Of a DNA stretch of 64,000 nucleotides, positions 1 to 64,000 are shown in pieces. The DNA comes from Tepidiformaceae bacterium (GTDB lineage Bacteria > Chloroflexota > Dehalococcoidia > Tepidiformales > Tepidiformaceae). The stretch spans positions 1 to 64,000 of the forward strand of contig OY282446.1 of the NCBI GenBank assembly GCA_958295975.1. The letters are read 5' to 3'. Numbering within the stretch: the first letter of the stretch is position 1; every line of letters starts with the position of its first letter. The position numbers were made by a program, and so were the translations under genes. Below the pieces are notes generated by a model. The model saw only the letters and a program-made list of their open reading frames with translations. It ran no database searches and was not told where the DNA came from.

Positions 1-567
1 GCCGACGCCGCCGCAGCCGACGACGGCGACGGTCTGCCCGGCGCGCACGCGGGCGGTGTTGGTGGCCGCGCCCACGCCCGTCATGACGCTGCAGCCGACG
101 AGGGCGGCGGCTTCCATGGGCACGTCGTCGGGCACGGGCACGAGGGCGTGCTCGCTGACGAGCTGGCGCTCGGCGAAGGCGGCCATGCCCGCGAACTGGG
201 TGACGGGCTGGCCCTGCATGGAGAGGCGGTCGTCGCGCCCGAGGCGGTTGGTGTTGAGGCAGAGGAAGGGGCGGCCCTGGATGCAGTTGCCGCAGTGGCC
301 GCAGGAGGCGACGAAGGCGATGACCACGCGGTCGCCGGGGCGCACGCGGGCGACCTCGGCCCCGACCTGCTCGACGACGCCCGCGGACTCGTGGCCGAGC
401 ACGGCGGGGCACTGCATGGGGTACTTGCCCTCCATGAAGTGCAGGTCGGAGTGGCAGACGCCGGTGGCGCTGGTGCGGACGAGCACCTCGGTGGGGCGGG
501 GCTCGTCCACGTCGATCTCCTCGATGACGAGGGGCTGGTCGACGCCGTACATGACCGCAGCCTTCAT
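1..567 (-). CDS. Zinc-dependent alcohol dehydrogenase, 5' part (runs off left edge)
   Basis: The first 189 residues of a medium-chain, NAD(P)-linked zinc alcohol dehydrogenase read on the minus strand; the C-terminal half lies outside the window. Visible ligands are Cys38, His59-Glu60 and Cys159 for the catalytic zinc, and Cys89, Cys92, Cys95 and Cys103 for the structural zinc. The start of the nucleotide-binding fold (GCGGVG, residues 184-189) is at the edge. The four-cysteine lobe places it with class III-like or general alcohol/formaldehyde dehydrogenases rather than quinone reductases. The ATG at 567 has an AGGAGG ribosome binding site about 8 nt upstream. It is divergent from the lamin-tail surface protein. 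Substrate cannot be read from this part. Confidence 0.9.
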   Translation of the reverse strand, partial: MKAAVMYGVDQPLVIEEIDVDEPRPTEVLVRTSATGVCHSDLHFMEGKYPMQCPAVLGHESAGVVEQVGAEVARVRPGDRVVIAFVASCGHCGNCIQGRPFLCLNTNRLGRDDRLSMQGQPVTQFAGMAAFAERQLVSEHALVPVPDDVPMEAAALVGCSVMTGVGAATNTARVRAGQTVAVVGCGGVG

Positions 568-597
568 GGGGGCCTCCTGCGTGTGCGTGGTGGGGCG

Positions 598-603
598 ATT
601 CTA
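598..603 (-). promoter_or_regulatory. -10 element for alcohol dehydrogenase
   Basis: TAGAAT on the minus strand, about 30 nt before the ATG and upstream of the AGGAGG ribosome binding site. No convincing -35 at 16-18 nt spacing. Confidence 0.4.
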
Positions 604-664
604 ACGGCACGGGGCGCGTTGCGGGGGCGTGGGGGGGCGCGGCGCGGCACTCGACGCAATCCGT

Positions 665-670
665 TAGGCT
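665..670 (+). promoter_or_regulatory. -10 element, leaderless type
   Basis: TAGGCT ends 7 nt before the ATG at 678 and there is no ribosome binding site between, so the transcript probably begins at or next to the start codon. The same geometry recurs at several other genes in the window. Confidence 0.45.
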
Positions 671-677
671 CGACCCC

Positions 678-2702
678 ATGAGACTGCCCCTGCTCGGGTT
701 CGTGGTCGCCGCAGCTGTTGCCGTCCTCGGGCTGGAAGCGGGCGCACTGGCGCAGGGATATGGTCCGGCAGCGCCGTGCCGGTGGTCGACCCCCTTCAGC
801 ACGCCGACTCCGGGAGCCACGTATCAGGCAACTGCTTCCATTCAACCGGGGCCGAACGCGAATTCAGGGGAGTTGGTCCTAGAATTTTTGAATGCGGACG
901 CCTCAATTATTACCAATGAAAACGACATTCATACACTTAACGGAACGCCCCAAAACCTGCTGGTGGAGCAGGTTGCGCGCGCAAATGCGGCATCCTTTCG
1001 TGCGATACTCAGGGTGACTGGCCCGGGCGAGTGTGATACGACGCTGATCGCGGGGCCTGCGATCACACTGGTCGCGCCAGCGCCTCCGGCAACGCCAGCG
1101 CTCGAACCCGCAGACCCGGAAGCGCCAGCGGACACCCGAACCCCCACACCCACGCCAACCCCCACGCCCACGCCCGTGCCGACGCGGGTGGTGCCGGGGC
1201 AGCTGCTGGGGAACGGCGGGTTCGAGCGGCTGGACGGGGACGCGCCCGCGGGCTGGCGGCATTCGGGCCTGCTCGGCGTCACAGACTCGGCCCACGGCGG
1301 ACGCTGGGCGCTCGCGCTGGCCTCGAACACGCCCGGCGCGAAGTGGGCGGACCGCGCCGCGCCGGTGGAGGGCGGGCGGTGGTACGCGGCCTCGGTTGTG
1401 GCGCGCATCGCCTTCGGGGCGGGGGAGGCCGCGCTGCGCGTCGCGTGGTACGCGGGGGCGGACGGGACGGGACGGCAGCTGGGGACCGTGGACGGGGAGG
1501 CGACGAGCGGCGAGCCATGGGCGGCGCTGTCCAGCGGGCCGGTACAGGCCCCGCTGGAGGCGCGGTCGGCGCGGCTGCGGCTGCTGTTGCGTCCGGCGGA
1601 CGGGGCCGCCATCGCCGCGTTCGACAACGCCGCCTTCGTGGCCACGAACGCGCCCACCCCCACGCCAACCCCGACGCCCACGGCGACGCCGACTCCCACG
1701 CCCACGCCCACGCCGGAACCAGACGCATCGTCCACGCCAACTCCCACGCCAACGCCGACTCCCACGCCCACGCTGGAACCAGAGGCATCGCCCACGCCCA
1801 CCGAATCGCCGACGCCGACGCCAACTCCCACGCCTACGGCAACCGCAACGGCAGTGCCGGAACCTTCGCCGACGCCGGAGGCCGCGCCCGCGCCGACCGC
1901 CGCGCCCGTTTCCTCCGCATCGCCAACGCCGGAGGCCATGCCAACGCCAGCGGCCACGCCTGTGCCGGAGCCGACGGCCACCCGTAGCGCGGAGCCGGGG
2001 CCGCTCACGCTGCGTCTCTCGGAGGTGCTCGCGGACGCGGCGGAGCCCGGGCTGGACCGCGCCCACGAATGGGTCGAGCTGGTGAACGTCGGCGACGAAC
2101 CGGTGAATACGGAGGGCTGGCGCATCGGCGACGACCGCGCGCTCGATCCGCTGCCCGCCGTGGAGGTGCCGCCGGGCGGCTTCCTGGTGGTGGCGGGCGC
2201 GGCGGCGGCGCTGCCGGCGGGGACGCTGGTCGCGCGGCTGGCGGACGGGGCCATCGGCGCGGGGCTGCGGAACGCGGGGGACGCCGTGCGGCTGGTCTCG
2301 CCCGCGGGGGCGCTCGTGGACGCCATCTCCTTCGGCGACGACGGGAGCGTGTTCACGCCGCCCCTGCCCGCCGCCGGGTCCGCCGCCACGCTGGGCGCGC
2401 ACGGGCACGGGGACGCGCCGGAGCGCGGGCGCTGGGGGCTGACGCTGGGGCCCTCGCCGGGCGCGCCCAACCGCTTCGCCGTCGCCGCCGGGACCGATGC
2501 CGACGATGACGCGGCTGAGCCCGCGCCCGCAAGGCCCGCCGCGGACGGCGCGCCGCCGTCGCCCGTGCGCTTCGAGCGGGGCGGGGGCAGCGCCGCGCCG
2601 TGGGTCGTGCTGGGCGCGGCGCTGGGCGCGGGGGCGACGCTGACGCTGACCGCGTTCGTGGGCGGGGCGCGCGCCCTGAACGGACGGCGCCGTGGCCGTT
2701 GA
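678..2702 (+). CDS. Secreted lamin-tail-domain protein with Pro-Thr linkers and C-terminal anchor
   Basis: A 674-residue surface protein. Residues 1-26 form a signal peptide ending in ALAQ. An N-terminal globular segment follows to about residue 140, then a short Thr-Pro linker and a second globular segment from about residue 171 that resembles carbohydrate-binding modules (Asn-Gly-Gly-Phe-Glu opening). A long Thr-Pro/Ala-Pro linker spans about 325-435. A lamin-tail-like domain (conserved HEWVELVN near residue 458) runs to about 560. A membrane helix near 645-665 is followed by basic residues, giving a cell-surface anchor. DNA around 820-1060 is visibly poorer in GC than the rest, so the N-terminal part may have been acquired. 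The end overlaps the next gene by 11 nt. Function is probably surface attachment or matrix binding; the ligand is unknown. Confidence 0.8.
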   Translation: MRLPLLGFVVAAAVAVLGLEAGALAQGYGPAAPCRWSTPFSTPTPGATYQATASIQPGPNANSGELVLEFLNADASIITNENDIHTLNGTPQNLLVEQVARANAASFRAILRVTGPGECDTTLIAGPAITLVAPAPPATPALEPADPEAPADTRTPTPTPTPTPTPVPTRVVPGQLLGNGGFERLDGDAPAGWRHSGLLGVTDSAHGGRWALALASNTPGAKWADRAAPVEGGRWYAASVVARIAFGAGEAALRVAWYAGADGTGRQLGTVDGEATSGEPWAALSSGPVQAPLEARSARLRLLLRPADGAAIAAFDNAAFVATNAPTPTPTPTPTATPTPTPTPTPEPDASSTPTPTPTPTPTPTLEPEASPTPTESPTPTPTPTPTATATAVPEPSPTPEAAPAPTAAPVSSASPTPEAMPTPAATPVPEPTATRSAEPGPLTLRLSEVLADAAEPGLDRAHEWVELVNVGDEPVNTEGWRIGDDRALDPLPAVEVPPGGFLVVAGAAAALPAGTLVARLADGAIGAGLRNAGDAVRLVSPAGALVDAISFGDDGSVFTPPLPAAGSAATLGAHGHGDAPERGRWGLTLGPSPGAPNRFAVAAGTDADDDAAEPAPARPAADGAPPSPVRFERGGGSAAPWVVLGAALGAGATLTLTAFVGGARALNGRRRGR

Positions 2703-4155
2703 ACGCCTGCAGAAGATCCTGTCGAACGCGGGCGTGGCCTCGCGGCGCTCGGCGGAGGCCATGATCGCCGCCGGGCGCGTGGCCGTGAACGGCGAGGTGC
2801 GGAGCGCGCCGGGGTCGCGCGCCGATCCGGAGCGGGACGAGATCACGCTCGACGGCGAGCCCGTGCGGCGCGACCGCTACCGCTACGTGGCCCTGCACAA
2901 GCCCGCGGGGACGCTCTCCACGGCGCGCGACGATCGCGGGCGGCCCACGGTGCTCGACCTCGTGCCCGCCGAGGGGCCCGCGCTCCATCCCGTGGGGCGG
3001 CTGGACCAGGCGAGCGAGGGGCTCATCCTGCTCACGAACGACGGCGCGCTCACGGACCTGCTCACGCATCCCCGCCACGAGGTGCGGAAGGAGTACCTCG
3101 TGGCCATCGACCAGCCGCTGGGCAAGCGCGGGCGCGAGCGGCTGACGCGCGGCGTGCGGCACGAGGGCGAGCGGCTGAAGGCGGACGCGGTGCGCGCGGC
3201 CAGCCCCGGCGGTCCCGACGCGCCCGCCGACCCGCGCTGGCTGCTGATCGCCCTGCACGGGGGCCGCAAGCGGGAGATCCGGCGCATGTTGGCGGTCGTG
3301 GGGCGGCGCGTGACGGCGCTGCGGCGCGTGCGCATCGGGCCGCTGGCGCTGGGCGGGCTGGCGGCGGGCGAAAGCCGCGAGCTCGCGCCCGCGGAGGTGG
3401 ACGCGCTCTACGCCGCCGCGCGCCGCCCGAAGCGGGGTAGCATGAAACGGGGCCCGAACCGCATGGACGCGCGCCATCCGCACCCGATCGCCATCGACGG
3501 CCCCGCCGCCTCCGGCAAGAGCACGCTGGGGCGGGCGCTGATGGAGCGGCTCGGGCTCGCGCTGCTCGATACCGGCCTCATGTACCGCGCGGTGGCGCTG
3601 GCGGCGCTGCGCGCGGGCGTGGACGCCGCGGACGCGGACGCCTGCGCGCGCCTCGCCCGCGAGGGCGGGATGGAGGTGGCCGCGCCGCCCGGGGGGGAGG
3701 CGCGCATCCGCCTCGCGGGCGAGGACGTGACCGACCTGCTGCGCGGCCCCGAGGTGGAGGCGGCGGTGAGCGCCTGCGCCGCCGCGCCCGGGGTGCGGCG
3801 CGAGCTGGTGGCGCGACAGCGCGCCTTCGCGGCGGAACGCCCCGCCGTGCTGGTGGGGCGCGACATCGGCTCCGTGGTGCTGCCGGACGCGCCCGTCAAG
3901 TTCTTCCTCGACGCGCCCGGGGCGGTGCGCGCGCGGCGCCGCGGCGAGCAGTCGGCGGAATGGGGCGAGCCGCGCACGACGGGCGAGGCGGGCCGCGACA
4001 TCGGCGGGCGCGACGAGGTGGACAGCACGCGTGCGCACGGCCCCCTGCTGGCCCCCGCCGACGCCGTCGCGCTGGACACGGGGGCGCTCGACCGCGAGGC
4101 CATGATCGCGGCGGCGCTGGCGGCCATCGCGGCGCGCGCGGGGCGTTCGCCGTGA
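2692..4155 (+). CDS. Fused 16S/23S pseudouridine synthase (RluB-type) and cytidylate kinase
   Basis: One uninterrupted 487-codon frame holding two enzymes usually made by adjacent genes. Residues 1-65 are an S4 RNA-binding domain. The RluB/RsuA-family catalytic domain follows, with Asp105 in GRLD as the expected nucleophile and the C-terminal GRKREIRRM motif. After a linker (about 240-262) comes cytidylate kinase, which phosphorylates CMP/dCMP: P-loop GPAASGKST near 270-278, GRDIG near 390 and the RDEVDSTR lid motif. GTG start at 2692. An internal ATG at 3442 (residue 251) in frame could initiate a separate Cmk, but it has no clear ribosome binding site. The stop overlaps the plsC start (GTGA). 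The order rluB-cmk-plsC is common; the missing stop between the first two is what is unusual. Confidence 0.88.
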   Translation: MAVERLQKILSNAGVASRRSAEAMIAAGRVAVNGEVRSAPGSRADPERDEITLDGEPVRRDRYRYVALHKPAGTLSTARDDRGRPTVLDLVPAEGPALHPVGRLDQASEGLILLTNDGALTDLLTHPRHEVRKEYLVAIDQPLGKRGRERLTRGVRHEGERLKADAVRAASPGGPDAPADPRWLLIALHGGRKREIRRMLAVVGRRVTALRRVRIGPLALGGLAAGESRELAPAEVDALYAAARRPKRGSMKRGPNRMDARHPHPIAIDGPAASGKSTLGRALMERLGLALLDTGLMYRAVALAALRAGVDAADADACARLAREGGMEVAAPPGGEARIRLAGEDVTDLLRGPEVEAAVSACAAAPGVRRELVARQRAFAAERPAVLVGRDIGSVVLPDAPVKFFLDAPGAVRARRRGEQSAEWGEPRTTGEAGRDIGGRDEVDSTRAHGPLLAPADAVALDTGALDREAMIAAALAAIAARAGRSP

Positions 4156-4805
4156 GCGGGGTGAAGGCGGCCTGGACGCGGGTCTTCTACCGGGGCAGCG
4201 TGCGCCTGTCGGAGGGCATCCTGTGGCTGATCGGGCGCTGGACGGCGGAGGGGCGCGAGCACGTGATCGAGGGGCCGCTCATCCTCGCCTCCAACCACCT
4301 CGGCAACGTGGACCCGATGATCGTCGCCATCGCCGTGCGCCGCCGCCACGTGCGCTTCATGGCCAAGGCGGAGCTGTTCCGGGGGCCGCTCAGCCCCTTC
4401 GTGCGCTCGTGGGGGGCCTTCCCCGTGCAGCGCGGCGGCTCCGACCGCGAGGCCATGCGGCTGGCCGAGGCGACCGTGCGCGGGGGCGGGATGCTGGGCA
4501 TGTTCCCCGAGGGCACGCGCAGCCCCACGGGCGCGCTGGGCGAGCTGCACGGGGGCACGGCGGTGATCGCCCTGCGCACGAACACGCCCATCCTGCCCTG
4601 CCGCCTGACGAACACGAACCGGCTGGGCAAGCCGGGCAGCCTGTGGCCGCGCCCGCGCGTCTCCGCGCGCTTCGGCGAGCCGATCGCGGTGCGGCGGGAG
4701 GCGGGCTCGCTAGGGCCGCAGGCGCGGGCGCTGACGGAGCGCCTGCGGGAGGCGCTGGAGGCGCTCGCCGAGACCGACCCGAAGCGGCAGGGGGATGCCC
4801 CGTGA
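4152..4805 (+). CDS. plsC: 1-acyl-sn-glycerol-3-phosphate acyltransferase (PlsC)
   Basis: A 217-residue membrane-associated acyltransferase that makes phosphatidic acid from lysophosphatidic acid. The catalytic HX4D motif is His49-Asp54 (NHLGNVD) and the glycerol-phosphate binding motif FPEGTRS is at about 118-124. A GTG start at 4152 is chosen because it overlaps the previous stop in GTGA; another in-frame GTG at 4161 is possible. It is coupled on both sides by four-base overlaps, so it belongs to the RluB-Cmk/DUF512 transcription unit. Confidence 0.9.
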   Translation: MSGVKAAWTRVFYRGSVRLSEGILWLIGRWTAEGREHVIEGPLILASNHLGNVDPMIVAIAVRRRHVRFMAKAELFRGPLSPFVRSWGAFPVQRGGSDREAMRLAEATVRGGGMLGMFPEGTRSPTGALGELHGGTAVIALRTNTPILPCRLTNTNRLGKPGSLWPRPRVSARFGEPIAVRREAGSLGPQARALTERLREALEALAETDPKRQGDAP

Positions 4806-6226
4806 AGCCCTCCGCGGGGGGCGTCGTGGCCGCCGTGGCGGAGGGCTCGCTGGCCGCCGAGGCGGGCCTCGAGGCGGGCGACGCCATCCTCGAAATCGAC
4901 GGGCGCGCGCTGCGCGACGCCGTGGACTACCAGTTCCTCGCCGCCGAGGCCGAGATCACGGCCCGCTTCCGCAAGGCGAACGGCGCGGAGGACCTGATCG
5001 TCTTCGAGAAGCACCCCGACGAGGACCTCGGCCTGGCCTTTGAGCGCGCCACCTGGGACGGCGTCACGGTGTGCGACAACCAGTGCTTCTTCTGCTTCCT
5101 CAAGGGCCTGCCGAAGGGGCTGCGGAAGCCGCTCTACCTGAAGGACGACGACTACCGGCTCAGCTTCCTGCACGGCAATTTCGTGACGCTCACGAACCTC
5201 ACGGAGGCGGACTGGGCGCGGCTGGAGGAGCAGCGCCTCAGCCCCCTGAACGTGTCCGTGCACGCGACGGACGCGGCCCTGCGGCGCAGGCTGCTGGGCA
5301 ATCCGCGCGCGCCCGACGTGCTGGCCCAGCTGGAGCGGCTGGGGGCGCTGGGGCTGCAAGCGCACACGCAGATCGTGCTCACGCCCGGCGTGAACGACGG
5401 CGAGGCGCTGGAGCGCTCCCTGCGCGACTTGACGGCGCTCCATCCGACGGTGCAGACGGTCTCCGTGGTGCCGGTGGGGGCGAGCCCGCGGCTGGAGGAG
5501 CGCGCGCTGGAACGCGACGGCGTCGCCCTGCCGCCGCCGGAGCGGGCCTTCGCGCGGCGGCTCATCGCCGTCGTGCGCCGCCACCAGCGCGCCTGCGAGG
5601 CGGCCCACGGGCGCAGCGTCGTGCAGTGCGCCGACGAGTACTACCTGGCGGCGGGACGGCCCCCGCCGGCGGCGCGGCGCTACGACGGCTTCCCCCAGTA
5701 CGAGAACGGCATCGGCATGACGCGCGCGCTGCTGGAGGACTGGCGGCGGCTGCGGCGGCGCTTGCGGGCGAGGCCGGAGCCGGGGCTGGCGGGACGGCGC
5801 GTGGCGCTCGCCTGCGGCACGCTGATCGCGCCCGTGCTGGAGCGGCTGGCGGCGGAGCTGTCCGCCGCGACGGGGATCGAGGCCAGCGTCCATCCCGTGC
5901 CCAACGCCCTCTTCGGCGAGCGCGTGAACGTGAGCGGCCTGCTGCCCGGCGAGGGGCTGACGCGCGCGCTGGCGGGCGTGGACGCGGACCTGGCGGCGCT
6001 GCCGCGCACGAGCCTCGACTACTTCGGCGAGCGCTTTCTCGACGGATTGACGGCGGAGGAGGCGACGGCGCGCATGGACATGCCCGCGGCCTTCGTCTCG
6101 ACGCTGGGCGAGGTGGTGGCGGCGCTGCGCGAGGGGCCCGTCGCGCCCGGCCCCGCCGCCGCGCCCAACGGGGCCTTCTGGAGCGAGTCCGGCGACGCGC
6201 TGCCGGAGGCGGGGCTGGAACGGTAG
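4802..6226 (+). CDS. DUF512 family PDZ/radical-SAM-like Fe-S protein
   Basis: A 474-residue protein of the DUF512 family. Residues 1-60 look like a PDZ domain (GSLAAEAGLEAGDAIL). A Cys91-x3-Cys95-x2-Cys98 cluster motif follows, as in radical SAM enzymes, and a DUF512 C-terminal domain includes a second nucleotide-fold-like segment around GRRVALACGTLIAP. Members are widespread in Firmicutes and Chloroflexota, often near cell-envelope or ribosome-assembly genes; the reaction has not been established. GTG start overlapping the plsC stop (GTGA). The usual der/engA neighbour is not present here. Confidence 0.85.
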   Translation: MKPSAGGVVAAVAEGSLAAEAGLEAGDAILEIDGRALRDAVDYQFLAAEAEITARFRKANGAEDLIVFEKHPDEDLGLAFERATWDGVTVCDNQCFFCFLKGLPKGLRKPLYLKDDDYRLSFLHGNFVTLTNLTEADWARLEEQRLSPLNVSVHATDAALRRRLLGNPRAPDVLAQLERLGALGLQAHTQIVLTPGVNDGEALERSLRDLTALHPTVQTVSVVPVGASPRLEERALERDGVALPPPERAFARRLIAVVRRHQRACEAAHGRSVVQCADEYYLAAGRPPPAARRYDGFPQYENGIGMTRALLEDWRRLRRRLRARPEPGLAGRRVALACGTLIAPVLERLAAELSAATGIEASVHPVPNALFGERVNVSGLLPGEGLTRALAGVDADLAALPRTSLDYFGERFLDGLTAEEATARMDMPAAFVSTLGEVVAALREGPVAPGPAAAPNGAFWSESGDALPEAGLER

Positions 6227-6227
6227 C

Positions 6228-6320
6228 GGCGAACGCAGCGCAATCCAGTGCCAGGCTGGGGCCATGCCGTGCGGGGCGAACGCAGCGTCCGGCAGTGCTA
6301 GGCTTGGGGCCATGCCGCGC
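6228..6320 (+). repeat. Imperfect tandem duplication of a promoter/start region
   Basis: Two copies of about 47 bp: GGCGAACGCAGCG begins at 6228 and again at 6275, and each copy ends in an A/T-containing hexamer followed by GGGGCC and an ATG (6264 and 6312). The second copy has an intact -10-like TAGGCT (6299-6304); the first has CAGGCT. The two ATGs are 48 nt apart and in frame. Confidence 0.75.
6299..6304 (+). promoter_or_regulatory. -10 element, leaderless type
   Basis: TAGGCT ends 7 nt before the ATG at 6312, identical in spacing to the site before the lamin-tail protein. It lies in the second copy of a tandem duplication, and helps choose 6312 over 6264 as the ferredoxin start. Confidence 0.45.
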
Positions 6321-6653
6321 ATCCGCGTCGAGCCGCTGGGCATTGAGGTCGAGGCTTCCCGCGGGGAGACGGTGATGGACGCCGTGGGCGCGCGCGGGTA
6401 CTTCTGGCCGGAGGGCTGCGACCGCGCGGGCGAGTGCACGAATTGCGCCATGGAGGTCGTCTCCGGGCTGGGGCGGCTGAGCGGCATGGGCCGCCACGAG
6501 CGCGCCAACCTCGTGCGCCAGCGCGGCGCGCGCTCCATCGAGGACCCGCGCCTGCGCCTCGCCTGCCAGGCCCACGTGGAGGGCGACGTGGTGGTGCACA
6601 AGCGCGGCGTGATCGCCGTCCACGCGGGCGGCGGCGGAACGGAGACGGCATGA
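6312..6653 (+). CDS. 2Fe-2S ferredoxin
   Basis: A 113-residue plant-type [2Fe-2S] ferredoxin carrying electrons in the cytoplasm. Ligands are Cys36, Cys42, Cys45 and Cys85 in the C-x5-C-x2-C...C pattern. The start at 6312 fits the family (MPRIRVEPLG) and the adjacent -10; an upstream in-frame ATG at 6264 would add 16 residues that are simply the translated duplicate of the promoter region. The stop overlaps the next gene in ATGA. Redox partner unknown; candidates are the upstream DUF512 Fe-S protein or the molybdenum-type nucleotidyltransferase's client enzyme. Confidence 0.88.
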   Translation: MPRIRVEPLGIEVEASRGETVMDAVGARGYFWPEGCDRAGECTNCAMEVVSGLGRLSGMGRHERANLVRQRGARSIEDPRLRLACQAHVEGDVVVHKRGVIAVHAGGGGTETA

Positions 6654-7255
6654 TTTCGAGCATCCTGCTGGCGGCGGGCATGTCCACGCGCATGGGCGAA
6701 CCGAAGGCGCTGCTGGACTGGGGTGGCGAGCCCCTCGCGCGCTACCAGATCCGGCAGCTGCGGGAGGCGGGCGCGGACGAGGTGATCGTGGTGCTCGGGC
6801 ACCGCGGCGACGAGATCCACCGCGAGCTGCGGGGGCTGCAGTACCGCGGCGTGCTCAACCCCACCTACCAGCTGGGGCGCGCGGGATCGCTGCGCGCGGG
6901 GGCGAAGGCGGTCAGCGCCGAGGCCGAGGCCATCGTGATCCTGAACGTGGACCAGCCGCGCGCGGCGGCGCTCATCCGCGCCGTCATCGAGGCGAAAGCG
7001 CGGGAGCCGTCCGCCGCCGCCGCGCGCCCCGCGCACGGCGGACGCCACGGCCACCCCGTGGCGCTGGCGGGACGGCTGCGGGGCGAGCTGCTGGAGGCGA
7101 GCGACGGGAGCGCGGGGCTGCGCGGCGTGCTCGCCGCCCACGCGGACGCGATCGTGGACGCGCCCTGCGGCGCGGAGTGCCTGCTCGACCTGAACACGCG
7201 CGAGGAGTACGAGGCCGCGCTGGCCGCGCGCGCGGCGGACGCCGCCGGGGCGTGA
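6650..7255 (+). CDS. MobA/MocA-like nucleotidyltransferase
   Basis: A 201-residue NTP-transferase of the MobA-like superfamily. The N-terminal nucleotide-binding signature is LLAAGMSTRMGEPKALL (residues 6-22), followed by IVVLGHRGDEI and an NVDQPR metal-binding segment near 100, with GRHGHPVAL near 127. Such enzymes attach GMP or CMP to molybdopterin, or nucleotides to other cofactors; MocA-type CTP:molybdopterin transfer is the nearest match by motif, but substrate cannot be fixed. Starts at ATG 6650 overlapping the ferredoxin stop, so it is translationally coupled to it. Confidence 0.75.
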   Translation: MISSILLAAGMSTRMGEPKALLDWGGEPLARYQIRQLREAGADEVIVVLGHRGDEIHRELRGLQYRGVLNPTYQLGRAGSLRAGAKAVSAEAEAIVILNVDQPRAAALIRAVIEAKAREPSAAAARPAHGGRHGHPVALAGRLRGELLEASDGSAGLRGVLAAHADAIVDAPCGAECLLDLNTREEYEAALAARAADAAGA

Positions 7256-7950
7256 GCGCCCGCCGCACGCCCGATCCGGTCCACCGCGCGGTCGTCTTCG
7301 ACCTCGACGAGACGCTGATCGACGGGCGCGCGGCATGGCGCTACACGCTGGAGGAGGCGCTCATGGCCGTGGCCAACCGGCGCATCGACGCGCGCCCGCT
7401 GGCGGGGGAGTACCGCCGCCGCCCCTGGCGGGACGGCCTCGCCATCGTGCTCGACGGCGCGGAGGAGCGGCGGCGCGCGGAGGCCCTGTGCGCGCGCATG
7501 ACGGCGAGCAGCGCGCTGAAGCGGCTGCTCGTGCACGAGGGCGCGGGCATGGCGCTGGACGAGATTCGCGGCGCGCGCATCGGCATCGGGGCGGTCTCGC
7601 GCGCGCCCCACGCCCTCGCCCTGAAGCAGGCGCAGGCGACGGGCCTCGACCGCTTCCTCGCCGTGCTCTCGGCCACGCCCGCGGGCGAACGCTGGGACCC
7701 CGCCGCGCGCGCCGCCGACTGCCTCGCGTGGTTCGGGCGCGCGCCGGGGGAGTGCCTCTTCGTGGGGGCGGACGGGCGCGACCTGGCGGCCGTGCGCGCG
7801 CTGGGGGCGGCGGCGGCGGGGGCGGGCTGGGCGGAGACGGCGGACGCGGGGGACGGCGAGGTTCGGCTGCCCGCGCCGGGGGCCGTGTTCGGGGCGCTCC
7901 TGCGCGGCCTCGGCGGACGCGCACTACCGCCAGAGGCGAACGGGGGCTAG
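7252..7950 (+). CDS. HAD-superfamily hydrolase
   Basis: A 232-residue haloacid-dehalogenase-like phosphatase. Motif I is FDLDETLID near residues 16-24 (nucleophile and general acid Asp). A cap region follows, and a motif IV-like FVGADGRD sits near 179. It starts at a GTG overlapping the preceding stop (GTGA). Its TAG stop overlaps the -10 hexamer proposed for gap. Substrate unknown; it probably ends the transcription unit that begins near 2692. Confidence 0.75.
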   Translation: MSARRTPDPVHRAVVFDLDETLIDGRAAWRYTLEEALMAVANRRIDARPLAGEYRRRPWRDGLAIVLDGAEERRRAEALCARMTASSALKRLLVHEGAGMALDEIRGARIGIGAVSRAPHALALKQAQATGLDRFLAVLSATPAGERWDPAARAADCLAWFGRAPGECLFVGADGRDLAAVRALGAAAAGAGWAETADAGDGEVRLPAPGAVFGALLRGLGGRALPPEANGG

Positions 7951-7953
7951 GCT
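7948..7953 (+). promoter_or_regulatory. -10 element for gap
   Basis: TAGGCT about 30 nt before the GTG of gap, with the ribosome binding site AAGGGGGG between. It overlaps the stop codon of the HAD gene. Confidence 0.4.
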
Positions 7954-7982
7954 TTGTCCAACCAGCGACGAAGGGGGGCACG

Positions 7983-8999
7983 GTGGCGACCAGGATCGGG
8001 ATCAACGGCTTCGGACGGATCGGCAGGCAGGTGTTCAAGGCCATCAGCGATCGCCACGGCGAGACGCTGGAGGTGGCCGCCGTGAACGACCTCGTGGACG
8101 GCGAGACGAACGCCAGCCTGCTCAGGCACGACAGCAACTACGGCCCCTGGCGGCGCGAGGTGCGCGCCACGGAGACGGGCCTCGCCGTGGACGGGCGCGA
8201 CGTGGCCGTCTTCCGCGAGCGCGAGCCGGGGGCCATCCCCTGGGGCGAGGCGGGCGTGGAGCTGGTGATCGAGTCGACCGGCTTCTTCACGGACGCGACG
8301 AAGGCGGCGGCCCACCGGCGCGACGGCGTGGGCAAGGTGATCATCAGCGCCCCCGCCAAAAACGAGGACCTGACGGTGGTGCTGGGCGTGAACGACGAGC
8401 GCTACGACGCCGCGCGCCACCACGTCATCTCCAACGCCAGCTGCACCACGAACGGGCTGGCGCCGGTGGTGAAGGTGCTGGTGGACGAGTTCGGGCTGGT
8501 GAAGGGGCAGATGACGACGGTGCACAGCTACACGAGCTCGCAGAAGATCCTCGACCAGGCGGGCGGGGGCGACCCGCGCGAGATGCGCTCGGGGCCGCTC
8601 AACATCGTGCCCACCTCGACGGGCGCGGCGCGCGCCCTGCGGCTGGTCATCCCCGAGGTGGAGGGCAGGCTGGACGGGCTCGCCTACCGCGTGCCCACGC
8701 CCACCGTCTCCATCGTCGAGATCGTGGCCCTCACGGAGCGGGAGACGACGCGCGAGGAGCTGAACGCCGCCATGGGCGAGGCCGCGGGCGGGCGCATGAA
8801 GGGCATCCTCGGCATCACCGACGACCCCGTGGTGTCGATGGACCTGAAGGGCGACGAGCGCTCCAGCATCGTGGACGGGCGCTCGACGAACGTGGTGGCG
8901 GGCAACCTCGTGAAGGTGGCCGCCTGGTACGACAACGAGTGGGGCTACGCCTGCCGCCTCAGCGACCTCGCCGCGAAGCTGGCGGCGGAGGGGATCTAG
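7983..8999 (+). CDS. gap: Glyceraldehyde-3-phosphate dehydrogenase
   Basis: A 338-residue class I GAPDH, the NAD-linked glycolytic/gluconeogenic enzyme. The nucleotide-binding GINGFGRIGR is at residues 6-15, the catalytic Cys154 lies in ASCTTN and the activating His181 in TVHSYT. The C-terminal WYDNEWGY signature is intact. GTG start with the ribosome binding site AAGGGGGG 5 nt upstream. It stands alone, without pgk or tpi neighbours, between the lipid/HAD cluster and ffh. A putative -10 (TAGGCT) precedes it. Confidence 0.95.
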   Translation: MATRIGINGFGRIGRQVFKAISDRHGETLEVAAVNDLVDGETNASLLRHDSNYGPWRREVRATETGLAVDGRDVAVFREREPGAIPWGEAGVELVIESTGFFTDATKAAAHRRDGVGKVIISAPAKNEDLTVVLGVNDERYDAARHHVISNASCTTNGLAPVVKVLVDEFGLVKGQMTTVHSYTSSQKILDQAGGGDPREMRSGPLNIVPTSTGAARALRLVIPEVEGRLDGLAYRVPTPTVSIVEIVALTERETTREELNAAMGEAAGGRMKGILGITDDPVVSMDLKGDERSSIVDGRSTNVVAGNLVKVAAWYDNEWGYACRLSDLAAKLAAEGI

Positions 9000-9008
9000 C
9001 CGCCAGCC

Positions 9009-10334
9009 GTGTTCGAGGCGCTCACGGACAAGCTGCAGGACGCCTTCCGGCGCTTCGGCGCGCGCGGCGTGGTCACCGAGGACGACCTCGACCGCGCCCT
9101 GCGCGACGTGCGCCTGGCCATGCTCGAGGCGGACGTGAACTTCCGCGTGGTGCGGGAGTTCACGTCGCGCGTGCGCGAGCGGGCGCTGGGCGCGGACGTG
9201 CTGCGCAGCCTCACGCCCGCGCAGCAGGTGCTGGACATCGTCAACCGCGAGCTGACGGAGGTGCTGGGCGGGGACGCGGCGGAGCTGGCGGTCGCCCCGA
9301 AGCCGCCCGCCATCATGCTGCTGGTGGGCCTGCAGGGGTCGGGCAAGACGACCACGGCGGCCAAGCTGGCGGCGCGGCTGAAGGCGGACGGCAAGCGCCC
9401 CTTCCTCGTCGCCTGCGACATCTACCGGCCCGCGGCGGTGGAGCAGCTGGTGACGCTGGCGAGGAGCCTGGACGTGCCCGTGCACGAGGAGGGCACGGGC
9501 GCGAAGCCCGCCGACATCGCCGAACGCGGCCTCGCGCAGGCCGTCCGCGCCGCCGCCACGCACGTGCTCATCGACACCGCCGGGCGGCTGCACGTGGACG
9601 AGACGATGATGGCGGAGGCGGCGGACCTGCGGCGGCGGCTGAACCCGCACGAGGTGCTGTTCGTGGCCGACGCCATGGCGGGCCAGGACGCGGTCACGGC
9701 GGCGCAGGCCTTCCACGAGCAGGTGGCGCTCACGGGCGTGGTGCTGACGAAGCTGGACGGGGACGCGCGCGGGGGCGCGGCCCTCAGCATCCGCGCGGTG
9801 CTGGGCGTGCCGGTCAAGTTCATCGGCACGGGCGAGAAGACGGACGCGCTGGAGCCGTTCCATCCGGACCGGCTGGCGGGGCGCATCCTCGGCATGGGCG
9901 ACATGCTCAGCCTCATCGACAAGGCCAAAACGACGATGGGCGACGACAGCGCGCGCCGCTTCAACGACAAGCTGAAGAAGGGGTCCTTCGACCTGCAGGA
10001 CTTCATCGACCAGCTGCGGCAGGTGCGGGAGATGGGGCCGCTGGGGCAGCTGCTGCAGATGCTGCCGGGCTTCAATTCGATCAAGGCGCAGCTGGACGTG
10101 GATTCGCTGGACGACGACTACTTCGGGCACGCGGAGGCGATCGTGCTCTCCATGACGCCGTGGGAGCGGCGGCACCCGGAGCGCATCGACGGGCGGCGGC
10201 GGAAGCGCATCGCGCGCGGCTGCGGCTCCGCCCCGGCGGACGTGAACCGGCTGCTGAAGCAGTTCTTCGAGGCGCGCAAGCTGGCCCGCCAGATCAACAG
10301 CGGACGCCTGCCCGCGCTTGCGGGGATGCGCTGA
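9009..10334 (+). CDS. ffh: Signal recognition particle protein Ffh
   Basis: A 441-residue SRP54 GTPase that binds signal sequences and 4.5S RNA and targets nascent membrane proteins to FtsY. N domain first; the G domain has G1 GLQGSGKTT (about 107), DTAGR (about 189) and TKLDGDARGG (about 247). The C-terminal M domain carries the FNDKLKKGSFDL and MLPGF helices and a basic GRRRKRIARGCG RNA-binding segment. GTG start 9 nt after the gap stop. It heads the classic ffh-rpsP-khpA-rimM order. Confidence 0.96.
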   Translation: MFEALTDKLQDAFRRFGARGVVTEDDLDRALRDVRLAMLEADVNFRVVREFTSRVRERALGADVLRSLTPAQQVLDIVNRELTEVLGGDAAELAVAPKPPAIMLLVGLQGSGKTTTAAKLAARLKADGKRPFLVACDIYRPAAVEQLVTLARSLDVPVHEEGTGAKPADIAERGLAQAVRAAATHVLIDTAGRLHVDETMMAEAADLRRRLNPHEVLFVADAMAGQDAVTAAQAFHEQVALTGVVLTKLDGDARGGAALSIRAVLGVPVKFIGTGEKTDALEPFHPDRLAGRILGMGDMLSLIDKAKTTMGDDSARRFNDKLKKGSFDLQDFIDQLRQVREMGPLGQLLQMLPGFNSIKAQLDVDSLDDDYFGHAEAIVLSMTPWERRHPERIDGRRRKRIARGCGSAPADVNRLLKQFFEARKLARQINSGRLPALAGMR

Positions 10335-10359
10335 GCGAGCGCCAGCGCCGCGGATGCGG

Positions 10360-10365
10360 TAGCAT
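10360..10365 (+). promoter_or_regulatory. -10 element for rpsP
   Basis: TAGCAT 29 nt before the GTG of rpsP, followed by a GGGAGGG ribosome binding site at about 10383-10389. No clear -35. It would give the ribosomal genes a promoter independent of ffh. Confidence 0.4.
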
Positions 10366-10394
10366 GGGGCGCAACCGACCACGGGAGGGATGCG

Positions 10395-10700
10395 GTGCTG
10401 CGAATCCGGCTGCGACGCGCGGGCAAGAAGGGGAAGGCCCATTATCGGGTGGTGGTGGCCGACCAGCGCGCCCCGCGCGACGGCGCGTTCCTCGAATCGC
10501 TCGGTTCCTACGACCCCCACCAGGAGCCGCCGCTGGCCACGCTGGACGCCGAACGCGCGCGCGACTGGCTGGCGAAGGGCGCGCAGCCCTCGGATGCGGC
10601 GGCCAGCATCCTGCGGCGCGCGGGCGTGCTCGCGGGCGCGTCCCCCGCCGCGGCTGAGGGCGAGGCCGCGCCCGCCGCCGCCGAAACGGCGGAGGGCTAG
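10395..10700 (+). CDS. rpsP: 30S ribosomal protein S16
   Basis: A 101-residue S16, with the conserved MLRIRLRRAGKKGKAHYRVV start, RAPRDGAFLESLGSYDP and a Gly-Ala-Gln-Pro-Ser C-terminal helix. The tail is an Ala/Glu-rich extension of about 20 residues beyond the usual end. GTG start preceded by GGGAGGG. It binds 16S rRNA early in 30S assembly. Followed four bases later by khpA. Confidence 0.95.
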   Translation: MLRIRLRRAGKKGKAHYRVVVADQRAPRDGAFLESLGSYDPHQEPPLATLDAERARDWLAKGAQPSDAAASILRRAGVLAGASPAAAEGEAAPAAAETAEG

Positions 10701-10704
10701 CGCG

Positions 10705-10947
10705 ATGGCTTCCATGATGGCGAACCTGACGGAGTACATGGCCCGGGCGCTCGTGGACGAGCCGGACGAGGTGCGCGTGAGCGAGCGCGAGGAGTACGGA
10801 CGCGTGATCGTGCGGCTGGACGTGGCGGAGGCGGACATGGGGCGCGTGATCGGGCGCGACGGGCGCATCGCCACGGCCATGCGCTCGCTCATGAAGGTGG
10901 CGGCCATCCGCGAGGACGTGCGCGCCGCCCTCGAGATCGGGGACTGA
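10705..10947 (+). CDS. khpA: KhpA-type KH-domain RNA-binding protein
   Basis: An 80-residue single KH-domain protein; the GxxG loop is GRDG within MGRVIGRDGRIA (about residues 44-55). Such proteins act in RNA binding linked to ribosome and cell-envelope functions and almost always sit between rpsP and rimM, as here. ATG start at 10705; a second in-frame ATG pair a few codons in makes the exact start uncertain by up to four residues. Confidence 0.93.
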   Translation: MASMMANLTEYMARALVDEPDEVRVSEREEYGRVIVRLDVAEADMGRVIGRDGRIATAMRSLMKVAAIREDVRAALEIGD

Positions 10948-10991
10948 GCGCGCCCGCCGCCCCCGGGGCGGTCGCGCCGCGCGAGGGCTTC

Positions 10992-11489
10992 GTGGCCGTC
11001 GCCCGCGTGCTGCGGGCCCACGGATCCACCGGCGAGCTGCGCGTGGCCCCCTTCAACCCCGCCCTGCCCAACCTGCGCCGCGGACGCGATCTCTACCTGC
11101 TGGGCGAGCGGCGGCGCGTGGAGCGCGCGCGGCGGGATCGCGGGCAGGCGATCGTGCGGCTGGCGGGACTGGAGCGGCGCGAGCAGGCGGAGGCGGCGCG
11201 CGGCGCGCTGCTGGAGGCGCCCGAGGACGAGCTGGCGCGCGAGCCCGGCGCGTGGTTCGTGCACGAAATCGTGGGGCTGGAGGCCGTCACGGAGGACGGG
11301 CGCGCGCTGGGGCGCGTGCGCGAGGTGCTGGAGACGGGGGCGAACGACGTGTACGCGGCGGACGGCCCCGACGGCGAGACGCTCATCCCCGCCGTCGCCT
11401 CCGTGGTGCTGGCCGTGGACGTGGCGGGCGGGCGGCTGCTGGTGGCGGAAACGCCGGGGCTGACGGCCTCCGCCGGGGCGGGGCGTTGA
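10992..11489 (+). CDS. rimM: Ribosome maturation factor RimM
   Basis: A 165-residue 16S rRNA processing factor that acts at the 30S head with S19. The N-terminal beta-barrel motif is RVLRAHGSTGELRV, and the PRC-barrel half has WFVHEIVGL and the conserved GETLIPAV near the end. GTG start; no alternative start exists closer to the khpA stop. In most bacteria trmD and rplS follow; here they are absent and a small CxxC protein and a tRNA come next. Confidence 0.93.
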   Translation: MAVARVLRAHGSTGELRVAPFNPALPNLRRGRDLYLLGERRRVERARRDRGQAIVRLAGLERREQAEAARGALLEAPEDELAREPGAWFVHEIVGLEAVTEDGRALGRVREVLETGANDVYAADGPDGETLIPAVASVVLAVDVAGGRLLVAETPGLTASAGAGR

Positions 11490-11514
11490 AAGGCGCCGCC
11501 GGGGCCGCTAGACT
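11486..11514 (+). promoter_or_regulatory. Sigma-70-type promoter for the 56-aa protein
   Basis: TTGAAA (11486-11491), 17-nt spacer, TAGACT (11509-11514): the best -35/-10 pair in the window. It overlaps the end of rimM. Transcription should begin near 11520-11521, at the foot of a perfect stem-loop. Confidence 0.7.
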
Positions 11515-11519
11515 GCCTC

Positions 11520-11540
11520 ACGGTTCCGGCGGGGAACCGT
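11520..11540 (+). promoter_or_regulatory. 5'-terminal stem-loop in leader of the 56-aa gene
   Basis: ACGGTTCC and GGAACCGT form a perfect 8-bp stem around a 5-nt loop. It starts where transcription from the TAGACT promoter is expected, leaving about 40 nt including a GAGAGGGG ribosome binding site before the ATG. Role could be mRNA protection or regulation. Confidence 0.5.
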
Positions 11541-11581
11541 CAGCAAGCCACACGCCCAGCCTGTCGAGAGGGGAAACGGCG

Positions 11582-11752
11582 ATGGTGAAGGCAGAGACGC
11601 TTCAGGTCGTGGACAGCTGCGTCCACCACTGGATTCTGGATCCGCCGCGAGGCGAGCTCACCTTCGGGCGCTGCAAGAAATGCGGCGAGGAACGCCAGTT
11701 CACGGGCGAGACGAGCTACCGCATCGGGCGCGGCTCCTCCCGCCGCCGCTAG
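11582..11752 (+). CDS. Small zinc-ribbon-like protein (56 aa)
   Basis: A 56-residue basic protein with Cys13, His15-His16 and a Cys31-x2-Cys34 pair, suggesting a single bound zinc. The tail is arginine-rich (GRGSSRRR), suggesting RNA or DNA contact. It has its own strong promoter, a 5' hairpin and the ribosome binding site GAGAGGGG 7-8 nt before the ATG, so it is a real gene despite its size. I do not recognise a named family; similar tiny CxxC proteins are known from Chloroflexota genomes. It lies between rimM and tRNA-Ala, where trmD/rplS would be expected, which fits a translation-related role but does not prove it. Confidence 0.7.
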   Translation: MVKAETLQVVDSCVHHWILDPPRGELTFGRCKKCGEERQFTGETSYRIGRGSSRRR

Positions 11753-11793
11753 CCCCGCTCCGGCCCCGCGCGCCCAGTGTCCCACGCGCCCGT

Positions 11794-11822
11794 TTGCGCG
11801 CGCGCGGGCGCATCCCTACGAT
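11794..11822 (+). promoter_or_regulatory. Promoter of tRNA-Ala
   Basis: TTGCGC (11794-11799), 17-nt spacer, TACGAT (11817-11822), 12 nt before the first base of the tRNA. Confidence 0.55.
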
Positions 11823-11834
11823 CACGGCGGGCGT

Positions 11835-11910
11835 GGGGACATAGCTCAGCTGGGAGAGCGCGGCGTTCGCAATGCCGAGGTCGGGGGTTCGACTCCCCCT
11901 GTCTCCACCA
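11835..11910 (+). tRNA. tRNA-Ala (anticodon CGC)
   Basis: A 76-nt cloverleaf folds completely. The acceptor GGGGACA pairs with TGTCTCC and includes the G3-U70 wobble that identifies alanine tRNAs. The D stem is GCTC/GAGC. The anticodon stem is CGGCG/TGCCG with loop TTCGCAA, giving anticodon CGC (reads GCG). The T arm is GGGGG-TTCGACT-CCCCC. A discriminator A and encoded CCA end the gene at 11910. GCG is among the commonest codons in this genome, fitting a dedicated CGC isoacceptor. Confidence 0.97.
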
Positions 11911-11961
11911 GCCCTCCATCGAGAAGCCGCGCGCGACCGCCCGCCGCCGAAGGAGAGGACG

Positions 11962-13497
<1,536 letters not shown>

Positions 13498-13606
13498 CGC
13501 CCTATGAACGCCTTGCGGTCGGCGGCGGCGTCCGCGACGCGGGCGTGGGGCGCGGCGCGCGGCGGGGCTGGCCCGTTGGGCGCGTTCGTGACACGATTCG
13601 GGCGGC

Positions 13607-15106
13607 ATGGCGCGAGTGCGCATCACCGAGACCGCGATCCGCGACGGGCACCAGTCGCTGCTGGCCACGCGCATGCGCACGGAGGACATGATCCCCGCGC
13701 TCGAGCGCATGGACGCGGCGGGCTACGGCAGCATCGAGTGCTGGGGCGGGGCCACCTTCGACACGGCCATGCGCTTCCTGCTGGAGGATCCGTGGGAGCG
13801 GCTGCGCGAGGTGAAGCGGCGGCTCGCGCACACGCCCACGCAGATGCTGTTGCGCGGCCAGAACGCGGTGGGCTACCGCCACTACGCCGACGACGTGGTG
13901 CGCGCCTTCTGCGAGCGCGCGGTCGAGAACGGCATGGACGTCTTCCGCATCTTCGACGCGCTCAACGACACGCGGAATCTGGAAACGGCCTTCGACAGCG
14001 TGAAGCGCGCGGGCGGGCACGTGCAGGGCACGCTCTGCTACACGACCAGCCCGGCGCACGGCGTGGAGAGCTTCGCGGCGCTGGCGGGGCGGCTGGTGGA
14101 GATGGGGGCCGATTCGCTCTGCATCAAGGACATGGCGGGGCTGCTCAGCCCGGTGATGGCGGAGCGGCTGGTGCGGCGCATCAAGGGCGACCATCCGCGC
14201 GTGCCGCTGCAGCTGCATTGCCACGACACGTCGGGCTACGCGGAGATGGCCTACCTGCTGGCCGTGCGCGCGGGGGCGGACGCCATCGACTGCGCCATCA
14301 GCCCGCTGGCGGGGGGCACCTCGCAGCCGGCCACGGAGACGCTGGTGGCGGCGCTGGCGGAGGACGCGGAGCTGGACACGGGCATCGCGCTCGACGACCT
14401 GGTGGAGACGGCGGAGTACTTCGGGGGCGTGCGGCGGCGCTACTGGAAGCACGAAAGCCACCTGCTGGGCGTGGACGCGGGCGTGCTCCGCCACCAGGTG
14501 CCGGGGGGCATGATCTCGAACCTCGTGGGCCAGCTGCGCGAGCAGGGGCAGGAGGCGAGGCTGGGCGAGGTGCTGGAGGAGAACGCGCGCGTGCGGGCCG
14601 ACCTCGGCTATCCGCCGCTGGTGACGCCCAGCTCCCAGATCGTGGGCTCGCAGGCGGTGCTCAACGTGCTCACGGGCAAGCGCTACGGGTCGGTCACGCG
14701 CGAGACGCGCAACCTCGCGCGCGGGCTCTACGGGGCCACGGCGGCGCCGATCGCGCCGGAGGTGCTGGCGCAGGTGCTGGACGGCGAGCAGCCCATCACG
14801 CACCGCCCCGCCGACGACCTCGCGCCGGAGCTGGAGTCGGCGGCGGCGGAGATCGGCGAGCTGGCGGAAAGCGCGGAGGACGTGCTGTCGTACGTCATGT
14901 TCCCGCAGCCCGCGCGGCGCTTCCTCGAATGGCGGCGCGAGGGCGGCGGGCCGGAGCGCGAACTGGTGGCCGCCGTGGTGGGGGCCATGGCCGTGCGCGA
15001 GCGCGCGAACGCGCGGCCGCCCGCCGTCGCGCCCGCGCCCGCGACGGCGTCCGCGGGGGGCGGCGGCGACTGGCGGCGCTTCGGACGCATGAGGCAGATG
15101 CCCTGA
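13607..15106 (+). CDS. Pyruvate/oxaloacetate carboxyltransferase subunit (PycB/OadA/5S type)
   Basis: A 499-residue HMGL-like TIM-barrel carboxyltransferase. The metal site includes RDGHQSLLATRMRTEDM near the start and HCHDTSG near 203-209. Lys174 in SLCIKDMAG is the expected carbamylated lysine. The C-terminal region ends in a low-complexity Ala/Pro linker, and the biotin domain that follows in fused pyruvate carboxylases is here a separate gene three bases downstream. It could serve split pyruvate carboxylase, oxaloacetate decarboxylase or transcarboxylase 5S; no membrane OadB or 12S subunit is nearby, apart from the upstream beta subunit, which resembles 12S. A CACGAT hexamer 9 nt before the ATG may be a weak leaderless promoter. 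Confidence 0.88.
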   Translation: MARVRITETAIRDGHQSLLATRMRTEDMIPALERMDAAGYGSIECWGGATFDTAMRFLLEDPWERLREVKRRLAHTPTQMLLRGQNAVGYRHYADDVVRAFCERAVENGMDVFRIFDALNDTRNLETAFDSVKRAGGHVQGTLCYTTSPAHGVESFAALAGRLVEMGADSLCIKDMAGLLSPVMAERLVRRIKGDHPRVPLQLHCHDTSGYAEMAYLLAVRAGADAIDCAISPLAGGTSQPATETLVAALAEDAELDTGIALDDLVETAEYFGGVRRRYWKHESHLLGVDAGVLRHQVPGGMISNLVGQLREQGQEARLGEVLEENARVRADLGYPPLVTPSSQIVGSQAVLNVLTGKRYGSVTRETRNLARGLYGATAAPIAPEVLAQVLDGEQPITHRPADDLAPELESAAAEIGELAESAEDVLSYVMFPQPARRFLEWRREGGGPERELVAAVVGAMAVRERANARPPAVAPAPATASAGGGGDWRRFGRMRQMP

Positions 15107-15108
15107 CG

Positions 15109-15627
15109 ATGGCGACGGTCACGATCGGCGGACGCTCCTACGAGGTGGAGGTGCGCGGCGACACGGTCGTCGTGGACGGCCACGAGTTCGCCGTGACGGT
15201 GGCGCGCGGCGACGCCTACGACACGGTGACGGCGGGCGGCGCGGCCTGGCGCGTGGCCCTGCCGCCGGAGGGCGAGCGCGAGTCGGGCATGACCGTCGAG
15301 GTCGACCACCGGCCCTTCACGCTGGAATGGGAGGGGCGGCTGGGCGGCGGGCCCGCGCGGCGGAGCGCGAAGCCCGCGTCCGCGCGTCCCGCCCCGGCGG
15401 CGGGCGCGAACGCGGCGGGCGGCGTGGCGGCGCAGCTGTCGGGCCGCGTGCTGCGCGTGGCCGTGGCCGCGGGCGAGACGGTGGAGGCGGGCCAGCTGCT
15501 GGTCGTGCTGGAGGCGATGAAGATGGAGAACGAGATCACCGCGCCGCGGGCGGGCGTGGTGAAGGACGTGCCCGTGGGCGAGGGCGCCCAGGTGTCCGAG
15601 GGCGATACGCTGGTGGTGCTGGAGTAG
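15109..15627 (+). CDS. Biotin carboxyl carrier protein
   Basis: A 172-residue biotinyl carrier. The N-terminal half is a variable domain and an Ala/Pro-rich hinge lies around residues 80-105. The C-terminal biotinyl domain has Lys138 in EAMKMEN as the biotinylation site. Starts 2 nt after the PycB-type gene stop, so the two are certainly co-expressed, and it probably supplies carboxybiotin to both that enzyme and the upstream beta subunit. The biotin carboxylase must be encoded elsewhere. Confidence 0.93.
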   Translation: MATVTIGGRSYEVEVRGDTVVVDGHEFAVTVARGDAYDTVTAGGAAWRVALPPEGERESGMTVEVDHRPFTLEWEGRLGGGPARRSAKPASARPAPAAGANAAGGVAAQLSGRVLRVAVAAGETVEAGQLLVVLEAMKMENEITAPRAGVVKDVPVGEGAQVSEGDTLVVLE

Positions 15628-15630
15628 GCC

Positions 15631-16053
15631 ATGCCGGTGAAGGAACTGCGCGATCAGCGCCACAACGCCGTGCTCGACGAGATCGCGGCGGCGCGCTTCC
15701 CCTACCCGAACGGGGAAAGCCCCCAGCTGGAGACGCTGCTGAACCTGCCCGAACCGGTCATCTCGGCGGGCCAGTGGCGGGGCGAGCCGCTCTACCCGGA
15801 CATCGTGGTCGTGCGGCGGCCGGGGCAGTGGCTGGAGCTGATGGCGGAGGTGGAGACGGCGGACTCCCTCACGGACGAGCAGGCGGAGACGCGCTGGGCG
15901 CCGTTCTCGCGGCAGGGCGCGCTCCTGCTGTACGTGCCCGCGGGGCGCGTGAAGGAGACGAGGCGGCTGTGCAAGCGGCACGGCGTGCGCGCGAAGGGCA
16001 TCCGCACCTGGCGCTACCGGCCCGTGTGGGGCCTCACCGTGTGCGAAGCCTGA
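15631..16053 (+). CDS. Putative PD-(D/E)XK-like protein (140 aa)
   Basis: A 140-residue cytoplasmic protein. A YPDIVVV strand with Asp57 and a following MAEVET strand with Glu73 and Glu75 resemble the core of restriction-endonuclease-like folds, with ExE in place of ExK. A basic segment follows (KETRRLCKRHGVRAKG). No named family is recognised with certainty. It starts 3 nt after the biotin carrier stop and may be co-transcribed, but nothing ties it to carboxylation. Catalytic activity is doubtful given the missing lysine. Confidence 0.55.
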   Translation: MPVKELRDQRHNAVLDEIAAARFPYPNGESPQLETLLNLPEPVISAGQWRGEPLYPDIVVVRRPGQWLELMAEVETADSLTDEQAETRWAPFSRQGALLLYVPAGRVKETRRLCKRHGVRAKGIRTWRYRPVWGLTVCEA

Positions 16054-16060
16054 GGGGCGC

Positions 16061-16444
16061 ATGAGCGAGCCGCGCCCCTCCCTCAACGTCTACTTCGACG
16101 TGGACCACACGCTCGTCTACCCCACGCAGGCGGCGAGCGCGCTGCGTCCGGGGGCGCGCGAGGCGATGGCGCGCATCAAGGCCGCCGGGCACGGCGTCTA
16201 CGTGTGGTCGGCGGGCGGCCAGACGTACAGCGAGCGCACGGTGGAGCGCCACGGGCTGGGGGCCTGGGTGGACGGCTGCTTCGACAAGCACCCGCGCGTC
16301 GATCCGCCGCCGGACGTGATCATCGACGACGACTGGTACCTCGTGGAGAAGTACGGCGGCTACCTCGTCTCGCAGTACAAGGCGGTGAACGAGCGCGACC
16401 GCGAGCTGCTGGACGTGGCGGGGCGCATCCTCGGGCCGCGCTGA
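16061..16444 (+). CDS. Short HAD/NIF-like phosphatase domain protein
   Basis: A 127-residue minimal HAD-fold protein: motif I is FDVDHTLVY (residues 12-20), motif II is the VYVWSAGG strand, and a late acidic IIDDDWY could be motif IV. There is no room for a cap domain, so a large or protein substrate is likely if active. It follows the previous small gene by 7 nt and converges on the PQQ-propeller gene, whose stop is 3 nt away. Substrate unknown. Confidence 0.65.
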   Translation: MSEPRPSLNVYFDVDHTLVYPTQAASALRPGAREAMARIKAAGHGVYVWSAGGQTYSERTVERHGLGAWVDGCFDKHPRVDPPPDVIIDDDWYLVEKYGGYLVSQYKAVNERDRELLDVAGRILGPR

Positions 16445-16447
16445 GGC

Positions 16448-18007
16448 TCAGGGGGAGGGCAGGCGCAGGGCGTAGAGCACGCCCGGATCTCCGAAGCCCA
16501 CGGGCACGACGAGCGTGTCCCCGGCCACGGCGGGCCAGCCGTTGATGCCGCCGGGGGCCTGGTGCCGCCAGACGATCTCGCCGGTGGCGCGGTCGAGCGC
16601 GAGGATGAGGCCCGTGATCACGGAGGTGAAGACGAGGTCGTTCACGACGGTGGCCCCGCCGAAGCCGTCGCCGGGCAGCTCCGCCTCCCAGACGACCTCG
16701 CCGCTGGCGGCGTCGATGGCGACCAGCTGGCTGGGATGGACGCCAAGGCTGGTGCTCCCCTCCGTGTGCTCCGGCGAGTCGTAGACGGTGGGGGCGTTGA
16801 CGACGGAGACGTAGACGGTCCCCCCGGCGACGGCGATGGGCGTGACCACGCCGCCCGCCGCGCCGGGCATTACCTCCAGCCTGCCCTCGAAGCTTTCCAG
16901 GTCGTCGTTCTGGTGGATGCCGACGGGGGTGTCCCAGAGCGCCGCGCCGTCGGGGTCGAGGCCGATGACGCGCCCCATCTTGCCCGTGCTGATGACGACC
17001 GTGCGCCCGTCCGCCAGCGTGGCGATGCCGGTGAGGACGGCGTCGCGGTCGAAGATGTCGTGGGCGACGTGCTGGCGGCCCCAGCGCAGCTCGCCGTCGT
17101 CGATGCCGACGGCGAGGATGGAGTCGGTCCAGCGGTTGTCGCCGGGGCGGCTGGCGCCGTTGGGCCAGCCCGCGACGCCGGGGAAGGGGTAGGGGTTGGA
17201 GATGCCCCAGTAGGCCACGCCCGCGGCGAGGTCCACGGCGGGCGGATGCCAGGCCCCGCCGCCGCTGTTGATCTCCGGATGGCCCCAGAGGTCCGCGGAG
17301 ACGATGGTGTCGAACGACCAGCGGACGTCGCCCGTGACCGCGTCGAGGCCGTAGAGGGTTCCGCGCGCGCCCGGGATGGAGAGCGAGCTGGTGGCGGCCA
17401 GCACCGTGTCCCCGGCCACGACGGGCTGGAAGTTGACGAGGCCGCCGTTGGCGAGGATGTCGGTGGACCAGAGGCGCTCGCCGTCGGCGGCGCGGTAGGC
17501 GGCGATGGCGCGGCCCGCGCGGTTGGCGTAGACGCAGCCGCCGCGCACGGCCACGCCGCTGGGCCCGTAGACCCACTCGTCGACCTCGACCATCCAGCGG
17601 CGGTTGCCCGTGCGCAGGTCGATGGCGTGGACGTTCGTGCGCAGGTCGCCGAGGTAGACGACGCCGTCGCGGATGACGGGGGTGGTGGCGGCGATGCCGA
17701 ACTGGCCGCCGCCGGGCAGCTCGTAGGCCCAGGCCCGCTCCAGCGTCTTCACGTTGGCGGCGGTGATGCCGGAGGCGGAGGCGGCGCGGCCGCCGGCGAG
17801 GTCGTGGTTGGCGCTGGGCCAGTCGGCGGCGGCGGGAGCGTCGGGGGCCTGGCAGGGGCGCGGACGGGCCGCCGGTTCGGTGGCGGTGGCGGCGGTGGCG
17901 GTGAGGGCGGCATCTCCGCTCCCGCTCCCGCCGCCGTCGCCGCCGCCGCAGGCCGCCAGGGCGAGGGCGAGGACGGCGAGGAGCGCGAGGGCGCGCAACG
18001 CGGACAT
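16448..18007 (-). CDS. PQQ-type beta-propeller lipoprotein
   Basis: A 519-residue exported protein. The signal peptide ends in a lipobox (ALAACGGG, Cys near residue 20), followed by a Gly/Ser and Thr/Pro-rich tether. The rest is repeated beta-propeller blades with PQQ-repeat signatures, such as LRTGNRRWMVEV, ATGEIVWRHQAPGG and ASGEVVWEAELPG. It could be a quinoprotein dehydrogenase or a BamB-like scaffold; PQQ-ligand residues were not traced. Start at 18007 is chosen over an upstream ATG at 18034 because the signal peptide then begins normally and a TAGGGT -10 lies just 7 nt upstream. Confidence 0.8.
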   Translation of the reverse strand: MSALRALALLAVLALALAACGGGDGGGSGSGDAALTATAATATEPAARPRPCQAPDAPAAADWPSANHDLAGGRAASASGITAANVKTLERAWAYELPGGGQFGIAATTPVIRDGVVYLGDLRTNVHAIDLRTGNRRWMVEVDEWVYGPSGVAVRGGCVYANRAGRAIAAYRAADGERLWSTDILANGGLVNFQPVVAGDTVLAATSSLSIPGARGTLYGLDAVTGDVRWSFDTIVSADLWGHPEINSGGGAWHPPAVDLAAGVAYWGISNPYPFPGVAGWPNGASRPGDNRWTDSILAVGIDDGELRWGRQHVAHDIFDRDAVLTGIATLADGRTVVISTGKMGRVIGLDPDGAALWDTPVGIHQNDDLESFEGRLEVMPGAAGGVVTPIAVAGGTVYVSVVNAPTVYDSPEHTEGSTSLGVHPSQLVAIDAASGEVVWEAELPGDGFGGATVVNDLVFTSVITGLILALDRATGEIVWRHQAPGGINGWPAVAGDTLVVPVGFGDPGVLYALRLPSP

Positions 18008-18014
18008 GGCGCGA

Positions 18015-18020
18015 ACCCTA
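18015..18020 (-). promoter_or_regulatory. -10 element, leaderless type
   Basis: TAGGGT on the minus strand, 7 nt before the ATG at 18007, with no ribosome binding site. Divergent from the suf promoter about 30 bp away. Confidence 0.45.
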
Positions 18021-18047
18021 GCAGGAATGCCCAAGGCGGATGCGTGG

Positions 18048-18053
18048 TACGAT
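18048..18053 (+). promoter_or_regulatory. -10 element of the suf operon
   Basis: TACGAT, upstream of a 5' stem-loop and the AAGGAG ribosome binding site of sufC. No good -35, which may indicate an activator or repressor-governed promoter. Confidence 0.45.
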
Positions 18054-18061
18054 GGGCGGGA

Positions 18062-18083
18062 GCGGGCGCGAAGGGCCGCCCGC
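18062..18083 (+). promoter_or_regulatory. 5' stem-loop in sufC leader
   Basis: GCGGGCG (18062-18068) pairs with CGCCCGC (18077-18083), loop 8 nt, starting at the expected transcription start. Immediately followed by the ribosome binding site. Confidence 0.4.
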
Positions 18084-18096
18084 GCGAAGGAGAGGC

Positions 18097-18855
18097 ATGA
18101 GCGAAGCGCCGCTGCTCGAGATCGAGGGCCTGCGCGCCAGCGTGGCGGGCAAGGAGATCCTGACGGGGCTGAGCCTGACCGTGCGCGCGGGCGAGGTGCA
18201 CGCCATCATGGGGCCGAACGGCTCCGGCAAAAGCACGCTGGCGAACACGCTCATGGGCAATCCGCGCTACGCCGTCACGGGCGGCACGGCGCGTTTCCGC
18301 GGGGAACCGCTGGAGGGGCTGGCGCCGGACGAGCGCGCGCGGCGCGGCCTCTTCCTCGCCTTCCAGTATCCGGTGGCGGTGCCGGGCGTGACGGTCGTGA
18401 ACTTCCTGCGCCAAGCGGTGAACGCCGTGCGCGGGGAGGAGCTGCCGGTGCGCGAATTCCGCCAGAACCTGTTCGCGCGCATGGAGCAGCTGCGGGTGGA
18501 CCGCGATTTCGCGCGGCGCTACCTGAACGACGGCTTCAGCGGCGGCGAGAAGAAGCGCGCGGAGATGCTGCAGCTGGCCATGCTGCAGCCGCGGCTGGCG
18601 GTGCTGGACGAGACCGATTCGGGGCTCGACATCGACGCCCTGCGCACGGTCGCGGACGGCGTGAACGCGCTCATGAACGAAGAGATGGGGCTGCTGCTGA
18701 TCACGCACTACCAGCGGCTCCTCAATTACATCCGCCCCCGGTTCGTGCATGTGCTGATGGGCGGGCGCATCGTGCGGTCGGGCGGGCCCGAGCTCGCCGA
18801 GGAGCTCGAGGCGAGCGGATACGACGCCATGGAGCCGGCCGCGCCCACGGCCTGA
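18097..18855 (+). CDS. sufC: Fe-S cluster assembly ATPase SufC
   Basis: A 252-residue ABC-type ATPase that drives the SufBCD scaffold. Walker A GPNGSGKST is at 39-47, the signature FSGGEKKR at about 147-154 and Walker B LAVLDETDSGLD near 166-177, with the Suf-specific DETDSGLD wording. Start at 18097 with AAGGAG about 7 nt upstream; an upstream in-frame ATG would add 19 non-conserved residues. First gene of sufC-B-D-S-U-T. Confidence 0.96.
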   Translation: MSEAPLLEIEGLRASVAGKEILTGLSLTVRAGEVHAIMGPNGSGKSTLANTLMGNPRYAVTGGTARFRGEPLEGLAPDERARRGLFLAFQYPVAVPGVTVVNFLRQAVNAVRGEELPVREFRQNLFARMEQLRVDRDFARRYLNDGFSGGEKKRAEMLQLAMLQPRLAVLDETDSGLDIDALRTVADGVNALMNEEMGLLLITHYQRLLNYIRPRFVHVLMGGRIVRSGGPELAEELEASGYDAMEPAAPTA

Positions 18856-18873
18856 CCGGAGAGGAGACGAGCG

Positions 18874-20277
18874 ATGACGGCGACGCAGACGGTCCGCGAG
18901 GACGGGTACAAGTGGGGCTTCTTCGACGAGGAGGAAGCGCTCTTCAAGGCGAACAAGGGGCTCACCGCGGGGATCGTGAACACCATCTCCGAGCTGAAGA
19001 ACGAGCCCGCGTGGATGCGCGAGCAGCGCCTGCGCGCGCTCGACCTCTTCCGCGAGAAGGAGAACCCGCCCTGGGGCACGAAGCTGCTGGAGTCGATCGA
19101 TTTCGACGACATCCACTACTTCGTGCGCGCCACCGACCGCGACGAGCGCTCGTGGGACGACGTGCCCGAGTACATCCGCCGCACGTTCGACAAGCTGGGC
19201 ATCCCCGAGGCGGAGAAGAAGTTCCTCGCGGGCGTGGGCGCGCAGTACGACTCCGAGGTGGTCTACCACAACATCCGCGAGGACCTGGAAAAGCTGGGCG
19301 TGCTCTTCCTCGGCATGGACCAGGCGCTGGCCGAGCACGAGGACATCGTGCGCCAGTACTTCGGCACGGTGGTGCCCGCGGGCGACAACAAGTACGCCGC
19401 CCTCAACAGCGCCGTGTGGTCGGGCGGGTCGTTCATCTACGTGCCGCCCGGGGTGAAGGTGGACATCCCCCTGCAGGCCTATTTCCGCATCAACACGGAG
19501 AACATGGGGCAGTTCGAGCGCACGCTGATCATCGCGGACGAGGGCAGCCAGGTGCACTACGTGGAGGGCTGCACGGCCCCCGTCTACAGCAGCGACTCGC
19601 TGCACAGCGCGGTGGTGGAGATCATCGTGAAGAAGGGCGCGCGCGTGCGCTACACGACCATCCAGAACTGGTCCAACAACGTCTACAACCTCGTGACGAA
19701 GCGCGCCGCCGCCTACGAGGACGCGGTGATGGAGTGGGTGGACGGGAACCTGGGCTCGAAGCTGACGATGAAGTTCCCCAGCGTCTTCCTGCTGGAGCCC
19801 GGGGCGCACGGCGAGATTCTGTCGCTGGCCTTCGCGGGCGAGGGGCAGCACCAGGACGCGGGCGGCAAGGTCGTGCACCTCGCCCCCGACACCACCTCCA
19901 CCATCGTCTCCAAGTCGCTCAGCAAGGACGGCGGGCGCACCAGCTACCGCGGCCTGCTGAAGGTGGCCGAGGGCTGCGACAACGTGCGCTCCAGCGTGCG
20001 CTGCGACGCCCTGCTGCTGGACGAGGAGTCGCGCTCCGACACCTACCCCACGATGGAGGTGGACGCGCCCGACGTCTCGATCGAGCACGAGGCCTACGTG
20101 TCCAGGCTGAGCGAGGAGCAGCTGTTCTATCTGCAGACGCGCGGGCTGAGCGAGGACGCCGCGGCCAAGATGATCGTCAACGGCTTCGTCGAGCCGATCG
20201 TCAAGGAGCTGCCGATGGAGTACGCCGTGGAGCTGAACCGCCTGATCGAAATGCACATGGAAGGCGCCATCGGCTAG
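18874..20277 (+). CDS. sufB: Fe-S cluster assembly protein SufB
   Basis: A 467-residue SufB with the parallel beta-helix core. Typical family motifs are [50 protein letters not shown] and the C-terminal [10 protein letters not shown]-like region with [18 protein letters not shown]. It forms the SufBC2D scaffold on which clusters are built from SufS/SufU sulfur. ATG preceded by GGAGAGGA. Length matches the family. Confidence 0.97.
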
Positions 20278-20296
20278 GCCGGGGCGCGCGACGGAC

Positions 20297-21589
20297 ATGA
20301 CCACCGCCACGGACGCCGCCGCCCTCGGGGAGGCGCTCACCCCCGCGGCGAGCCGCGCCCTGGGGGAGGCGCTGGGCGACGGCGCGACGGTGGCGGCCCT
20401 GCGCGCGCGCGGGGCGGCGGCGCTGGCGCACGCGGCCATGCCCTCGCCCGCGCGCGACCGCCCCTGGAAGTACGTCGACGCCGCCAGCCTCGACCTCTCG
20501 CGTCTGGCCCCGCCGTCCGCGCCGCGCGAGGCGCCCGCGGGCGACCCGCTCGCGCCCGGCTCGCTGCTGCTGCGCGACGGCGGCGCGACGGGACGCGGGC
20601 CGACGCCGGCGGGGCTGACGCTGGCCCCCTTCGGCGACGCCGGGGAGGAGGCGCTGGCGCGGCTGGGCGAGGCCCTCGCGCCCGACGGCGGCGACCGCCT
20701 GCGCGCGCTCCACTACGCCTTCCTGCGCGGCGGCGTGGCGGCGATCGCGGCGGCGGGCGCGGAGATCGCGGCGCCCGCGCGCATCACGCGCGAGTTCACG
20801 GCGGACGGGACGCTGGCCGCGCCGCACACGCTCATCGTCGCGGGCGCGAACAGCCGCCTCACCGTCATCGAGGAGTACCGCTCGGACGAGGGCGAGCTGG
20901 CCGTGCTGCCCGCCGTCGAGATTCTGGCCGGGCCGGGCGCCGCCGTGCGCTACGCGGCGCTGCACCGCTGGGGATCGGGGACGCGCGCGTTCGCCGGCCA
21001 GCGCGCCCTCACGGAGCGCGACGCCGCCGTCGTGAGCCTCAGTCTGGTGACGGGCGGGCGGCTGGTGAAGGGCGCCATCGCCTCCTCGCTCACGGGGCGG
21101 GGATCGAGCAGTGAGCTGTACGGCCTCGCCGTGGGCGGGGGCGACGGGCACATCGATTTCGACACGCTGCAGGACCACGTGGCCGAGGACACGCGCAGCG
21201 ACCTGCTCTTCAAATCGGCGCTGGGGGGGCGCTCGCGGGCCGTCTACTACGGCGTCACGCGCGTGGGGCTGGGGGCGCGGCGCGCGGACGCGCACCAGGA
21301 GAACCGCAACCTGCTGCTCAGCCGCGCGTCCCGGGCGGACAGCGACCCCGTGCTCGAAATCCTCACGAACGACGTGTCGCGCGTGAGCCACGGGGCGACG
21401 GCGGGTCCGGTGGACCAGGAGGAGCTGTTCTACATCCAGTCGCGCGGGCTCACGCGCGAGGGGGCGGTGAGCCTGCTGGTGCGCGGCTTCCTCGGCGAGG
21501 CGCTCGATCGCGGCGCGCCCGAGGGGACGCGCGAGGAGCTGGGCGCGCTCGTGGACGCCAGGCTGCGGGAGCTGGGGGCGAGGGCGTGA
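20297..21589 (+). CDS. sufD: Fe-S cluster assembly protein SufD
   Basis: A 430-residue SufD, partner of SufB, sharing the C-terminal SufBD fold: ENRNLLLS, DPVLEILTNDVSRVSHGATAG and the QEELFYIQSRGL segment with its conserved histidine. The N-terminal third is less conserved but keeps the RPWKYVD motif. The stop overlaps sufS in GTGA. Confidence 0.95.
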   Translation: MTTATDAAALGEALTPAASRALGEALGDGATVAALRARGAAALAHAAMPSPARDRPWKYVDAASLDLSRLAPPSAPREAPAGDPLAPGSLLLRDGGATGRGPTPAGLTLAPFGDAGEEALARLGEALAPDGGDRLRALHYAFLRGGVAAIAAAGAEIAAPARITREFTADGTLAAPHTLIVAGANSRLTVIEEYRSDEGELAVLPAVEILAGPGAAVRYAALHRWGSGTRAFAGQRALTERDAAVVSLSLVTGGRLVKGAIASSLTGRGSSSELYGLAVGGGDGHIDFDTLQDHVAEDTRSDLLFKSALGGRSRAVYYGVTRVGLGARRADAHQENRNLLLSRASRADSDPVLEILTNDVSRVSHGATAGPVDQEELFYIQSRGLTREGAVSLLVRGFLGEALDRGAPEGTREELGALVDARLRELGARA

Positions 21590-22839
21590 GCGCGGCCCTC
21601 GACGCGGCGCGGCTGCGGGCCGATTTCCCCATCCTCGCGCGCGAGGTGAACGGCCACCCCCTCGTCTACCTCGACAACGCCGCCACCACGCAGAAGCCGC
21701 GCGCCGTGATCGACGCCCTCGCGCACTACTACGAGACGCAGAACGCGAACATCCACCGCGGCATCCACGCGCTCGCGGTGGAGGCCACGGAGGCCTACGA
21801 GGAGGCGCGCGGCAAGGCGGCGCGGCACATCGGCGCGCGGGCCGAGGACGTGGTGTTCACGCGCAACGCCACGGAGTCCATCAACCTCGTGGCGCGGGCC
21901 TGGGGCGACGCCCGCGTGGGGGAGGGCGACGAGATCGTCCTCACGATCATGGAGCACCATTCGAACATCGTGCCCTGGCAGCAGCTGGCGGGGCGCACGG
22001 GCGCGCGCCTGCGCTACGCGGGCATCGACGCGGAGGGGCGGCTCGACCTCGATTCGCTGCGCGCCGCGATCGGGCCGCGCACGAAGCTCGTGGCAGTGAC
22101 GCACATGTCGAACGTGCTGGGCTCGGTCACGCCCGTGGCCGAAGTGGCCGCGATGGCGCGGGCGGCGGGCGCGGCGGTGCTGGTGGACGGCGCGCAGAGC
22201 GCCCCCCATCTGCCCGTGGACGCGCCCGCGCTGGGCTGCGATTTCTTCGCCTTTTCCGCGCACAAGATGCTGGGGCCGACGGGCGTGGGCGCGCTCTGGG
22301 CGCGTCCGGGGCTGCTGGCGGAGATGGACCCCTTCCTCGGCGGCGGCGAGATGATCGCGCTGGTGCGCGAGGAGGAATCGACCTGGGCGGAGCCGCCCAA
22401 CCGCTTCGAGGCGGGCACGCCCAACATCGCGGGCGTGATCGCCTTCGGGGCGGCGCTGGACTACCTGCGCGGCGTGGGCATGGAGGCCGTGCACGCGCAC
22501 GAGCGGGAGCTGACGGCCCGCGCCATCGAGGCCCTGTCGCGCACGGGGGGCGTGACCCTGCACGGCCCGCGCGACGTGGAGGCGCGCGGCGGCGTGGTCA
22601 GCTTCACGCTGGAGGGGGCGCACCCGCACGACGTGAGCACCATCGTGGACGCGCGCGGCGTGGCCATCCGCGCGGGGCACCACTGCGCCCAGCCGCTCAT
22701 GCGCCATCTGGGCGTGGCGGCCACGAACCGCGCCAGCTTCACCCTCTACAATGAGGCGAGCGAAATCGATGTCCTCGTCGAGGCGCTCGACGAGGTGAAA
22801 CGGATTTTCGGGCGTGTCGAGAGCCGAACCGCCGTTTGA
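21586..22839 (+). CDS. sufS: Cysteine desulfurase SufS
   Basis: A 417-residue type II cysteine desulfurase. Lys227 in SAHKMLGPTG binds pyridoxal phosphate, and the sulfur-accepting Cys367 lies in RAGHHCAQPLM. The N-terminal YLDNAATTQKP and ENIHRG-like (NANIHRG) motifs are as in SufS. GTG start overlapping the sufD stop. The 3' end overlaps sufU by 26 nt in another frame. Confidence 0.96.
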   Translation: MSAALDAARLRADFPILAREVNGHPLVYLDNAATTQKPRAVIDALAHYYETQNANIHRGIHALAVEATEAYEEARGKAARHIGARAEDVVFTRNATESINLVARAWGDARVGEGDEIVLTIMEHHSNIVPWQQLAGRTGARLRYAGIDAEGRLDLDSLRAAIGPRTKLVAVTHMSNVLGSVTPVAEVAAMARAAGAAVLVDGAQSAPHLPVDAPALGCDFFAFSAHKMLGPTGVGALWARPGLLAEMDPFLGGGEMIALVREEESTWAEPPNRFEAGTPNIAGVIAFGAALDYLRGVGMEAVHAHERELTARAIEALSRTGGVTLHGPRDVEARGGVVSFTLEGAHPHDVSTIVDARGVAIRAGHHCAQPLMRHLGVAATNRASFTLYNEASEIDVLVEALDEVKRIFGRVESRTAV

Positions 22840-23266
22840 CGACCTCTACCGCGAGGTCATTCTGGACCACTACCGGAGGCCCCGGAACGCGGGCGCGCTG
22901 GACGTGCCCACGCACCGGGCGGAGGGGCTGAACCCCCTCTGCGGCGACGAGGTGGCGCTCGAACTGGTCGTCGAGGGCGACACCATCCGCGCCACCGCCT
23001 TCCGCGGGCGGGGCTGCTCCATCAGCCAGTCCAGCGCCAGCATGATGACGGAGCGCATCCGCGGGGCGACGGTCGCGGAGACGCGGCGGCTGATGGAGCT
23101 GTTCGAGGCGCAGCTGACGGAGGACGCCGAGCCCGATCCGGCGCTGGGCGACCTCGAGGCGCTCCACGGCGTGGCCCAGTTCCCCGTGCGCGTGAAGTGC
23201 GCGCTGCTGTGCTGGAAGGTGCTGCGCGAGGCCCTGACGCCCATCGAAACCGTCGACGACCGCTAG
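22814..23266 (+). CDS. sufU: Sulfur-transfer protein SufU
   Basis: A 150-residue IscU-like protein. The ligands Cys43, Asp45 (CGD), Cys68 and Cys129 match the Zn-dependent SufU sulfurtransferase type, which accepts sulfur from SufS. An insert between the second and third cysteines, typical of SufU rather than IscU, is present. GTG start inside the end of sufS (26-nt overlap), so translation is coupled. Confidence 0.93.
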   Translation: MSRAEPPFDDLYREVILDHYRRPRNAGALDVPTHRAEGLNPLCGDEVALELVVEGDTIRATAFRGRGCSISQSSASMMTERIRGATVAETRRLMELFEAQLTEDAEPDPALGDLEALHGVAQFPVRVKCALLCWKVLREALTPIETVDDR

Positions 23267-23282
23267 CGAAGGAGGAGCCGAC

Positions 23283-23609
23283 ATGGCCGAAACCGGGACG
23301 AAGGCGCGCCCCACGGACGAGGAGCTGCGCGAGCGCATCCGCGAGGTGAAGGACCCCGAGATCGACATGAGCATCGTCGACCTGGGGCTCGTCTACGACA
23401 TCGAGTGGGACGACGGCACGGTGAACGTGCGCATGACGCTCACCAGCCCGGGCTGTCCGCTGGGGCCCATCATCCGCGGGGCCGTCTACGCCAAGGTGAA
23501 GGACATGCCCGGCGTGGAGGACGTGGACGTCGAGATCGTGTGGAACCCGCCGTGGGACCCGCGCACGATGGCGAGCGAGGACGTGAAGATGGCGCTCGGC
23601 ATCTGGTAG
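23283..23609 (+). CDS. SufT / MIP18-family Fe-S assembly factor
   Basis: A 108-residue DUF59 (MIP18/PaaD-like) protein. The N-terminal ELRERIREVKDPEIDMSIVDLGLVYDI and the TSPGCPLGPIIRG motif with Cys58 are characteristic, as is the C-terminal VWNPPWDP. Proteins of this family help in Fe-S maturation and are commonly the last gene of suf operons. ATG preceded by AAGGAGGAG. Confidence 0.92.
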   Translation: MAETGTKARPTDEELRERIREVKDPEIDMSIVDLGLVYDIEWDDGTVNVRMTLTSPGCPLGPIIRGAVYAKVKDMPGVEDVDVEIVWNPPWDPRTMASEDVKMALGIW

Positions 23610-23639
23610 GGCGCGGGGGCCGCGCGGCGGGGAGCGCCG

Positions 23640-24074
23640 ATGGCGTGCGAACAGGAGACGGCCGCGATCCTGCGCGGGGCGGGCCAGCGCGTCACGCCCC
23701 AGCGGCTGCTCGTGGCCGCCGTGCTGCGCCACGCCGGGCGGCACCTGAGCGCCGCCGAGATCGCGCGCGAGGTGCGCGCCCGCTACCCCGTCGTCGACGT
23801 CAGCACCATCTACCGCACGGTGGAGATGCTGAAGGGGCTGCACCTGGCCACGGCCACGGACATGGGCGGCGACGACCTCCTCTTCGAGTGGTCCGCGGGC
23901 GAGGCGCATCACCACCTCATCTGCTCGCGCTGCCGCGCCATGCAGGTGCTCGACCGCGACTACCTGGACGGGCTGGCGGAGCGCGTGGGGCGCGACTTCG
24001 GCTTCCAGGCCGACGTGCACCACTTCGCCATCTTCGGCGTCTGCCGCGACTGCCGCGAGGGGGCCGGGGCGTGA
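23640..24074 (+). CDS. Fur-family metal-responsive transcription factor
   Basis: A 144-residue winged-helix regulator. The recognition region STIYRTVEMLKGLHL lies near residues 55-69. Two CxxC pairs (Cys95/Cys98 and Cys135/Cys138) give the structural zinc. Histidines 90-92 and HVHHF-like residues 127-128 supply the regulatory metal site. It cannot be assigned to Fur, Zur or PerR by eye. It sits 30 nt after sufT and its stop overlaps glcD (GTGA), making iron control of suf and/or glycolate oxidation an obvious hypothesis. No clear AT-rich Fur box is visible nearby. Confidence 0.92.
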   Translation: MACEQETAAILRGAGQRVTPQRLLVAAVLRHAGRHLSAAEIAREVRARYPVVDVSTIYRTVEMLKGLHLATATDMGGDDLLFEWSAGEAHHHLICSRCRAMQVLDRDYLDGLAERVGRDFGFQADVHHFAIFGVCRDCREGAGA

Positions 24075-25519
24075 GCGCGCCGGATGCGCTGCTGCGGGAG
24101 CTGCGCCGCGCGGTGGGGGACGCGCACGTGCTCGACCGCCCCGAAGACCTGCTCGTCTACGAGCTGGACGGCACGATCGACCGCTCCCTTCCCGACGCCG
24201 TCGTCTTCCCCGACGGCGCGGAGCAGACGCGCGCGGTGGCGCGCGCCTGCCGGGCGCACGGCGTTCCGCTGACGCCGCGGGGCGCGGGCACGGGGCTGAG
24301 CGGCGGGGCGGTGGCGGCGCGCGGGGGCGTGGTGCTGGCCACGGCGCGCATGCGGCGCATCCTCTCCATCGATCCGGTCGAGCGCGTGGCCGTGGTGGAG
24401 CCGGGCGTCGCCAACATCGAGCTGTCGGAGGCGGCGGCGGCGCACGGCCTCTTCTACGCGCCCGATCCGAGCAGCCAGAAGGCCTGCACCATCGGCGGGA
24501 ACGTGGCCGAGAACGCGGGCGGGCCGCACTGCCTCGCCCTCGGCGTCACCACCAACCACGTGCTGGGCATGGAGGTGGTGACGGCGGACGGCGAGATCGA
24601 GTGGCTGGGGAGCCTCGGCCCGGAGGCGTCCGGCTACGACCTGCGCGGGCTCTTCACCGGCTCCGAGGGCACGCTCGGCGTGGCCACGAAGATCGCGGCG
24701 CGCCTGCTGCCCGCGCCCGACGCGGTGGTCACGCTGCTCGCCATCTTCGCGGACGTGGAGGCGGCCAGCGAGACGGTCTCGGCGGTCATCGGCGCGGGGC
24801 TCGTGCCCGCCGCGCTGGAGATGATCGACCGCGTCACGCTGCAGGCGGCGGAGGCGGGCCTGCGCTGCGGCTATCCGCCCGAGGCCGGGGCGGTGCTGCT
24901 GATCGAGCTGGACGGCATCGCCGCGGTCGTGGACGAACAGGCGCGGCGGGCGGAGGACGCCTGCCGCGCGCACGGCGCGAGCGAGATCCGCCGCGCCAGC
25001 GATCCGGTCGAGCGCGAGCGGCTGTGGAAGGGGCGCAAGGGCGCGATCGGGGCGCTGGGACGCATCGCGCCCAACTACTACCTGCTCGACGGCGTGGTGC
25101 CACGCTCCCGCCTGGTGGAGACGATGCGCGCCGTGGGGGACATCGCCGCCCGCCACGAATTCCCCGTGGCCAACGTGTTCCACGCCGGGGACGGCAACCT
25201 GCACCCCTGCCTGCTCTTCGACGAGCGCGAGGCGGGCGCGACGGCGCGCGTGCTGGAGGCGGGCGCCGAGATCATGCGCGTGTGCGTGGACGCGGGCGGC
25301 GCGCTCACGGGCGAGCACGGCGTGGGCTTCGAGAAGCAGCGCTTCATGCCCTGGCTCTACGGCGAGGCCGACCTCGAGAACATGGGGCGCGTGCGCGGCG
25401 TCTTCGGCAACGAGGGCGGCTTCAACCCCTGCAAGGTGCTGCCCGAGGGCACGGGCTGCGGCGAAACGGCGGGCCACGCGGGAGCGGTCGCCGCCGCCGG
25501 TCCCGGGGCCTGGGTCTGA
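24071..25519 (+). CDS. glcD: Glycolate oxidase FAD subunit GlcD
   Basis: A 482-residue FAD-linked oxidase of the glycolate/D-lactate dehydrogenase family. The PCMH FAD domain has PRGAGTGLSGG near 77-87 and CTIGGNVAENAGGPHC near 138-153. The C-terminal FAD-oxidase domain contains NVFHAGDGNLHP and ALTGEHGVGFEK. It oxidises glycolate or a related 2-hydroxyacid, passing electrons to GlcF. GTG start overlapping the Fur-family stop; the stop overlaps glcE (TGATG). Confidence 0.93.
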   Translation: MSAPDALLRELRRAVGDAHVLDRPEDLLVYELDGTIDRSLPDAVVFPDGAEQTRAVARACRAHGVPLTPRGAGTGLSGGAVAARGGVVLATARMRRILSIDPVERVAVVEPGVANIELSEAAAAHGLFYAPDPSSQKACTIGGNVAENAGGPHCLALGVTTNHVLGMEVVTADGEIEWLGSLGPEASGYDLRGLFTGSEGTLGVATKIAARLLPAPDAVVTLLAIFADVEAASETVSAVIGAGLVPAALEMIDRVTLQAAEAGLRCGYPPEAGAVLLIELDGIAAVVDEQARRAEDACRAHGASEIRRASDPVERERLWKGRKGAIGALGRIAPNYYLLDGVVPRSRLVETMRAVGDIAARHEFPVANVFHAGDGNLHPCLLFDEREAGATARVLEAGAEIMRVCVDAGGALTGEHGVGFEKQRFMPWLYGEADLENMGRVRGVFGNEGGFNPCKVLPEGTGCGETAGHAGAVAAAGPGAWV

Positions 25520-26694
25520 TGGCGGGGGCCGTCGCCGCCGCGCCGCTGCTGGCCGGGCGCGCGCCCGAGGCCACGGTCGCGCCCGCCAGCCTCGGGGAGC
25601 TGCGCGCCGTCGTGGCCGAACGCGACGGGCGCACGCTCGTCCCCGTGGGCGGGGGCACGCAGCTGGCGCTCGGCGGCGCGCCCCGCGGACGCTTCGCGCT
25701 GCTCGACGTGCGCGCGGCGCTGGACGGCGAGATCGAGCACGAGCCCGCCGACCTGACCGTGATCGCGCCCGCGGGCGTCACGCTCGCCGCCCTCGACGCG
25801 CGGCTGGCGCAGGCGGGCCAGCGGCTGCCCATCGACCCGCCGCGCGCGCCGGAGGCCACCATCGGGGGCGCGCTGGCGACGGGCACGGGCGGACCGCTGC
25901 GCACGCGCCACGGCCCGCCGCGCGATTTCGCGCTGGGCATGACCGTGCTGCGCGCGGACGGCGAACTGGTGAAGGCGGGCGGGCGCGTGGTGAAGAACGT
26001 GACCGGCTACGACCTCATGCGCCTCTGGTGCGGCTCGCTCGGCACGCTGGGGATCATCGCGTCGGTCGCGCTGCGGGCCCTGCCGCGGCTGGAAACCGTC
26101 GACCTGCGCTTCCGCGCGGACTCGCTGGTGGAGGGACGGGCGCTGGCGGAACGCTTCGCGCGCGCCGACCTGCGGCCCGAACTGTTCGACCTGATCCGCG
26201 ACGGGGACGGCTGGCGCGGCATCGTGCGGCTGGCCGCGGGCGCGGTCGCCGGCGCGCGGGCCGTCGCCAGCGCGGACCTGGAGGCGTGCGACGAACGCGA
26301 GTACCTGGCGGCGCGCGACCTCGGCTTCGGCCCCGACGACGCCCTCACCCTGCGCGCCTCCTGCCCGATGGGCATGATCGCGGAGGTGGCCGGGGCCTTC
26401 GCGGCGCTGGCGCCAACGCGGATGCTGGCGCGCCCCCTCGCCCGCGAGGCGCGCGCCAGCTGGGAGGCCGGGGCGGCGCCGGAGGCCGGGGCGCTCGCGG
26501 AAACCGTGCGGGCGCTGCGGGCGGCGCTGGCGGAGAGCGGCGGCGACGTGGTGGCGGAGCGCCTGCCGGACGGCTGCCGGAACGCCGTCGAGCCCTGGGG
26601 CCGCCCGCGCGCGTTCCGGCGCATGGCGGCGGTGAAGGCCGCGTTCGACCCCGACGGGCGGCTCAACGCGGGCCGCTTCGTGGGCGGGCTCTAG
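25519..26694 (+). CDS. glcE: Glycolate oxidase subunit GlcE
   Basis: A 391-residue second FAD-binding subunit, with PVGGGTQLALGG near 43-54, a TIGGALATGTGGPLRTRHGP segment and the conserved VVKNVTGYDLMRLWCGSLGTLG. It lacks most of the GlcD C-terminal active-site region, as GlcE proteins do. Start at ATG 25519 overlaps the glcD stop by one base; glcF begins directly after its stop. Confidence 0.93.
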   Translation: MAGAVAAAPLLAGRAPEATVAPASLGELRAVVAERDGRTLVPVGGGTQLALGGAPRGRFALLDVRAALDGEIEHEPADLTVIAPAGVTLAALDARLAQAGQRLPIDPPRAPEATIGGALATGTGGPLRTRHGPPRDFALGMTVLRADGELVKAGGRVVKNVTGYDLMRLWCGSLGTLGIIASVALRALPRLETVDLRFRADSLVEGRALAERFARADLRPELFDLIRDGDGWRGIVRLAAGAVAGARAVASADLEACDEREYLAARDLGFGPDDALTLRASCPMGMIAEVAGAFAALAPTRMLARPLAREARASWEAGAAPEAGALAETVRALRAALAESGGDVVAERLPDGCRNAVEPWGRPRAFRRMAAVKAAFDPDGRLNAGRFVGGL

Positions 26695-27966
26695 ATGGGC
26701 GGCTGGCCGCTCGCCGCGGACGCCCCCGATGACGCCGACCTGGCGAAGTGCGTGCACTGCGGGCTGTGCGTGAACGCCTGCCCGACGTACGTGGTGACGG
26801 GGCTGGAGACGGAATCGCCGCGCGGGCGCATCCACCTGGCGCGCGCGGTGGCGGAGGAGCGCATTCCCCTGAGCGAGACCGTGCGCGGGCACTGGGAGCT
26901 GTGCCTGCAGTGCCGCGCCTGCGAGGCCGTCTGTCCGAGCGGCGTGCCCTTCGGCCGCATCATGGAGCGGTCGCGCGCGCAGCTCGCCGCCGCGCCCGTG
27001 GCCAGCGCGCGCGGCCGCTGGCGACGGCGGCTGCGACGGCTGGCGCTGCGGCAGGTGGCGGCGAGGCCGCGCGCGCTGGCGCTGGCGTTCGCGCCCGTGC
27101 GCTGGTTCGCGCGTTCGCGGGCGCGGCGTTTCCCGCGCGGGAACGGGCCGCTGGGCCGCATCGAGGCGCAGCTGGGGCGTCCCGGCCCGCCCTTCCGCCC
27201 GGGGCACGGGCGCGCGCCCACGGGAGCAGCGAACGAGGTCGCGCTCTTCACGGGCTGTGTCATGGGCGAGCTCTTCGGCGACGCGCACCGCGCGACCGTG
27301 CGCGTGCTGGAACGCACGGGGGCGCGCGCGGTCACGCCGCACGGGCAGCGCTGCTGCGGGGCGCTGAGCGCGCACGACGGCGATCTGGAGCAGGCGCGGG
27401 CGCTGGCGCGCGTCAACGTCGCCGCCTTCGAGCGCGCGGGGACGGGGCCGATCGTGGTCAACTCCGCGGGCTGCGGCGCGGCCATGAAGGAGTACGGCGA
27501 GCTGCTGGCGGACGACGCGGCCTGGGCCGAACGGGCGCGGGCGCTGTCGGCGCGCGTGCTCGATTTGAGCGAGGCGCTGGCCGCGCGGGAAGCGCCGCCG
27601 GGACGGCTGCCCGCACGCGTCGCCTACCAGGACGCCTGCCACCTGGCCCACGCGCAGGGCGTGCGCGAGCAGCCGCGCGCCCTGCTGCGGGCGCTGGACG
27701 GCTGCGAGCTGGTCGAGACGAAGGGGGCGGACCTGTGCTGCGGCGCGGCGGGGCTGTACGGGCTCAGCCAGCCGGACATGTCGGGGGAGCTGCGGGCGCG
27801 CAAGGCGGCGCAATTCCGCGAACACCGCCCCGACCTCGTGGTGACCGCGAACCCGGGCTGCCAGATGCAGTACGCGGCGGCCATCCGCGAGGCGGGCGTG
27901 GAGGCGCGCGTCCTGCATCTCGCGGAGGCGCTGGACGAGGCGCAGCGGGCCGCGGGAACGCCGTAG
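26695..27966 (+). CDS. glcF: Glycolate oxidase iron-sulfur subunit GlcF
   Basis: A 423-residue Fe-S protein with two 4Fe-4S motifs (Cys19, 22, 25, 29 and Cys70, 73, 76, 80) and two CCG domains (QRCCGALSAHDG and ADLCCGAAGLY), which bind additional heterodisulfide-reductase-like clusters. It passes electrons from GlcDE to the quinone pool at the membrane. It starts immediately after the glcE stop and ends the suf-fur-glc block. Confidence 0.94.
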   Translation: MGGWPLAADAPDDADLAKCVHCGLCVNACPTYVVTGLETESPRGRIHLARAVAEERIPLSETVRGHWELCLQCRACEAVCPSGVPFGRIMERSRAQLAAAPVASARGRWRRRLRRLALRQVAARPRALALAFAPVRWFARSRARRFPRGNGPLGRIEAQLGRPGPPFRPGHGRAPTGAANEVALFTGCVMGELFGDAHRATVRVLERTGARAVTPHGQRCCGALSAHDGDLEQARALARVNVAAFERAGTGPIVVNSAGCGAAMKEYGELLADDAAWAERARALSARVLDLSEALAAREAPPGRLPARVAYQDACHLAHAQGVREQPRALLRALDGCELVETKGADLCCGAAGLYGLSQPDMSGELRARKAAQFREHRPDLVVTANPGCQMQYAAAIREAGVEARVLHLAEALDEAQRAAGTP

Positions 27967-27986
27967 CCCGACCCCGCGCGGCGGCA

Positions 27987-27992
27987 TAGAGT
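27987..27992 (+). promoter_or_regulatory. -10 element for mfd
   Basis: TAGAGT, about 54 nt before the chosen mfd start. Expected transcription start near 27999, at the base of a 10-bp hairpin. Confidence 0.45.
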
Positions 27993-28001
27993 GGGGCCGC
28001 C

Positions 28002-28025
28002 GCCCGAGCGCGTTCGCGTTCGGGC
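28002..28025 (+). promoter_or_regulatory. 5'-terminal hairpin in mfd leader
   Basis: GCCCGAGCGC pairs with GCGTTCGGGC (one G-T wobble) around a GTTC tetraloop. It begins 3 nt from the expected transcription start, upstream of the mfd ribosome binding region. Confidence 0.5.
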
Positions 28026-28045
28026 CTGAAGGCGTGGAGCGAAGC

Positions 28046-31000
28046 ATGGCGGGCGAACTGGCGGGCGTGCGGATCGCCGTCGAGGAACGCCTCGGCGCGC
28101 TCGCGCACGGGGATGCGCCGCGGCGCGCGGTCCTGCCCGACGCAGCGCGGGCGGTGACGGTCGCGGCCCTCGCCGCCATGCGCGCGGGCCCCACGCTGGC
28201 GCTGACGGCGACGCCCGGCCGCGCCGCCGCGCTGGCGGAGGAGCTGGCGCTCCACGCGGACGGGGAGCTGCCGGTCGCGCGCCTGCCGGAGGCGGAGCGG
28301 CTGCCCTACGAGCTGTCGGAGGACGATTCCGCCGCCGTGGCCGAGCGCGACCGCGCGCTGCGCCGCCTGCGCGGGGACGCCCCCGCCGTCGTGGCCGCCT
28401 CCTGGGCCGCGGTCTCGGAGTTCCGCGCCGGGCCGGAGCGGGGCGCGGGCATCGAGCTGCGCGCGGGCGGGACGTTCGCGCCCGAGGCGCTGCAGCGGCG
28501 GCTGGAGGAGGCGGGCTACGCGATCGAGCCGTCCGCCGCCGAGCCGGGCATGGCCGCGCGCCGCGGCGGCATCCTCGACGTGTTCCCGGCGGGCGCGGAG
28601 GCGCCGTTGCGCGTGGAGTTCCTCGGCGACGAGATCGAGAGCATCCGCCGCATCGACCTGGCCACGCAGCGCAGCGTCGCGCGCGTGGAGGCGGCCACGA
28701 TCCCGCCGCTGGCCAGCCATGCGCCCGAGGCGCGCGAGCGGGCGCGGGCGCTGCGTGACGCCATCGCCGTCGGCGGCGAGCGCGCGGAGGCGCTGGCCCA
28801 GGAGCTGGAGCTGGTCGCGAGCGGCGAGCGCAGCCGCTTCCCCGGGGCCATCGAGCCGCTGCTCAACCGCGCCACCGCGCTGGACCACCTCGCGCCGCGC
28901 GCGCTGATCGTGGTGGACGGGGACATGGAGGGGGAGGAGGCGCTGGCCCAGCATTTGCGCCACCAGGAGGAGGCGCGCGCGGCGCTGGAGGAGCGCGGCG
29001 AGCTGCCCGCGGGGCTGCCCGCGCTCAACCTCGACCCGGCGGGCGTGCGGCACGCGCTCGGGGCCCGCGCCGACCGCGTGGAGCTGAGCCGCTTCGGCGC
29101 GGAGGAGGCGCGCCTGCCGTTCGCGGCGGCGCCGGTCTTCGGCGGGCGCATCCGCGAGGTGGTGGCGTGGGCGGCGGCGCGCGCGGGGGAGGGGGCGGCG
29201 GTGGCGATCGCCTCGCAGCAGGCCCTGCGGCTGGCCGACCTGCTGGAGGAGGCGGGCGTCGCGCCGCGGCTGGCGCGCACGCTCGACGCGCCGCCCGCGG
29301 CGGGGGCCGTCACGGTCACGCCCGCGGCGGCGGCGGGCGGCTTCCTGCTGGGCGAAACGCTGGCCCTGCTCAGCGACGAGGAGGTGTTCGGGCTGCGTCG
29401 CCAGCGCCGCCCCCGACGCGCCCGCCGCGGCGTCGCGCCGGACATCCTGGCGACGCTGCGGGCGGGGGAGTACGTGGTGCACGTCGACCACGGCATCGCG
29501 CGCTTCGCGGGGCTGGCGCGGCGCGCGGCGGAGGGCGTGGAGCGCGAGTACCTGGAGCTGGAGTACGCCGAGGGCGACCGCCTCTTCGTGCCCACCGACC
29601 AGATGGAGGCGGTGCACGCCTACGTGGGGCCGAGCGACCGCCCGCCGTCGCTCACGCGGCTGGGGTCGCAGGAGTGGGCGCGGACGAAGCGGCGCGTACG
29701 GCGGGCGGTGGCCGAGATCGCGCAGGAGCTGCTCGACCTGTACGCGCGGCGGGCGCTGGCCGAGGGTGACGCCTTCGAGCCGGACGGCCACTGGCAGATG
29801 GAGCTGGAGGGGGCCTTCCCCTTCGTGGAGACGCCCGACCAGCTGCGCGCCATCGCGGAGGTGAAGGCGGACATGGAGGCGCCGCGCCCGATGGACCGGC
29901 TGATCGCGGGCGACGTGGGCTACGGCAAGACGGAGGTGGCCGTGCGCGCGGCCTTCAAGGCGGTCATGGCGGGCAAGCAGGCGGCGGTGCTCGTGCCCAC
30001 CACGGTGCTGGCGGAGCAGCACGGCCAGACCTTCCGCGAGCGCATGGGCGGCTTCCCCGTCGAGATCGCCGTGCTGTCGCGCTTCCGCGACGCGCACGAG
30101 CAGCGCGCCATCGTGGAGGGCATCGCCAGCGGCGCGGTGGACGTGGCCATCGGCACGCACCGCCTGCTGCAGCGGGACGTGGCCTTCCGCGACCTGGGGC
30201 TGGTGGTGATCGACGAGGAGCAGCGCTTCGGCGTGGCCCACAAGGAGCGCTTCCGCCAGATGCGGGCCGCCGTGGACACGCTCACGATGTCGGCCACGCC
30301 CATCCCGCGCACGCTGCAGATGTCGCTGGCGGGCATCCGCGACATGTCCATGGTGGCGACGCCGCCGGAGGAGCGGCTGCCCATCCGCACCTACGTGACG
30401 GGCTGGGACGACGAGATCGTGCGCGAGGCCATCCTGCGCGAGATGGAGCGCGGCGGGCAGGTCTACTTCGTGCACAACCGCGTGCGCGACATCGAGCGGC
30501 TGGCCATGCGTCTGCGCGAGATCGCGCCCGAAGCCGCCATCGCCGTCGGCCACGGGCAGATGCCGGAGGAGCGGCTGGAGCGGGCCATGCTGGCCTTCGG
30601 CGCGGGCGAGTACGACGTGCTCCTCTGCACCACCATCATCGAGAGCGGGCTGGATTTGCCCAACGTGAACACCATCATCATCAACAACGCCAACCAGTTC
30701 GGGCTGGGGCAGCTCTACCAGCTGCGGGGGCGCGTGGGGCGTTCCGCGCGGCGCGCCTTCGCCTACCTGCTGTACGACCGCAACCGCGCCGTTTCGGAGA
30801 GCGCGCAGAAGCGGCTGGAGGCGATTTTCGAGGCCACGGAGCTGGGCGCGGGCTTCCAGATCGCGCTGCGCGACCTCGAAATCCGGGGCGCGGGCAACCT
30901 GCTCGGCGCGGAGCAGAGCGGCCACATCGCCGCCGTCGGCTTCGACCTCTTCTCGCGGCTGGTGGCGGAGGCCGTGGAGGCCCTGCGCGGCGGCATGGAG

Positions 31001-31465
31001 GGCGGCGACGCCTCCGCCGAACGCGCGCTCCCGCCCGCGCCGCGCGTGGACCTGCCCGTGAGCGCCGCCATCCCCGAGGGCTACGTGGCCGACGTGGAGA
31101 CGCGGCTGGCCCTCTACGAGCGCATCGCGGCCATCGACGCGCCCGACGGCGTGGCGGCCATGGAGGCGGAGCTGCGCGACCGCTTCGGCGCGCCCCCGCC
31201 GCTGGTGCAGAACCTGCTGGCGGTGGCGCTGCTGAAGGCGCTGGGGCGGCGCGCGGGCGTCGCGCGCGTCTCCACCAGCGAGCACCACTTCCACCTGCGC
31301 CTGCGCGGGGGCGTGCGCGAGGAGCAGCGGCGCGCGGTGGCGGCGCTGGCCGTGCCCGGCGCGCGCACGGGGCCGGAGCAGGTCCGCATTCCGCGCGACG
31401 CGGGGGGCGGGGAGTGGGCGCCGCTGCTGACGCGCGTGCTGCTGGCGCTGGCCGGGGCGGGCTGA
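28046..31465 (+). CDS. mfd: Transcription-repair coupling factor Mfd
   Basis: A 1139-residue SF2 translocase that removes stalled RNA polymerase and recruits UvrA. In order: UvrB-homology module, degenerate domain, RNA-polymerase-interacting CarD-like domain (GEYVVHVDHGIARFAGL near 473), helicase lobes with Walker A GDVGYGKTEVA from about residue 622 and Walker B-like DEEQRFG from 723, TRG motif (SGLDLPNVNTIII region) and the C-terminal inhibitory domain. ATG 28046 is chosen since GGAG lies 7 nt upstream; a GTG at 28034 is possible. It follows a promoter with a strong 5' hairpin. Confidence 0.96.
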   Translation: MAGELAGVRIAVEERLGALAHGDAPRRAVLPDAARAVTVAALAAMRAGPTLALTATPGRAAALAEELALHADGELPVARLPEAERLPYELSEDDSAAVAERDRALRRLRGDAPAVVAASWAAVSEFRAGPERGAGIELRAGGTFAPEALQRRLEEAGYAIEPSAAEPGMAARRGGILDVFPAGAEAPLRVEFLGDEIESIRRIDLATQRSVARVEAATIPPLASHAPEARERARALRDAIAVGGERAEALAQELELVASGERSRFPGAIEPLLNRATALDHLAPRALIVVDGDMEGEEALAQHLRHQEEARAALEERGELPAGLPALNLDPAGVRHALGARADRVELSRFGAEEARLPFAAAPVFGGRIREVVAWAAARAGEGAAVAIASQQALRLADLLEEAGVAPRLARTLDAPPAAGAVTVTPAAAAGGFLLGETLALLSDEEVFGLRRQRRPRRARRGVAPDILATLRAGEYVVHVDHGIARFAGLARRAAEGVEREYLELEYAEGDRLFVPTDQMEAVHAYVGPSDRPPSLTRLGSQEWARTKRRVRRAVAEIAQELLDLYARRALAEGDAFEPDGHWQMELEGAFPFVETPDQLRAIAEVKADMEAPRPMDRLIAGDVGYGKTEVAVRAAFKAVMAGKQAAVLVPTTVLAEQHGQTFRERMGGFPVEIAVLSRFRDAHEQRAIVEGIASGAVDVAIGTHRLLQRDVAFRDLGLVVIDEEQRFGVAHKERFRQMRAAVDTLTMSATPIPRTLQMSLAGIRDMSMVATPPEERLPIRTYVTGWDDEIVREAILREMERGGQVYFVHNRVRDIERLAMRLREIAPEAAIAVGHGQMPEERLERAMLAFGAGEYDVLLCTTIIESGLDLPNVNTIIINNANQFGLGQLYQLRGRVGRSARRAFAYLLYDRNRAVSESAQKRLEAIFEATELGAGFQIALRDLEIRGAGNLLGAEQSGHIAAVGFDLFSRLVAEAVEALRGGMEGGDASAERALPPAPRVDLPVSAAIPEGYVADVETRLALYERIAAIDAPDGVAAMEAELRDRFGAPPPLVQNLLAVALLKALGRRAGVARVSTSEHHFHLRLRGGVREEQRRAVAALAVPGARTGPEQVRIPRDAGGGEWAPLLTRVLLALAGAG

Positions 31466-31494
31466 TTGGCCCCCGCGGCGGCGCGGGCCATACT
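31466..31494 (+). promoter_or_regulatory. Promoter, leaderless type
   Basis: TTGGCC (31466-31471), 17-nt spacer, CATACT (31489-31494), 6 nt before the GTG at 31501. The spacer contains a GGCCC/GGGCC inverted repeat that could also serve as the mfd terminator. Confidence 0.55.
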
Positions 31495-31500
31495 GGGGCG

Positions 31501-32349
31501 GTGGACGGCGCCAACCTCTTCACCATGCTCTCCGCCCACCGCCCGGGGGCGGGCTCGTCGCCCTTCGAGGACTACTGCGCGAACGGGCTGGCCTACCTGC
31601 TGGCCACGGGCCGCGAGCCGCTGGTCGCGCTCTTCGCCGAGGCCGCGGGCGCGCCCGGCGCGCGCGTCGCCGACGCCGCCGTCCACCCCGCGACGGGCGG
31701 CGCGGCCATCGCCGACCTGGCGCTCGCGTTCGCGGACGGGCGGCGGGCGCTGGTCGAGATCGCGGTCGCGCCCGGCGAACCCCCGGAGCGTCCGCCCGCG
31801 CCGCGCGACGGGCAGGGGCGCACGCCCGCCGTCGTCTCCGTGGCGCCGGACGCGGGGGGCGCGGGGGCCGTCGGCTGGCGCGAGATCGCGGATGCGCTGG
31901 CGGCCGCGCCCGACGCGCTGGGGCGGGAGTTCGCCGAGTTCGTGCGCCGCGACGTGCTCGGCCTCGAGGCCGTGGACCTCGACGACGCGCTCCACACGAA
32001 CCGCCTCTTCGCGCTCGGCGGCGCGGCCCTGCGCGAGCGCTTCGGCGCGGACGCGCGCTACGAGAACAGCGCCTCCGTGCCCGTGGGGGGCCGCTACCGC
32101 TACCTCGGCACCACCTTCGCGCCCGACGGCGGCGAGGCGGACTGCTGGATCGGGATCGTGAACGAGGCCCTGCCGCTGCGCGAGCACTACCACCTGATGC
32201 TGGGCAGCAGGCGCGCGCCGCTGGCGGAAGCGGCGGGCCAGCCGCGGGCCACGGGCAACTGGCGCTGGGAGCACTGGACGGGGCTGGGGCGCATCGTGCG
32301 TCCCGTGGGCCCGCGCGACTACGCGGCCCTGCTGGCGCGGATGGGTTAG
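31501..32349 (+). CDS. Uncharacterised protein with PD-(D/E)XK-like core
   Basis: A 282-residue protein. The opening FEDYCANGLAYLLA (residues 22-35) and a later IADLALAFADGRRALVEIAV pair of strands resemble the start and core of nuclease-superfamily proteins, but the usual catalytic lysine after Glu is not present (Glu-Ile-Ala). The C-terminal part is rich in aromatic residues (YHLMLGSRRAP, GNWRWEHWTG). No confident family name. A start at GTG 31501 is preferred because a -35/-10 pair ends 6 nt before it. It directly precedes a restriction endonuclease, so a defence-related role is possible. Confidence 0.6.
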   Translation: MDGANLFTMLSAHRPGAGSSPFEDYCANGLAYLLATGREPLVALFAEAAGAPGARVADAAVHPATGGAAIADLALAFADGRRALVEIAVAPGEPPERPPAPRDGQGRTPAVVSVAPDAGGAGAVGWREIADALAAAPDALGREFAEFVRRDVLGLEAVDLDDALHTNRLFALGGAALRERFGADARYENSASVPVGGRYRYLGTTFAPDGGEADCWIGIVNEALPLREHYHLMLGSRRAPLAEAAGQPRATGNWRWEHWTGLGRIVRPVGPRDYAALLARMG

Positions 32350-32360
32350 CCCGGATGGTG

Positions 32361-32366
32361 TATCGT
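32361..32366 (+). promoter_or_regulatory. -10 element for EVE-Mrr gene
   Basis: TATCGT 23 nt before the ATG at 32390, followed by GGAGGGGG as ribosome binding site. No clear -35. Confidence 0.4.
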
Positions 32367-32389
32367 TTCGGGACTGGAGGGGGTCTGGC

Positions 32390-33412
32390 ATGACGCTCTG
32401 GCTGGTCCGCGCTGGCGGCGATGGCGAATGGGAGGAACTGTTTCGTGACCAGAACAGAATCGCAATCGGTTTCGAGCGCGAAATGGACCTCAGCGCGTTC
32501 GAGTCGCGCGACGACGTCACGTCCTTTTTGCAGCAAAAATACCCTGCCAGCTCTCCGCAGCGCATCGCAGCCAGCGCCGGACAGATGTGGACGTTCGCCC
32601 ACGTGATGGAGAGAGGCGACTGGGTTGTCGTGCCGTTCAAGACCAAGCGTACGATGAACATCGCCAAAATCGTCAGCAACTACCGACATACGTCCGATGA
32701 CCATTCTCACGTTCGTGACATTCGTTGGATCAAGCAGGACATCCCTCGATTGGGTTTCGCTCCGGACCTTCTCAATTCTTTTGGAGGATTGAGGACCATC
32801 TACCAAATCAGCCGGAATGATGCGGAACATCGCATCAAGGCAATGGTGGAAGATGGCACGCAGCCTCTTCCTCCGCGTTCTGCTAACGGCGCTTTGGACG
32901 TCGATGATGCTGATACCGACGGTGGCATCGACATCGAAACCCGCGCCGCAGACAAGATCGAGAACCTCATCATCGAGAAGTTCTCTCTCCATGCTATGGA
33001 ACGGCTCGTGAAGGCCCTGCTGGAAGCGCGGGGTTACACCGTCTACCATAGCCCCACGGGCCCGGACAAGGGCGTCGATCTGCTGGCAGCGCCGGGCCCG
33101 CTCGGTTTCGGTTCGCCGCGTCTGTGCGTCCAGGTGAAGTCCGGTAGCGGTAAAACGGACAGGCCGACGCTCGACCAGCTGATCGGCACTATGCAGAACG
33201 TTGGGGCCGAGCAGGGCCTACTCGTTTCGTGGGGTGGGTTCACCAGGGATATCGAACGCGAAGAGGCGAAGCAGTTCTTCAAAGTGCGCCTCTGGGACCG
33301 CGCGACGCTGATCGCCGAAGTGCTGGAGCATTACGAGAATCTCGACAGCGACATCAAGGCAAAGCTGCCACTGAAGCGCATCTGGATCGCCGCTCCCGAA
33401 GCAGAGGAGTAG
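32390..33412 (+). CDS. Type IV restriction endonuclease, EVE/PUA-like plus Mrr domains
   Basis: A 340-residue enzyme expected to cut modified DNA. The N-terminal domain (about 1-150) has the WLVRAG...RIAIGF opening, GQMWTFAHVMERGDWVVVP and RDIRWIKQDIPR motifs of the EVE-like sensor found on such proteins. The C-terminal Mrr catalytic domain starts near 200 (MERLVKALLEARGYTVYHSP), with catalytic Asp230 and Gln248-x-Lys250 (CVQVKSG). The gene is clearly poorer in GC than its neighbours and uses more A/T-ending codons, a sign of recent transfer. GGAGGGGG ribosome binding site before the ATG. No methyltransferase is nearby, as expected for type IV. Confidence 0.85.
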   Translation: MTLWLVRAGGDGEWEELFRDQNRIAIGFEREMDLSAFESRDDVTSFLQQKYPASSPQRIAASAGQMWTFAHVMERGDWVVVPFKTKRTMNIAKIVSNYRHTSDDHSHVRDIRWIKQDIPRLGFAPDLLNSFGGLRTIYQISRNDAEHRIKAMVEDGTQPLPPRSANGALDVDDADTDGGIDIETRAADKIENLIIEKFSLHAMERLVKALLEARGYTVYHSPTGPDKGVDLLAAPGPLGFGSPRLCVQVKSGSGKTDRPTLDQLIGTMQNVGAEQGLLVSWGGFTRDIEREEAKQFFKVRLWDRATLIAEVLEHYENLDSDIKAKLPLKRIWIAAPEAEE

Positions 33413-33418
33413 CGCGCC

Positions 33419-34330
33419 ATGCGCCGACCGCTTGGAGCGCTCGCGGTACTGGCCGTGCTGGCCGCCGCCGTCGCGCTGGGCTGCGGCGGGGACGGCGACG
33501 ATGCGCTCCCGACGGAGCCGCCCGCCACGGCGTCGCCGGGCGCATCGGCCACGGCCACGGCCACCGCAAGCCCGTCGCCCATGCCTGCTCCAACCGCAAC
33601 GCCATCGCCCACACCGAGCGCGTCGCCCGCCCCAACGCCATCGTCCACACCGAGCGCGTCGCCCGCCCCAACACCATCGTCCACACCAAGCGCATCGCCC
33701 ACCCCAACGCCATCGCCCACGCCACCCGCGTCGCCATCGCCCACGCAGACCGCGACCCCAGCGCCAACGCCATCCGCGACGCCCAACGCGAACGCGGGGC
33801 TGCTGGCGCTGGTGGAGACGCTGCGCGGACGCGCCCAGGCGCCCCGACGCTACGAGCGCGCCGATTTCCCGGAGCGGCTCGACCTCGACGACGACTGCAT
33901 CGACACGCGCCACGAGGTGCTCATCGAGGAAGCCGTTGGGCCGGTCGAGCTGGGGGACGACGGGTGTTATGTCACACAGGGGGAGTGGCACGATCCGTTC
34001 ACGGATCAGACGTTCACGAACCCGCGCGACCTGCAGGTGGACCACGTGGTGGCGCTGGCGGACGCCTGGTACGCGGGCGCGTGGGCGTGGAGCGCGGAGC
34101 GGCGCGCCGCGTTCGCCAACGATCCGGCGAACCTGAACGCCATCGACGGGGAGGAGAACCAGCGCAAGTCGGCGTGGGGACCGGCGGACTACGCGCCCGC
34201 GAACGCGGCCCATCGCTGCGCCTATCTCGAGCAGTACGCGCGCGTGAAGGTGGAGTGGGGGCTGGCGGTGACGGAGCGCGACTTCGCGGCGCTGGAGGAG
34301 GGGCTGACGGCCTGCGCGGGGGAGGGCTAG
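33419..34330 (+). CDS. Secreted lipoprotein with DUF1524/HNH nuclease domain
   Basis: A 303-residue lipoprotein: signal peptide with lipobox Cys22 (ALGC), a Pro/Thr/Ser tether of about 95 residues (30-125), and a C-terminal DUF1524-type HNH nuclease domain. The core is [13 protein letters not shown] with His209 and downstream [14 protein letters not shown], where Asn and Lys fit the zinc-finger-like HNH fold. Likely an extracellular, membrane-tethered nuclease for DNA degradation or nutrient use. It begins 6 nt after the Mrr gene, so the two may be co-transcribed. Its stop overlaps that of the convergent DinB gene. Confidence 0.8.
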
Positions 34331-34848
34331 GCCCAGCGGTGGGCGGTCTCGACGGGGACGATGGCGGATTCGGGCAGGCCCGTCGCCTCCAGCGCCTCGG
34401 ACACGTGCCAGGCCTCGTGGTACGCCAGCTGGCGGATGATGCGGTCCAGCGTCCACGGGTCGCCGTTGGGGCGCGGGAAGGTGCGCGCGAGGTCGGCCTC
34501 GCCGAAGCGCTGGACGTACATCCAGTCGACGCCGTGGGCGGTGTTCAGCTCGATGCGGAGCATCTTCGCGTCGAGCGCGCGGAACTTCGCGATGGCGAGC
34601 GCGTTGCCCTCGTCGGTGCCGAAGGTCCAGCCGCCGCTGGCGAGCGCCGTGCGGATGCGCGCCGGGTAGTTGTGGGCGTTGGCCGTGAGGTGGCGGAAGA
34701 GGTCGCCGACCGTCCAGCCGCCGTCGCCGTGGGCGGGCGCGTCGAAGCGCGTTTCGAGCGCCGCGATGGCGTCCTCGGTGGTCTGCCACTGCGCGCGCAG
34801 GACGGCGAGGAGCGCCTCGCGGGAAGGTCCTTCGCCGTCCGCCGTCAT
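34327..34848 (-). CDS. DinB-family protein, paralog 1
   Basis: A 173-residue four-helix DinB/YfiT-like protein. The metal-binding histidine triad is His53 in FRHLT and two histidines in the HEAWH motif near 150. It has [22 protein letters not shown] and the C-terminal VPVETAHRW shared with the two neighbouring paralogs. DinB-fold proteins include thiol-dependent transferases for bacillithiol, mycothiol and others, but many are uncharacterised. Third gene of a three-gene minus-strand run; it starts 5 nt after the stop of paralog 2. Confidence 0.82.
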
Positions 34849-34853
34849 CGCGC

Positions 34854-35360
34854 TCAAACCCAGCGGTGGGCGGTCTCGACGGGGACGACGGCGGATTCGG
34901 GGACGCCCGCCGCCGCCAGCGCCGCGGCCACGTGGTCGCGCTCGTGGCCCGCGAGGAAGGCCAGCTCCAGCCCCAGCGACACCTCGTTGCCCCACAGCGA
35001 ACAGGTGCGCGTCAGGTCCTCGTCGGTGAAGCGCTGGACGTACATCCAGACGACGCCGTGGGCGGTGTTGAGCTCGATGCGGAGCATCTTCGCGTCGAGC
35101 GCGCGCAGCCGCTCGACGCCAGCGGCGTTCACGGCGTCGATGTCGAAGGACAGGCCGCCGTCGGCGAGCATGGCGCGCACGTTGGCGGGGGTGTCGTGGC
35201 TGGTGCTGGTGAGGTGGCGGCAGAGGTCGCCCACGGTCCAGCCGTCGTGGGCGGGCTTGTCGAAGTGGTCGGCGAGCGCCGCGATGGCGTCCTCGGTCCG
35301 CTGCCACTGCTCGCGCAGGGCGGGGAAGAGCGTATCGCGGGTGATCGCTTCGTCGGGCAT
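34854..35360 (-). CDS. DinB-family protein, paralog 2
   Basis: A 168-residue DinB-like protein with the same helix pattern and motifs: [35 protein letters not shown] and the VPVETAHRW end. It keeps the His triad. It is closer to paralog 3 than to paralog 1 in the first 40 residues (DHFDKPAH in both 2 and 3). It lies 5 nt after paralog 3's stop, so all three appear to be one operon. Confidence 0.82.
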   Translation of the reverse strand: MPDEAITRDTLFPALREQWQRTEDAIAALADHFDKPAHDGWTVGDLCRHLTSTSHDTPANVRAMLADGGLSFDIDAVNAAGVERLRALDAKMLRIELNTAHGVVWMYVQRFTDEDLTRTCSLWGNEVSLGLELAFLAGHERDHVAAALAAAGVPESAVVPVETAHRWV

Positions 35361-35365
35361 CGCCG

Positions 35366-35881
35366 TCAGGCCCAGCGGTGGGCGGTCTCGACGGGGACGA
35401 CGGCGTCGGCGGAGAGGCCCGCGGCGCTCAGGGCGTCGGCCACGTGCTGGCCCTCGTGCTGCGTCAGCAGGCCCAGCGTTTCGCCCAGCGTGAAGAAGGT
35501 GCCCGCGAGGTCGTAGCTCTGGGCCAGGTCCTCGTCGCTGAAGCGCTGCACGTACATCCAGACGACGCCGTGGGCGGTGTTCAGCTCGATGCGGAGCATC
35601 TTGTGGTCGAGCGCCGCGAAGCGGGCGATGCCGGCCGCGTTGACGGCGTCGTCGTCCGCGGGGATGGGGAAGGCGCCCGTGGCGATCATGGCGCGCAGGT
35701 CCGCCGACGAGTCGTGGGTGGTGCTGGTGATGTGGCGGAAGATGTCCCCGACGGTCCAGCCGCCGTGGGCGGGCTTGTCGAAGTGGTCCCCGAGCGCCGC
35801 GATCGCGTCCTCGGTCCTCTGCCACTGCTCCGCCAGCGTGCGGAAAAGGTCGTCGCGGGTCGTGGCCGTCTCAGGCGCCAT
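35366..35881 (-). CDS. DinB-family protein, paralog 3 (first in operon)
   Basis: A 171-residue DinB-like protein with [35 protein letters not shown] and [10 protein letters not shown]. The ATG at 35881 is preceded by GGAGG at 8 nt, the only clear ribosome binding site in the trio, so it is the first gene of the run. It is divergent from the LLM oxidoreductase. The set arose by tandem duplication; divergence is greatest in the middle helices, where a substrate pocket would lie. Confidence 0.83.
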   Translation of the reverse strand: MAPETATTRDDLFRTLAEQWQRTEDAIAALGDHFDKPAHGGWTVGDIFRHITSTTHDSSADLRAMIATGAFPIPADDDAVNAAGIARFAALDHKMLRIELNTAHGVVWMYVQRFSDEDLAQSYDLAGTFFTLGETLGLLTQHEGQHVADALSAAGLSADAVVPVETAHRWA

Positions 35882-35969
35882 CGTCAATCCTCCAGAAAGT
35901 GCGCCCGCATTGTGGCCGATCGCCCGCCCCCGGTCCACACCCCCCGGCGCGTTTTCGCCGCCGCGCCCG

Positions 35970-36004
35970 TAGAATCGCGCGCGGGCGGGCGCTTTTGGCC
36001 CGCG
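35970..36004 (+). promoter_or_regulatory. -10 element and 5' stem-loop for LLM oxidoreductase
   Basis: TAGAAT (35970-35975), then a stem of CGCGGGC (35980-35986) with GCCCGCG (35998-36004) around an 11-nt loop, next to the expected start point. GGGGGA lies before the ATG at 36014. Confidence 0.45.
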
Positions 36005-36013
36005 GGGGACGCG

Positions 36014-37066
36014 ATGAAGCTCGGCGTGAGCATCGGCTATTCGGGCGCGCAGATGCGGCTGCCCGTGGAGAAGGTCCAGCTGGCCGAACGGCTCGGCTAC
36101 GATTCCGTGTGGACGGCGGAGGCGTACGGCTCGGACGCGGTCACGCCGCTGGCCTACCTGGCGGCGGTGACCAGCCGCATCCGCCTGGGCACGAGCATCA
36201 TGCAGCTGGCGGCGCGCACGCCCGCCAACGCGGCCATGAGCGCGGCCACGGTGGACGCCATGGCCGGGGGCGGGCGCTTCATCGCGGGCATCGGCGTCTC
36301 CGGCCCGCAGATCGTGGAGGGCTGGTACGGCCAGCCCTGGGGCAAGCCCTACTGGCGCATCCGCGACTACGTGGCGATCATGCGCAAGATCCTCGCGCGC
36401 GAGCGCCCGGCGATGCACGAGGGCCGCGAAATCTCGCTGCCCTACGCGGGCGAGGGGTCGTCCGGCCTGGGCAAGCCGCTGCGCTCCATCCTGCACATGA
36501 ACCGCGACCTCCCCATCTGGCTGGGCACGGGCACGGAGGCGAACGTGCGGCTCACCGCCGAGATCGCGGACGGCTGGCTGCCGCTGGGCTACGTGCCCGG
36601 CGAGCGGCTGGCGCGCTTCCGCCCGTGGCTGGAGGAGGGCTTCCGGCGCGCGGGCGGGGGCAAGGGCTTCGCCGACCTCGAGATCCAGGTCGGCGCGCAG
36701 GTCCGCATCACCGACGACGTGCAGGGCGCGCTGGACGCGATGAAGCCGTTCACGGCGCTCTACGTGGGCGGCATGGGCCACCGCACGAAGAATTTCCACA
36801 ACGACACCATGGCGCGCCGCGGCTACGGCGAGGCCGCGGCCCGCATCCAGGAGCTGTTCCTGGCGGGGCGCAAGGAGGAGGCCGCCGCCGCCGTGCCCGA
36901 CGAGTTCCTTGATGCGACGGCGCTGATCGGCCCCGCGGAGCGCATCCGCGAGCGCTACCGGCGCTGGGCCGACGACCCCATCACGGGCATCACCGTGAGC
37001 ACGGATCAGCCGGAGGCGCTGGAGCTGATGGCGGAGCTGGCCGAGCTGGAGCCGGCGCGCGCCTAG
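36014..37066 (+). CDS. LLM-class (F420-type) flavin oxidoreductase
   Basis: A 350-residue luciferase-like TIM-barrel oxidoreductase: [20 protein letters not shown] near residues 24-43, [17 protein letters not shown] and [19 protein letters not shown]. The wording is that of F420-dependent family members rather than FMN monooxygenases, but cofactor use is inferred. ATG chosen at 36014 because it follows a promoter and a purine-rich ribosome binding site, and the family normally starts MKLGVSI. The substrate is unknown. It converges on ilvC, with stops overlapping. Confidence 0.85.
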
Positions 37067-38061
37067 CCGTCCGCGTTGAGCCAGGACATCATGGCGCGCA
37101 TCTCCGCGCCCACCTGCTCGACCTGGTGTTCGGCGTCGCGGCGGCGCATGGCGAGGAAGCTGGAGCGCCCGGACATGTTCTCGAGGATGAACTCGCGCGC
37201 GAACTTGCCCGTCTGAATCTCCTCGAGGATGCGGCGCATCTCCGCGCGCGTCTCGTCGGTGATGATGCGCGGGCCGCGGCTGTAGTCGCCGTACTCGGCG
37301 GTGTCGCTCACGGAGTAGCGCATGCGCGCGAGGCCGCCCTCGTAGATCAGGTCCACGATCAGCTTGAGCTCGTGCATGGTCTCGAAGAAGGCGCTCTCGG
37401 GCTGGTAGCCGGCCTCGACCAGCGTCTCGAAGGAGGCCTTGATGAGGGACGAGAGGCCGCCGCAGAGGATGACCTGCTCGCCGAAGAGGTCGGTCTCCGT
37501 CTCCTCGAGGAAGGTGGTTTCGAGCACGCCGCCGCGGGTGCCGCCGATGCCCCGGGCGTAGGCGAGGGCGAGCTGTTTGGCCACCTCGCTGGCGTCCTGG
37601 TGCACGGCCAGCAGGCAGGGCACGCCGCCGCCCTCCTCGTAGACGCGCCGCACGAGGTGGCCGGGGCCCTTGGGCGCGACCATGGTCACGTCCACGAACG
37701 GGGGGGGATCGATCTGCTGGAAGTGGATGTTGAAGCCGTGGGCGAACATGAGCATCTTGCCCTCGGTCAGCCCGGGCTCGATGGCCTTCTCGTAGACCTC
37801 ACGCTGGAGGTGGTCGGGGATGAGCACCATGATCACGTCGGCCTCGCGGGAGACCTCCTCGACGGCGCCCACGCGCAGGCCCGCCGCCTCCGCCGCCGCG
37901 CGCGAGCGCGAACCGGGGTAGAGGCCGACCATCACGTCGAGGCCGGAGTCGCGCAGGTTGAGGGCGTGCGCGTGCCCCTGCGATCCGAAGCCGATGACGG
38001 CGATCTTGCGGCCCGCGAGCAGGGTCGGGTCGGCGTCGTCGTCGTAGTACATGGTGGCCAT
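37063..38061 (-). CDS. ilvC: Ketol-acid reductoisomerase
   Basis: A 332-residue class I KARI of branched-chain amino acid synthesis, converting acetolactate to dihydroxyisovalerate with NADPH. The Rossmann motif [17 protein letters not shown] is at 24-40. The metal-binding acids lie in [10 protein letters not shown] (about 188-197) and in the [14 protein letters not shown] helix. ATG at 38061 is preceded by AAGGAG; a second in-frame ATG three codons in is possible. No ilvB/N or leuA lie beside it, unlike most ilvC loci. Confidence 0.96.
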
Positions 38062-38110
38062 GGGGAGGCTCCTTCGGCGGCGGCCCGTCGGCGGGCGCGC
38101 GGCGGTTCTG

Positions 38111-38917
38111 TCAGGCGGGCAGGATCACCTGGCGGCGGTGGCGGTCGCGGCTGTACTCCACGAAGGGGTCGACGCCGATCTCGCGCAGCATCCAGTGGCG
38201 CTCGATGACGCGCGCCCGGCCCTCGACCACGCGCACCCAGTCGGCGAGGCGCGGGCGGGCGGGGTCGATGGCGACCTCGACGGCGGCGTCCTTCGCGCCC
38301 GCCAGCGCGGCGGTGAGGCGCTGGAAGCCGAAGGCGGGCCGCGGCGTGGCCTCCAGCAGGTCGAGGACCGCATCGACGCCGGAGACGATGCCGTGCACGG
38401 AGTCGATGAGGGTGACGTTCGCGTCGAGCGCCTCCGCCGCCTGCTCGCGCCGCCCGCCGAGGAGAGCGGCGTAGAGGCCCTCGACCAGCTTGCGCGTGGC
38501 CCCCGCGGAGCCGCCGCGGAACTCGCGGGCGGCGTCCATGCTGGCGAGCGCGGGCTTGTCGAGTTCGATGTCGCGCGTCATGGCGTAGAGGCGACGGTCG
38601 GCGATGAGGCCGTCCTCGAGGCGCGCGACGTCGAGCACGCGCTGGGTGAAGGCGCGCCAGTCGTAGCCCTTGGCCTCGATGGTGGCGCGCAGGGCGACGG
38701 CCTCGCCGTCCGCGACCGTCTCCACGTCCGTGTAGGCGCAGTCGGCGTAGCGCTGGAGCAGCTCGTGGTGCCAGTCGCGCACGGCCACGCAGTCGCGCAG
38801 CATGGGGCCGCGGAAGGAGTGGAAGACGACGCCCGGGGCGTGCAGCGCCTGGATGTCGTCGAAGCGGTCGAAGTTAATGGCGGCGACGAGCGCGGCGGCG
38901 GCGTCCTGGGCGGGCAT
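38111..38917 (-). CDS. Two-domain SnoaL/NTF2-like protein
   Basis: A 268-residue protein that appears to contain two NTF2-like (SnoaL-type) alpha/beta-cone domains. The first runs over about 1-125 ([44 protein letters not shown]). The second runs over about 140-268 ([34 protein letters not shown]). Such domains serve as small-molecule binding or isomerase/hydrolase folds; no catalytic residues can be named. Start at 38917 preceded by GGAGG-like GCGGAGG; a TACAAT -10 lies 40 nt upstream. Confidence 0.65.
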
Positions 38918-38932
38918 GGGCGGCGGGAACCT

Positions 38933-38962
38933 CCGCGGCTGGGCTGGACCGCGGGGATTGTA
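38933..38962 (-). promoter_or_regulatory. -10 element and 5' stem-loop for SnoaL-like gene
   Basis: TACAAT on the minus strand (38962 to 38957), with TTCGCG 17 nt upstream as a weak -35, followed by CCGCGG at 38954-38949 pairing with CCGCGG at 38938-38933. Confidence 0.45.
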
Positions 38963-38999
38963 CCGCGCGCCCGCGAACGCGCGAACCGCGCCGACGCGG

Positions 39000-39047
39000 T
39001 AGCCTTGGCGGCGCATCATCCCACCGTCGAACGGAGCGAACGCCGCC
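39000..39047 (+). promoter_or_regulatory. -10 element and leader stem for pepN
   Basis: TAGCCT (39000-39005), then GGCGGCG (39007-39013) complementary to CGCCGCC (39041-39047) immediately before the ATG. An inner CCGT/ACGG hairpin lies at 39024-39034. The GGAG ribosome binding site is in the loop. Confidence 0.4.
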
Positions 39048-41594
39048 ATGACCGAGCCCACCCCCGTCCAGGAGCGCGACATCCTCACCGAGACCGAGGC
39101 CGAGGCGCGGGCGGCGCGCGTCTCCAGCTGCCGCTACGAGCTGGCCTTCGATCTCGCGGCGGGCGCCCCCACCTACGGCGGCGCGCTCACGCTCACGTTC
39201 GACCAGCGCGGCGCGGACGACCTCGCGCTCAACTTCCGCGGGAAGCGCATCGACCTGCTGGAGCTGAACGGCGAGGCCGCGGCCTTCGACTGGACGGGGC
39301 GGCGGCTGACGTTGCCGGGGGCGGCGCTGCGGCCCTCGAACACGCTCCGCATCCGCTACGAGAACGAGTACGACCACGGCGGCGACGGCTTCCACCAGTT
39401 CATCGACCCGGAGGATGGGGAGGAGTACCTCTACACGAACTTCGAGCCCTTCGACGCGCACCGCCTCTTCCCCTGCTTCGACCAGCCCGACATCAAGGCC
39501 CGCTACGCGCTCACGGTCACGGCCCCGACGGAGTGGACGCTGACGGCGAACGCGCCGGAGGTCTCGGCGGAGACGCTGGCGGACGGGCGCGTGCGCCGCC
39601 GCTACGGAGAGACGCCGCCCTTCAGCACCTACCTGTTCGCGCTCATCGCGGGGCCCTACCACGTGGCGCGGGAGGAGCACGCGGGCGTGCCCCTGGGGCT
39701 GCTCTGCCGCCGCTCGCTGGCGCGCCACCTGGACACGGAGGAGCTGTTCGCCATCACGCGGCAGGGGCTCGATTTCTTCGGCGAGTTCTTCGACTACCCC
39801 TACGCCTTCGGCAAGTACGACCAGCTCTTCGTGCCGGAGTTCAACCACGGGGCCATGGAGAACGTGGGGGCGGTCACCTTCAACGAGTCGATGGTCTACC
39901 GCGATCCGCCCACGGAGAACCAGCGGCGGCGGCGGGCGGAGGTGATCCTGCACGAGATGGCGCACATGTGGTTCGGCAACCTCGTGACCATGCGCTGGTG
40001 GAACGACCTGTGGCTGAACGAGAGCTTCGCCACCTACATGTCCTACCTCGCCATGGAGGGGGCCACGCGCTTCCGCTCGGGCTGGCAGGACTTCAACAAC
40101 GGCATCAAGAACTGGGCCTACCGCCAGGACCAGCTGGTGACGACGCACCCCATCGCGGGCACGGTGCGCGACACGGACGAGACGTTCCTGAACTTCGACG
40201 GCATCACCTACGGCAAGGGCGCGTCCGTGCTGAAGCAGCTGGCGGCGACCATCGGCATCGACGGCTTCCGCGAGGGGATGCGGCGCTACTTCCGCACGCA
40301 CGAGTACGGCAACGCCACGCTGCGCGACTTCCTGGCGGCGCTGGAGGCGGGCAGCAGGCGCGATCTGGGCGAATGGTCGCGCCTCTGGCTGGAGACCGCG
40401 TCGCTCAACACGATCGCGGCGGAGTGGGAGAGCGACGGCGAGCGCCTCACGCGGCTGACGCTGGCCCAGAGCGCACCCACGGACTACCCCACGCTGCGCC
40501 CGCACCACCTCGAGGTGGGGCTGCTCACGGAGGACGGCGACGGCGCGACGGTGGAGGCGGCGCCCGCCGTGCTCGATGGCGAGCGCGCGGAGGTGGAGGC
40601 GGCGCGCGGACGCCCGCGCCCGGCGCTCGTCTACCCCAACTTCAACGACCACGCCTACGCCAAGATCGCGCTGGACGACGAGTCCCTGGCCTGGGCGCGG
40701 GAGCGCATCGAGCGCGTGGACGACGACCTCCTGCGCCAGCAGCTCTGGTCCACGCTCTGGAGCATGGTGCGGGACCGGCAGCTGAAGTCGACGGATTTCC
40801 TCGCCATCGCGCGCGCCAAGATCGGGTTCGAGCGCAACATCGAGCTGATCGACTCGGTGCTGGGCCACGCCGCCGCCGCGCAGCATCGCTACGCGCCCGC
40901 CGACCGCCGCGATGCGGAGGCGCGCCTGCTCTTCGCCACGGCGCACGAGCGGCTGCTGGCGGCCCCCGATCAGGACACGCGCATCATCTGGGCGCGCGCG
41001 CTCACGGGCTTCGCCGCGCACCCCGACGACCTCGCCCGCGCGGGCGGGCTGGCGGACGGCGGGGAGCGCGTCCCCGGATTCGAGCTGGACCAGGACATGC
41101 GCTGGGCCGTGGCCGCCCGCCACGCCGCCTTCGCCATGCCCGGCGCGTCCGCACGCGTGGACGCCGAGGCGGAACGCGATCCCTCCGACCGCGGCCAGCG
41201 CGCGCGCCTGCGCTGCGAGACGGCCGTGCCCGACGCCGCCGTCAAGGCCGCCGCCTGGGAGCGCTTCGCGGGTGAGGGCTACGGCTCGCGCTACCTGAAC
41301 CAGGCGGCCATGAGCGGCTTCAACTGGACCCATCAGGCGGAGCTGCTGGCGCCGTACGTGGACGCCTTCTTCGCGGAGGTGGCGGGCGTCTTCGCGGAGC
41401 GCGACCGCGAGTTCGCCACGGTCTTCTACGGCGGCCTCTTCCCGGGCTGGCGCGTGGAGCGGGACACGCTGGAGCGCGCGCGCGCGCTGCTGGCGGCGAC
41501 GCCGGAGGGGCAGGCGGTGCTGCGGCGGATGCTGCGCGAATCGATCGACGACCTGGAGCGCGCCATCGCCTGCCGCGAATACGCGGCGGGCTAG
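39048..41594 (+). CDS. pepN: Aminopeptidase N (M1 family)
   Basis: An 848-residue zinc aminopeptidase that removes N-terminal residues from peptides in the cytosol (no signal peptide). The substrate-anchoring GAMEN motif is residues 268-272. The zinc site is His302-Glu303-x2-His306 with Glu325 (HEMAHMW...WLNES). The catalytic tyrosine is expected downstream. The ERAP1-like C-terminal domain ends in LERAIACREYAAG. It is divergent from the SnoaL-like gene and its stop overlaps that of the DUF4143 ATPase. Confidence 0.95.
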   Translation: MTEPTPVQERDILTETEAEARAARVSSCRYELAFDLAAGAPTYGGALTLTFDQRGADDLALNFRGKRIDLLELNGEAAAFDWTGRRLTLPGAALRPSNTLRIRYENEYDHGGDGFHQFIDPEDGEEYLYTNFEPFDAHRLFPCFDQPDIKARYALTVTAPTEWTLTANAPEVSAETLADGRVRRRYGETPPFSTYLFALIAGPYHVAREEHAGVPLGLLCRRSLARHLDTEELFAITRQGLDFFGEFFDYPYAFGKYDQLFVPEFNHGAMENVGAVTFNESMVYRDPPTENQRRRRAEVILHEMAHMWFGNLVTMRWWNDLWLNESFATYMSYLAMEGATRFRSGWQDFNNGIKNWAYRQDQLVTTHPIAGTVRDTDETFLNFDGITYGKGASVLKQLAATIGIDGFREGMRRYFRTHEYGNATLRDFLAALEAGSRRDLGEWSRLWLETASLNTIAAEWESDGERLTRLTLAQSAPTDYPTLRPHHLEVGLLTEDGDGATVEAAPAVLDGERAEVEAARGRPRPALVYPNFNDHAYAKIALDDESLAWARERIERVDDDLLRQQLWSTLWSMVRDRQLKSTDFLAIARAKIGFERNIELIDSVLGHAAAAQHRYAPADRRDAEARLLFATAHERLLAAPDQDTRIIWARALTGFAAHPDDLARAGGLADGGERVPGFELDQDMRWAVAARHAAFAMPGASARVDAEAERDPSDRGQRARLRCETAVPDAAVKAAAWERFAGEGYGSRYLNQAAMSGFNWTHQAELLAPYVDAFFAEVAGVFAERDREFATVFYGGLFPGWRVERDTLERARALLAATPEGQAVLRRMLRESIDDLERAIACREYAAG

Positions 41595-43117
41595 CGCAGG
41601 AGCAGGAGCGAGCTCAGCGGCAGGCTCACGATGCGCGGGTCGTCCACTTCGGCGGCGGTCTGCGTCACGAGCACGCCGAAGGGGGCGTTGTTGGCCCGCG
41701 TTTCGAGGAAGGCGCGCAGCCCCTCCGTATCGCGCAGCGGGTCGATGCGGGCCTGGTACTTCACTTCCAGCGGGATGCGCCGGTCGCCGACGGTGAGCAC
41801 GAAGTCGACCTCGGGATCGTCGTCGCGGGCGGGGAAATGGGCCAGTTGCAGCCCGCCGATGCCGCAGAGGTGCGCGCCCGCCACGCTTTCGGCGATATGG
41901 CCCGCGAACCGGGTCATTTCGGGCTGCTCGCGCAGCCGCCGCGGATCGAGCGGAATCTCCTCCTGCAGCCAGCTGGCCCGCAACCCGTGGTCGGCGAGGC
42001 ATATCTTCGCATTCCCGCGCGTCCGCTTCATCCGGATCTCAAGCGGCCGTATCAGGCGAACGAGCAACGCATCCTCAAGAAATCCCAGGTACGTGCGGAC
42101 CCGCTGGGCGCCGACGCCAGCGGCAGTGCCGCCGATTTCCTCACCGAGCGCGCGGCGCGTTTCCCGCAGGAACGGCTGATCGCCCGGCGACTGCCCGGCA
42201 TAGCGGCAGGCGAGCCGAAAGACCTCTTCCAGCAACTCGGGATCGAGCCGCATCCTTTCGTCCAGGTGCGAGTCGTGCCGGACCACGCGCCGCACGACCG
42301 TCTCGTTGAGCTGCTCGGCCATCTCCGGCCAGGGCATCCCGTACTGCACCTGGGCGCGCGGGTAGCCGCCCCGTTCGGAGAAGCGGCGGAAAGCCTCGTC
42401 GCGGGCAGGAGCAAGCGCCTCGCCGTGATCGCGCAGGTCTCGCCAGAACGCGGGGGCTCGGAGTACGTCGAGGCCATTCCCCGCCAACGGCGGATCGCCC
42501 AGGTCGAGGCCCGCGAACTCCCCGATCTCGGCGAGCGTGAGCACGCCGCCCTCCAGCGTGGAGATGCGGCCCGCGAGGCTGTCGCGCCCGCGCTCGATGC
42601 GCAGCGCCGAACTGCCGGTCATAACCACGCCCACGGTCGAGTGGTCGACGAGGAATTTGAGCTGCGTCTCCCACCCCCGCAGGTTCTGGAACTCGTCGAG
42701 GAAGAGGTACGCTCCGCGCCCGTCGTGCGCCGCGCCGTTGAGCGTCGCGCCAAGGACGCCATGTTCAAACCACTCCACGACGCGGAGCAGGGGGGAGACG
42801 AGATCCGTGAACCCGCTGAGTTCGACAAGGTCGTCGAACTGGACGTGCAGGATACGGGCGGGCTCGACGCCTTCGGCGAGCAGGTCGGCGATGAGGTGCA
42901 TCTGAGCCGTCGTCTTGCCGATCTGGCGCGGTCCGCGCAGGGCGACGACGGGCGCGAGTCCCAGTTCGAGCCGTCGCCGCATGGCGGCGACCAGGTGCCG
43001 GCGTGTGGACGGCAAGCGGAGCATGGCCTCGCCGCGCCACCACGGATTCATCCGCTGGAGGGCGGCGATGAATTCCGGCGGGAACGTGAATTCCGGCGAC
43101 AGCGGAACGTTTCCCAT
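41591..43117 (-). CDS. AAA ATPase with DUF4143 nuclease-like domain
   Basis: A 508-residue ATPase of the AAA_14/DUF4143 family. Walker A is GPRQIGKTT at 62-70 and Walker B is LFLDEFQN near 137-144, with sensor MTGSSALRI downstream. The C-terminal DUF4143 part has a PD-(D/E)XK-like core: EVDFVLTVGDRRIPLEVKYQ, with Asp near 438 and Glu-x-Lys near 451-453. Families of this kind are common and mobile; a role in DNA transactions or defence is suspected but unproven. A -10 hexamer (TAGACT) lies at the end of glyQS, so it may be independently expressed. Confidence 0.85.
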   Translation of the reverse strand: MGNVPLSPEFTFPPEFIAALQRMNPWWRGEAMLRLPSTRRHLVAAMRRRLELGLAPVVALRGPRQIGKTTAQMHLIADLLAEGVEPARILHVQFDDLVELSGFTDLVSPLLRVVEWFEHGVLGATLNGAAHDGRGAYLFLDEFQNLRGWETQLKFLVDHSTVGVVMTGSSALRIERGRDSLAGRISTLEGGVLTLAEIGEFAGLDLGDPPLAGNGLDVLRAPAFWRDLRDHGEALAPARDEAFRRFSERGGYPRAQVQYGMPWPEMAEQLNETVVRRVVRHDSHLDERMRLDPELLEEVFRLACRYAGQSPGDQPFLRETRRALGEEIGGTAAGVGAQRVRTYLGFLEDALLVRLIRPLEIRMKRTRGNAKICLADHGLRASWLQEEIPLDPRRLREQPEMTRFAGHIAESVAGAHLCGIGGLQLAHFPARDDDPEVDFVLTVGDRRIPLEVKYQARIDPLRDTEGLRAFLETRANNAPFGVLVTQTAAEVDDPRIVSLPLSSLLLLR

Positions 43118-43148
43118 TGGTTCTCCGACGCTGGCAAGCCCACCACCC

Positions 43149-43154
43149 AGTCTA
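43149..43154 (-). promoter_or_regulatory. -10 element for DUF4143 gene
   Basis: TAGACT on the minus strand, overlapping the glyQS stop codon and 31 nt before the ATG at 43117; CGGAG lies between as a possible ribosome binding site. Confidence 0.4.
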
Positions 43155-44504
43155 GCGCACGCCGGGGAGGCGCTCGGCGAGGGCGTCCACGAGGCCCGCG
43201 ATGGGCACGCGCGTCTGCGCCTGGCTGTCGCGCTCGCGGATGGTCACGGCCTCGTCCTCCAGCGTGGCGAAATCGACCGTCACGCAGAGGGGCGTGCCGA
43301 TCTCGTCCTGCCGCCGGTAGCGCCGCCCGATGGACTGCGTCTCGTCGTACTGCGTCATCCAGAAGGGGCGGATGAGCTGGTGCACGCGGCGGGCCATGGG
43401 CGTGAGCGCGGGCTTCTTCGAGAGCGGCAGCACGGCCACCTTGACGGGGGCGATGGCGGCGGGAAAGCGGAGCACCGTGCGGTCCCTGCCGTTCTCGTCG
43501 GGCTCCACCGCGTAGGCCTCGAGCATGGCCACGGCGAGCGTGCGCGTGAGCCCGGCGGCGGGCTCGATCACGTACGGCGTGAAGCGCTCCCCCGTCTCCT
43601 CGTCGAAGTAGCTGAGGTCCTGCCCGCTGTGCTCCGCGTGCGCCCTGAGGTCGTAGTCCGTGCGGTTGGCGATGCCCTCCAGCTCGCCCCAGCCCCAGGG
43701 GAAGCGGTATTCGATGTCGCTGGTGCCGGCGCTGTAGTGCGAAAGCTCCTCGGGCTCGTGGGCGCGCACGCGCAGGCGGGCGGGGTCGATGCCGATGACC
43801 TCCTCGTACCAGCGCAGGCGCTCGTCGATCCAGTAGCGATGCCAGCCGGCGGCGGATTCGGGGCGGCAGAAGTACTCCATCTCCATCTGCTCGAATTCGA
43901 GCGTGCGGAAGACGAAGCGCCCGGGGGTGATTTCGTTGCGGAAGCTGACGCGCGCCTGGGCGATGCCGAAGGGCAGCTTGCGCCGCATCGCGTCCTTCAC
44001 GCCCTTGAAGTTGACGAACATGCCCTGCGCGGTCTCCGGCGGCAGGTAGGCGGTTGCGCCCTCGCCCGCCACGGCCCCCACCTCGGTGCGGAACATGAGG
44101 TTGAAGAGGCGCGGCTCGGTGAGTTCGCCGCCGCAGTTGGGGCAGCGCCAGCGGCCCTCGTCGTCGCGCGCGGCCTCGCCGTACTGCCCCTCCTCGATGT
44201 GGTCGGGGCGGAAGCGGCGGCGGCAGGCGCGGCAATCGACGAGCGGGTCGTGGAAGGTCTCGGTGTGGCCGCTGGCCACCCACACCTCGGGGTTGGTGAG
44301 CATGGCCGCGTCCAGGCCGACCACGTCGTCGCGCTCGCGCACCAGGGCGCGCCACCACGCCTCGCGGATGTTGCGCTTCAGCTCCACGCCGAGGGGGCCG
44401 TAGTCGTAGGCGTTGGCGAAGCCGCCGTAGATCTCGGCGGAGGGGAAGACGAAGCCGCGGCGCTTGGCGAGCGAGACGATGGCGTCGAGGTCGGGGGCGG
44501 GCAC
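43152..44504 (-). CDS. glyQS: Glycyl-tRNA synthetase (homodimeric type)
   Basis: A 450-residue class II synthetase of the alpha2 type. Starts with RRGFVFPSAEIYGG and the zinc-binding CRACRRRFRPDH...CPNCGG pairs. Motif 2 is FRNEITPGRFVFRTLEFEQMEM-like and motif 3 is GLTRTLAVAML, followed by the anticodon-binding domain. GTG start at 44504 is chosen for the GAAGGAG ribosome binding site 7 nt upstream and the normal family N-terminus; the frame is open further upstream but that part is not conserved. An unusual palindrome sits in the leader. Confidence 0.95.
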   Translation of the reverse strand: MPAPDLDAIVSLAKRRGFVFPSAEIYGGFANAYDYGPLGVELKRNIREAWWRALVRERDDVVGLDAAMLTNPEVWVASGHTETFHDPLVDCRACRRRFRPDHIEEGQYGEAARDDEGRWRCPNCGGELTEPRLFNLMFRTEVGAVAGEGATAYLPPETAQGMFVNFKGVKDAMRRKLPFGIAQARVSFRNEITPGRFVFRTLEFEQMEMEYFCRPESAAGWHRYWIDERLRWYEEVIGIDPARLRVRAHEPEELSHYSAGTSDIEYRFPWGWGELEGIANRTDYDLRAHAEHSGQDLSYFDEETGERFTPYVIEPAAGLTRTLAVAMLEAYAVEPDENGRDRTVLRFPAAIAPVKVAVLPLSKKPALTPMARRVHQLIRPFWMTQYDETQSIGRRYRRQDEIGTPLCVTVDFATLEDEAVTIRERDSQAQTRVPIAGLVDALAERLPGVR

Positions 44505-44518
44505 GGGATGCTCCTTCT

Positions 44519-44550
44519 CGCGCTGGCAGCGCGGGGGAGCCTCCACCTTA
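44519..44550 (-). promoter_or_regulatory. -10 element and palindrome in glyQS leader
   Basis: TAAGGT (-10, 44550 to 44545) followed by CGCGCTG-C-CAGCGCG (44533 to 44519), a 7-bp inverted repeat with one central base, near the expected transcript start. It could be an operator or a protective hairpin. No T-box anatomy. Confidence 0.45.
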
Positions 44551-44563
44551 GCCGGGCGGCGGC

Positions 44564-45058
44564 TCAGGCTCCATCTTCGAGGGCGGCGACGAGCATCTGC
44601 AGGGCGCGCTCGGCGATGTGCTCCATGATGGCCACGCGCGAACCCTCGAAGCGCGCCTCCTCGCTGACCACGCCGGCGGGACCGGCGAGGGCGAGGGCCA
44701 CGGCGCCGACGGGCTTGGGCGAGCGCCCGCGCACGGGACCGGCCATGCCGCTTTCGGCGAGGGCGTACTCGACGCCCGCGCGGTCGCGCACGGACGCGGC
44801 GATGGCGGCCACGGCGCGCTCGCCGACGGCGCCGTGTTCGCGCAGGAACTCGAGGGACACGCCGAGGGCGTCGGGCTTCGAGGCCAGGGCGTAGGCGACG
44901 AGGCCGCGGTCGAACCACTTCGAGGCGCCGGGCACGCTGATGAGACGCGCGGAGATGAGGCCGCCCGCCGTGCTCTCGGCCACGGCCACGCGCGCGCCCC
45001 GCGCCAGCAGCAGCTCGCCCGCGCGCGCGGCGAGGGCGTCGTCTTCCCGAACGGACAT
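44564..45058 (-). CDS. pncC: Nicotinamide-nucleotide amidohydrolase (CinA C-terminal type)
   Basis: A 164-residue PncC/CinA C-terminal domain protein that deamidates NMN to nicotinate mononucleotide in NAD recycling. Typical motifs: VAVAESTAGGLISARL near residues 23-38, FDRGLVAYA and ALAESGMAGP. It is the stand-alone form without the N-terminal CinA domain. ATG at 45058 with a TAGCAT -10 only 6 nt upstream and no ribosome binding site. Divergent from the SCO1664-like gene, 65 bp away. Confidence 0.9.
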   Translation of the reverse strand: MSVREDDALAARAGELLLARGARVAVAESTAGGLISARLISVPGASKWFDRGLVAYALASKPDALGVSLEFLREHGAVGERAVAAIAASVRDRAGVEYALAESGMAGPVRGRSPKPVGAVALALAGPAGVVSEEARFEGSRVAIMEHIAERALQMLVAALEDGA

Positions 45059-45064
45059 GGCCCG

Positions 45065-45070
45065 ATGCTA
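45065..45070 (-). promoter_or_regulatory. -10 element of pncC, leaderless type
   Basis: TAGCAT on the minus strand, 6 nt before the ATG. Confidence 0.45.
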
Positions 45071-45111
45071 CCACGCCCGCGGCGGCCTCCAACGCCGCGC
45101 GGGCGCTCTGC

Positions 45112-45117
45112 TACGCT
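45112..45117 (+). promoter_or_regulatory. -10 element, leaderless type
   Basis: TACGCT, 6 nt before the ATG at 45124. It forms a divergent leaderless pair with the pncC promoter. Confidence 0.45.
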
Positions 45118-45123
45118 GCCCGC

Positions 45124-45858
45124 ATGAGCCGGACGGTGGACCTCGCGGGCGCGGAGCGGATGCTGCTGGAGGCGGAGTTCGGGGAGCTGCGGCCCCTCTG
45201 GTCCTCCAGCAACTACGTCTATCTGGCGCGGCTGTGCGCGCCGGACGGCGGGGAGCTGGCCGCCGTCTACAAGCCCGAGGCGGGGGAGACGCCGCTGTGG
45301 GATTTCCCCACGGGCACGCTCTACCGGCGCGAGGTGGCGGCCTACCAGCTCTCGCGCCTGCTGGAGTGGCCCTTCATCCCGCCCACGGTGGAGCGGGAGG
45401 GGCCGCGGGGGCCGGGCTCGCTGCAGCTCTACGTGCCCCACGACGGCGACTCCCATTTCTTCGAGCAGCGCGAGGACCCGGCGCTCACGCCCCAGCTGCA
45501 GCGCATCGCCGTGTTCGATTTCGTGGCCAACAACGCCGACCGCAAGGGCGGGCACTGCCTGCTGGACGCGCGCGAGCGCATCTGGGGCATCGACCACGGC
45601 CTCTGCTTCCACCGCGACTACAAGATGCGCACGGTGATCTGGGACTGGGCGGAGATGCCGGTCGGCGAGGAGTGGCTCGCCGACGTGGAGCGCGCGGCCC
45701 TGGCGGTGGCGGGCGACGCGCCGGAGTCGGAGCCGTTCCGCGAGCAGCTGTCGCGCCCCGAGGTCCGCGCCTTCCTGGAGCGCGCCGACCGCCTGCTGCA
45801 GACGCGCGCGCTGCCCGCGCCCGGCCCCCACCGCAGCTATCCCTGGCCGCTCGTCTGA
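45124..45858 (+). CDS. SCO1664-family protein with PI-kinase-like fold
   Basis: A 244-residue protein matching the SCO1664 family known from actinobacteria, related to phosphatidylinositol 3/4-kinase and HipA folds. Motifs: ELAAVYKPEAGETPLWDFP (ATP-binding lysine), REVAAYQLSRLL, VFDFVANNADRKGGHCLL (catalytic-loop Asp/Asn) and IWGIDHGLCFH (metal-binding Asp). Target unknown. In actinobacteria the family sits in a conserved cluster near mycothiol synthesis; no such genes are beside it here. The 3' end overlaps the convergent VOC gene by 22 bp. Confidence 0.82.
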   Translation: MSRTVDLAGAERMLLEAEFGELRPLWSSSNYVYLARLCAPDGGELAAVYKPEAGETPLWDFPTGTLYRREVAAYQLSRLLEWPFIPPTVEREGPRGPGSLQLYVPHDGDSHFFEQREDPALTPQLQRIAVFDFVANNADRKGGHCLLDARERIWGIDHGLCFHRDYKMRTVIWDWAEMPVGEEWLADVERAALAVAGDAPESEPFREQLSRPEVRAFLERADRLLQTRALPAPGPHRSYPWPLV

Positions 45859-46247
45859 GCCTCCGGGGGCAGTTGCAGCAGCTGCAGCGTGTTGCCGTCG
45901 GGGTCGGCGAAGGTGGCCACCCAGCCGCCCCAGCGCTCGCGTTCGGGCGGGCGCGAGAAGACGGCGCCGCGCGCGGCCAGCCGCCGGTGGGCGGCGTGGA
46001 TGTCGGCCACCGCGAAGTTGATCATGACGCGCAGGGGGTCGCGGGCGGGCCCGCGCACGCCGTCGTGGGCGGCCACGCTGAGGCGGAAACCGCCCCACGC
46101 GAAGTTGGCGAACGACGCCTTCACGCCGCGCGGTTCCAGCCCCAGCACGTCGCGGTAGAAGCGCAGCATCGCGTCGAAGCGGTCGGTCCAGACGATGACG
46201 CCCGCGACGCCGGTGATGTCCGCGCCCGCGTCCGCCGCGTCCGTCAC
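45837..46247 (-). CDS. VOC-family (glyoxalase/bleomycin-resistance-like) protein
   Basis: A 136-residue vicinal-oxygen-chelate protein: TDRFDAMLRFYRDVLGLEP opening, VMINFAVADIHAAHRRLAARG middle and the metal-site ending FADPDGNTLQLLQL. Single VOC domain, so probably a dimer. GTG start at 46247 overlaps the stop of the upstream metallo-beta-lactamase gene, so they are co-expressed. Substrate unknown; pairing with a hydrolase is reminiscent of a detoxification pair, but both families are very broad. Confidence 0.82.
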   Translation of the reverse strand: MTDAADAGADITGVAGVIVWTDRFDAMLRFYRDVLGLEPRGVKASFANFAWGGFRLSVAAHDGVRGPARDPLRVMINFAVADIHAAHRRLAARGAVFSRPPERERWGGWVATFADPDGNTLQLLQLPPEAQTSGQG

Positions 46248-47092
46248 CCGTCGGCGAGGGGCCGGAAGGCGCGCCCGTCCGCTCCGGCGACGGCGTGGCC
46301 CAGGCCGGGGAAGGGGAAGTGGCCGCTGGCGATGAGCGCGCCCTCGCGCTCGATGCGGGCGAAGAGCGCCTTGCGGCTGGCCGCCGAGGCCGTCTTGTCC
46401 ACGTCCGCGCCCGGGCACCAGCCGTCCTCGCGCACCTGCACGGGCTGGTGGGCGGCGTCGCCGATGAGGTAGGCGCGCTCGCCCGCGCTGGCCAGCGCGA
46501 AGGAGACGTGGCCGGGGGTATGGCCGGGCGTGGGCACGGTCGTGAGCTCCGAGGTGACGGCGTGCTCGCCCTCCACCAGGTCGAGCAGCCCCGCGGCCTC
46601 CACGGGCGCGAGCGCGTTCGCGTACTGCGCCGCGGCGCGCTGCTCCTCGCTGGCGGTCCAGTACTCCCACTCCGCGCGCTGGACCACGTGGCGGGCGTTG
46701 GGGAAGAGCAGCGCGGGCGCGCCGTCCGCGTCGACCGTGTTCCAGCCGGTGTGGTCGAAATGGAGGTGCGTGTAGACGACGATGTCGACCTCGTCCGGCT
46801 TCACGCCCGCCGCCTCCATGACGGCGGGCAGGGCCGGTTCCTCCTTCAGGGGCATGGGCGCGGGCCGCCCGCCGATGCCCGTATCGACGAGGATCGCGCG
46901 CCCCTCGCTGGCCACCAGCCACGTTCCGAGGTTGAGCGTGAGGTTGCCGTTCCCGTCGAGGAACTCGCCGTAGGCGTCCCACGCCCCGGCGGGCACGTCG
47001 GGATAGAACATGGAGGGCGGCACCGAGGCCCAGCTGTCCTGCAGGGCGATGATCTCGGCGTTGCCGACCCGCGCGCGCTGGAACCGTCCCAT
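46244..47092 (-). CDS. Metallo-beta-lactamase-fold hydrolase
   Basis: A 282-residue MBL-fold protein with the HxHxDH motif in YTHLHFDHTGW (about residues 107-117), downstream ligands in PTPGHTPGH and the LIGDAAH Asp. A closing SGHFPFPGLGH supplies the last histidine. The pattern resembles lactonases and similar small-molecule hydrolases (quorum-quenching-like AHL lactonases share it), but substrate is not readable. Translationally coupled to the VOC gene. Confidence 0.85.
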   Translation of the reverse strand: MGRFQRARVGNAEIIALQDSWASVPPSMFYPDVPAGAWDAYGEFLDGNGNLTLNLGTWLVASEGRAILVDTGIGGRPAPMPLKEEPALPAVMEAAGVKPDEVDIVVYTHLHFDHTGWNTVDADGAPALLFPNARHVVQRAEWEYWTASEEQRAAAQYANALAPVEAAGLLDLVEGEHAVTSELTTVPTPGHTPGHVSFALASAGERAYLIGDAAHQPVQVREDGWCPGADVDKTASAASRKALFARIEREGALIASGHFPFPGLGHAVAGADGRAFRPLADG

Positions 47093-47192
47093 CCGAAGCC
47101 TCCGGCCCGCCGTCGCGGGCGCGGGCAGTATGCCGCCGCGGGCCCCGCCCCGTCCATCCCGCCGAAGGGCGCGGCCCCGCCGCCGCGCTCGC

Positions 47193-47198
47193 TAGAAT
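47193..47198 (+). promoter_or_regulatory. -10 element of heme cluster, leaderless type
   Basis: TAGAAT, 6 nt before the GTG at 47205; no ribosome binding site. Confidence 0.5.
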
Positions 47199-47204
47199 GG
47201 GCGC

Positions 47205-47879
47205 GTGAACGGGCGCGCGTGCGAGGCCATCGCGGCGGGGCGAGCCTTCTCCTTCGGCGAGATCGACGTCGCCTTCGGGGAGGGGCGCGTCACGCTCACG
47301 GGGCCGCGCCCGGGCCGCGCGCCGCGCACGCTCGACGCCACGGTCGAGGCGCTGCGCCGGCATGTGCGCTTCGACGACCGCGGCCGCTACCGTCCGCTCA
47401 GCGGGGCGCGCACGCTGCCCGGCGGCTGGCGCATCACCTTGCCCGCGCGGCTCGCGGGGGCGGCGCTGGAGGCCGTCTACCCGCTGGCCGCGCTCCATCA
47501 GGCGCAGGCGGCGGCGGGAACGCTGCGCGTGGCGCCCTTCGCGGAGACGGCGGCGCGCCAGCGCGGGCGCTATCGCGCGGCGGGCGAGCTCGACGCCGCC
47601 GGACGCGACCTGGCGCGCGCGACGCTCTGCGGGGGCTGCGCGCGCACGCCCGTGTGGGCGGGCGAGTCCGCCAGCGCGGAGGCCATCCCCTGCCCCGAGG
47701 CGTGCGGCCCGTTGCTCGCCCTCTGCCGCGAGGCCGCGCGCTGGCGGGCGGAGCCGCCGCCCCCCGCGCCCCCCGACGGCGGCGTGCCCTTCGCCGCGTT
47801 CGAGACGCCGGGCAACGAGCTGCGGGAGACGTTGCTCCTCAGTCTCTCTCGCGCGCCCTCGGCGATGGCCCGTGGCTAG
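47205..47879 (+). CDS. DR2241-type Fe-S domain protein linked to heme synthesis
   Basis: A 224-residue protein resembling the DR2241 stabilising/4Fe-4S domain that in other bacteria is often fused to CbiX/SirB-like ferrochelatases: YPLAALHQAQ, APFAETAARQRGRYR and the cluster motif CGGCARTPVW followed by CPEACGPLLALC. Cys residues near 142, 145, 164 and 168 are the likely cluster ligands. The chelatase domain itself is not present here. It heads a coupled set with hemL and hemC, so a role in tetrapyrrole metal insertion or redox sensing of the pathway is inferred. GTG start; the 3' end overlaps hemL by 8 nt. Confidence 0.7.
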   Translation: MNGRACEAIAAGRAFSFGEIDVAFGEGRVTLTGPRPGRAPRTLDATVEALRRHVRFDDRGRYRPLSGARTLPGGWRITLPARLAGAALEAVYPLAALHQAQAAAGTLRVAPFAETAARQRGRYRAAGELDAAGRDLARATLCGGCARTPVWAGESASAEAIPCPEACGPLLALCREAARWRAEPPPPAPPDGGVPFAAFETPGNELRETLLLSLSRAPSAMARG

Positions 47880-49158
47880 CGGCAACGCGGAGCTGCGCGA
47901 GCGGGCGCGCGCCCTCTTCCCCGGCGGCGTCTCCAGCCCCGTGCGATCCTTCCGCGCCGTGGGGGGCGAGCCGGTGCCCGTCGCGCGGGCGTCGGGGGCG
48001 CGCGTGACCGACGCCGACGGGCGCGAGTACGTCGACTACGTGGCCGCCTACGGCCCCCTCATCCTCGGGCACGCCCACCCGGCGGTGACGGCGGCGCTGG
48101 CCGAAGCGGCGGCGCGCGGGACCGCCTTCGGGGCGCTTTCGCCCGACGAGGTGGCGCTGGGGGAACGCATCGCCACGGCCACCGGGCTGGAGCGCCTGCG
48201 CTTCGTGAACTCCGGCACGGAGGCCGCGATGACGGCCCTGCGGCTCGCCCGTGCCGCCACCGGACGCGAGCTCGCGGTGAAGTTCGAGGGCTGCTACCAC
48301 GGGCACGCCGACGGGCTGCTGGTGAAGGCGGGCAGCGGCGTGGCCACGCTCGGCCTGCGCGATTCGGCGGGCGTGACGGCAGGAACCGCCGCCGGAACCG
48401 CCGTGCTCCCCTACAACGACGCGGACGCGCTGGCGGACTGGTTCGCGCGGCGCGGCGCGGACACCGCCGCCGTCATCGTCGAGCCCGTGGCCGGGAACAT
48501 GGGCGTGGTGCCGCCCGGGGCGGATTTCCTCGACGCGCTCAACCGCCTGCCGCGGGAGCACGGGGCGCTGCTCGTGAACGACGAGGTGATCACGGGCTTC
48601 CGCCTGCGCTACGGGCTCAGCGGCTTGCTGCCGGAGGCCGACCTCGTCTGTCTGGGCAAGATCATCGGCGGCGGGCTGCCCGTGGGCGCGCTGGGCGGGC
48701 GCGCGGAGCTGCTGGACCTGCTCGCGCCGGACGGCCCCGTCTACCAGGCGGGCACGCTCAGCGGGAACCCGCTGGCCATGGCGGCGGGGCGGGCCACGCT
48801 CGACGCGCTGCGCGAGGGCGGCGCCCACGCCCGCCTCGAGGAGCTGGCGCGCCACCTGGAGAACGGCCTGCACGCCGCCGCGCGCCGCGCCGGGGCCGCG
48901 GCCTGCGTGGCGCGGCGCGGCGCCATGCTCTCGCTCTTCTTCCGCGCCGCGCCGCCCCGCGACCACGCCGAAGCGCGGGAGTGCGACACGGACGCCTTCG
49001 CGCGCTTCCACGGCGCGATGCTGGCGCGCGGCGTGATGCTCCCGCCGTCGCAGTTCGAGACGTGGTTCGTCTCGACGGCGCACGGCGAGGCCGACGTCGA
49101 CCTGACCGTGCGGGCGGCGCACGAGGCTCTGCGCGAGGCGAGCGGCGGGCCTTCGTGA
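47872..49158 (+). CDS. hemL: Glutamate-1-semialdehyde 2,1-aminomutase
   Basis: A 428-residue PLP enzyme making 5-aminolevulinate from glutamate-1-semialdehyde in the C5 heme pathway. Motifs: LFPGGVSSPVRSF, RFVNSGTEAAM, the LVNDEVITGFR aspartate and PLP-binding Lys263 in LGKIIGGGLPVGA, ending GVMLPPSQFE. GTG start at 47872 inside the end of the DR2241-type gene. The stop overlaps hemC in GTGA. No hemA in the window. Confidence 0.95.
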   Translation: MASGNAELRERARALFPGGVSSPVRSFRAVGGEPVPVARASGARVTDADGREYVDYVAAYGPLILGHAHPAVTAALAEAAARGTAFGALSPDEVALGERIATATGLERLRFVNSGTEAAMTALRLARAATGRELAVKFEGCYHGHADGLLVKAGSGVATLGLRDSAGVTAGTAAGTAVLPYNDADALADWFARRGADTAAVIVEPVAGNMGVVPPGADFLDALNRLPREHGALLVNDEVITGFRLRYGLSGLLPEADLVCLGKIIGGGLPVGALGGRAELLDLLAPDGPVYQAGTLSGNPLAMAAGRATLDALREGGAHARLEELARHLENGLHAAARRAGAAACVARRGAMLSLFFRAAPPRDHAEARECDTDAFARFHGAMLARGVMLPPSQFETWFVSTAHGEADVDLTVRAAHEALREASGGPS

Positions 49159-50054
49159 ACGCCCTCCGGCTGGGCACGCGCGGCAGCCGTCTGGCCCTGC
49201 GCCAGACGGAGATCGCGGCGGCGCGCCTGCGCCACGCCTGGCCGGACCTTGCGCTCGACACGGTCGTCATCGAGACGGCGGGCGACCGCGACCGCGTCAG
49301 CCCGCTGACCTCGGGGGACGGCGCGGGCTGGTTCACCTCGGCCCTGCAGGAGGCGCTGCTGGCGGGCGACATCGACGTCGCCGTGCACAGCTACAAGGAC
49401 CTGCCCACGGCGCGGCCCGACGGGCTGGTCATCGCCGCCGTGCCCGAACGGGCCGACCCGCGCGACGCGCTCGTCTCGCGCGCGGGCGCGTCGCTGGCGG
49501 AGCTGCCCGCGGGGGCGACAGTGGGCACGAGCAGCCCGCGCCGCGCCGCACAGGCGCGCGCCATCCGCCCCGACCTCGCCACGCGGCCCATGCGCGGGAA
49601 CGTGGAGACGCGGCTGGCGAAGGTGGAGGCGGGCGAGTACGACGCGGCCATCCTCGCCCTCGCCGGGCTGGAACGGCTGGGCCTGGGGGGGCGCGCCAGC
49701 CACACGTTCGGGCCGGAGGAGATGCTGCCCGCCCCCGCGCAGGGCGCACTGGCGGCGGAGTGCCGCCGCGACGACGCGGAGACGCGCCGTCTGCTCGCCG
49801 CCATCGACGATCCGGCGGCGCGGAGTCTGGCGGCGGCGGAGCGCGCCTTCCTCGCGGCCCTCGGCGCGGGCTGCGACTTCCCCGCGGCGGCGCTGGCGGA
49901 GGGCTTCGGCACGACGCTGAAGCTGCACGGGCTGATCGCGCCCGACGGCGTCATCGTGCGCTCGAAGGCGGGCGGTCCCGTGGCCACGGGGCCGGGGCTG
50001 GGCCGCGCCCTCGCGCGCGAACTGCTGGACCTCGCCGCGCGCCGCCGCCCCTGA
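49155..50054 (+). CDS. hemC: Porphobilinogen deaminase (hydroxymethylbilane synthase)
   Basis: A 299-residue enzyme that polymerises four porphobilinogens. Motifs: LRLGTRGSRLALRQT start, SYKDLPT with the catalytic Asp region, GTSSPRRAAQ and MRGNVETRLAK. The dipyrromethane cofactor cysteine is Cys240 in LGAGCDFPAA; the surrounding residues differ from the common GGCQVPIG wording but the cysteine is kept. GTG start overlapping hemL. hemB and hemD are not adjacent, as a converging membrane-protein gene follows. Confidence 0.95.
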   Translation: MNALRLGTRGSRLALRQTEIAAARLRHAWPDLALDTVVIETAGDRDRVSPLTSGDGAGWFTSALQEALLAGDIDVAVHSYKDLPTARPDGLVIAAVPERADPRDALVSRAGASLAELPAGATVGTSSPRRAAQARAIRPDLATRPMRGNVETRLAKVEAGEYDAAILALAGLERLGLGGRASHTFGPEEMLPAPAQGALAAECRRDDAETRRLLAAIDDPAARSLAAAERAFLAALGAGCDFPAAALAEGFGTTLKLHGLIAPDGVIVRSKAGGPVATGPGLGRALARELLDLAARRRP

Positions 50055-50066
50055 GCCGTCGCAGCA

Positions 50067-52036
50067 TCACCCGTCGGGGAAGGGGATTTCGACGCTCCAG
50101 AACGCGCCCGTGTTGTTGAACTGGCCGGTGTGAATGCGGTCGATGCCGTAATGCGGAAGTTCAGCCCGCGCGATGCACATCCCACCAAAGTACGCGACCC
50201 TCCGGAAGAGAACAAAATCGAGATTTTCGAAGCCATGCTCCCTCCGTTCGTCGGGCAGAACGTTCGCGTCGGCGGGGAAGATATGCAGGAAGGCGCGACG
50301 CCCCATGTCCGCCCGCTCGCAGGGGGCCTTGACGTACACCAGCGCGCCGTCGATGAGATGGAGGTCGTAGAACGAGCTGGCCGCGGGTTCCCGGCCCGCG
50401 ACCGTTTCGGCGAGCCGCCGCCAAGCGTTCGCCCCGCCGTCGCCAGCCCTGAAGACGACGCCGCGGCGCTGATCCGCCACGGTCTCCAGTTCCGGCAGGC
50501 CGCGCAGGTCGTGCGCGCCGTAGCCGTAGCGGACGCTCACGGCCAGGTCGTGGAACCAGACGACGGAGGTTCCGGGCGGGGCGGCGCGAATGCGGGCGAC
50601 GGCGTCTTCGCGATCGTAGTCCAGCAGCCGGTAGTCCCTTCCGGCGCCGAAGTGCGTCTCCAGCACGCGGGGGCCGTTGGAAAACACCGTCCCGCCCAGC
50701 GGAACGTCGCGGATGGATTGCAGGAAGGCAACGCTCCGCGGCAATTCGCGCGCATCGATGTCGATCGGGTTTTCGCGGCGCAGCTCGCGCGCCCACGGGG
50801 GAACCTGGAGCGCGAGCCAGGCGAAGAGCGCCAGCGCGACCACGGCGGACGCGACCGCCGCGAACCGGAGGCGAACCGGCGGCGGCGCCAGCCCCCGAAC
50901 GAGCGGATCGCAGAGGAGGGCCGCCAGCAGCACGGCGGGGACGTAGAACGGGAAGAAGTAGCGCAGTTGGCCGGAGCCTTCCGACCACGCCCGCCCCGCG
51001 ACGAGGGCCAGCAGGTAGCCCACGCCGAAGAGCGCCGGAAGCAACGCGGTCCTCGCGCGGCCGGTTTCGCCGGAATTCCGGAACGCGTGAACGGCGAGAA
51101 GCGCCAGCAGGAGCGCCAGCAGGAGCGCCAGCGCCCCGATCAGCGCCGAGGCCGCATCCTGGGGAATCGCTCCAGCGGCGCGCCCGGGAACGCCCACCTG
51201 GACAGGACTTCGAGCGTCCGCCCCAGCGTCTCCGGCACGGATACCGCGACGGCCTCGTCGCGGGGGCGGGCGGCGCTCCCGGTGAGCAGGGCCGTCCGCA
51301 GCATCCACAGCGCGAGCGGGGCCGTCGCCATCAGCGCGCATGCGGCGGCGAGCCTCGCGCGCCCGCCGAGGGGGACGCCACCGCGGAGGAATGGCAGCAG
51401 CGCCCCCACGGGGATCAGCGCGACGCCGAGGTAGCGCGTGAGGCAGGCCAGCGCCGTGAACGCCACCGCCCAGAGCAGCGCCGAACGCCTGCCCCCCCCC
51501 CGCAGGAAGGTGTCGGCCTGCACCAGGGCGAGCGTCGCGAACAGGATGAACGGGGCCTCGGAGAGCGCCGCCGAGGCCGCCCGCGAGAGCGGCACGGAGA
51601 GCGCGAGGGCGCAGCAGACCCACGCGACGAGGAGGCGCGACTCAAGGCGGCGCGCCATCCAGCGTCCGGCGACGAAGATGGTCAACCCGAAGGAGATGGC
51701 GCTCAGCGGGCCCGCCACGTCGTACGGATCGGCCACGCCCAGGCCGCCTCCGGCCAGCAGCATCGGATAGAGCGGCGGCCAGATGGCGTACGCGTCCCCC
51801 CCGAACAGGTACCAGGCGGTCTGGGTGAAGCCGTCGCCCGCCAGCAGGGCGCGGGCCACATCGACGTAGTTGACGGAGTCCCAGTGCAGCGCCGGTCCGT
51901 ACGCAGCCATGCGCGCCAGCGCCAGCCCCGCGCCCAGCAGCGCCAGGGCGACGATGAGGAGCGTGAGGCCGTCGGGCCGTGAGCGCGCGATCACGCCCGG
52001 CATCGCTGGACGGCGGGGAATCGGGGGCGGGGACAT
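50067..52036 (-). pseudogene. GT-C-like membrane glycosyltransferase, frameshifted copy
   Basis: A tandem paralog of the intact gene at 52078-53982. The N-terminal part reads from 52036 (MSPPPIPRR; multiple membrane helices, [22 protein letters not shown]) to PLERF near 51165. There the run is GGGG on the plus strand (about 51161-51164) where the paralog has GG. The two extra bases shift the frame and end the protein after PRMRPRR; the correct frame resumes as [15 protein letters not shown] and continues to 50067. Translation of the halves in two frames matches the paralog almost throughout. Either a genuine recent inactivation or an assembly error. Start could also be 52003. Confidence 0.82.
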
Positions 52037-52052
52037 GCTGCGTTCGCGCGCA

Positions 52053-52081
52053 GTAATAGGACCGGCGGCGCGACCCGTCAC
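52053..52081 (-). promoter_or_regulatory. Promoter of the frameshifted membrane-protein gene
   Basis: GTGACG (-35, plus 52076-52081), 17-nt spacer, TATTAC (-10, plus 52053-52058), about 16 nt before the ATG at 52036. The -35 overlaps the end of the upstream paralog. Confidence 0.4.
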
Positions 52082-53982
52082 CCATCGGGGAAGGGGAACT
52101 CGACGCGCCAGAACTCGCCCGTGTTGTTGAACTGGCCGGCGTGGATGCGGTCGATGCCGTAGCGCGGCAGCTCGGCCCGCGCGATGCATGTCCCCTCGAA
52201 GTACGCGCCCGTCCCGTGGAGCGAAAAATCGAGGTTGTCGAAGCCATGCTCCCTCCGCCCGGCGGGCAGGTCGTTCGCATCGGACGGGAACACGTGCAGG
52301 AAGGCGTGATACCCCATATCCGCCCGCTCGCAGGGGGCCTTGACGTACACCAGCGCGCCGTCGATGAGATGGAGATCGTAGAACGAGCTGGCCGCGGGTT
52401 CCCGGCCCGCGACCGTTTCGGCGAGCCGCCGCCAGGCGTTCGCGCCGCCGCCGCCGGCCCTGAAGATGACGCCGTCGGCCCGCTCCGCCACGGTCTCCAG
52501 CCCGGGCAGGCCGCGCAGATCGTGCGCGCCGTAGCCGTAGTGGAGCACCGCCACCAGGTAGTGGAACCAGACGACGGAGGTTCCGGAGGGGGCGGCGCGA
52601 ATGCGGGCGGCGGCGTCCTCGCGGTCGTACTCCAGCAGCCGGTAGTCCCTTCCGGCGCCGAAGTACGTCTCCAGCACGAAGGGGCCGTTGGAAAGCACCA
52701 TCTGGCCCAGTGGAACGTCGCGGATGGATTGCAGGAAGGCGACGCTCCGCAGCGATTCGCGCGCACCGATGTCGATCGGGTTTTCGCGACGCAGCTCGCG
52801 CGCCTGCAGCGGAACGTGGAGCGCGAGCCAGGCGAAGAGCGCCAGCGCGACGGCAGCTGACGCCACCATCGCGAAAGGGGGCCGCATCATCCACGCCCGC
52901 AGCTGGCGGATGGCTGGCTCGCACAGAAGCGCCACCAGAAGGACCAGGGGTACGTAGAGCGGGGCGGTATAGCGCGGCTCCCAGAAAAGCTTCCACGTGG
53001 GGAGGAGCGTCAGCAGGTACGCCGCGAAGAAGAACGCCAGCAGCGGCTCGGCGCGGCGCCCGTTCCGGAATGCGCGAAGGGCGAGGAACGCCAGCAGGAG
53101 CGCCAGCGCCCCGATCAGCGCCGAGGCCCCGTCCTGGAATCGCTCCAGCGGCGCGCCCGGGAGCAACCAGCCGGACAGGACTTCGAGCGTCCGTCCCAGC
53201 GTCTCCGGCACGGAGAGCGACCCTCCGGACCTGGGCCCGGCCGGTTCACCGGTCAACAGGACGTTCCGCAGCAACCACGGCGCCAGCGGGAGCGCCGACA
53301 TCCCCGCGTACGCGATGGCCAGCTTCACGCGCGCTCCGATGGCCCCGCCCCGGAAGAACAGCATCGGCGCCACCGTGAGGATCAGGATGACGCCGATGTA
53401 GCGCGTGAGGCAGGCCAGCGCCGTGAACGCCACCGCCCAGAGCAGCGCCGAACGCTTGCCCTCCCGCAGGAAGGCATCGGCCTGCGCCAGGGCGAGCGTC
53501 GCGAACAGGATGAACGGCGCTTCGGAGAGCGCCGCCGAGGCCACCCACGAGAGCGGCACGGAGAGCGCGAGGGCGCTGCAGACCCACGCGACGAGGATGC
53601 GCGACTCAAGGCGGCGCGCCATCCAGCGTCCGGCGACGAAGATGGTCAGCCCGAAGGAGACGGCGCTCAGCGGGCCCGCCACGTCGTACGGATCGGCCAC
53701 GCCCAGACCGCCTCCGGCCAGCAGCGTCGGATAGAGCGGCGGCCACCAGACGTATGCATCCCCCCCGAAGAACAGGACCCAGGCGGGCTGGGTGAAGCCC
53801 TCGCCCGCCAGCAGGGCGCGGGCCACCTCGATGTAGTTGACGGAGTCCCAGTGCAGCGCCGGTCCGTACGCAGCCATGCGCGCCAGCGCCAGCCCCGCGC
53901 CCAGCAGCGACATGGCGGCGATGAGGAGCGTGAGGCCGTCGGGCCGCCGGAGCGTGAAGCGGTCGCGGATCGGCGCGGCCAT
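52078..53982 (-). CDS. GT-C-like (PMT/ArnT-type) membrane glycosyltransferase
   Basis: A 634-residue polytopic membrane protein. About ten hydrophobic helices span residues 17-400. The first extracytoplasmic loop has [22 protein letters not shown], with Asp46 in the place of the catalytic acid of GT-C enzymes, and LTRYIGV in a later helix is typical of the PMT_2-like group. The C-terminal 220 residues form a soluble outer domain ([36 protein letters not shown]). Probably moves a sugar from a lipid-linked donor to a surface acceptor. ATG at 53982 with TACACT 5 nt upstream. Acceptor and sugar unknown. Confidence 0.72.
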
Positions 53983-53987
53983 GCCGC

Positions 53988-53993
53988 AGTGTA
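53988..53993 (-). promoter_or_regulatory. -10 element, leaderless type
   Basis: TACACT on the minus strand, 5 nt before the ATG at 53982. Divergent from the SDR promoter. Confidence 0.4.
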
Positions 53994-54016
53994 TGGCGAA
54001 GGGGGAGAAGGCGCGG

Positions 54017-54022
54017 TAGGGT
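54017..54022 (+). promoter_or_regulatory. -10 element, leaderless type
   Basis: TAGGGT, 7 nt before the ATG at 54030. Confidence 0.45.
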
Positions 54023-54029
54023 TCGGCGC

Positions 54030-54779
54030 ATGGGGCCGGTGGCCATCGTCACGGGGGCGGGGTCGGGCATTGGCCGCGCCGTGGCCCTCGCCTTCCTGCG
54101 CGAGGGCTGGTCCGTGGCGCTGGCAGGGCGGCGGGCGCAAACGCTGCGCGCCACCGCGGCCGAGGCGGGCGAGGCCGCCGACCGCGCCCTCGCCGTCACC
54201 GCCGACGTGCGCGAGCCCGCCGCCGTGCGCGACCTCTTCGCCTGGACGGTCGAGCGCTTCGGGCGCGTCGACGCGCTCTTCAACAACGCGGGCACGGGCG
54301 CGCCCGCGCGTCCGCTGGAGGAGCTGAGCCTGGAGCAGTGGCGGGCGGTGGTGGACACGAACCTGACGGGGGCCTTCCTGTGCACGCAGGAGGCGTTCCG
54401 CGCGATGAAGGCACAGACGCCGCGCGGCGGGCGCATCATCAACAACGGCTCCATCTCGGCGACCACGCCGCGCCCCGACTCCGCGCCCTACACCGCCGCC
54501 AAGCACGCCATCACGGGGCTGACGAAGGCGACGGCGCTGGACGGGCGCGCCCACGACATCGCCTGCGGCCAGATCGACATCGGCAACGCGCTCACGCCCA
54601 TGACGGAGCGCATGGCGGAGGGCATGCCGCAGGCGGACGGGGCCGTGCGCCCCGAGCCCGTGATGGATGTGGAGCACGTGGCCCGCGCGGTCCTCTACAT
54701 GGCCAGCCTGCCGCTCGACGCGAACGTGCTCAGTCTCACCGTAATGGCCACGAAGATGCCCTTCGTGGGCCGCGGCTGA
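54030..54779 (+). CDS. Short-chain dehydrogenase/reductase
   Basis: A 249-residue classical SDR. Cofactor motif TGAGSGIG at residues 8-15, NNAG near 88-91, catalytic Ser in NGSISATTP and the YTAAK Tyr/Lys pair near 150-154. The Arg at the end of the second strand (AGRRAQ) favours NADPH. C-terminus keeps [13 protein letters not shown]. Substrate unknown. It is the only gene on the plus strand between two minus-strand runs. Confidence 0.9.
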
Positions 54780-54808
54780 GCGGCGACTGGCTTCGGGATG
54801 CTCGTGGA

Positions 54809-54824
54809 GGCGCCCGTAGGCGCG
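54809..54824. terminator. Candidate hairpin between convergent genes
   Basis: GCGCC-CGTA-GGCGC stem-loop followed by GTTTC, between the SDR stop and the end of the convergent lipoprotein gene. Short stem and weak T-run. Confidence 0.35.
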
Positions 54825-54833
54825 TTTCGGTGA

Positions 54834-55751
54834 TTACCAGCCGCACTCCTTGAACACGGGCTCGACCTGCAGCTCGATACCCGTCAGCGGGAACCTCATT
54901 GTCCCGTAGACAGCACCGTTGTGATCACGGACACGAACAACCATGTCCGCTTCCGTATTCGCACGCAACAGGCTTAGGAATGCTCCTCGTCGCCATGCCT
55001 GTAGCCACACGCCTTCGTTCGAGCTCAGCTCGTTCCACTCTTCAGACTGGGCCGATTCTCCATCGAACGAGTACTCCACGGGGATGCCACGCCGATACGC
55101 CGCGCCAATATACCCGCCCGTGTTGATGTACACGACCAGCCCTTCGTCGCTACGACACTGAATATGCAGATAAGGCGTATCGTTGGCTAGCCAGTCTTTT
55201 TCCCCGATCCAGCGACCGGCCAACTGTGCGTACTCAGTCGTGACCGAGCTATCGACCTGATCGCGATAATTCCCGGTACGCCAAGCACCTCGACTCAGAC
55301 GCTTCCCACACGCTTCAGCAACGGCTGTCGAGCGACTCTTCTCGTCTGGATCGAACGTGAATTCCGCGCCAGCATTGGCATAATCCACGCTACAGGTTGT
55401 CGTAACCGGCGCTTGCGTCCCGCAAGATTCTTCCCTCACTTCCTCGATTTTCTGACGATGCAGGTAGACCGTGTACTCATCTCCAGCGTTGTCCTACACT
55501 TCCGAGCACGTGAACGTCTGCGGCTCAGGTGTCGGTGTGGGCGTAGGTTCTGGCGTAGGCGTAGAGCTAGGCACCGGAGTGGCGGTAGGCGTCGGCTCCA
55601 ACGTAGGCGTAGCAGTCGGGGCTTCCGTTTCCACGACCTCGGTGGGCATAGCCGTGGGCACGACGTCGTTGCTCCCGTTTCCACAGCCGACCCCAGTGAC
55701 AGCGCTAGCCACGACCAGCGCGGCGATGATGAGGCTCTTGATGTTCTTCAT
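54834..55751 (-). pseudogene. PT-linker lipoprotein interrupted by an in-frame TAG
   Basis: From the ATG at 55751 (GGGGGAA ribosome binding site): signal peptide with a GVGC lipobox near residue 22, a Thr-Pro linker, then QTFTCSEV and a TAG codon at 55496-55494. The same frame continues without another stop for about 220 codons to 54834, encoding a Cys-containing globular domain (TCSVDYANAG, YLHIQCRSDEGLVVYINTGG, VRVRDHNGAVYG) that looks like a normal extracellular domain. The reading frame is intact on both sides, so the change is a single nonsense codon. The gene is lower in GC than its surroundings. Pseudogene, stop-codon readthrough or sequencing error are all possible. Confidence 0.75.
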
Positions 55752-55944
55752 GGTTCCCCCGGCAGCCCCGCGCCACAGGAAGCCCCCTGCGGCAACGGGA
55801 TGGTTGTCGCTTGCCAGCGGTACCGGTCCATGCGGCGCAGGGGGCGGAGGCCCATCCCGCGCGAGACGCACGGCGAACCGGTTGTGCTGGCAAGCGGGGG
55901 GACGATAGCAGAGGCCGCGGGCGCGCGCGAGCCAGCGGGATCGC

Positions 55945-55950
55945 TACCCT
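55945..55950 (+). promoter_or_regulatory. -10 element for priA
   Basis: TACCCT, 10 nt before the ATG at 55961. The 209-nt gap from 55752 holds this promoter and nothing else recognisable. Confidence 0.35.
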
Positions 55951-55960
55951 GTGCGGCGTG

Positions 55961-58420
55961 ATGGATTCCATCGAGCCGTATCCGCCCGTGCGGACCGCCT
56001 TCGCGGAGGTGGCGGTGAACAGCGGGCGGCCCCTGCGCCAGCCCTTCACCTACGCGGTGCCGGAGGGGATGGAACCGCGCCTCGGACAGGCGGTGTTCGC
56101 GCCCTTCGGCAGCCGCATCCTGCAGGGCGTCGTGCTGGCCGAACGGGAGGCGCCGCCGGAACAGGAGGCGCGCCCGCTGGAGGCCGTGGCCGATCCCGAA
56201 CCGGTGCTCGACGGGCCGCGCCGCGCCCTCGCGCGCTGGCTCTCCGAACGCTACCTCGCGCCCCTCTGGGAGTGCGTGGCCGCCTGCCTGCCCGCAGGCT
56301 ACGGCCAGCGCCCGGTGACCGTCGTTTCGCCCGTGGACGTGCCCCTGCTGCTGCCCGCCGACGCCGCCGACCGCCGCCTGCTGGCCCACCTCGCGGAGCA
56401 CGGGCGCGTCACGCTCGACGCGCTGCGCGAGGCGCTGGGGCGCATCCCCGCGGGGCAGCTCGAACGGCTGCAGGCGGGCGGCCATCTGACGGTCGCGCAG
56501 GGGCTGGCGCGACCGGCGGGGCGGCCCCGCATGGAGCGGCGCGTGGCGCTGGCGGCGGAGGCCGGGGCCGCGCGCGACCGCGCCCGCGAACTGGCGGCGG
56601 CGTCGGCGCGGTCGGTGGCGGCGCGCGTGCTGGCGCGGCTGGCGGAGGCGGGCGATCTGGCGCTCGCCGAGGTGCGCGCGCTGGGGGCCCAGCGCCGCCA
56701 CCTCGCCGAGCTGGCGGAGGGCGGCTGGCTGCGCGAGTACGAGGCGCGCGTGGAGCGCGACCCCATCGGCGAGCGGCCCGCCGCGCCCGCCCCCCCGGCC
56801 ACGCTCACGCAAGCGCAACAGGCGGCGGTCGATGCCGTGGGCGCGGCCCCGGGGGGCGGCTTCCTGTTGCACGGCGTCACGGGGTCGGGCAAGACCGAGG
56901 TCTACCTCGAACTGGCGCGGCGCGCGCTGGCGGCGGGCCGCGGCGTGATCGTGCTCGTGCCCGAAATCTCGCTCACGCCGCAGGCCATCCGCCGCTACGG
57001 CGAGCAGTTTCCGGCGGAGCTGACGGTGCTCCATTCGGGGCTGGGCGCGGGCGAGCTGTACGACCAGTGGCACCGCATCCGGCGCGGCGAGGGGCGGCTG
57101 GTGGTGGGTTCGCGCAGCGCCGTCTTCGCCCCCGTGGCCGACCCCGGGCTGGTGGTGCTCGACGAGGAGCACGAGTGGACCTACAAGCAGGCCGATCCGC
57201 AGCCGCGCTACCACGCCCGCGAGGCCGCCGCCGAGCTCTGCCGCCTGACGGGGGCGACGCTCGTGCTGGGCAGCGCCACGCCGGACGTGACCACCTGGCA
57301 CCGCGCCGAAACGGGCGAGCTGACGCGGCTCGACCTGCCCTCGCGCGTGACGCCGCTGGCGGGCGGGGAGGCGCGCGCGGCGCCGCTTCCGAACGTGACC
57401 GTGGTGGACATGCGCGAGGAGTTGAAGGCGGGCAACCGCGGCGTCTTCAGCGCGCCCCTCGCCGGGGCCCTGCGGCGGACGCTGGCGGAGGGCGGGCAGG
57501 CCATCCTGTTCGTGAACCGGCGGGGCGCGGCGCGCTTCCTGTTATGTCGAGCGTGCGGCTACCTGCCGACCTGCCCCTCCTGCGCCGTGGCCATGGGGCT
57601 GGACGCGGGCGAGCCGCTCCATCCGCGCGTCTTCTGCCACCACTGCGGGCGGGGCCGCGCGCAGGAGGCGGCCTGCCCCGAATGCGGCAGCCCGCGCTAC
57701 CGCCCCTTCGGCGTGGGCACGCAGCGCATCGAGGAGGAGGCGCGGCGGGCCTTTCCGCGGGCGCGCGTGGCGCGCTGGGACAGCGACGCGGCCAGCCGCA
57801 AGGGCGCGCACGAGCGCATCCTGCGGGCGCTGGAGGCGCGCGAGATCGACATCCTCGCGGGCACGCAGATGCTGGCCAAGGGGCTCGATCTGCCCGCCAT
57901 GACGGTGGTGGGCGTGGTGGATGCGGACGTGGGGCTGGGCATCCCCGACTACGTGGCGCACGAGCGCACCTTCCAGCTGCTGAGCCAGGTGGCCGGGCGG
58001 GCGGGGCGGCGCGGGCGCGCGGGCGAGGTCTACATCCAGACCTACGAGCCGGAGGCCCCGCCCATCCGCGCCGCCGCCGCGCACGACTACGCGGGCTTTT
58101 TCGCGCACGAGCGGCAGCACCGGCGGCGCGCGGGCTATCCGCCCTACGCGCGGCTGGCGCGGCTCACCTACCGCCACGGGAACCAGGCGCGCGGGCTGGA
58201 GCAGGCGTCGCGCACGGCGCTCGAACTGCGCGCGCGCCGCGACGCCGCGGGCTGGGCCGACCCCGACGTGCTGGGCCCCACGCCCGCGTACGTGCGCCGC
58301 CTGCGGGGCGACTACCGCTGGCACGTCCTGCTGCGCGGGCGCGACCCGCGGGCGCTCCTCGGGCAGGTCGAGCTGGGCGCGCGCTGGAGCGTCGACATCG
58401 ACCCCGTGAGCCTGCTCTGA
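55961..58420 (+). CDS. priA: Primosomal helicase PriA
   Basis: An 819-residue 3'-5' DNA helicase for replication restart. The N-terminal 3'-DNA-end-binding domain begins VNSGRPLRQPFTYAVP. The helicase core has Walker A GVTGSGKTEVYL with Lys311 and the DEEH box at 401-404. Zinc ligands follow in CRACGYLPTCPSC (Cys529, 532, 538, 541) and the later CHHCG...CPECG set. The C-terminus has DVLGPTPAYVRRLRGDYRWHVLLRG. The start at 55961 matches the conserved N-terminus; the frame is open further upstream without homology. Confidence 0.95.
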   Translation: MDSIEPYPPVRTAFAEVAVNSGRPLRQPFTYAVPEGMEPRLGQAVFAPFGSRILQGVVLAEREAPPEQEARPLEAVADPEPVLDGPRRALARWLSERYLAPLWECVAACLPAGYGQRPVTVVSPVDVPLLLPADAADRRLLAHLAEHGRVTLDALREALGRIPAGQLERLQAGGHLTVAQGLARPAGRPRMERRVALAAEAGAARDRARELAAASARSVAARVLARLAEAGDLALAEVRALGAQRRHLAELAEGGWLREYEARVERDPIGERPAAPAPPATLTQAQQAAVDAVGAAPGGGFLLHGVTGSGKTEVYLELARRALAAGRGVIVLVPEISLTPQAIRRYGEQFPAELTVLHSGLGAGELYDQWHRIRRGEGRLVVGSRSAVFAPVADPGLVVLDEEHEWTYKQADPQPRYHAREAAAELCRLTGATLVLGSATPDVTTWHRAETGELTRLDLPSRVTPLAGGEARAAPLPNVTVVDMREELKAGNRGVFSAPLAGALRRTLAEGGQAILFVNRRGAARFLLCRACGYLPTCPSCAVAMGLDAGEPLHPRVFCHHCGRGRAQEAACPECGSPRYRPFGVGTQRIEEEARRAFPRARVARWDSDAASRKGAHERILRALEAREIDILAGTQMLAKGLDLPAMTVVGVVDADVGLGIPDYVAHERTFQLLSQVAGRAGRRGRAGEVYIQTYEPEAPPIRAAAAHDYAGFFAHERQHRRRAGYPPYARLARLTYRHGNQARGLEQASRTALELRARRDAAGWADPDVLGPTPAYVRRLRGDYRWHVLLRGRDPRALLGQVELGARWSVDIDPVSLL

Positions 58421-58447
58421 GCGCTGCCGCGCAAGCGCGATCCCTGC

Positions 58448-58483
58448 TATGCTGGAGGGCAGCCGCGGCCAGCGAGCGCCGCG
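58448..58483 (+). promoter_or_regulatory. -10 element and 5' stem-loop for fabD
   Basis: TATGCT (58448-58453), then CGCGGC (58464-58469) pairing with GCCGCG (58478-58483). The ATG at 58498 has GCGGGGG upstream as ribosome binding site. Confidence 0.4.
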
Positions 58484-58497
58484 AGCGGGGGTTCTCC

Positions 58498-59490
58498 ATG
58501 CAGCGAGCCATCGGACCCTGGCGGCGGATCGCGCTCACCTTCCCCGGGCAGGGATCGCACAGCGTGGGCATGGGCGAGCGCCTCTGCCACGTCTCGCGCG
58601 CCGCCCGCGAGGTCTTCCGGCGCGCCGACGAGGTGCTCGACAGCAAGCTCTCGCGGCTCTGTTTCGAGGGGCCGGAGGAGGAGCTGGAGCGCACCATCAA
58701 CCAGCAGCCCGCCACCTTCGTCACCTCGATCGCGTGGCTGGAGGCGCTGCGCGAGCGCTGGGCGGGGCTGGACCACAAGCTGCAGCCGCACGTGCTGGCG
58801 GGGCATTCGCTGGGCGAGTTCACGGCGGCGGTGGCGTCCGGCGCCCACAGTTTCGAGGAGGGGCTGCTGCTCGTGCGCGAGCGCGGGCGCGCCATGGACG
58901 AGGCGGGGCGCGAGAACCCGGGGGGCATGGCCTCCATCCTCGGCCTCTCCCACGAGCGCGTCTCCGCCATCTGCGACCGGGCCAGCGGCGAGGGCGGCTA
59001 CGTGGGCATCGCCACGCGCAACTGCGAGGGCCAGAACGTCATCTCCGGCGCGCTCGGCCCCCTGAAGCGGGCCATGGAGGCGGCGCAGACGGCGGGCGCG
59101 CGCAAGGTCGTGCGGCTGCCCATCACCATCGCCTCGCACTCGCCCCTCATGCTGCGCGCGAGCGAGCGCATGAACGACTGGCTGGAGCATTTCCCGCCGC
59201 GCGAGCCGCTCACGCCGGTGGTCGGCAACGTGAACGCCGCCGTGCTCCGCTCGCGCCCCGAGCTGCACGCCGAGCTGCGCGACCAGCTCACGGCGGGCGT
59301 GCGCTGGCAGCAGGCCGTGCGCCGCATGCAGGGGCTGGGGGCGGACCTCTTCATCGAGGCCGGGCCGGGCAGCGTGCTCACGAAGCTGGCGCGGCGCATC
59401 GACCCGCAGGCGAACGCGGTCAGCCTGAGCGACGAGCGCACGGGCCTGCTGAGCGAGCAGTTCGCCGCCGTCGAGAGCGCCGCGCGGTGA
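58498..59490 (+). CDS. fabD: Malonyl-CoA:ACP transacylase
   Basis: A 330-residue FabD moving malonyl from CoA to acyl carrier protein. Motifs: TFPGQGSHSVGMG near 14-26, the nucleophile Ser104 in AGHSLGEF and His214 in IASHSPLM. The extension at both ends is a little longer than in E. coli FabD. ATG at 58498; its stop overlaps the first ketoacyl synthase (GTGA). Acyl carrier protein, FabG and FabH genes are not in the window. Confidence 0.93.
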   Translation: MQRAIGPWRRIALTFPGQGSHSVGMGERLCHVSRAAREVFRRADEVLDSKLSRLCFEGPEEELERTINQQPATFVTSIAWLEALRERWAGLDHKLQPHVLAGHSLGEFTAAVASGAHSFEEGLLLVRERGRAMDEAGRENPGGMASILGLSHERVSAICDRASGEGGYVGIATRNCEGQNVISGALGPLKRAMEAAQTAGARKVVRLPITIASHSPLMLRASERMNDWLEHFPPREPLTPVVGNVNAAVLRSRPELHAELRDQLTAGVRWQQAVRRMQGLGADLFIEAGPGSVLTKLARRIDPQANAVSLSDERTGLLSEQFAAVESAAR

Positions 59491-60734
59491 ACGCGCCCCG
59501 CGTCGTCGTCACGGGCGTCGGCGCGGTCACCCCCGCCGGGAACACCGCCGTCGAGACCTGGGAGTCGATGCTGGCGGGCCGCAGCGGCGTGGGCCCCATC
59601 ACGCTCTTCGACGCGGAGCCGTTCCCCGTGCGCATCCAGGCGGAGGTGCGCGAATTCGCCATCGACGCGCGCGTGGACGCCAAGCAGCGGCGGCACATGA
59701 ACCGCGGCGTGCGCTTCGCCATGAACGCCGTGCTCGAGGCGCTGGACGACAGCGGCCTCGCCATCACGGACGAGAACGCGGAGGCGGTGGGCGTGGTCTT
59801 CGGCGCGGGCGGCGGCGGCTTCGAGGAGATTTCGCGGGGCGAGCGCATGCTGGCGGAGCGCGGGCCGCGGCGCGTCTCCCCCTTCCTCGTGGCCAACTTC
59901 ATCGTGGACGCGGCCAGCGGGCACGTCTCCATCCACACGGGCGCGCGCGGGCCGAACGTGGCCGTGGTCAGCGCCTGCGCCACGGGGGCGGCGGCCATCG
60001 GCGCGGGCGCGCACGCCATCCAGCGCGGCGAGGCCGACGCCGTCATCGCGGGCAGCTGCGAATCGGTGCTGGTGCCCGTGTTCCACGCCACCTGGTGCTC
60101 CATGCGCGCGCTCGCGAGCGACAACGAGCACCCGGAACGGGCGGTCAAGCCCTTCGACCTGAACCGCGACGGCTTCGCCGCGGGCGAGGGCGCGGGCGCG
60201 CTCATCCTCGAGCGCGAGGACGCCGCCCGCGCGCGCGGGGCGCGCATCTACTGCGAGGTGCTGGGCTCCGGCACCTCCAACGACGCCTACGACATGATCG
60301 CGCTCGACGAGACCGGGCGGGGGCTGCGGCGCTCCATCGCGGGGGCGCTGCGCGAGGCTGGCATCAAGGCCTCCGAGGTCGACTACATCAACCCTCACGG
60401 CAGCGGCACGCGCATGAACGACCGCGTGGAGACGCTGGTGGTGAAGGAGATGATGGGGCCCGCCGCGCGCGCGGTCTCGATGAGTTCGGTGAAGCCGGTG
60501 ACGGGGCACTGCATGGCGGCGGCGGGCTCGATCGAGGCCATCGCCTGCATCCTCGCCATCCGCGACCAGACGGCGCCGCCCACGATCAACTACGAAACGC
60601 CCGACCCGGAGTGCGACCTCGACTACGTGCCCAACGAGGCGCGACGGCGGCGGGTGCGCACGGCCATGAGCACCTCCGTGGGGCTGGGCGGGCACAACGC
60701 CGCCGTCATCTTCCGCGAGTTCGACGGGCCATGA
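59487..60734 (+). CDS. Beta-ketoacyl-ACP synthase II (first of tandem pair)
   Basis: A 415-residue condensing enzyme of the FabF/KAS II type. Active-site Cys164 (SACATG), His304 in INPHGSGTRMND and His341 in GHCMAAAG give a complete Cys-His-His triad. The first histidine motif reads NPHGSG rather than the common AHGTST, resembling divergent KAS enzymes of actinobacteria and secondary pathways. GTG start overlaps fabD; stop overlaps the next synthase (ATGA). Length and N-terminus match the family. Confidence 0.92.
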   Translation: MNAPRVVVTGVGAVTPAGNTAVETWESMLAGRSGVGPITLFDAEPFPVRIQAEVREFAIDARVDAKQRRHMNRGVRFAMNAVLEALDDSGLAITDENAEAVGVVFGAGGGGFEEISRGERMLAERGPRRVSPFLVANFIVDAASGHVSIHTGARGPNVAVVSACATGAAAIGAGAHAIQRGEADAVIAGSCESVLVPVFHATWCSMRALASDNEHPERAVKPFDLNRDGFAAGEGAGALILEREDAARARGARIYCEVLGSGTSNDAYDMIALDETGRGLRRSIAGALREAGIKASEVDYINPHGSGTRMNDRVETLVVKEMMGPAARAVSMSSVKPVTGHCMAAAGSIEAIACILAIRDQTAPPTINYETPDPECDLDYVPNEARRRRVRTAMSTSVGLGGHNAAVIFREFDGP

Positions 60735-61966
60735 GGCGCGCGCTCGTCACCGGCATCGGCGCGATCACGCCGGTGGGGCTCACGGCGCGGGAATCGTGGG
60801 AGGCCCTGCTGGCGGGCGCGTCCGGCGTGGGCCCCATCGAGTCGTTCGACGCGAGCGGCCTGCCCGTGCGCATCGCGGGCGAGGTGCGGGGCTTCACGGC
60901 GGCGGGCATCGACGCCAGGGCCGCGCGGCGCATGTCGCGCTTCGCCCAGTTCTGCGTGGTCGCCGCGCGCGAGGCGGCGGCGGACGCGGGGCTGGAGCTG
61001 CGCGAGGAGGAGCGCCCGCGGGCGGCGGCGGCGCTGGCCACGGGCGCGGGCGGCGTGCTCGACACCTTCGCCGAGATGGAGACCTACCTGACGAAGGGAG
61101 CCGCCCGCGTGAGCCCCTTCTTCGTGCCCCTCATGGCCCCCAACATGGGCGCCTGCCAGGTGGGCATGCAGCTGGGCCTGCGCGGCCCCACGCTGGCCGC
61201 CACGGCCGCCTGCGCCAGCGGCCTCTACAGCTACATTGAGGCGAAGTCGCTGATCGAAAGCGGCGTGGCCGACGTGGTGATCGCGGGCGGGGCCGAGGCC
61301 GCCATCCATCCCGTCTCCGTGGCCGGGCTGGCCAACATGAAGGCGCTCAGCCGCCGCAACGAGGATCCCGCGGGCGCCTCCCGCCCCTTCGACCGCGACC
61401 GCGACGGCTTCGTCTTCGGCGAGGGCGGCGCCGTCTTCGTGGTGGAGGCGGAGGAGCGCGCGCGCAAGCGCGGGGCGCGCGTCTACGCCGAGCTGGCCGG
61501 GGGAGCGCTCAGCGCCGACGCCTACCACATCACGGCCCCGCGCGCGGACGGCAGCGGCGCGGCCCAGGCCATGCGCGGCGCGCTGGAGGCGGCGGCCCTG
61601 CCCGCGGAGGCGATCGACTGCATCGCCGCGCACGGCACGGGCACGCCCCTGAACGACGTCTCCGAGACGATCGCCATCAAGGCGGCCTTCGGCGCGCACG
61701 CCCCCGCCATCGCCGTGAGCGCGACCAAGTCGATGGTGGGGCACCTGCTGGGCGGGGCGGGGGCGGTGGGGGCGATGGCTGCCGTGCTGGCCATCGCCGA
61801 GGGGCGCGTGCCGCCCACCATCAACCTGGAGACGCCCGATCCCGACTGCGACCTCGACTACGTGCCCAACGAGGCACGCGAGACGCCCGTGCGCGCGGCC
61901 ATGGTCAACGGCTTCGGCTTCGGCGGCCAGAACGGCGCCGTCGTCTTCCGCGCCTGGGAGGGCTAG
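60731..61966 (+). CDS. Beta-ketoacyl-ACP synthase II (second of tandem pair)
   Basis: A 411-residue FabF/KAS II-type enzyme, with Cys161 in AACASG, His301 in AAHGTGTPLND and His338 in SMVGHLLGG. It is active by motif, so the pair is not the inactive chain-length-factor type seen in aromatic polyketide systems. About a third to a half identical to the first synthase by eye; both end with TPDPxCDLDYVPNEAR. Start is the ATG overlapping the upstream stop. The stop overlaps the convergent desulfurase gene. Confidence 0.93.
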   Translation: MRRALVTGIGAITPVGLTARESWEALLAGASGVGPIESFDASGLPVRIAGEVRGFTAAGIDARAARRMSRFAQFCVVAAREAAADAGLELREEERPRAAAALATGAGGVLDTFAEMETYLTKGAARVSPFFVPLMAPNMGACQVGMQLGLRGPTLAATAACASGLYSYIEAKSLIESGVADVVIAGGAEAAIHPVSVAGLANMKALSRRNEDPAGASRPFDRDRDGFVFGEGGAVFVVEAEERARKRGARVYAELAGGALSADAYHITAPRADGSGAAQAMRGALEAAALPAEAIDCIAAHGTGTPLNDVSETIAIKAAFGAHAPAIAVSATKSMVGHLLGGAGAVGAMAAVLAIAEGRVPPTINLETPDPDCDLDYVPNEARETPVRAAMVNGFGFGGQNGAVVFRAWEG

Positions 61967-63135
61967 GCCCCCGGGGCCAGCGCCCGCAGCCGCTCCACGA
62001 TGGGCGGCAGCTGCTCCAGCACGTAGTCGATCTGCGCGTCCGTGGTGCCCGTGCCCACGCTCAGGCGCAGGGAGGCGTGCGCGAGGTCGGCGTCCACGCC
62101 CATGGCCGTAAGCACGTGCGAGGGTTCGAGCGCGCCCGTCGTGCAGGCGCTGCCGGAGCTGGCGGCGATCTCGGCCATGTCCAGCGCCAGCAGCACGCTC
62201 TCCCCCTCCACATCGCGGAAGCAGCAGCTGAAGTTATTCGGCAGCCGCGCGGCGGGGTCGGCGGGGCCGGTGACGACCGTGTCGGGCACGCGCTCGGGCA
62301 GCTCGAAGAGGAGACGGTCGCGCAGATGGCGGCAGTGGGCGACGCGCTCGTCGCGCTCGGCCCAGGCGAGCTCCATGGCCACGGCCAGGCCGAAGGCGCC
62401 GGCCACGTTCTCCGTGCCCGCGCGGCGCTCGCGCTCCTGCCCGCCGCCGAGCATCTGCGCGCGCCAGGGCGCGCCGCCGCGCACGTACAGCAGGCCCGAC
62501 CCCTTCGGCCCATAGAACTTGTGCGCCGTGAGCGTGAGCAGGTCGACGCCGAGCGCGTCGGGGGAGACGTCGAGGGCGCCCGCGGCCTGCACGGCGTCGC
62601 TGTGCACGAGCACGCGGGGATTGCGGGCGCGCGCCAGCGCCGCCGCCTCGGCCACGGGCTGGAGGGCGCCCACCTCGTTGTTGGCGGCCATCAGCGAGAG
62701 CAGGACCGTCTCCGGGCCGACCGCCTCCTCGAGGGCGGCGAGATCGACGCGCCCCTCGCCGTCCACGGGCAGGAAGGTGGCGCGGAAGCCCTCCCGTTCC
62801 AGCCGCTCGACGGTGTGCAGGACGGCGTGGTGCTCGACCTGGCTGGTGACGATGTGGTCGCCGCGGCCGCGGTCGCGCTGTTCCAGGGCGGCCCCGCGGA
62901 TGGCGGCGTTGATGGACTCGGTGCCGCCGCTGGTGAAGACGATTTCGGAGGGCGAGACGCCCAGCGCCCTGGCGCAGCGGGCGCGCGCCTCGTCGAGCCA
63001 GCGGCGCGCCCGCTGCCCCTCCAGGTAGATGGAGGAGGGGTTGCCCCAGTCGCGCGAGAGGACGGTCCACACGGCCTCGAGCACGCGCGGGTCGGGCGGG
63101 GTGGTGGCGGCGTGATCCAGATAGACGCGCTCCAT
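61963..63135 (-). CDS. iscS: Cysteine desulfurase (IscS/NifS type)
   Basis: A 390-residue type I cysteine desulfurase supplying sulfur for clusters or tRNA thiolation. YLDHAATTPPDP start, PLP-binding Lys206 in TAHKFYGPKG and active-site Cys331 in SSGSACTTGALEPSHVL. ATG at 63135 with GGGAGA as ribosome binding site. It is the second desulfurase in the window besides SufS. It is divergent from an A-type Fe-S carrier, and the two -10 elements overlap. No iscU or mnmA lies next to it. Confidence 0.93.
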   Translation of the reverse strand: MERVYLDHAATTPPDPRVLEAVWTVLSRDWGNPSSIYLEGQRARRWLDEARARCARALGVSPSEIVFTSGGTESINAAIRGAALEQRDRGRGDHIVTSQVEHHAVLHTVERLEREGFRATFLPVDGEGRVDLAALEEAVGPETVLLSLMAANNEVGALQPVAEAAALARARNPRVLVHSDAVQAAGALDVSPDALGVDLLTLTAHKFYGPKGSGLLYVRGGAPWRAQMLGGGQERERRAGTENVAGAFGLAVAMELAWAERDERVAHCRHLRDRLLFELPERVPDTVVTGPADPAARLPNNFSCCFRDVEGESVLLALDMAEIAASSGSACTTGALEPSHVLTAMGVDADLAHASLRLSVGTGTTDAQIDYVLEQLPPIVERLRALAPGA

Positions 63136-63149
63136 GTCTGTCTCCCTGC

Positions 63150-63158
63150 TATACTTTA
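63150..63158. promoter_or_regulatory. Overlapping divergent -10 elements (iscS / A-type carrier)
   Basis: TATACT on the plus strand (63150-63155) and TAAAGT on the minus strand (63158 to 63153) overlap by 3 bp, so RNA polymerase can probably occupy only one at a time. Confidence 0.45.
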
Positions 63159-63216
63159 GCGGCAGCCAGCGTGCGCGTGCACTCGCGGGCGCGGCGAACC
63201 GCCGAAGGAGCGATTC

Positions 63217-63606
63217 ATGACCACCGATACCATCAGCGGAACGACGCTCGTCACCATCACCGACGCGGCCGTGGAGAAGGCGAAGGCGCTCCTGGAGGCG
63301 CGCGACCTGCCGGAGGGCGCGCTGCGCGTGTTCGTGGCGGGCGGCGGCTGCTCGGGCTACCAGTACGGCATGGCCCTGGCCCGCTCGACGGAGGAGGACG
63401 ACATCGTCCTCGACGAAAGCGGCGTGCGCATCGTCATCGACCCGGAGAGCGCGCAGTACCTCGACGGGGCCGAGATCGACTACGTCGACGAGGTCATGAA
63501 GAGCGGCTTCAGCATCTACAACCCGAACGCCGTGAAGAGCTGCGCCTGCGGCTCCAGCTTCCAGACCTCGGACGGCAGCGGCCAGGCGCGCGCCTGCGGC
63601 TGCTAG
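63217..63606 (+). CDS. A-type Fe-S carrier (HesB/IscA/ErpA family)
   Basis: A 129-residue scaffold/carrier: VTITDAAVEKAKALLEA opening, Cys45 in GGGCSGYQY and Cys109-x-Cys111 in KSCACGSSF are the three family cysteines. Beyond them is a short tail ending ARACGC, with Cys127 and Cys129 that the family normally lacks. ATG with GAAGGAG 7 nt upstream. It probably receives clusters from the SUF scaffold and delivers them to targets. Confidence 0.93.
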   Translation: MTTDTISGTTLVTITDAAVEKAKALLEARDLPEGALRVFVAGGGCSGYQYGMALARSTEEDDIVLDESGVRIVIDPESAQYLDGAEIDYVDEVMKSGFSIYNPNAVKSCACGSSFQTSDGSGQARACGC

Positions 63607-63613
63607 CGGCGCG

Positions 63614-63649
63614 ACGGGCGGCGCTACGCGGAATCGTCGCGCCGCCCGT
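63614..63649. terminator. Strong hairpin between convergent genes
   Basis: An 11-bp stem (ACGGGCGGCGC at 63614-63624 with GCGCCGCCCGT at 63639-63649) and 14-nt loop just past the A-type carrier stop, overlapping the last codons of the convergent gene. No T-run, so termination would need to be of a non-classical kind. Confidence 0.45.
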
Positions 63650-64000
63650 TGGCGGAGGCCCCGGGAGGCGGCTCGTCGAAGGGATCGCCGTTCGCCAGCG
63701 CGGCCTCGCGCCGCTCGTACCAGTCGCGCCACTCCGCGCGGCCTTCCTCACGGCCTTCCTCACGCATGGCTTCGCGCACGGCCTTGCGTCGCGCCTCGCC
63801 CCTCGCCCGCGCCCAATCAATGAGAACCATGATTCCTCCTCCAAGAACCTCGGTGATGAGGAACGTCAGCGCCGCCACGGGGAACACCAGCGGCATGGCC
63901 GCGCGCAGAACGGTGGAGACGGTCTGCGGGAACGCTTCCGGCTCCGCCGACGGACGGGTGGCCTCGCCCCACGCCACGAACGCCAGCGCCGTCGCGAGCA
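63624..64000 (-). CDS. Membrane protein, 5' end beyond right edge
   Basis: At least 125 residues, open to the window edge. Upstream of an apparent GTG at 63977 the frame continues (LATALAFVAWGEA), which looks like the end of a membrane helix, so the real start is probably outside. A second helix is PLVFPVAALTFLITEVLGGGIMVLI. It is followed by a highly charged Arg/Glu helix (ARRKAVREAMREEGREEGRAEW) likely to form a cytoplasmic coiled coil. No family recognised. Overlaps a strong hairpin at its 3' end. Confidence 0.65.
   Translation of the reverse strand, partial: LATALAFVAWGEATRPSAEPEAFPQTVSTVLRAAMPLVFPVAALTFLITEVLGGGIMVLIDWARARGEARRKAVREAMREEGREEGRAEWRDWYERREAALANGDPFDEPPPGASANGRRDDSA

Follow-up and report, generated by a model that had tools for sequence, protein, structure and literature searches.

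The account that we favor for two neighboring genes in the analyzed stretch of Tepidiformaceae DNA (64,000 nucleotides of contig OY282446.1, hereafter the window) is that they form a tandem pair of GT-C genes partly homogenized by gene conversion, one copy of which, gene B, was recently broken, and that both end in a binding module belonging to a sponge community. As a whole, we regard this account as somewhat probable, and its individual parts are supported to different degrees by the evidence described below.

The tandem pair and its chromosomal site

Gene A is read as a single frame and gene B is split over two, which confirms the first-pass annotation of a tandem GT-C-like pair with one intact member; the GT-C label holds by fold. 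The features are located as follows.

49158..50054, + strand: hemC, porphobilinogen deaminase, flanking gene and conserved neighbor in congeners
50067..52036, - strand: gene B, the tandem paralog of A, disrupted by a frameshift
50067..51161, - strand: C-terminal frame of B, 364 aa, its own module included
about 50070-50423, - strand: module of B (the module search matched 50085-50369)
50308..50423, - strand: B copy of the near-identical junction tract of A
51140..52036, - strand: N-terminal frame of B, 298 aa, with a short out-of-frame tail at its end
51161..51164, - strand: GGGG (as read on the + strand) against GG in A, at about A residue 283, the only frame-breaking difference
51492..51501, strand given as ".": C10 run in B; no other G/C run in the window is 9 or longer
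52078..53982, - strand: gene A, 634 aa, intact GT-C-fold membrane glycosyltransferase-like protein with C-terminal module
52081..52434, - strand: C-terminal module of A, residues ~517-634 (short helix, linker and modeled beta-sandwich, with Cys551 and Cys599)
52319..52434, - strand: near-identical tract in A at the junction of GT-C part and module, 1 mismatch in 116 bases
52774..53940, - strand: predicted GT-C membrane region of A, residues 15-403, from the structural alignment with Pmt4
53833..53909 in A and 51866-51942 in B, - strand: longest exact A/B block, 77 bases
54030..54779, + strand: short-chain dehydrogenase, flanking gene and conserved neighbor in congeners

The pair lies between hemC and the short-chain dehydrogenase gene in only one of the nine genomes of the genus, namely that of the window. 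The corresponding gap is without a tblastn match to A in all eight congeners, measuring about 1.28-1.30 kb in seven of them and 0.18 kb in the eighth, and a thiolase was present in both of the congener gaps that were searched by Pfam (L166 and L170). Among forty genomes, the window's own counted in, no other had a match to A at an E-value of 1e-50. As judged from these sequences, the tandem duplicate is probably a new arrival at the hemC site, found in none of the eight sampled congeners.

The predicted structure of A (mean pLDDT 67.9) gave Pmt4 as the best match in a structural search, with a Z score of 23.3 and an rmsd of 4.0 over 346 aligned residues in the segment from residue 15 to 403, and scored 22.4 against ArnT. 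The 50 listed structural neighbors were GT-C enzymes, oligosaccharyltransferase or GPI-transamidase entries and two translocon entries, and Foldseek returned 15 matches at an E-value of 0.001 or below, with ArnT at the top. The membrane region of A thus aligns with known GT-C enzymes such as Pmt4, ArnT, PglB/OST and AftB at Z scores of 18-23. Unlike these enzymes, however, A has no Pfam family at E-values up to 1, its best NCBIfam match (the LA_3751/LA_3752 putative glycosyltransferases) reached 34 bits, far under the cut-off of 200, and its end module is covered by none of the listed structures, whose alignments end at residue 511 or earlier. The N-terminal half of B scored 15.1 bits against the Pfam family PMT (PF02366), which is below the gathering cut-off of 22.7.

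A catalytic acidic residue in the first extracytoplasmic loop is a feature of the GT-C superfamily. In A, the residue D46 is found within the motif HWDSVNY and is retained in B; it is absent from the invariant or nearly invariant columns of alignment A4. Based on the structural model, the predicted fold of A and B is that of a GT-C membrane glycosyltransferase. Since the fold extends over residues 15-403, the membrane region also contains the site at which B is disrupted (about A residue 283).

Probable gene conversion and the split copy

Over 633 codon pairs, A and B differ with a dS of 0.209 and a dN of 0.159, and the synonymous divergence is very uneven, with dS values of 0.37, 0.07, 0.38, 0.11, 0.60, 0.13 and 0.28 in successive blocks, the limits of which were chosen by eye after the A/B alignment had been viewed. 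At the four-fold sites of codons in which the first two bases agree, 293 of 333 are identical, and the unevenness of these sites across fixed 30-codon windows was equaled in 0 of 10,000 shuffles. The patchy synonymous divergence, together with this shuffle test, supports gene conversion between A and B, and the same inference made earlier from patchy identity has thereby been strengthened. The longest run of identical four-fold sites (43) was matched in 1,025 of 10,000 shuffles and is not significant; only the windowed heterogeneity of these sites is significant.

The near-identity of parts of the 3' halves, which had also been pointed out, was recovered in the tracts at 52319-52434 and 50308-50423, where the single mismatch separates exact blocks of 59 and 56 bases. 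This 116-base tract straddles the junction between the enzyme part and the end module. The longest exact block lies in the 5' part, so that the patchiness spans the whole gene and not only the 3' halves.

The coding strand of B has CCCC where A has CC. The N-terminal frame of B meets a stop shortly past this lesion and the remainder of the gene continues in a different frame, in line with the initial description of a split caused by GGGG in place of GG; both halves align with the intact A protein, at 79% identity for A residues 12-283 and 75% for A residues 283-634. When adjacent small gaps are summed, the A/B alignment, as read by eye, contains this one frame-breaking indel in about 1.9 kb.

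Three options had been proposed for the frameshift, namely decay, phase-like variation and assembly error, of which decay is the likeliest; judged from its sequence, B is most probably a pseudogene of recent origin. A recent date for the lesion is required by the absence of a second frame-breaking change and by the A/B dN/dS ratio of 0.375 in the module. Between residue 290 and the module, two blocks have ratios of 0.62 and 0.85, and residues 16-215 have a ratio of 1.26, which could reflect decay but equally relaxed or diversifying selection. Long decay of B was not supported: residues common to five paralogs from the same genome are kept about equally by the two copies, by A alone at 9 positions and by B alone at 8.

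Broken copies also seem to be usual in the family, as far as open reading frames can tell. After removal of repeated ORFs from overlapping loci, we counted 188 module ORFs, 167 from loci of the sponge set and 21 from the window's genome, 19 of which were cut by a locus end. At most 250 residues precede the module in 16 of the 169 uncut ORFs, and carrier-like sequence is located upstream in 13 of these 16, some of it perhaps merely a neighboring gene. B itself was scored as "long" in this count because its alternative frame is open.

Alternative explanations for the split in B were weighed against decay. It is unlikely, yet deserves to be taken seriously, that the frameshift is an assembly error and that B is an intact second enzyme. 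A single frame-breaking difference in so long an alignment and a module under constraint are consistent with such an error, and the stretches in which A and B are near-identical could mislead consensus calling. However, the difference sits in a run of just four bases, and the short module ORFs counted above suggest that B is not the only disrupted-looking member of the family. We consider it very improbable that B is a phase-variable gene switched by slippage, and this part of the original proposal did not stand, the run at the lesion being four bases long and not a hypermutable tract. The C10 run in B speaks for a switch, but it leaves the frame intact at its present length, A lacks a comparable tract at the corresponding position, and a single run of at least 10 bases is unremarkable against a shuffle mean of 0.5 (range 0-3). 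A homopolymer signal in the window was accordingly rejected. Least credible of all, to the point that we give it almost no weight, is a programmed ribosomal frameshift that joins the two halves of B. The C-terminal frame is indeed open far upstream of the lesion (frame 50067-51623), but in our reading the local codons TTC CCC AGG on the coding strand re-pair poorly for a -1 shift, and paralog A is without such a site, so that nothing is conserved. We retain recent decay as the preferred interpretation of B.

The C-terminal module, its distribution and its carriers

The last ~115 residues of both A and B form a module, which was absent from the first-pass annotation. The window's genome contains 40 copies, one to four per protein. 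Searches with Pfam (18 members) and then with both Pfam and NCBIfam (54 members) gave stray hits only and no credible relative, none of the models for known Ig-like, FnIII or CBM families matched the 54 members, and there was no credible relative among PDB sequences. The structural model (mean pLDDT 84.9) is mostly beta and resembles a beta-sandwich. Cys551 and Cys599 (A numbering) are each present in 54 of 54 aligned module rows, and judging by this invariance the two could form a disulfide.

Foldseek gave no match to the module at an E-value of 0.001 or below, and the best structural Z score was 7.1, the weak neighbors including FnIII, CBM56 and CrdA. The modeled module is at most weakly similar to FnIII/Ig-like and CBM56 beta-sandwich domains: it is mostly beta and has them among its top structural neighbors, but Z scores are 7.1 or lower, no sequence family matches beyond stray hits, and two cysteines are invariant. 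With structural matches as weak as these, the modeled fold does not show a binding role. The module is usually placed at the extreme C-terminus, most often with 2-6 residues after it, although exceptions exist, and it frequently occurs in two to four tandem copies.

A scan of contigs from 84,980 species yielded 322 confirmed stretches with the module, and loci were drawn from the best 80 of the 322, which correspond to 76 loci in 25 metagenome-assembled genomes (MAGs). The records of 23 MAGs fall within OY282352-OY282565, and the others are CATQHB and CATQHF. According to the record titles, they belong to the Dehalococcoidia, Caldilineaceae, other Chloroflexota, Latescibacteria, Entotheonella, Gammaproteobacteria including Pseudomonadales, Bryobacterales, Nitrospirales and Binatia, which by our own placing of the titles represent about seven phyla. 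The 25 MAGs contain 804 copies in total (17-64 each); the presence of the module in 25 of 25 is by construction, the genomes having been chosen for matching.

Outside this set the module is rare. It was found in 0 of 59 other relatives of the window's genome, 8 of them congeners, and in 7 of 400 Chloroflexota genomes, the window's genome included. It also occurs in two Chloroflexota genera and one Acidobacteriota genome outside the set. In the Latescibacterota and in the order of the Pseudomonadales record, the matching genomes (2 of 64 and 2 of 341) are all set members, as are the single matching genomes in the phyla of the Binatia (1 of 118), Entotheonella (1 of 5) and Nitrospirales (1 of 198) records. 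Matches were obtained in 4 of 247 Acidobacteriota, namely the set's genome, one genome with two copies (best E-value 4.6e-24) and two others, each with a single weak match (1.6e-5 and 2.5e-5). For these six groups, which were sampled around eight set genomes, 11 of 973 genomes match and 8 of the 11 are set members, so that 3 of the 965 non-set genomes match and 962 show no module. The large searches (Chloroflexota, Acidobacteriota, the order of the Pseudomonadales record, the phylum of the Nitrospirales record and, to some extent, that of the Binatia record) scored part of the first-look candidates and can miss weak matches. The contrast between the set and other genomes could also be deepened by short-read MAGs, which may lose repeated genes. 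Viral contigs, plasmids and phages contained no relative of the module, the plasmids and phages having been searched with one sequence each, and an origin from mobile elements was rejected on this ground.

The 25 MAGs and the window's genome are probably of sponge origin, on the basis of one other number in the accession range: OY282360 is listed as 'Sponge metagenome', unpublished, in the available text of PMC12239599. Other numbers of the OY range are, according to the accessible parts of two articles, insect chromosomes from the Sanger Institute (PMC11126900; PMC11513577), and the range hence reflects consecutive numbering by a submitter rather than a single sample. A sponge origin agrees with the combination of lineages present (compare the accessible sections of PMC12648040). 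The accessions of the set do not occur in the available portions of PMC12648040, PMC12398682 and PMC12181767, and a literature search gave no publication in which these MAGs are treated as a set or in which the module is described; on the basis of that search we consider the module undescribed.

Carriers of at least 250 aa, the minimum length for clustering, fall into 14 clusters, 8 of which contain more than one phylum by our placing. They include polytopic proteins as well as proteins with no or one predicted membrane span. A Pfam search of ten carriers identified five with a glucose/sorbosone dehydrogenase followed by cytochrome c domain, which had been picked for few membrane spans, one SGNH/GDSL-like protein and four without a family. 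There was likewise no Pfam family for any of five further sponge-locus proteins (the 372-aa tail of an L113 frame and carriers of clusters 0, 1, 6 and 7). Carriers without a Pfam family were called membrane or GT-C-like proteins by look only.

The sequences support the view that carrier genes have crossed phyla. One Latescibacteria and one Pseudomonadales chromosome have 4,300 bases in common at 88.8% DNA identity. The grouping of Chloroflexota carriers into one clade was rejected for cluster 3 (AU p 6.4e-60, in a test that took in two very distant rows) and marginally rejected for cluster 5 (p 0.044). Phylum labels were hardly clustered in the former (8 changes, shuffled mean 9.1, as low in 40 of 200 shuffles) and clustered in the latter (3 changes, shuffled mean 4.5, as low in 8 of 200). 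A FastTree phylogeny of the module with 259 rows had 38 phylum changes; the rows are short, no shuffles were made, and the tree is not used as evidence.

Modules also appear to have been copied between genes within genomes, besides moving with whole genes, as indicated by the counts of nearest modules and by identities of up to 92.8% between modules on unrelated carriers in the same genome. For the nearest-module comparison, we took only terminal modules (n=163) whose carriers belong to a cluster of at least three members. Of the closest modules, 81 lay on a related and 30 on an unrelated carrier of the same genome, 27 lay on a related carrier of another genome, and the remaining 25 fell elsewhere. 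Pairs on unrelated carriers of the same genome constitute 3.3% of all pairs, yet they provided the nearest module in those 30 of 163 cases. Compared head to head, unrelated carriers of the same genome won 77 times and related carriers of other genomes 74 times, with 6 ties and 6 cases that were not comparable.

Possible role and significance of the module

We hypothesize that A and B arose as a tandem duplicate of a GT-C-type membrane glycosyltransferase, and an enzyme of this type would, as its predicted fold suggests, use a polyprenyl-phosphate-linked sugar to glycosylate an extracytoplasmic acceptor. The two copies have exchanged sequence by gene conversion, as the statistics support, after which B would have been broken, recently, by a two-base indel in its membrane region, presumably with loss of function. 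The accessory module at the end of both proteins, a putative beta-sandwich with a conserved cysteine pair, is shared by probable sponge symbionts of about seven phyla, and sequence patterns support that its carrier genes moved between phyla and that the module itself was copied within genomes onto unrelated extracytoplasmic proteins. In the weakest step of this scheme, the most likely role of the module would be to bind a common extracellular glycan or matrix. Such binding could enable different glycan-building enzymes to act on, or stay at, the same surface polymer. The carriers have in common that they act outside the cytoplasm, in part at least on glycans, and the tandem module copies suit avidity.

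Another hypothesis is that the module is a sorting or surface-anchoring tag and not a binding domain. The usual position at the extreme C-terminus agrees with a tag, as does the presence of carriers with no or one predicted membrane span besides the polytopic ones. However, polytopic membrane enzymes should need no such tag, and two to four copies in tandem are better suited to binding, for which reasons we think that a tag is rather improbable and continue to favor a binding module.

Lateral transfer between sponge symbionts has been reported, including that of attachment proteins such as cadherins and fibronectin III, in the sections of PMC8163846 available to us. Those transfers, of host-association genes, resemble the present case, as described there, in that genes moved between symbionts. 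In the present case, a single module has reached dozens of copies per genome, spread over several protein types; the main text of PMC8163846 contains 0 occurrences of "glycosyltransferase", and the sections available to us describe no such module. Gene transfer among sponge symbionts is, by the same portions of that article, already known. A lone undescribed domain found on so many extracytoplasmic proteins of several phyla, and lacking in nearly all sampled relatives, would provide a concrete molecular handle on what the members of a sponge community share, and would open to testing the old question of how unrelated symbionts are kept in, or recognized by, one host.

Partial copying between neighboring genes, together with one broken gene, is an ordinary kind of event. 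The frameshift alone matters little; the module is far more unusual and makes the locus worth specialist attention. A more far-reaching hypothesis, which we put forward tentatively and with more doubt than confidence, is that the module belongs privately to one sponge community as an extracytoplasmic component. Gene transfer would have carried it into at least seven phyla, and it would have been multiplied to dozens of copies per genome and attached to the enzymes that build surface glycans, so that unrelated symbionts make, hold or recognize one shared matrix or host-facing coat. If so, the A/B pair with its near-identical junction tract would be a snapshot of module shuffling.

Paralogs of the intact glycosyltransferase-like gene

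Three further paralogs of A, the intact GT-C-fold membrane glycosyltransferase-like gene of the window, were located elsewhere in the same genome (G000):
G000:931923-933518 (L006), paralog of A; match to A ends at residue 533
G000:1223686-1225251 (L007), paralog of A; match ends at residue 509
G000:2138303-2139820 (L008), paralog of A; match ends at residue 509

The aligned frame of L006 contains one TGA, and this locus is possibly a further copy of the family that is broken. L007 and L008 are apparently natural forms without the C-terminal module, the predicted beta-sandwich with two invariant cysteines. In the window itself, G/C runs of at least 6 occur 30 times versus a mean of 67.6 in dinucleotide shuffles, which is about half the expected frequency.

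Additional carriers of the module

Clusters of additional module-bearing membrane proteins were identified in four regions of this genome (L021-L024):
G000 366-385 kb
G000 595-608 kb
G000 777-795 kb
G000 922-935 kb

These proteins contain one to four modules each, and the frame at 371764-372387 consists of scarcely anything beyond two modules. In another genome, G188, an open frame of 2,788 residues (L064:7028-15391) has one module only, which is situated well short of the end of the frame rather than in the usual C-terminal position.

Sequences adjoining the module and its carriers

A DNA segment is common to L113:5299-6411 and L071:8535-9653, one locus being from a Gammaproteobacteria record and the other from an Entotheonella record, with an identity of 91.6%. 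In L113 it is fused behind the module, and a search of this copy against Pfam gave no match. We also observed similar short stretches (like ALTARYQN..GT) at or ahead of the starts of unrelated carriers (L070, L099, L115 and L135), which may represent a common leader or a DNA repeat upstream of the carriers.
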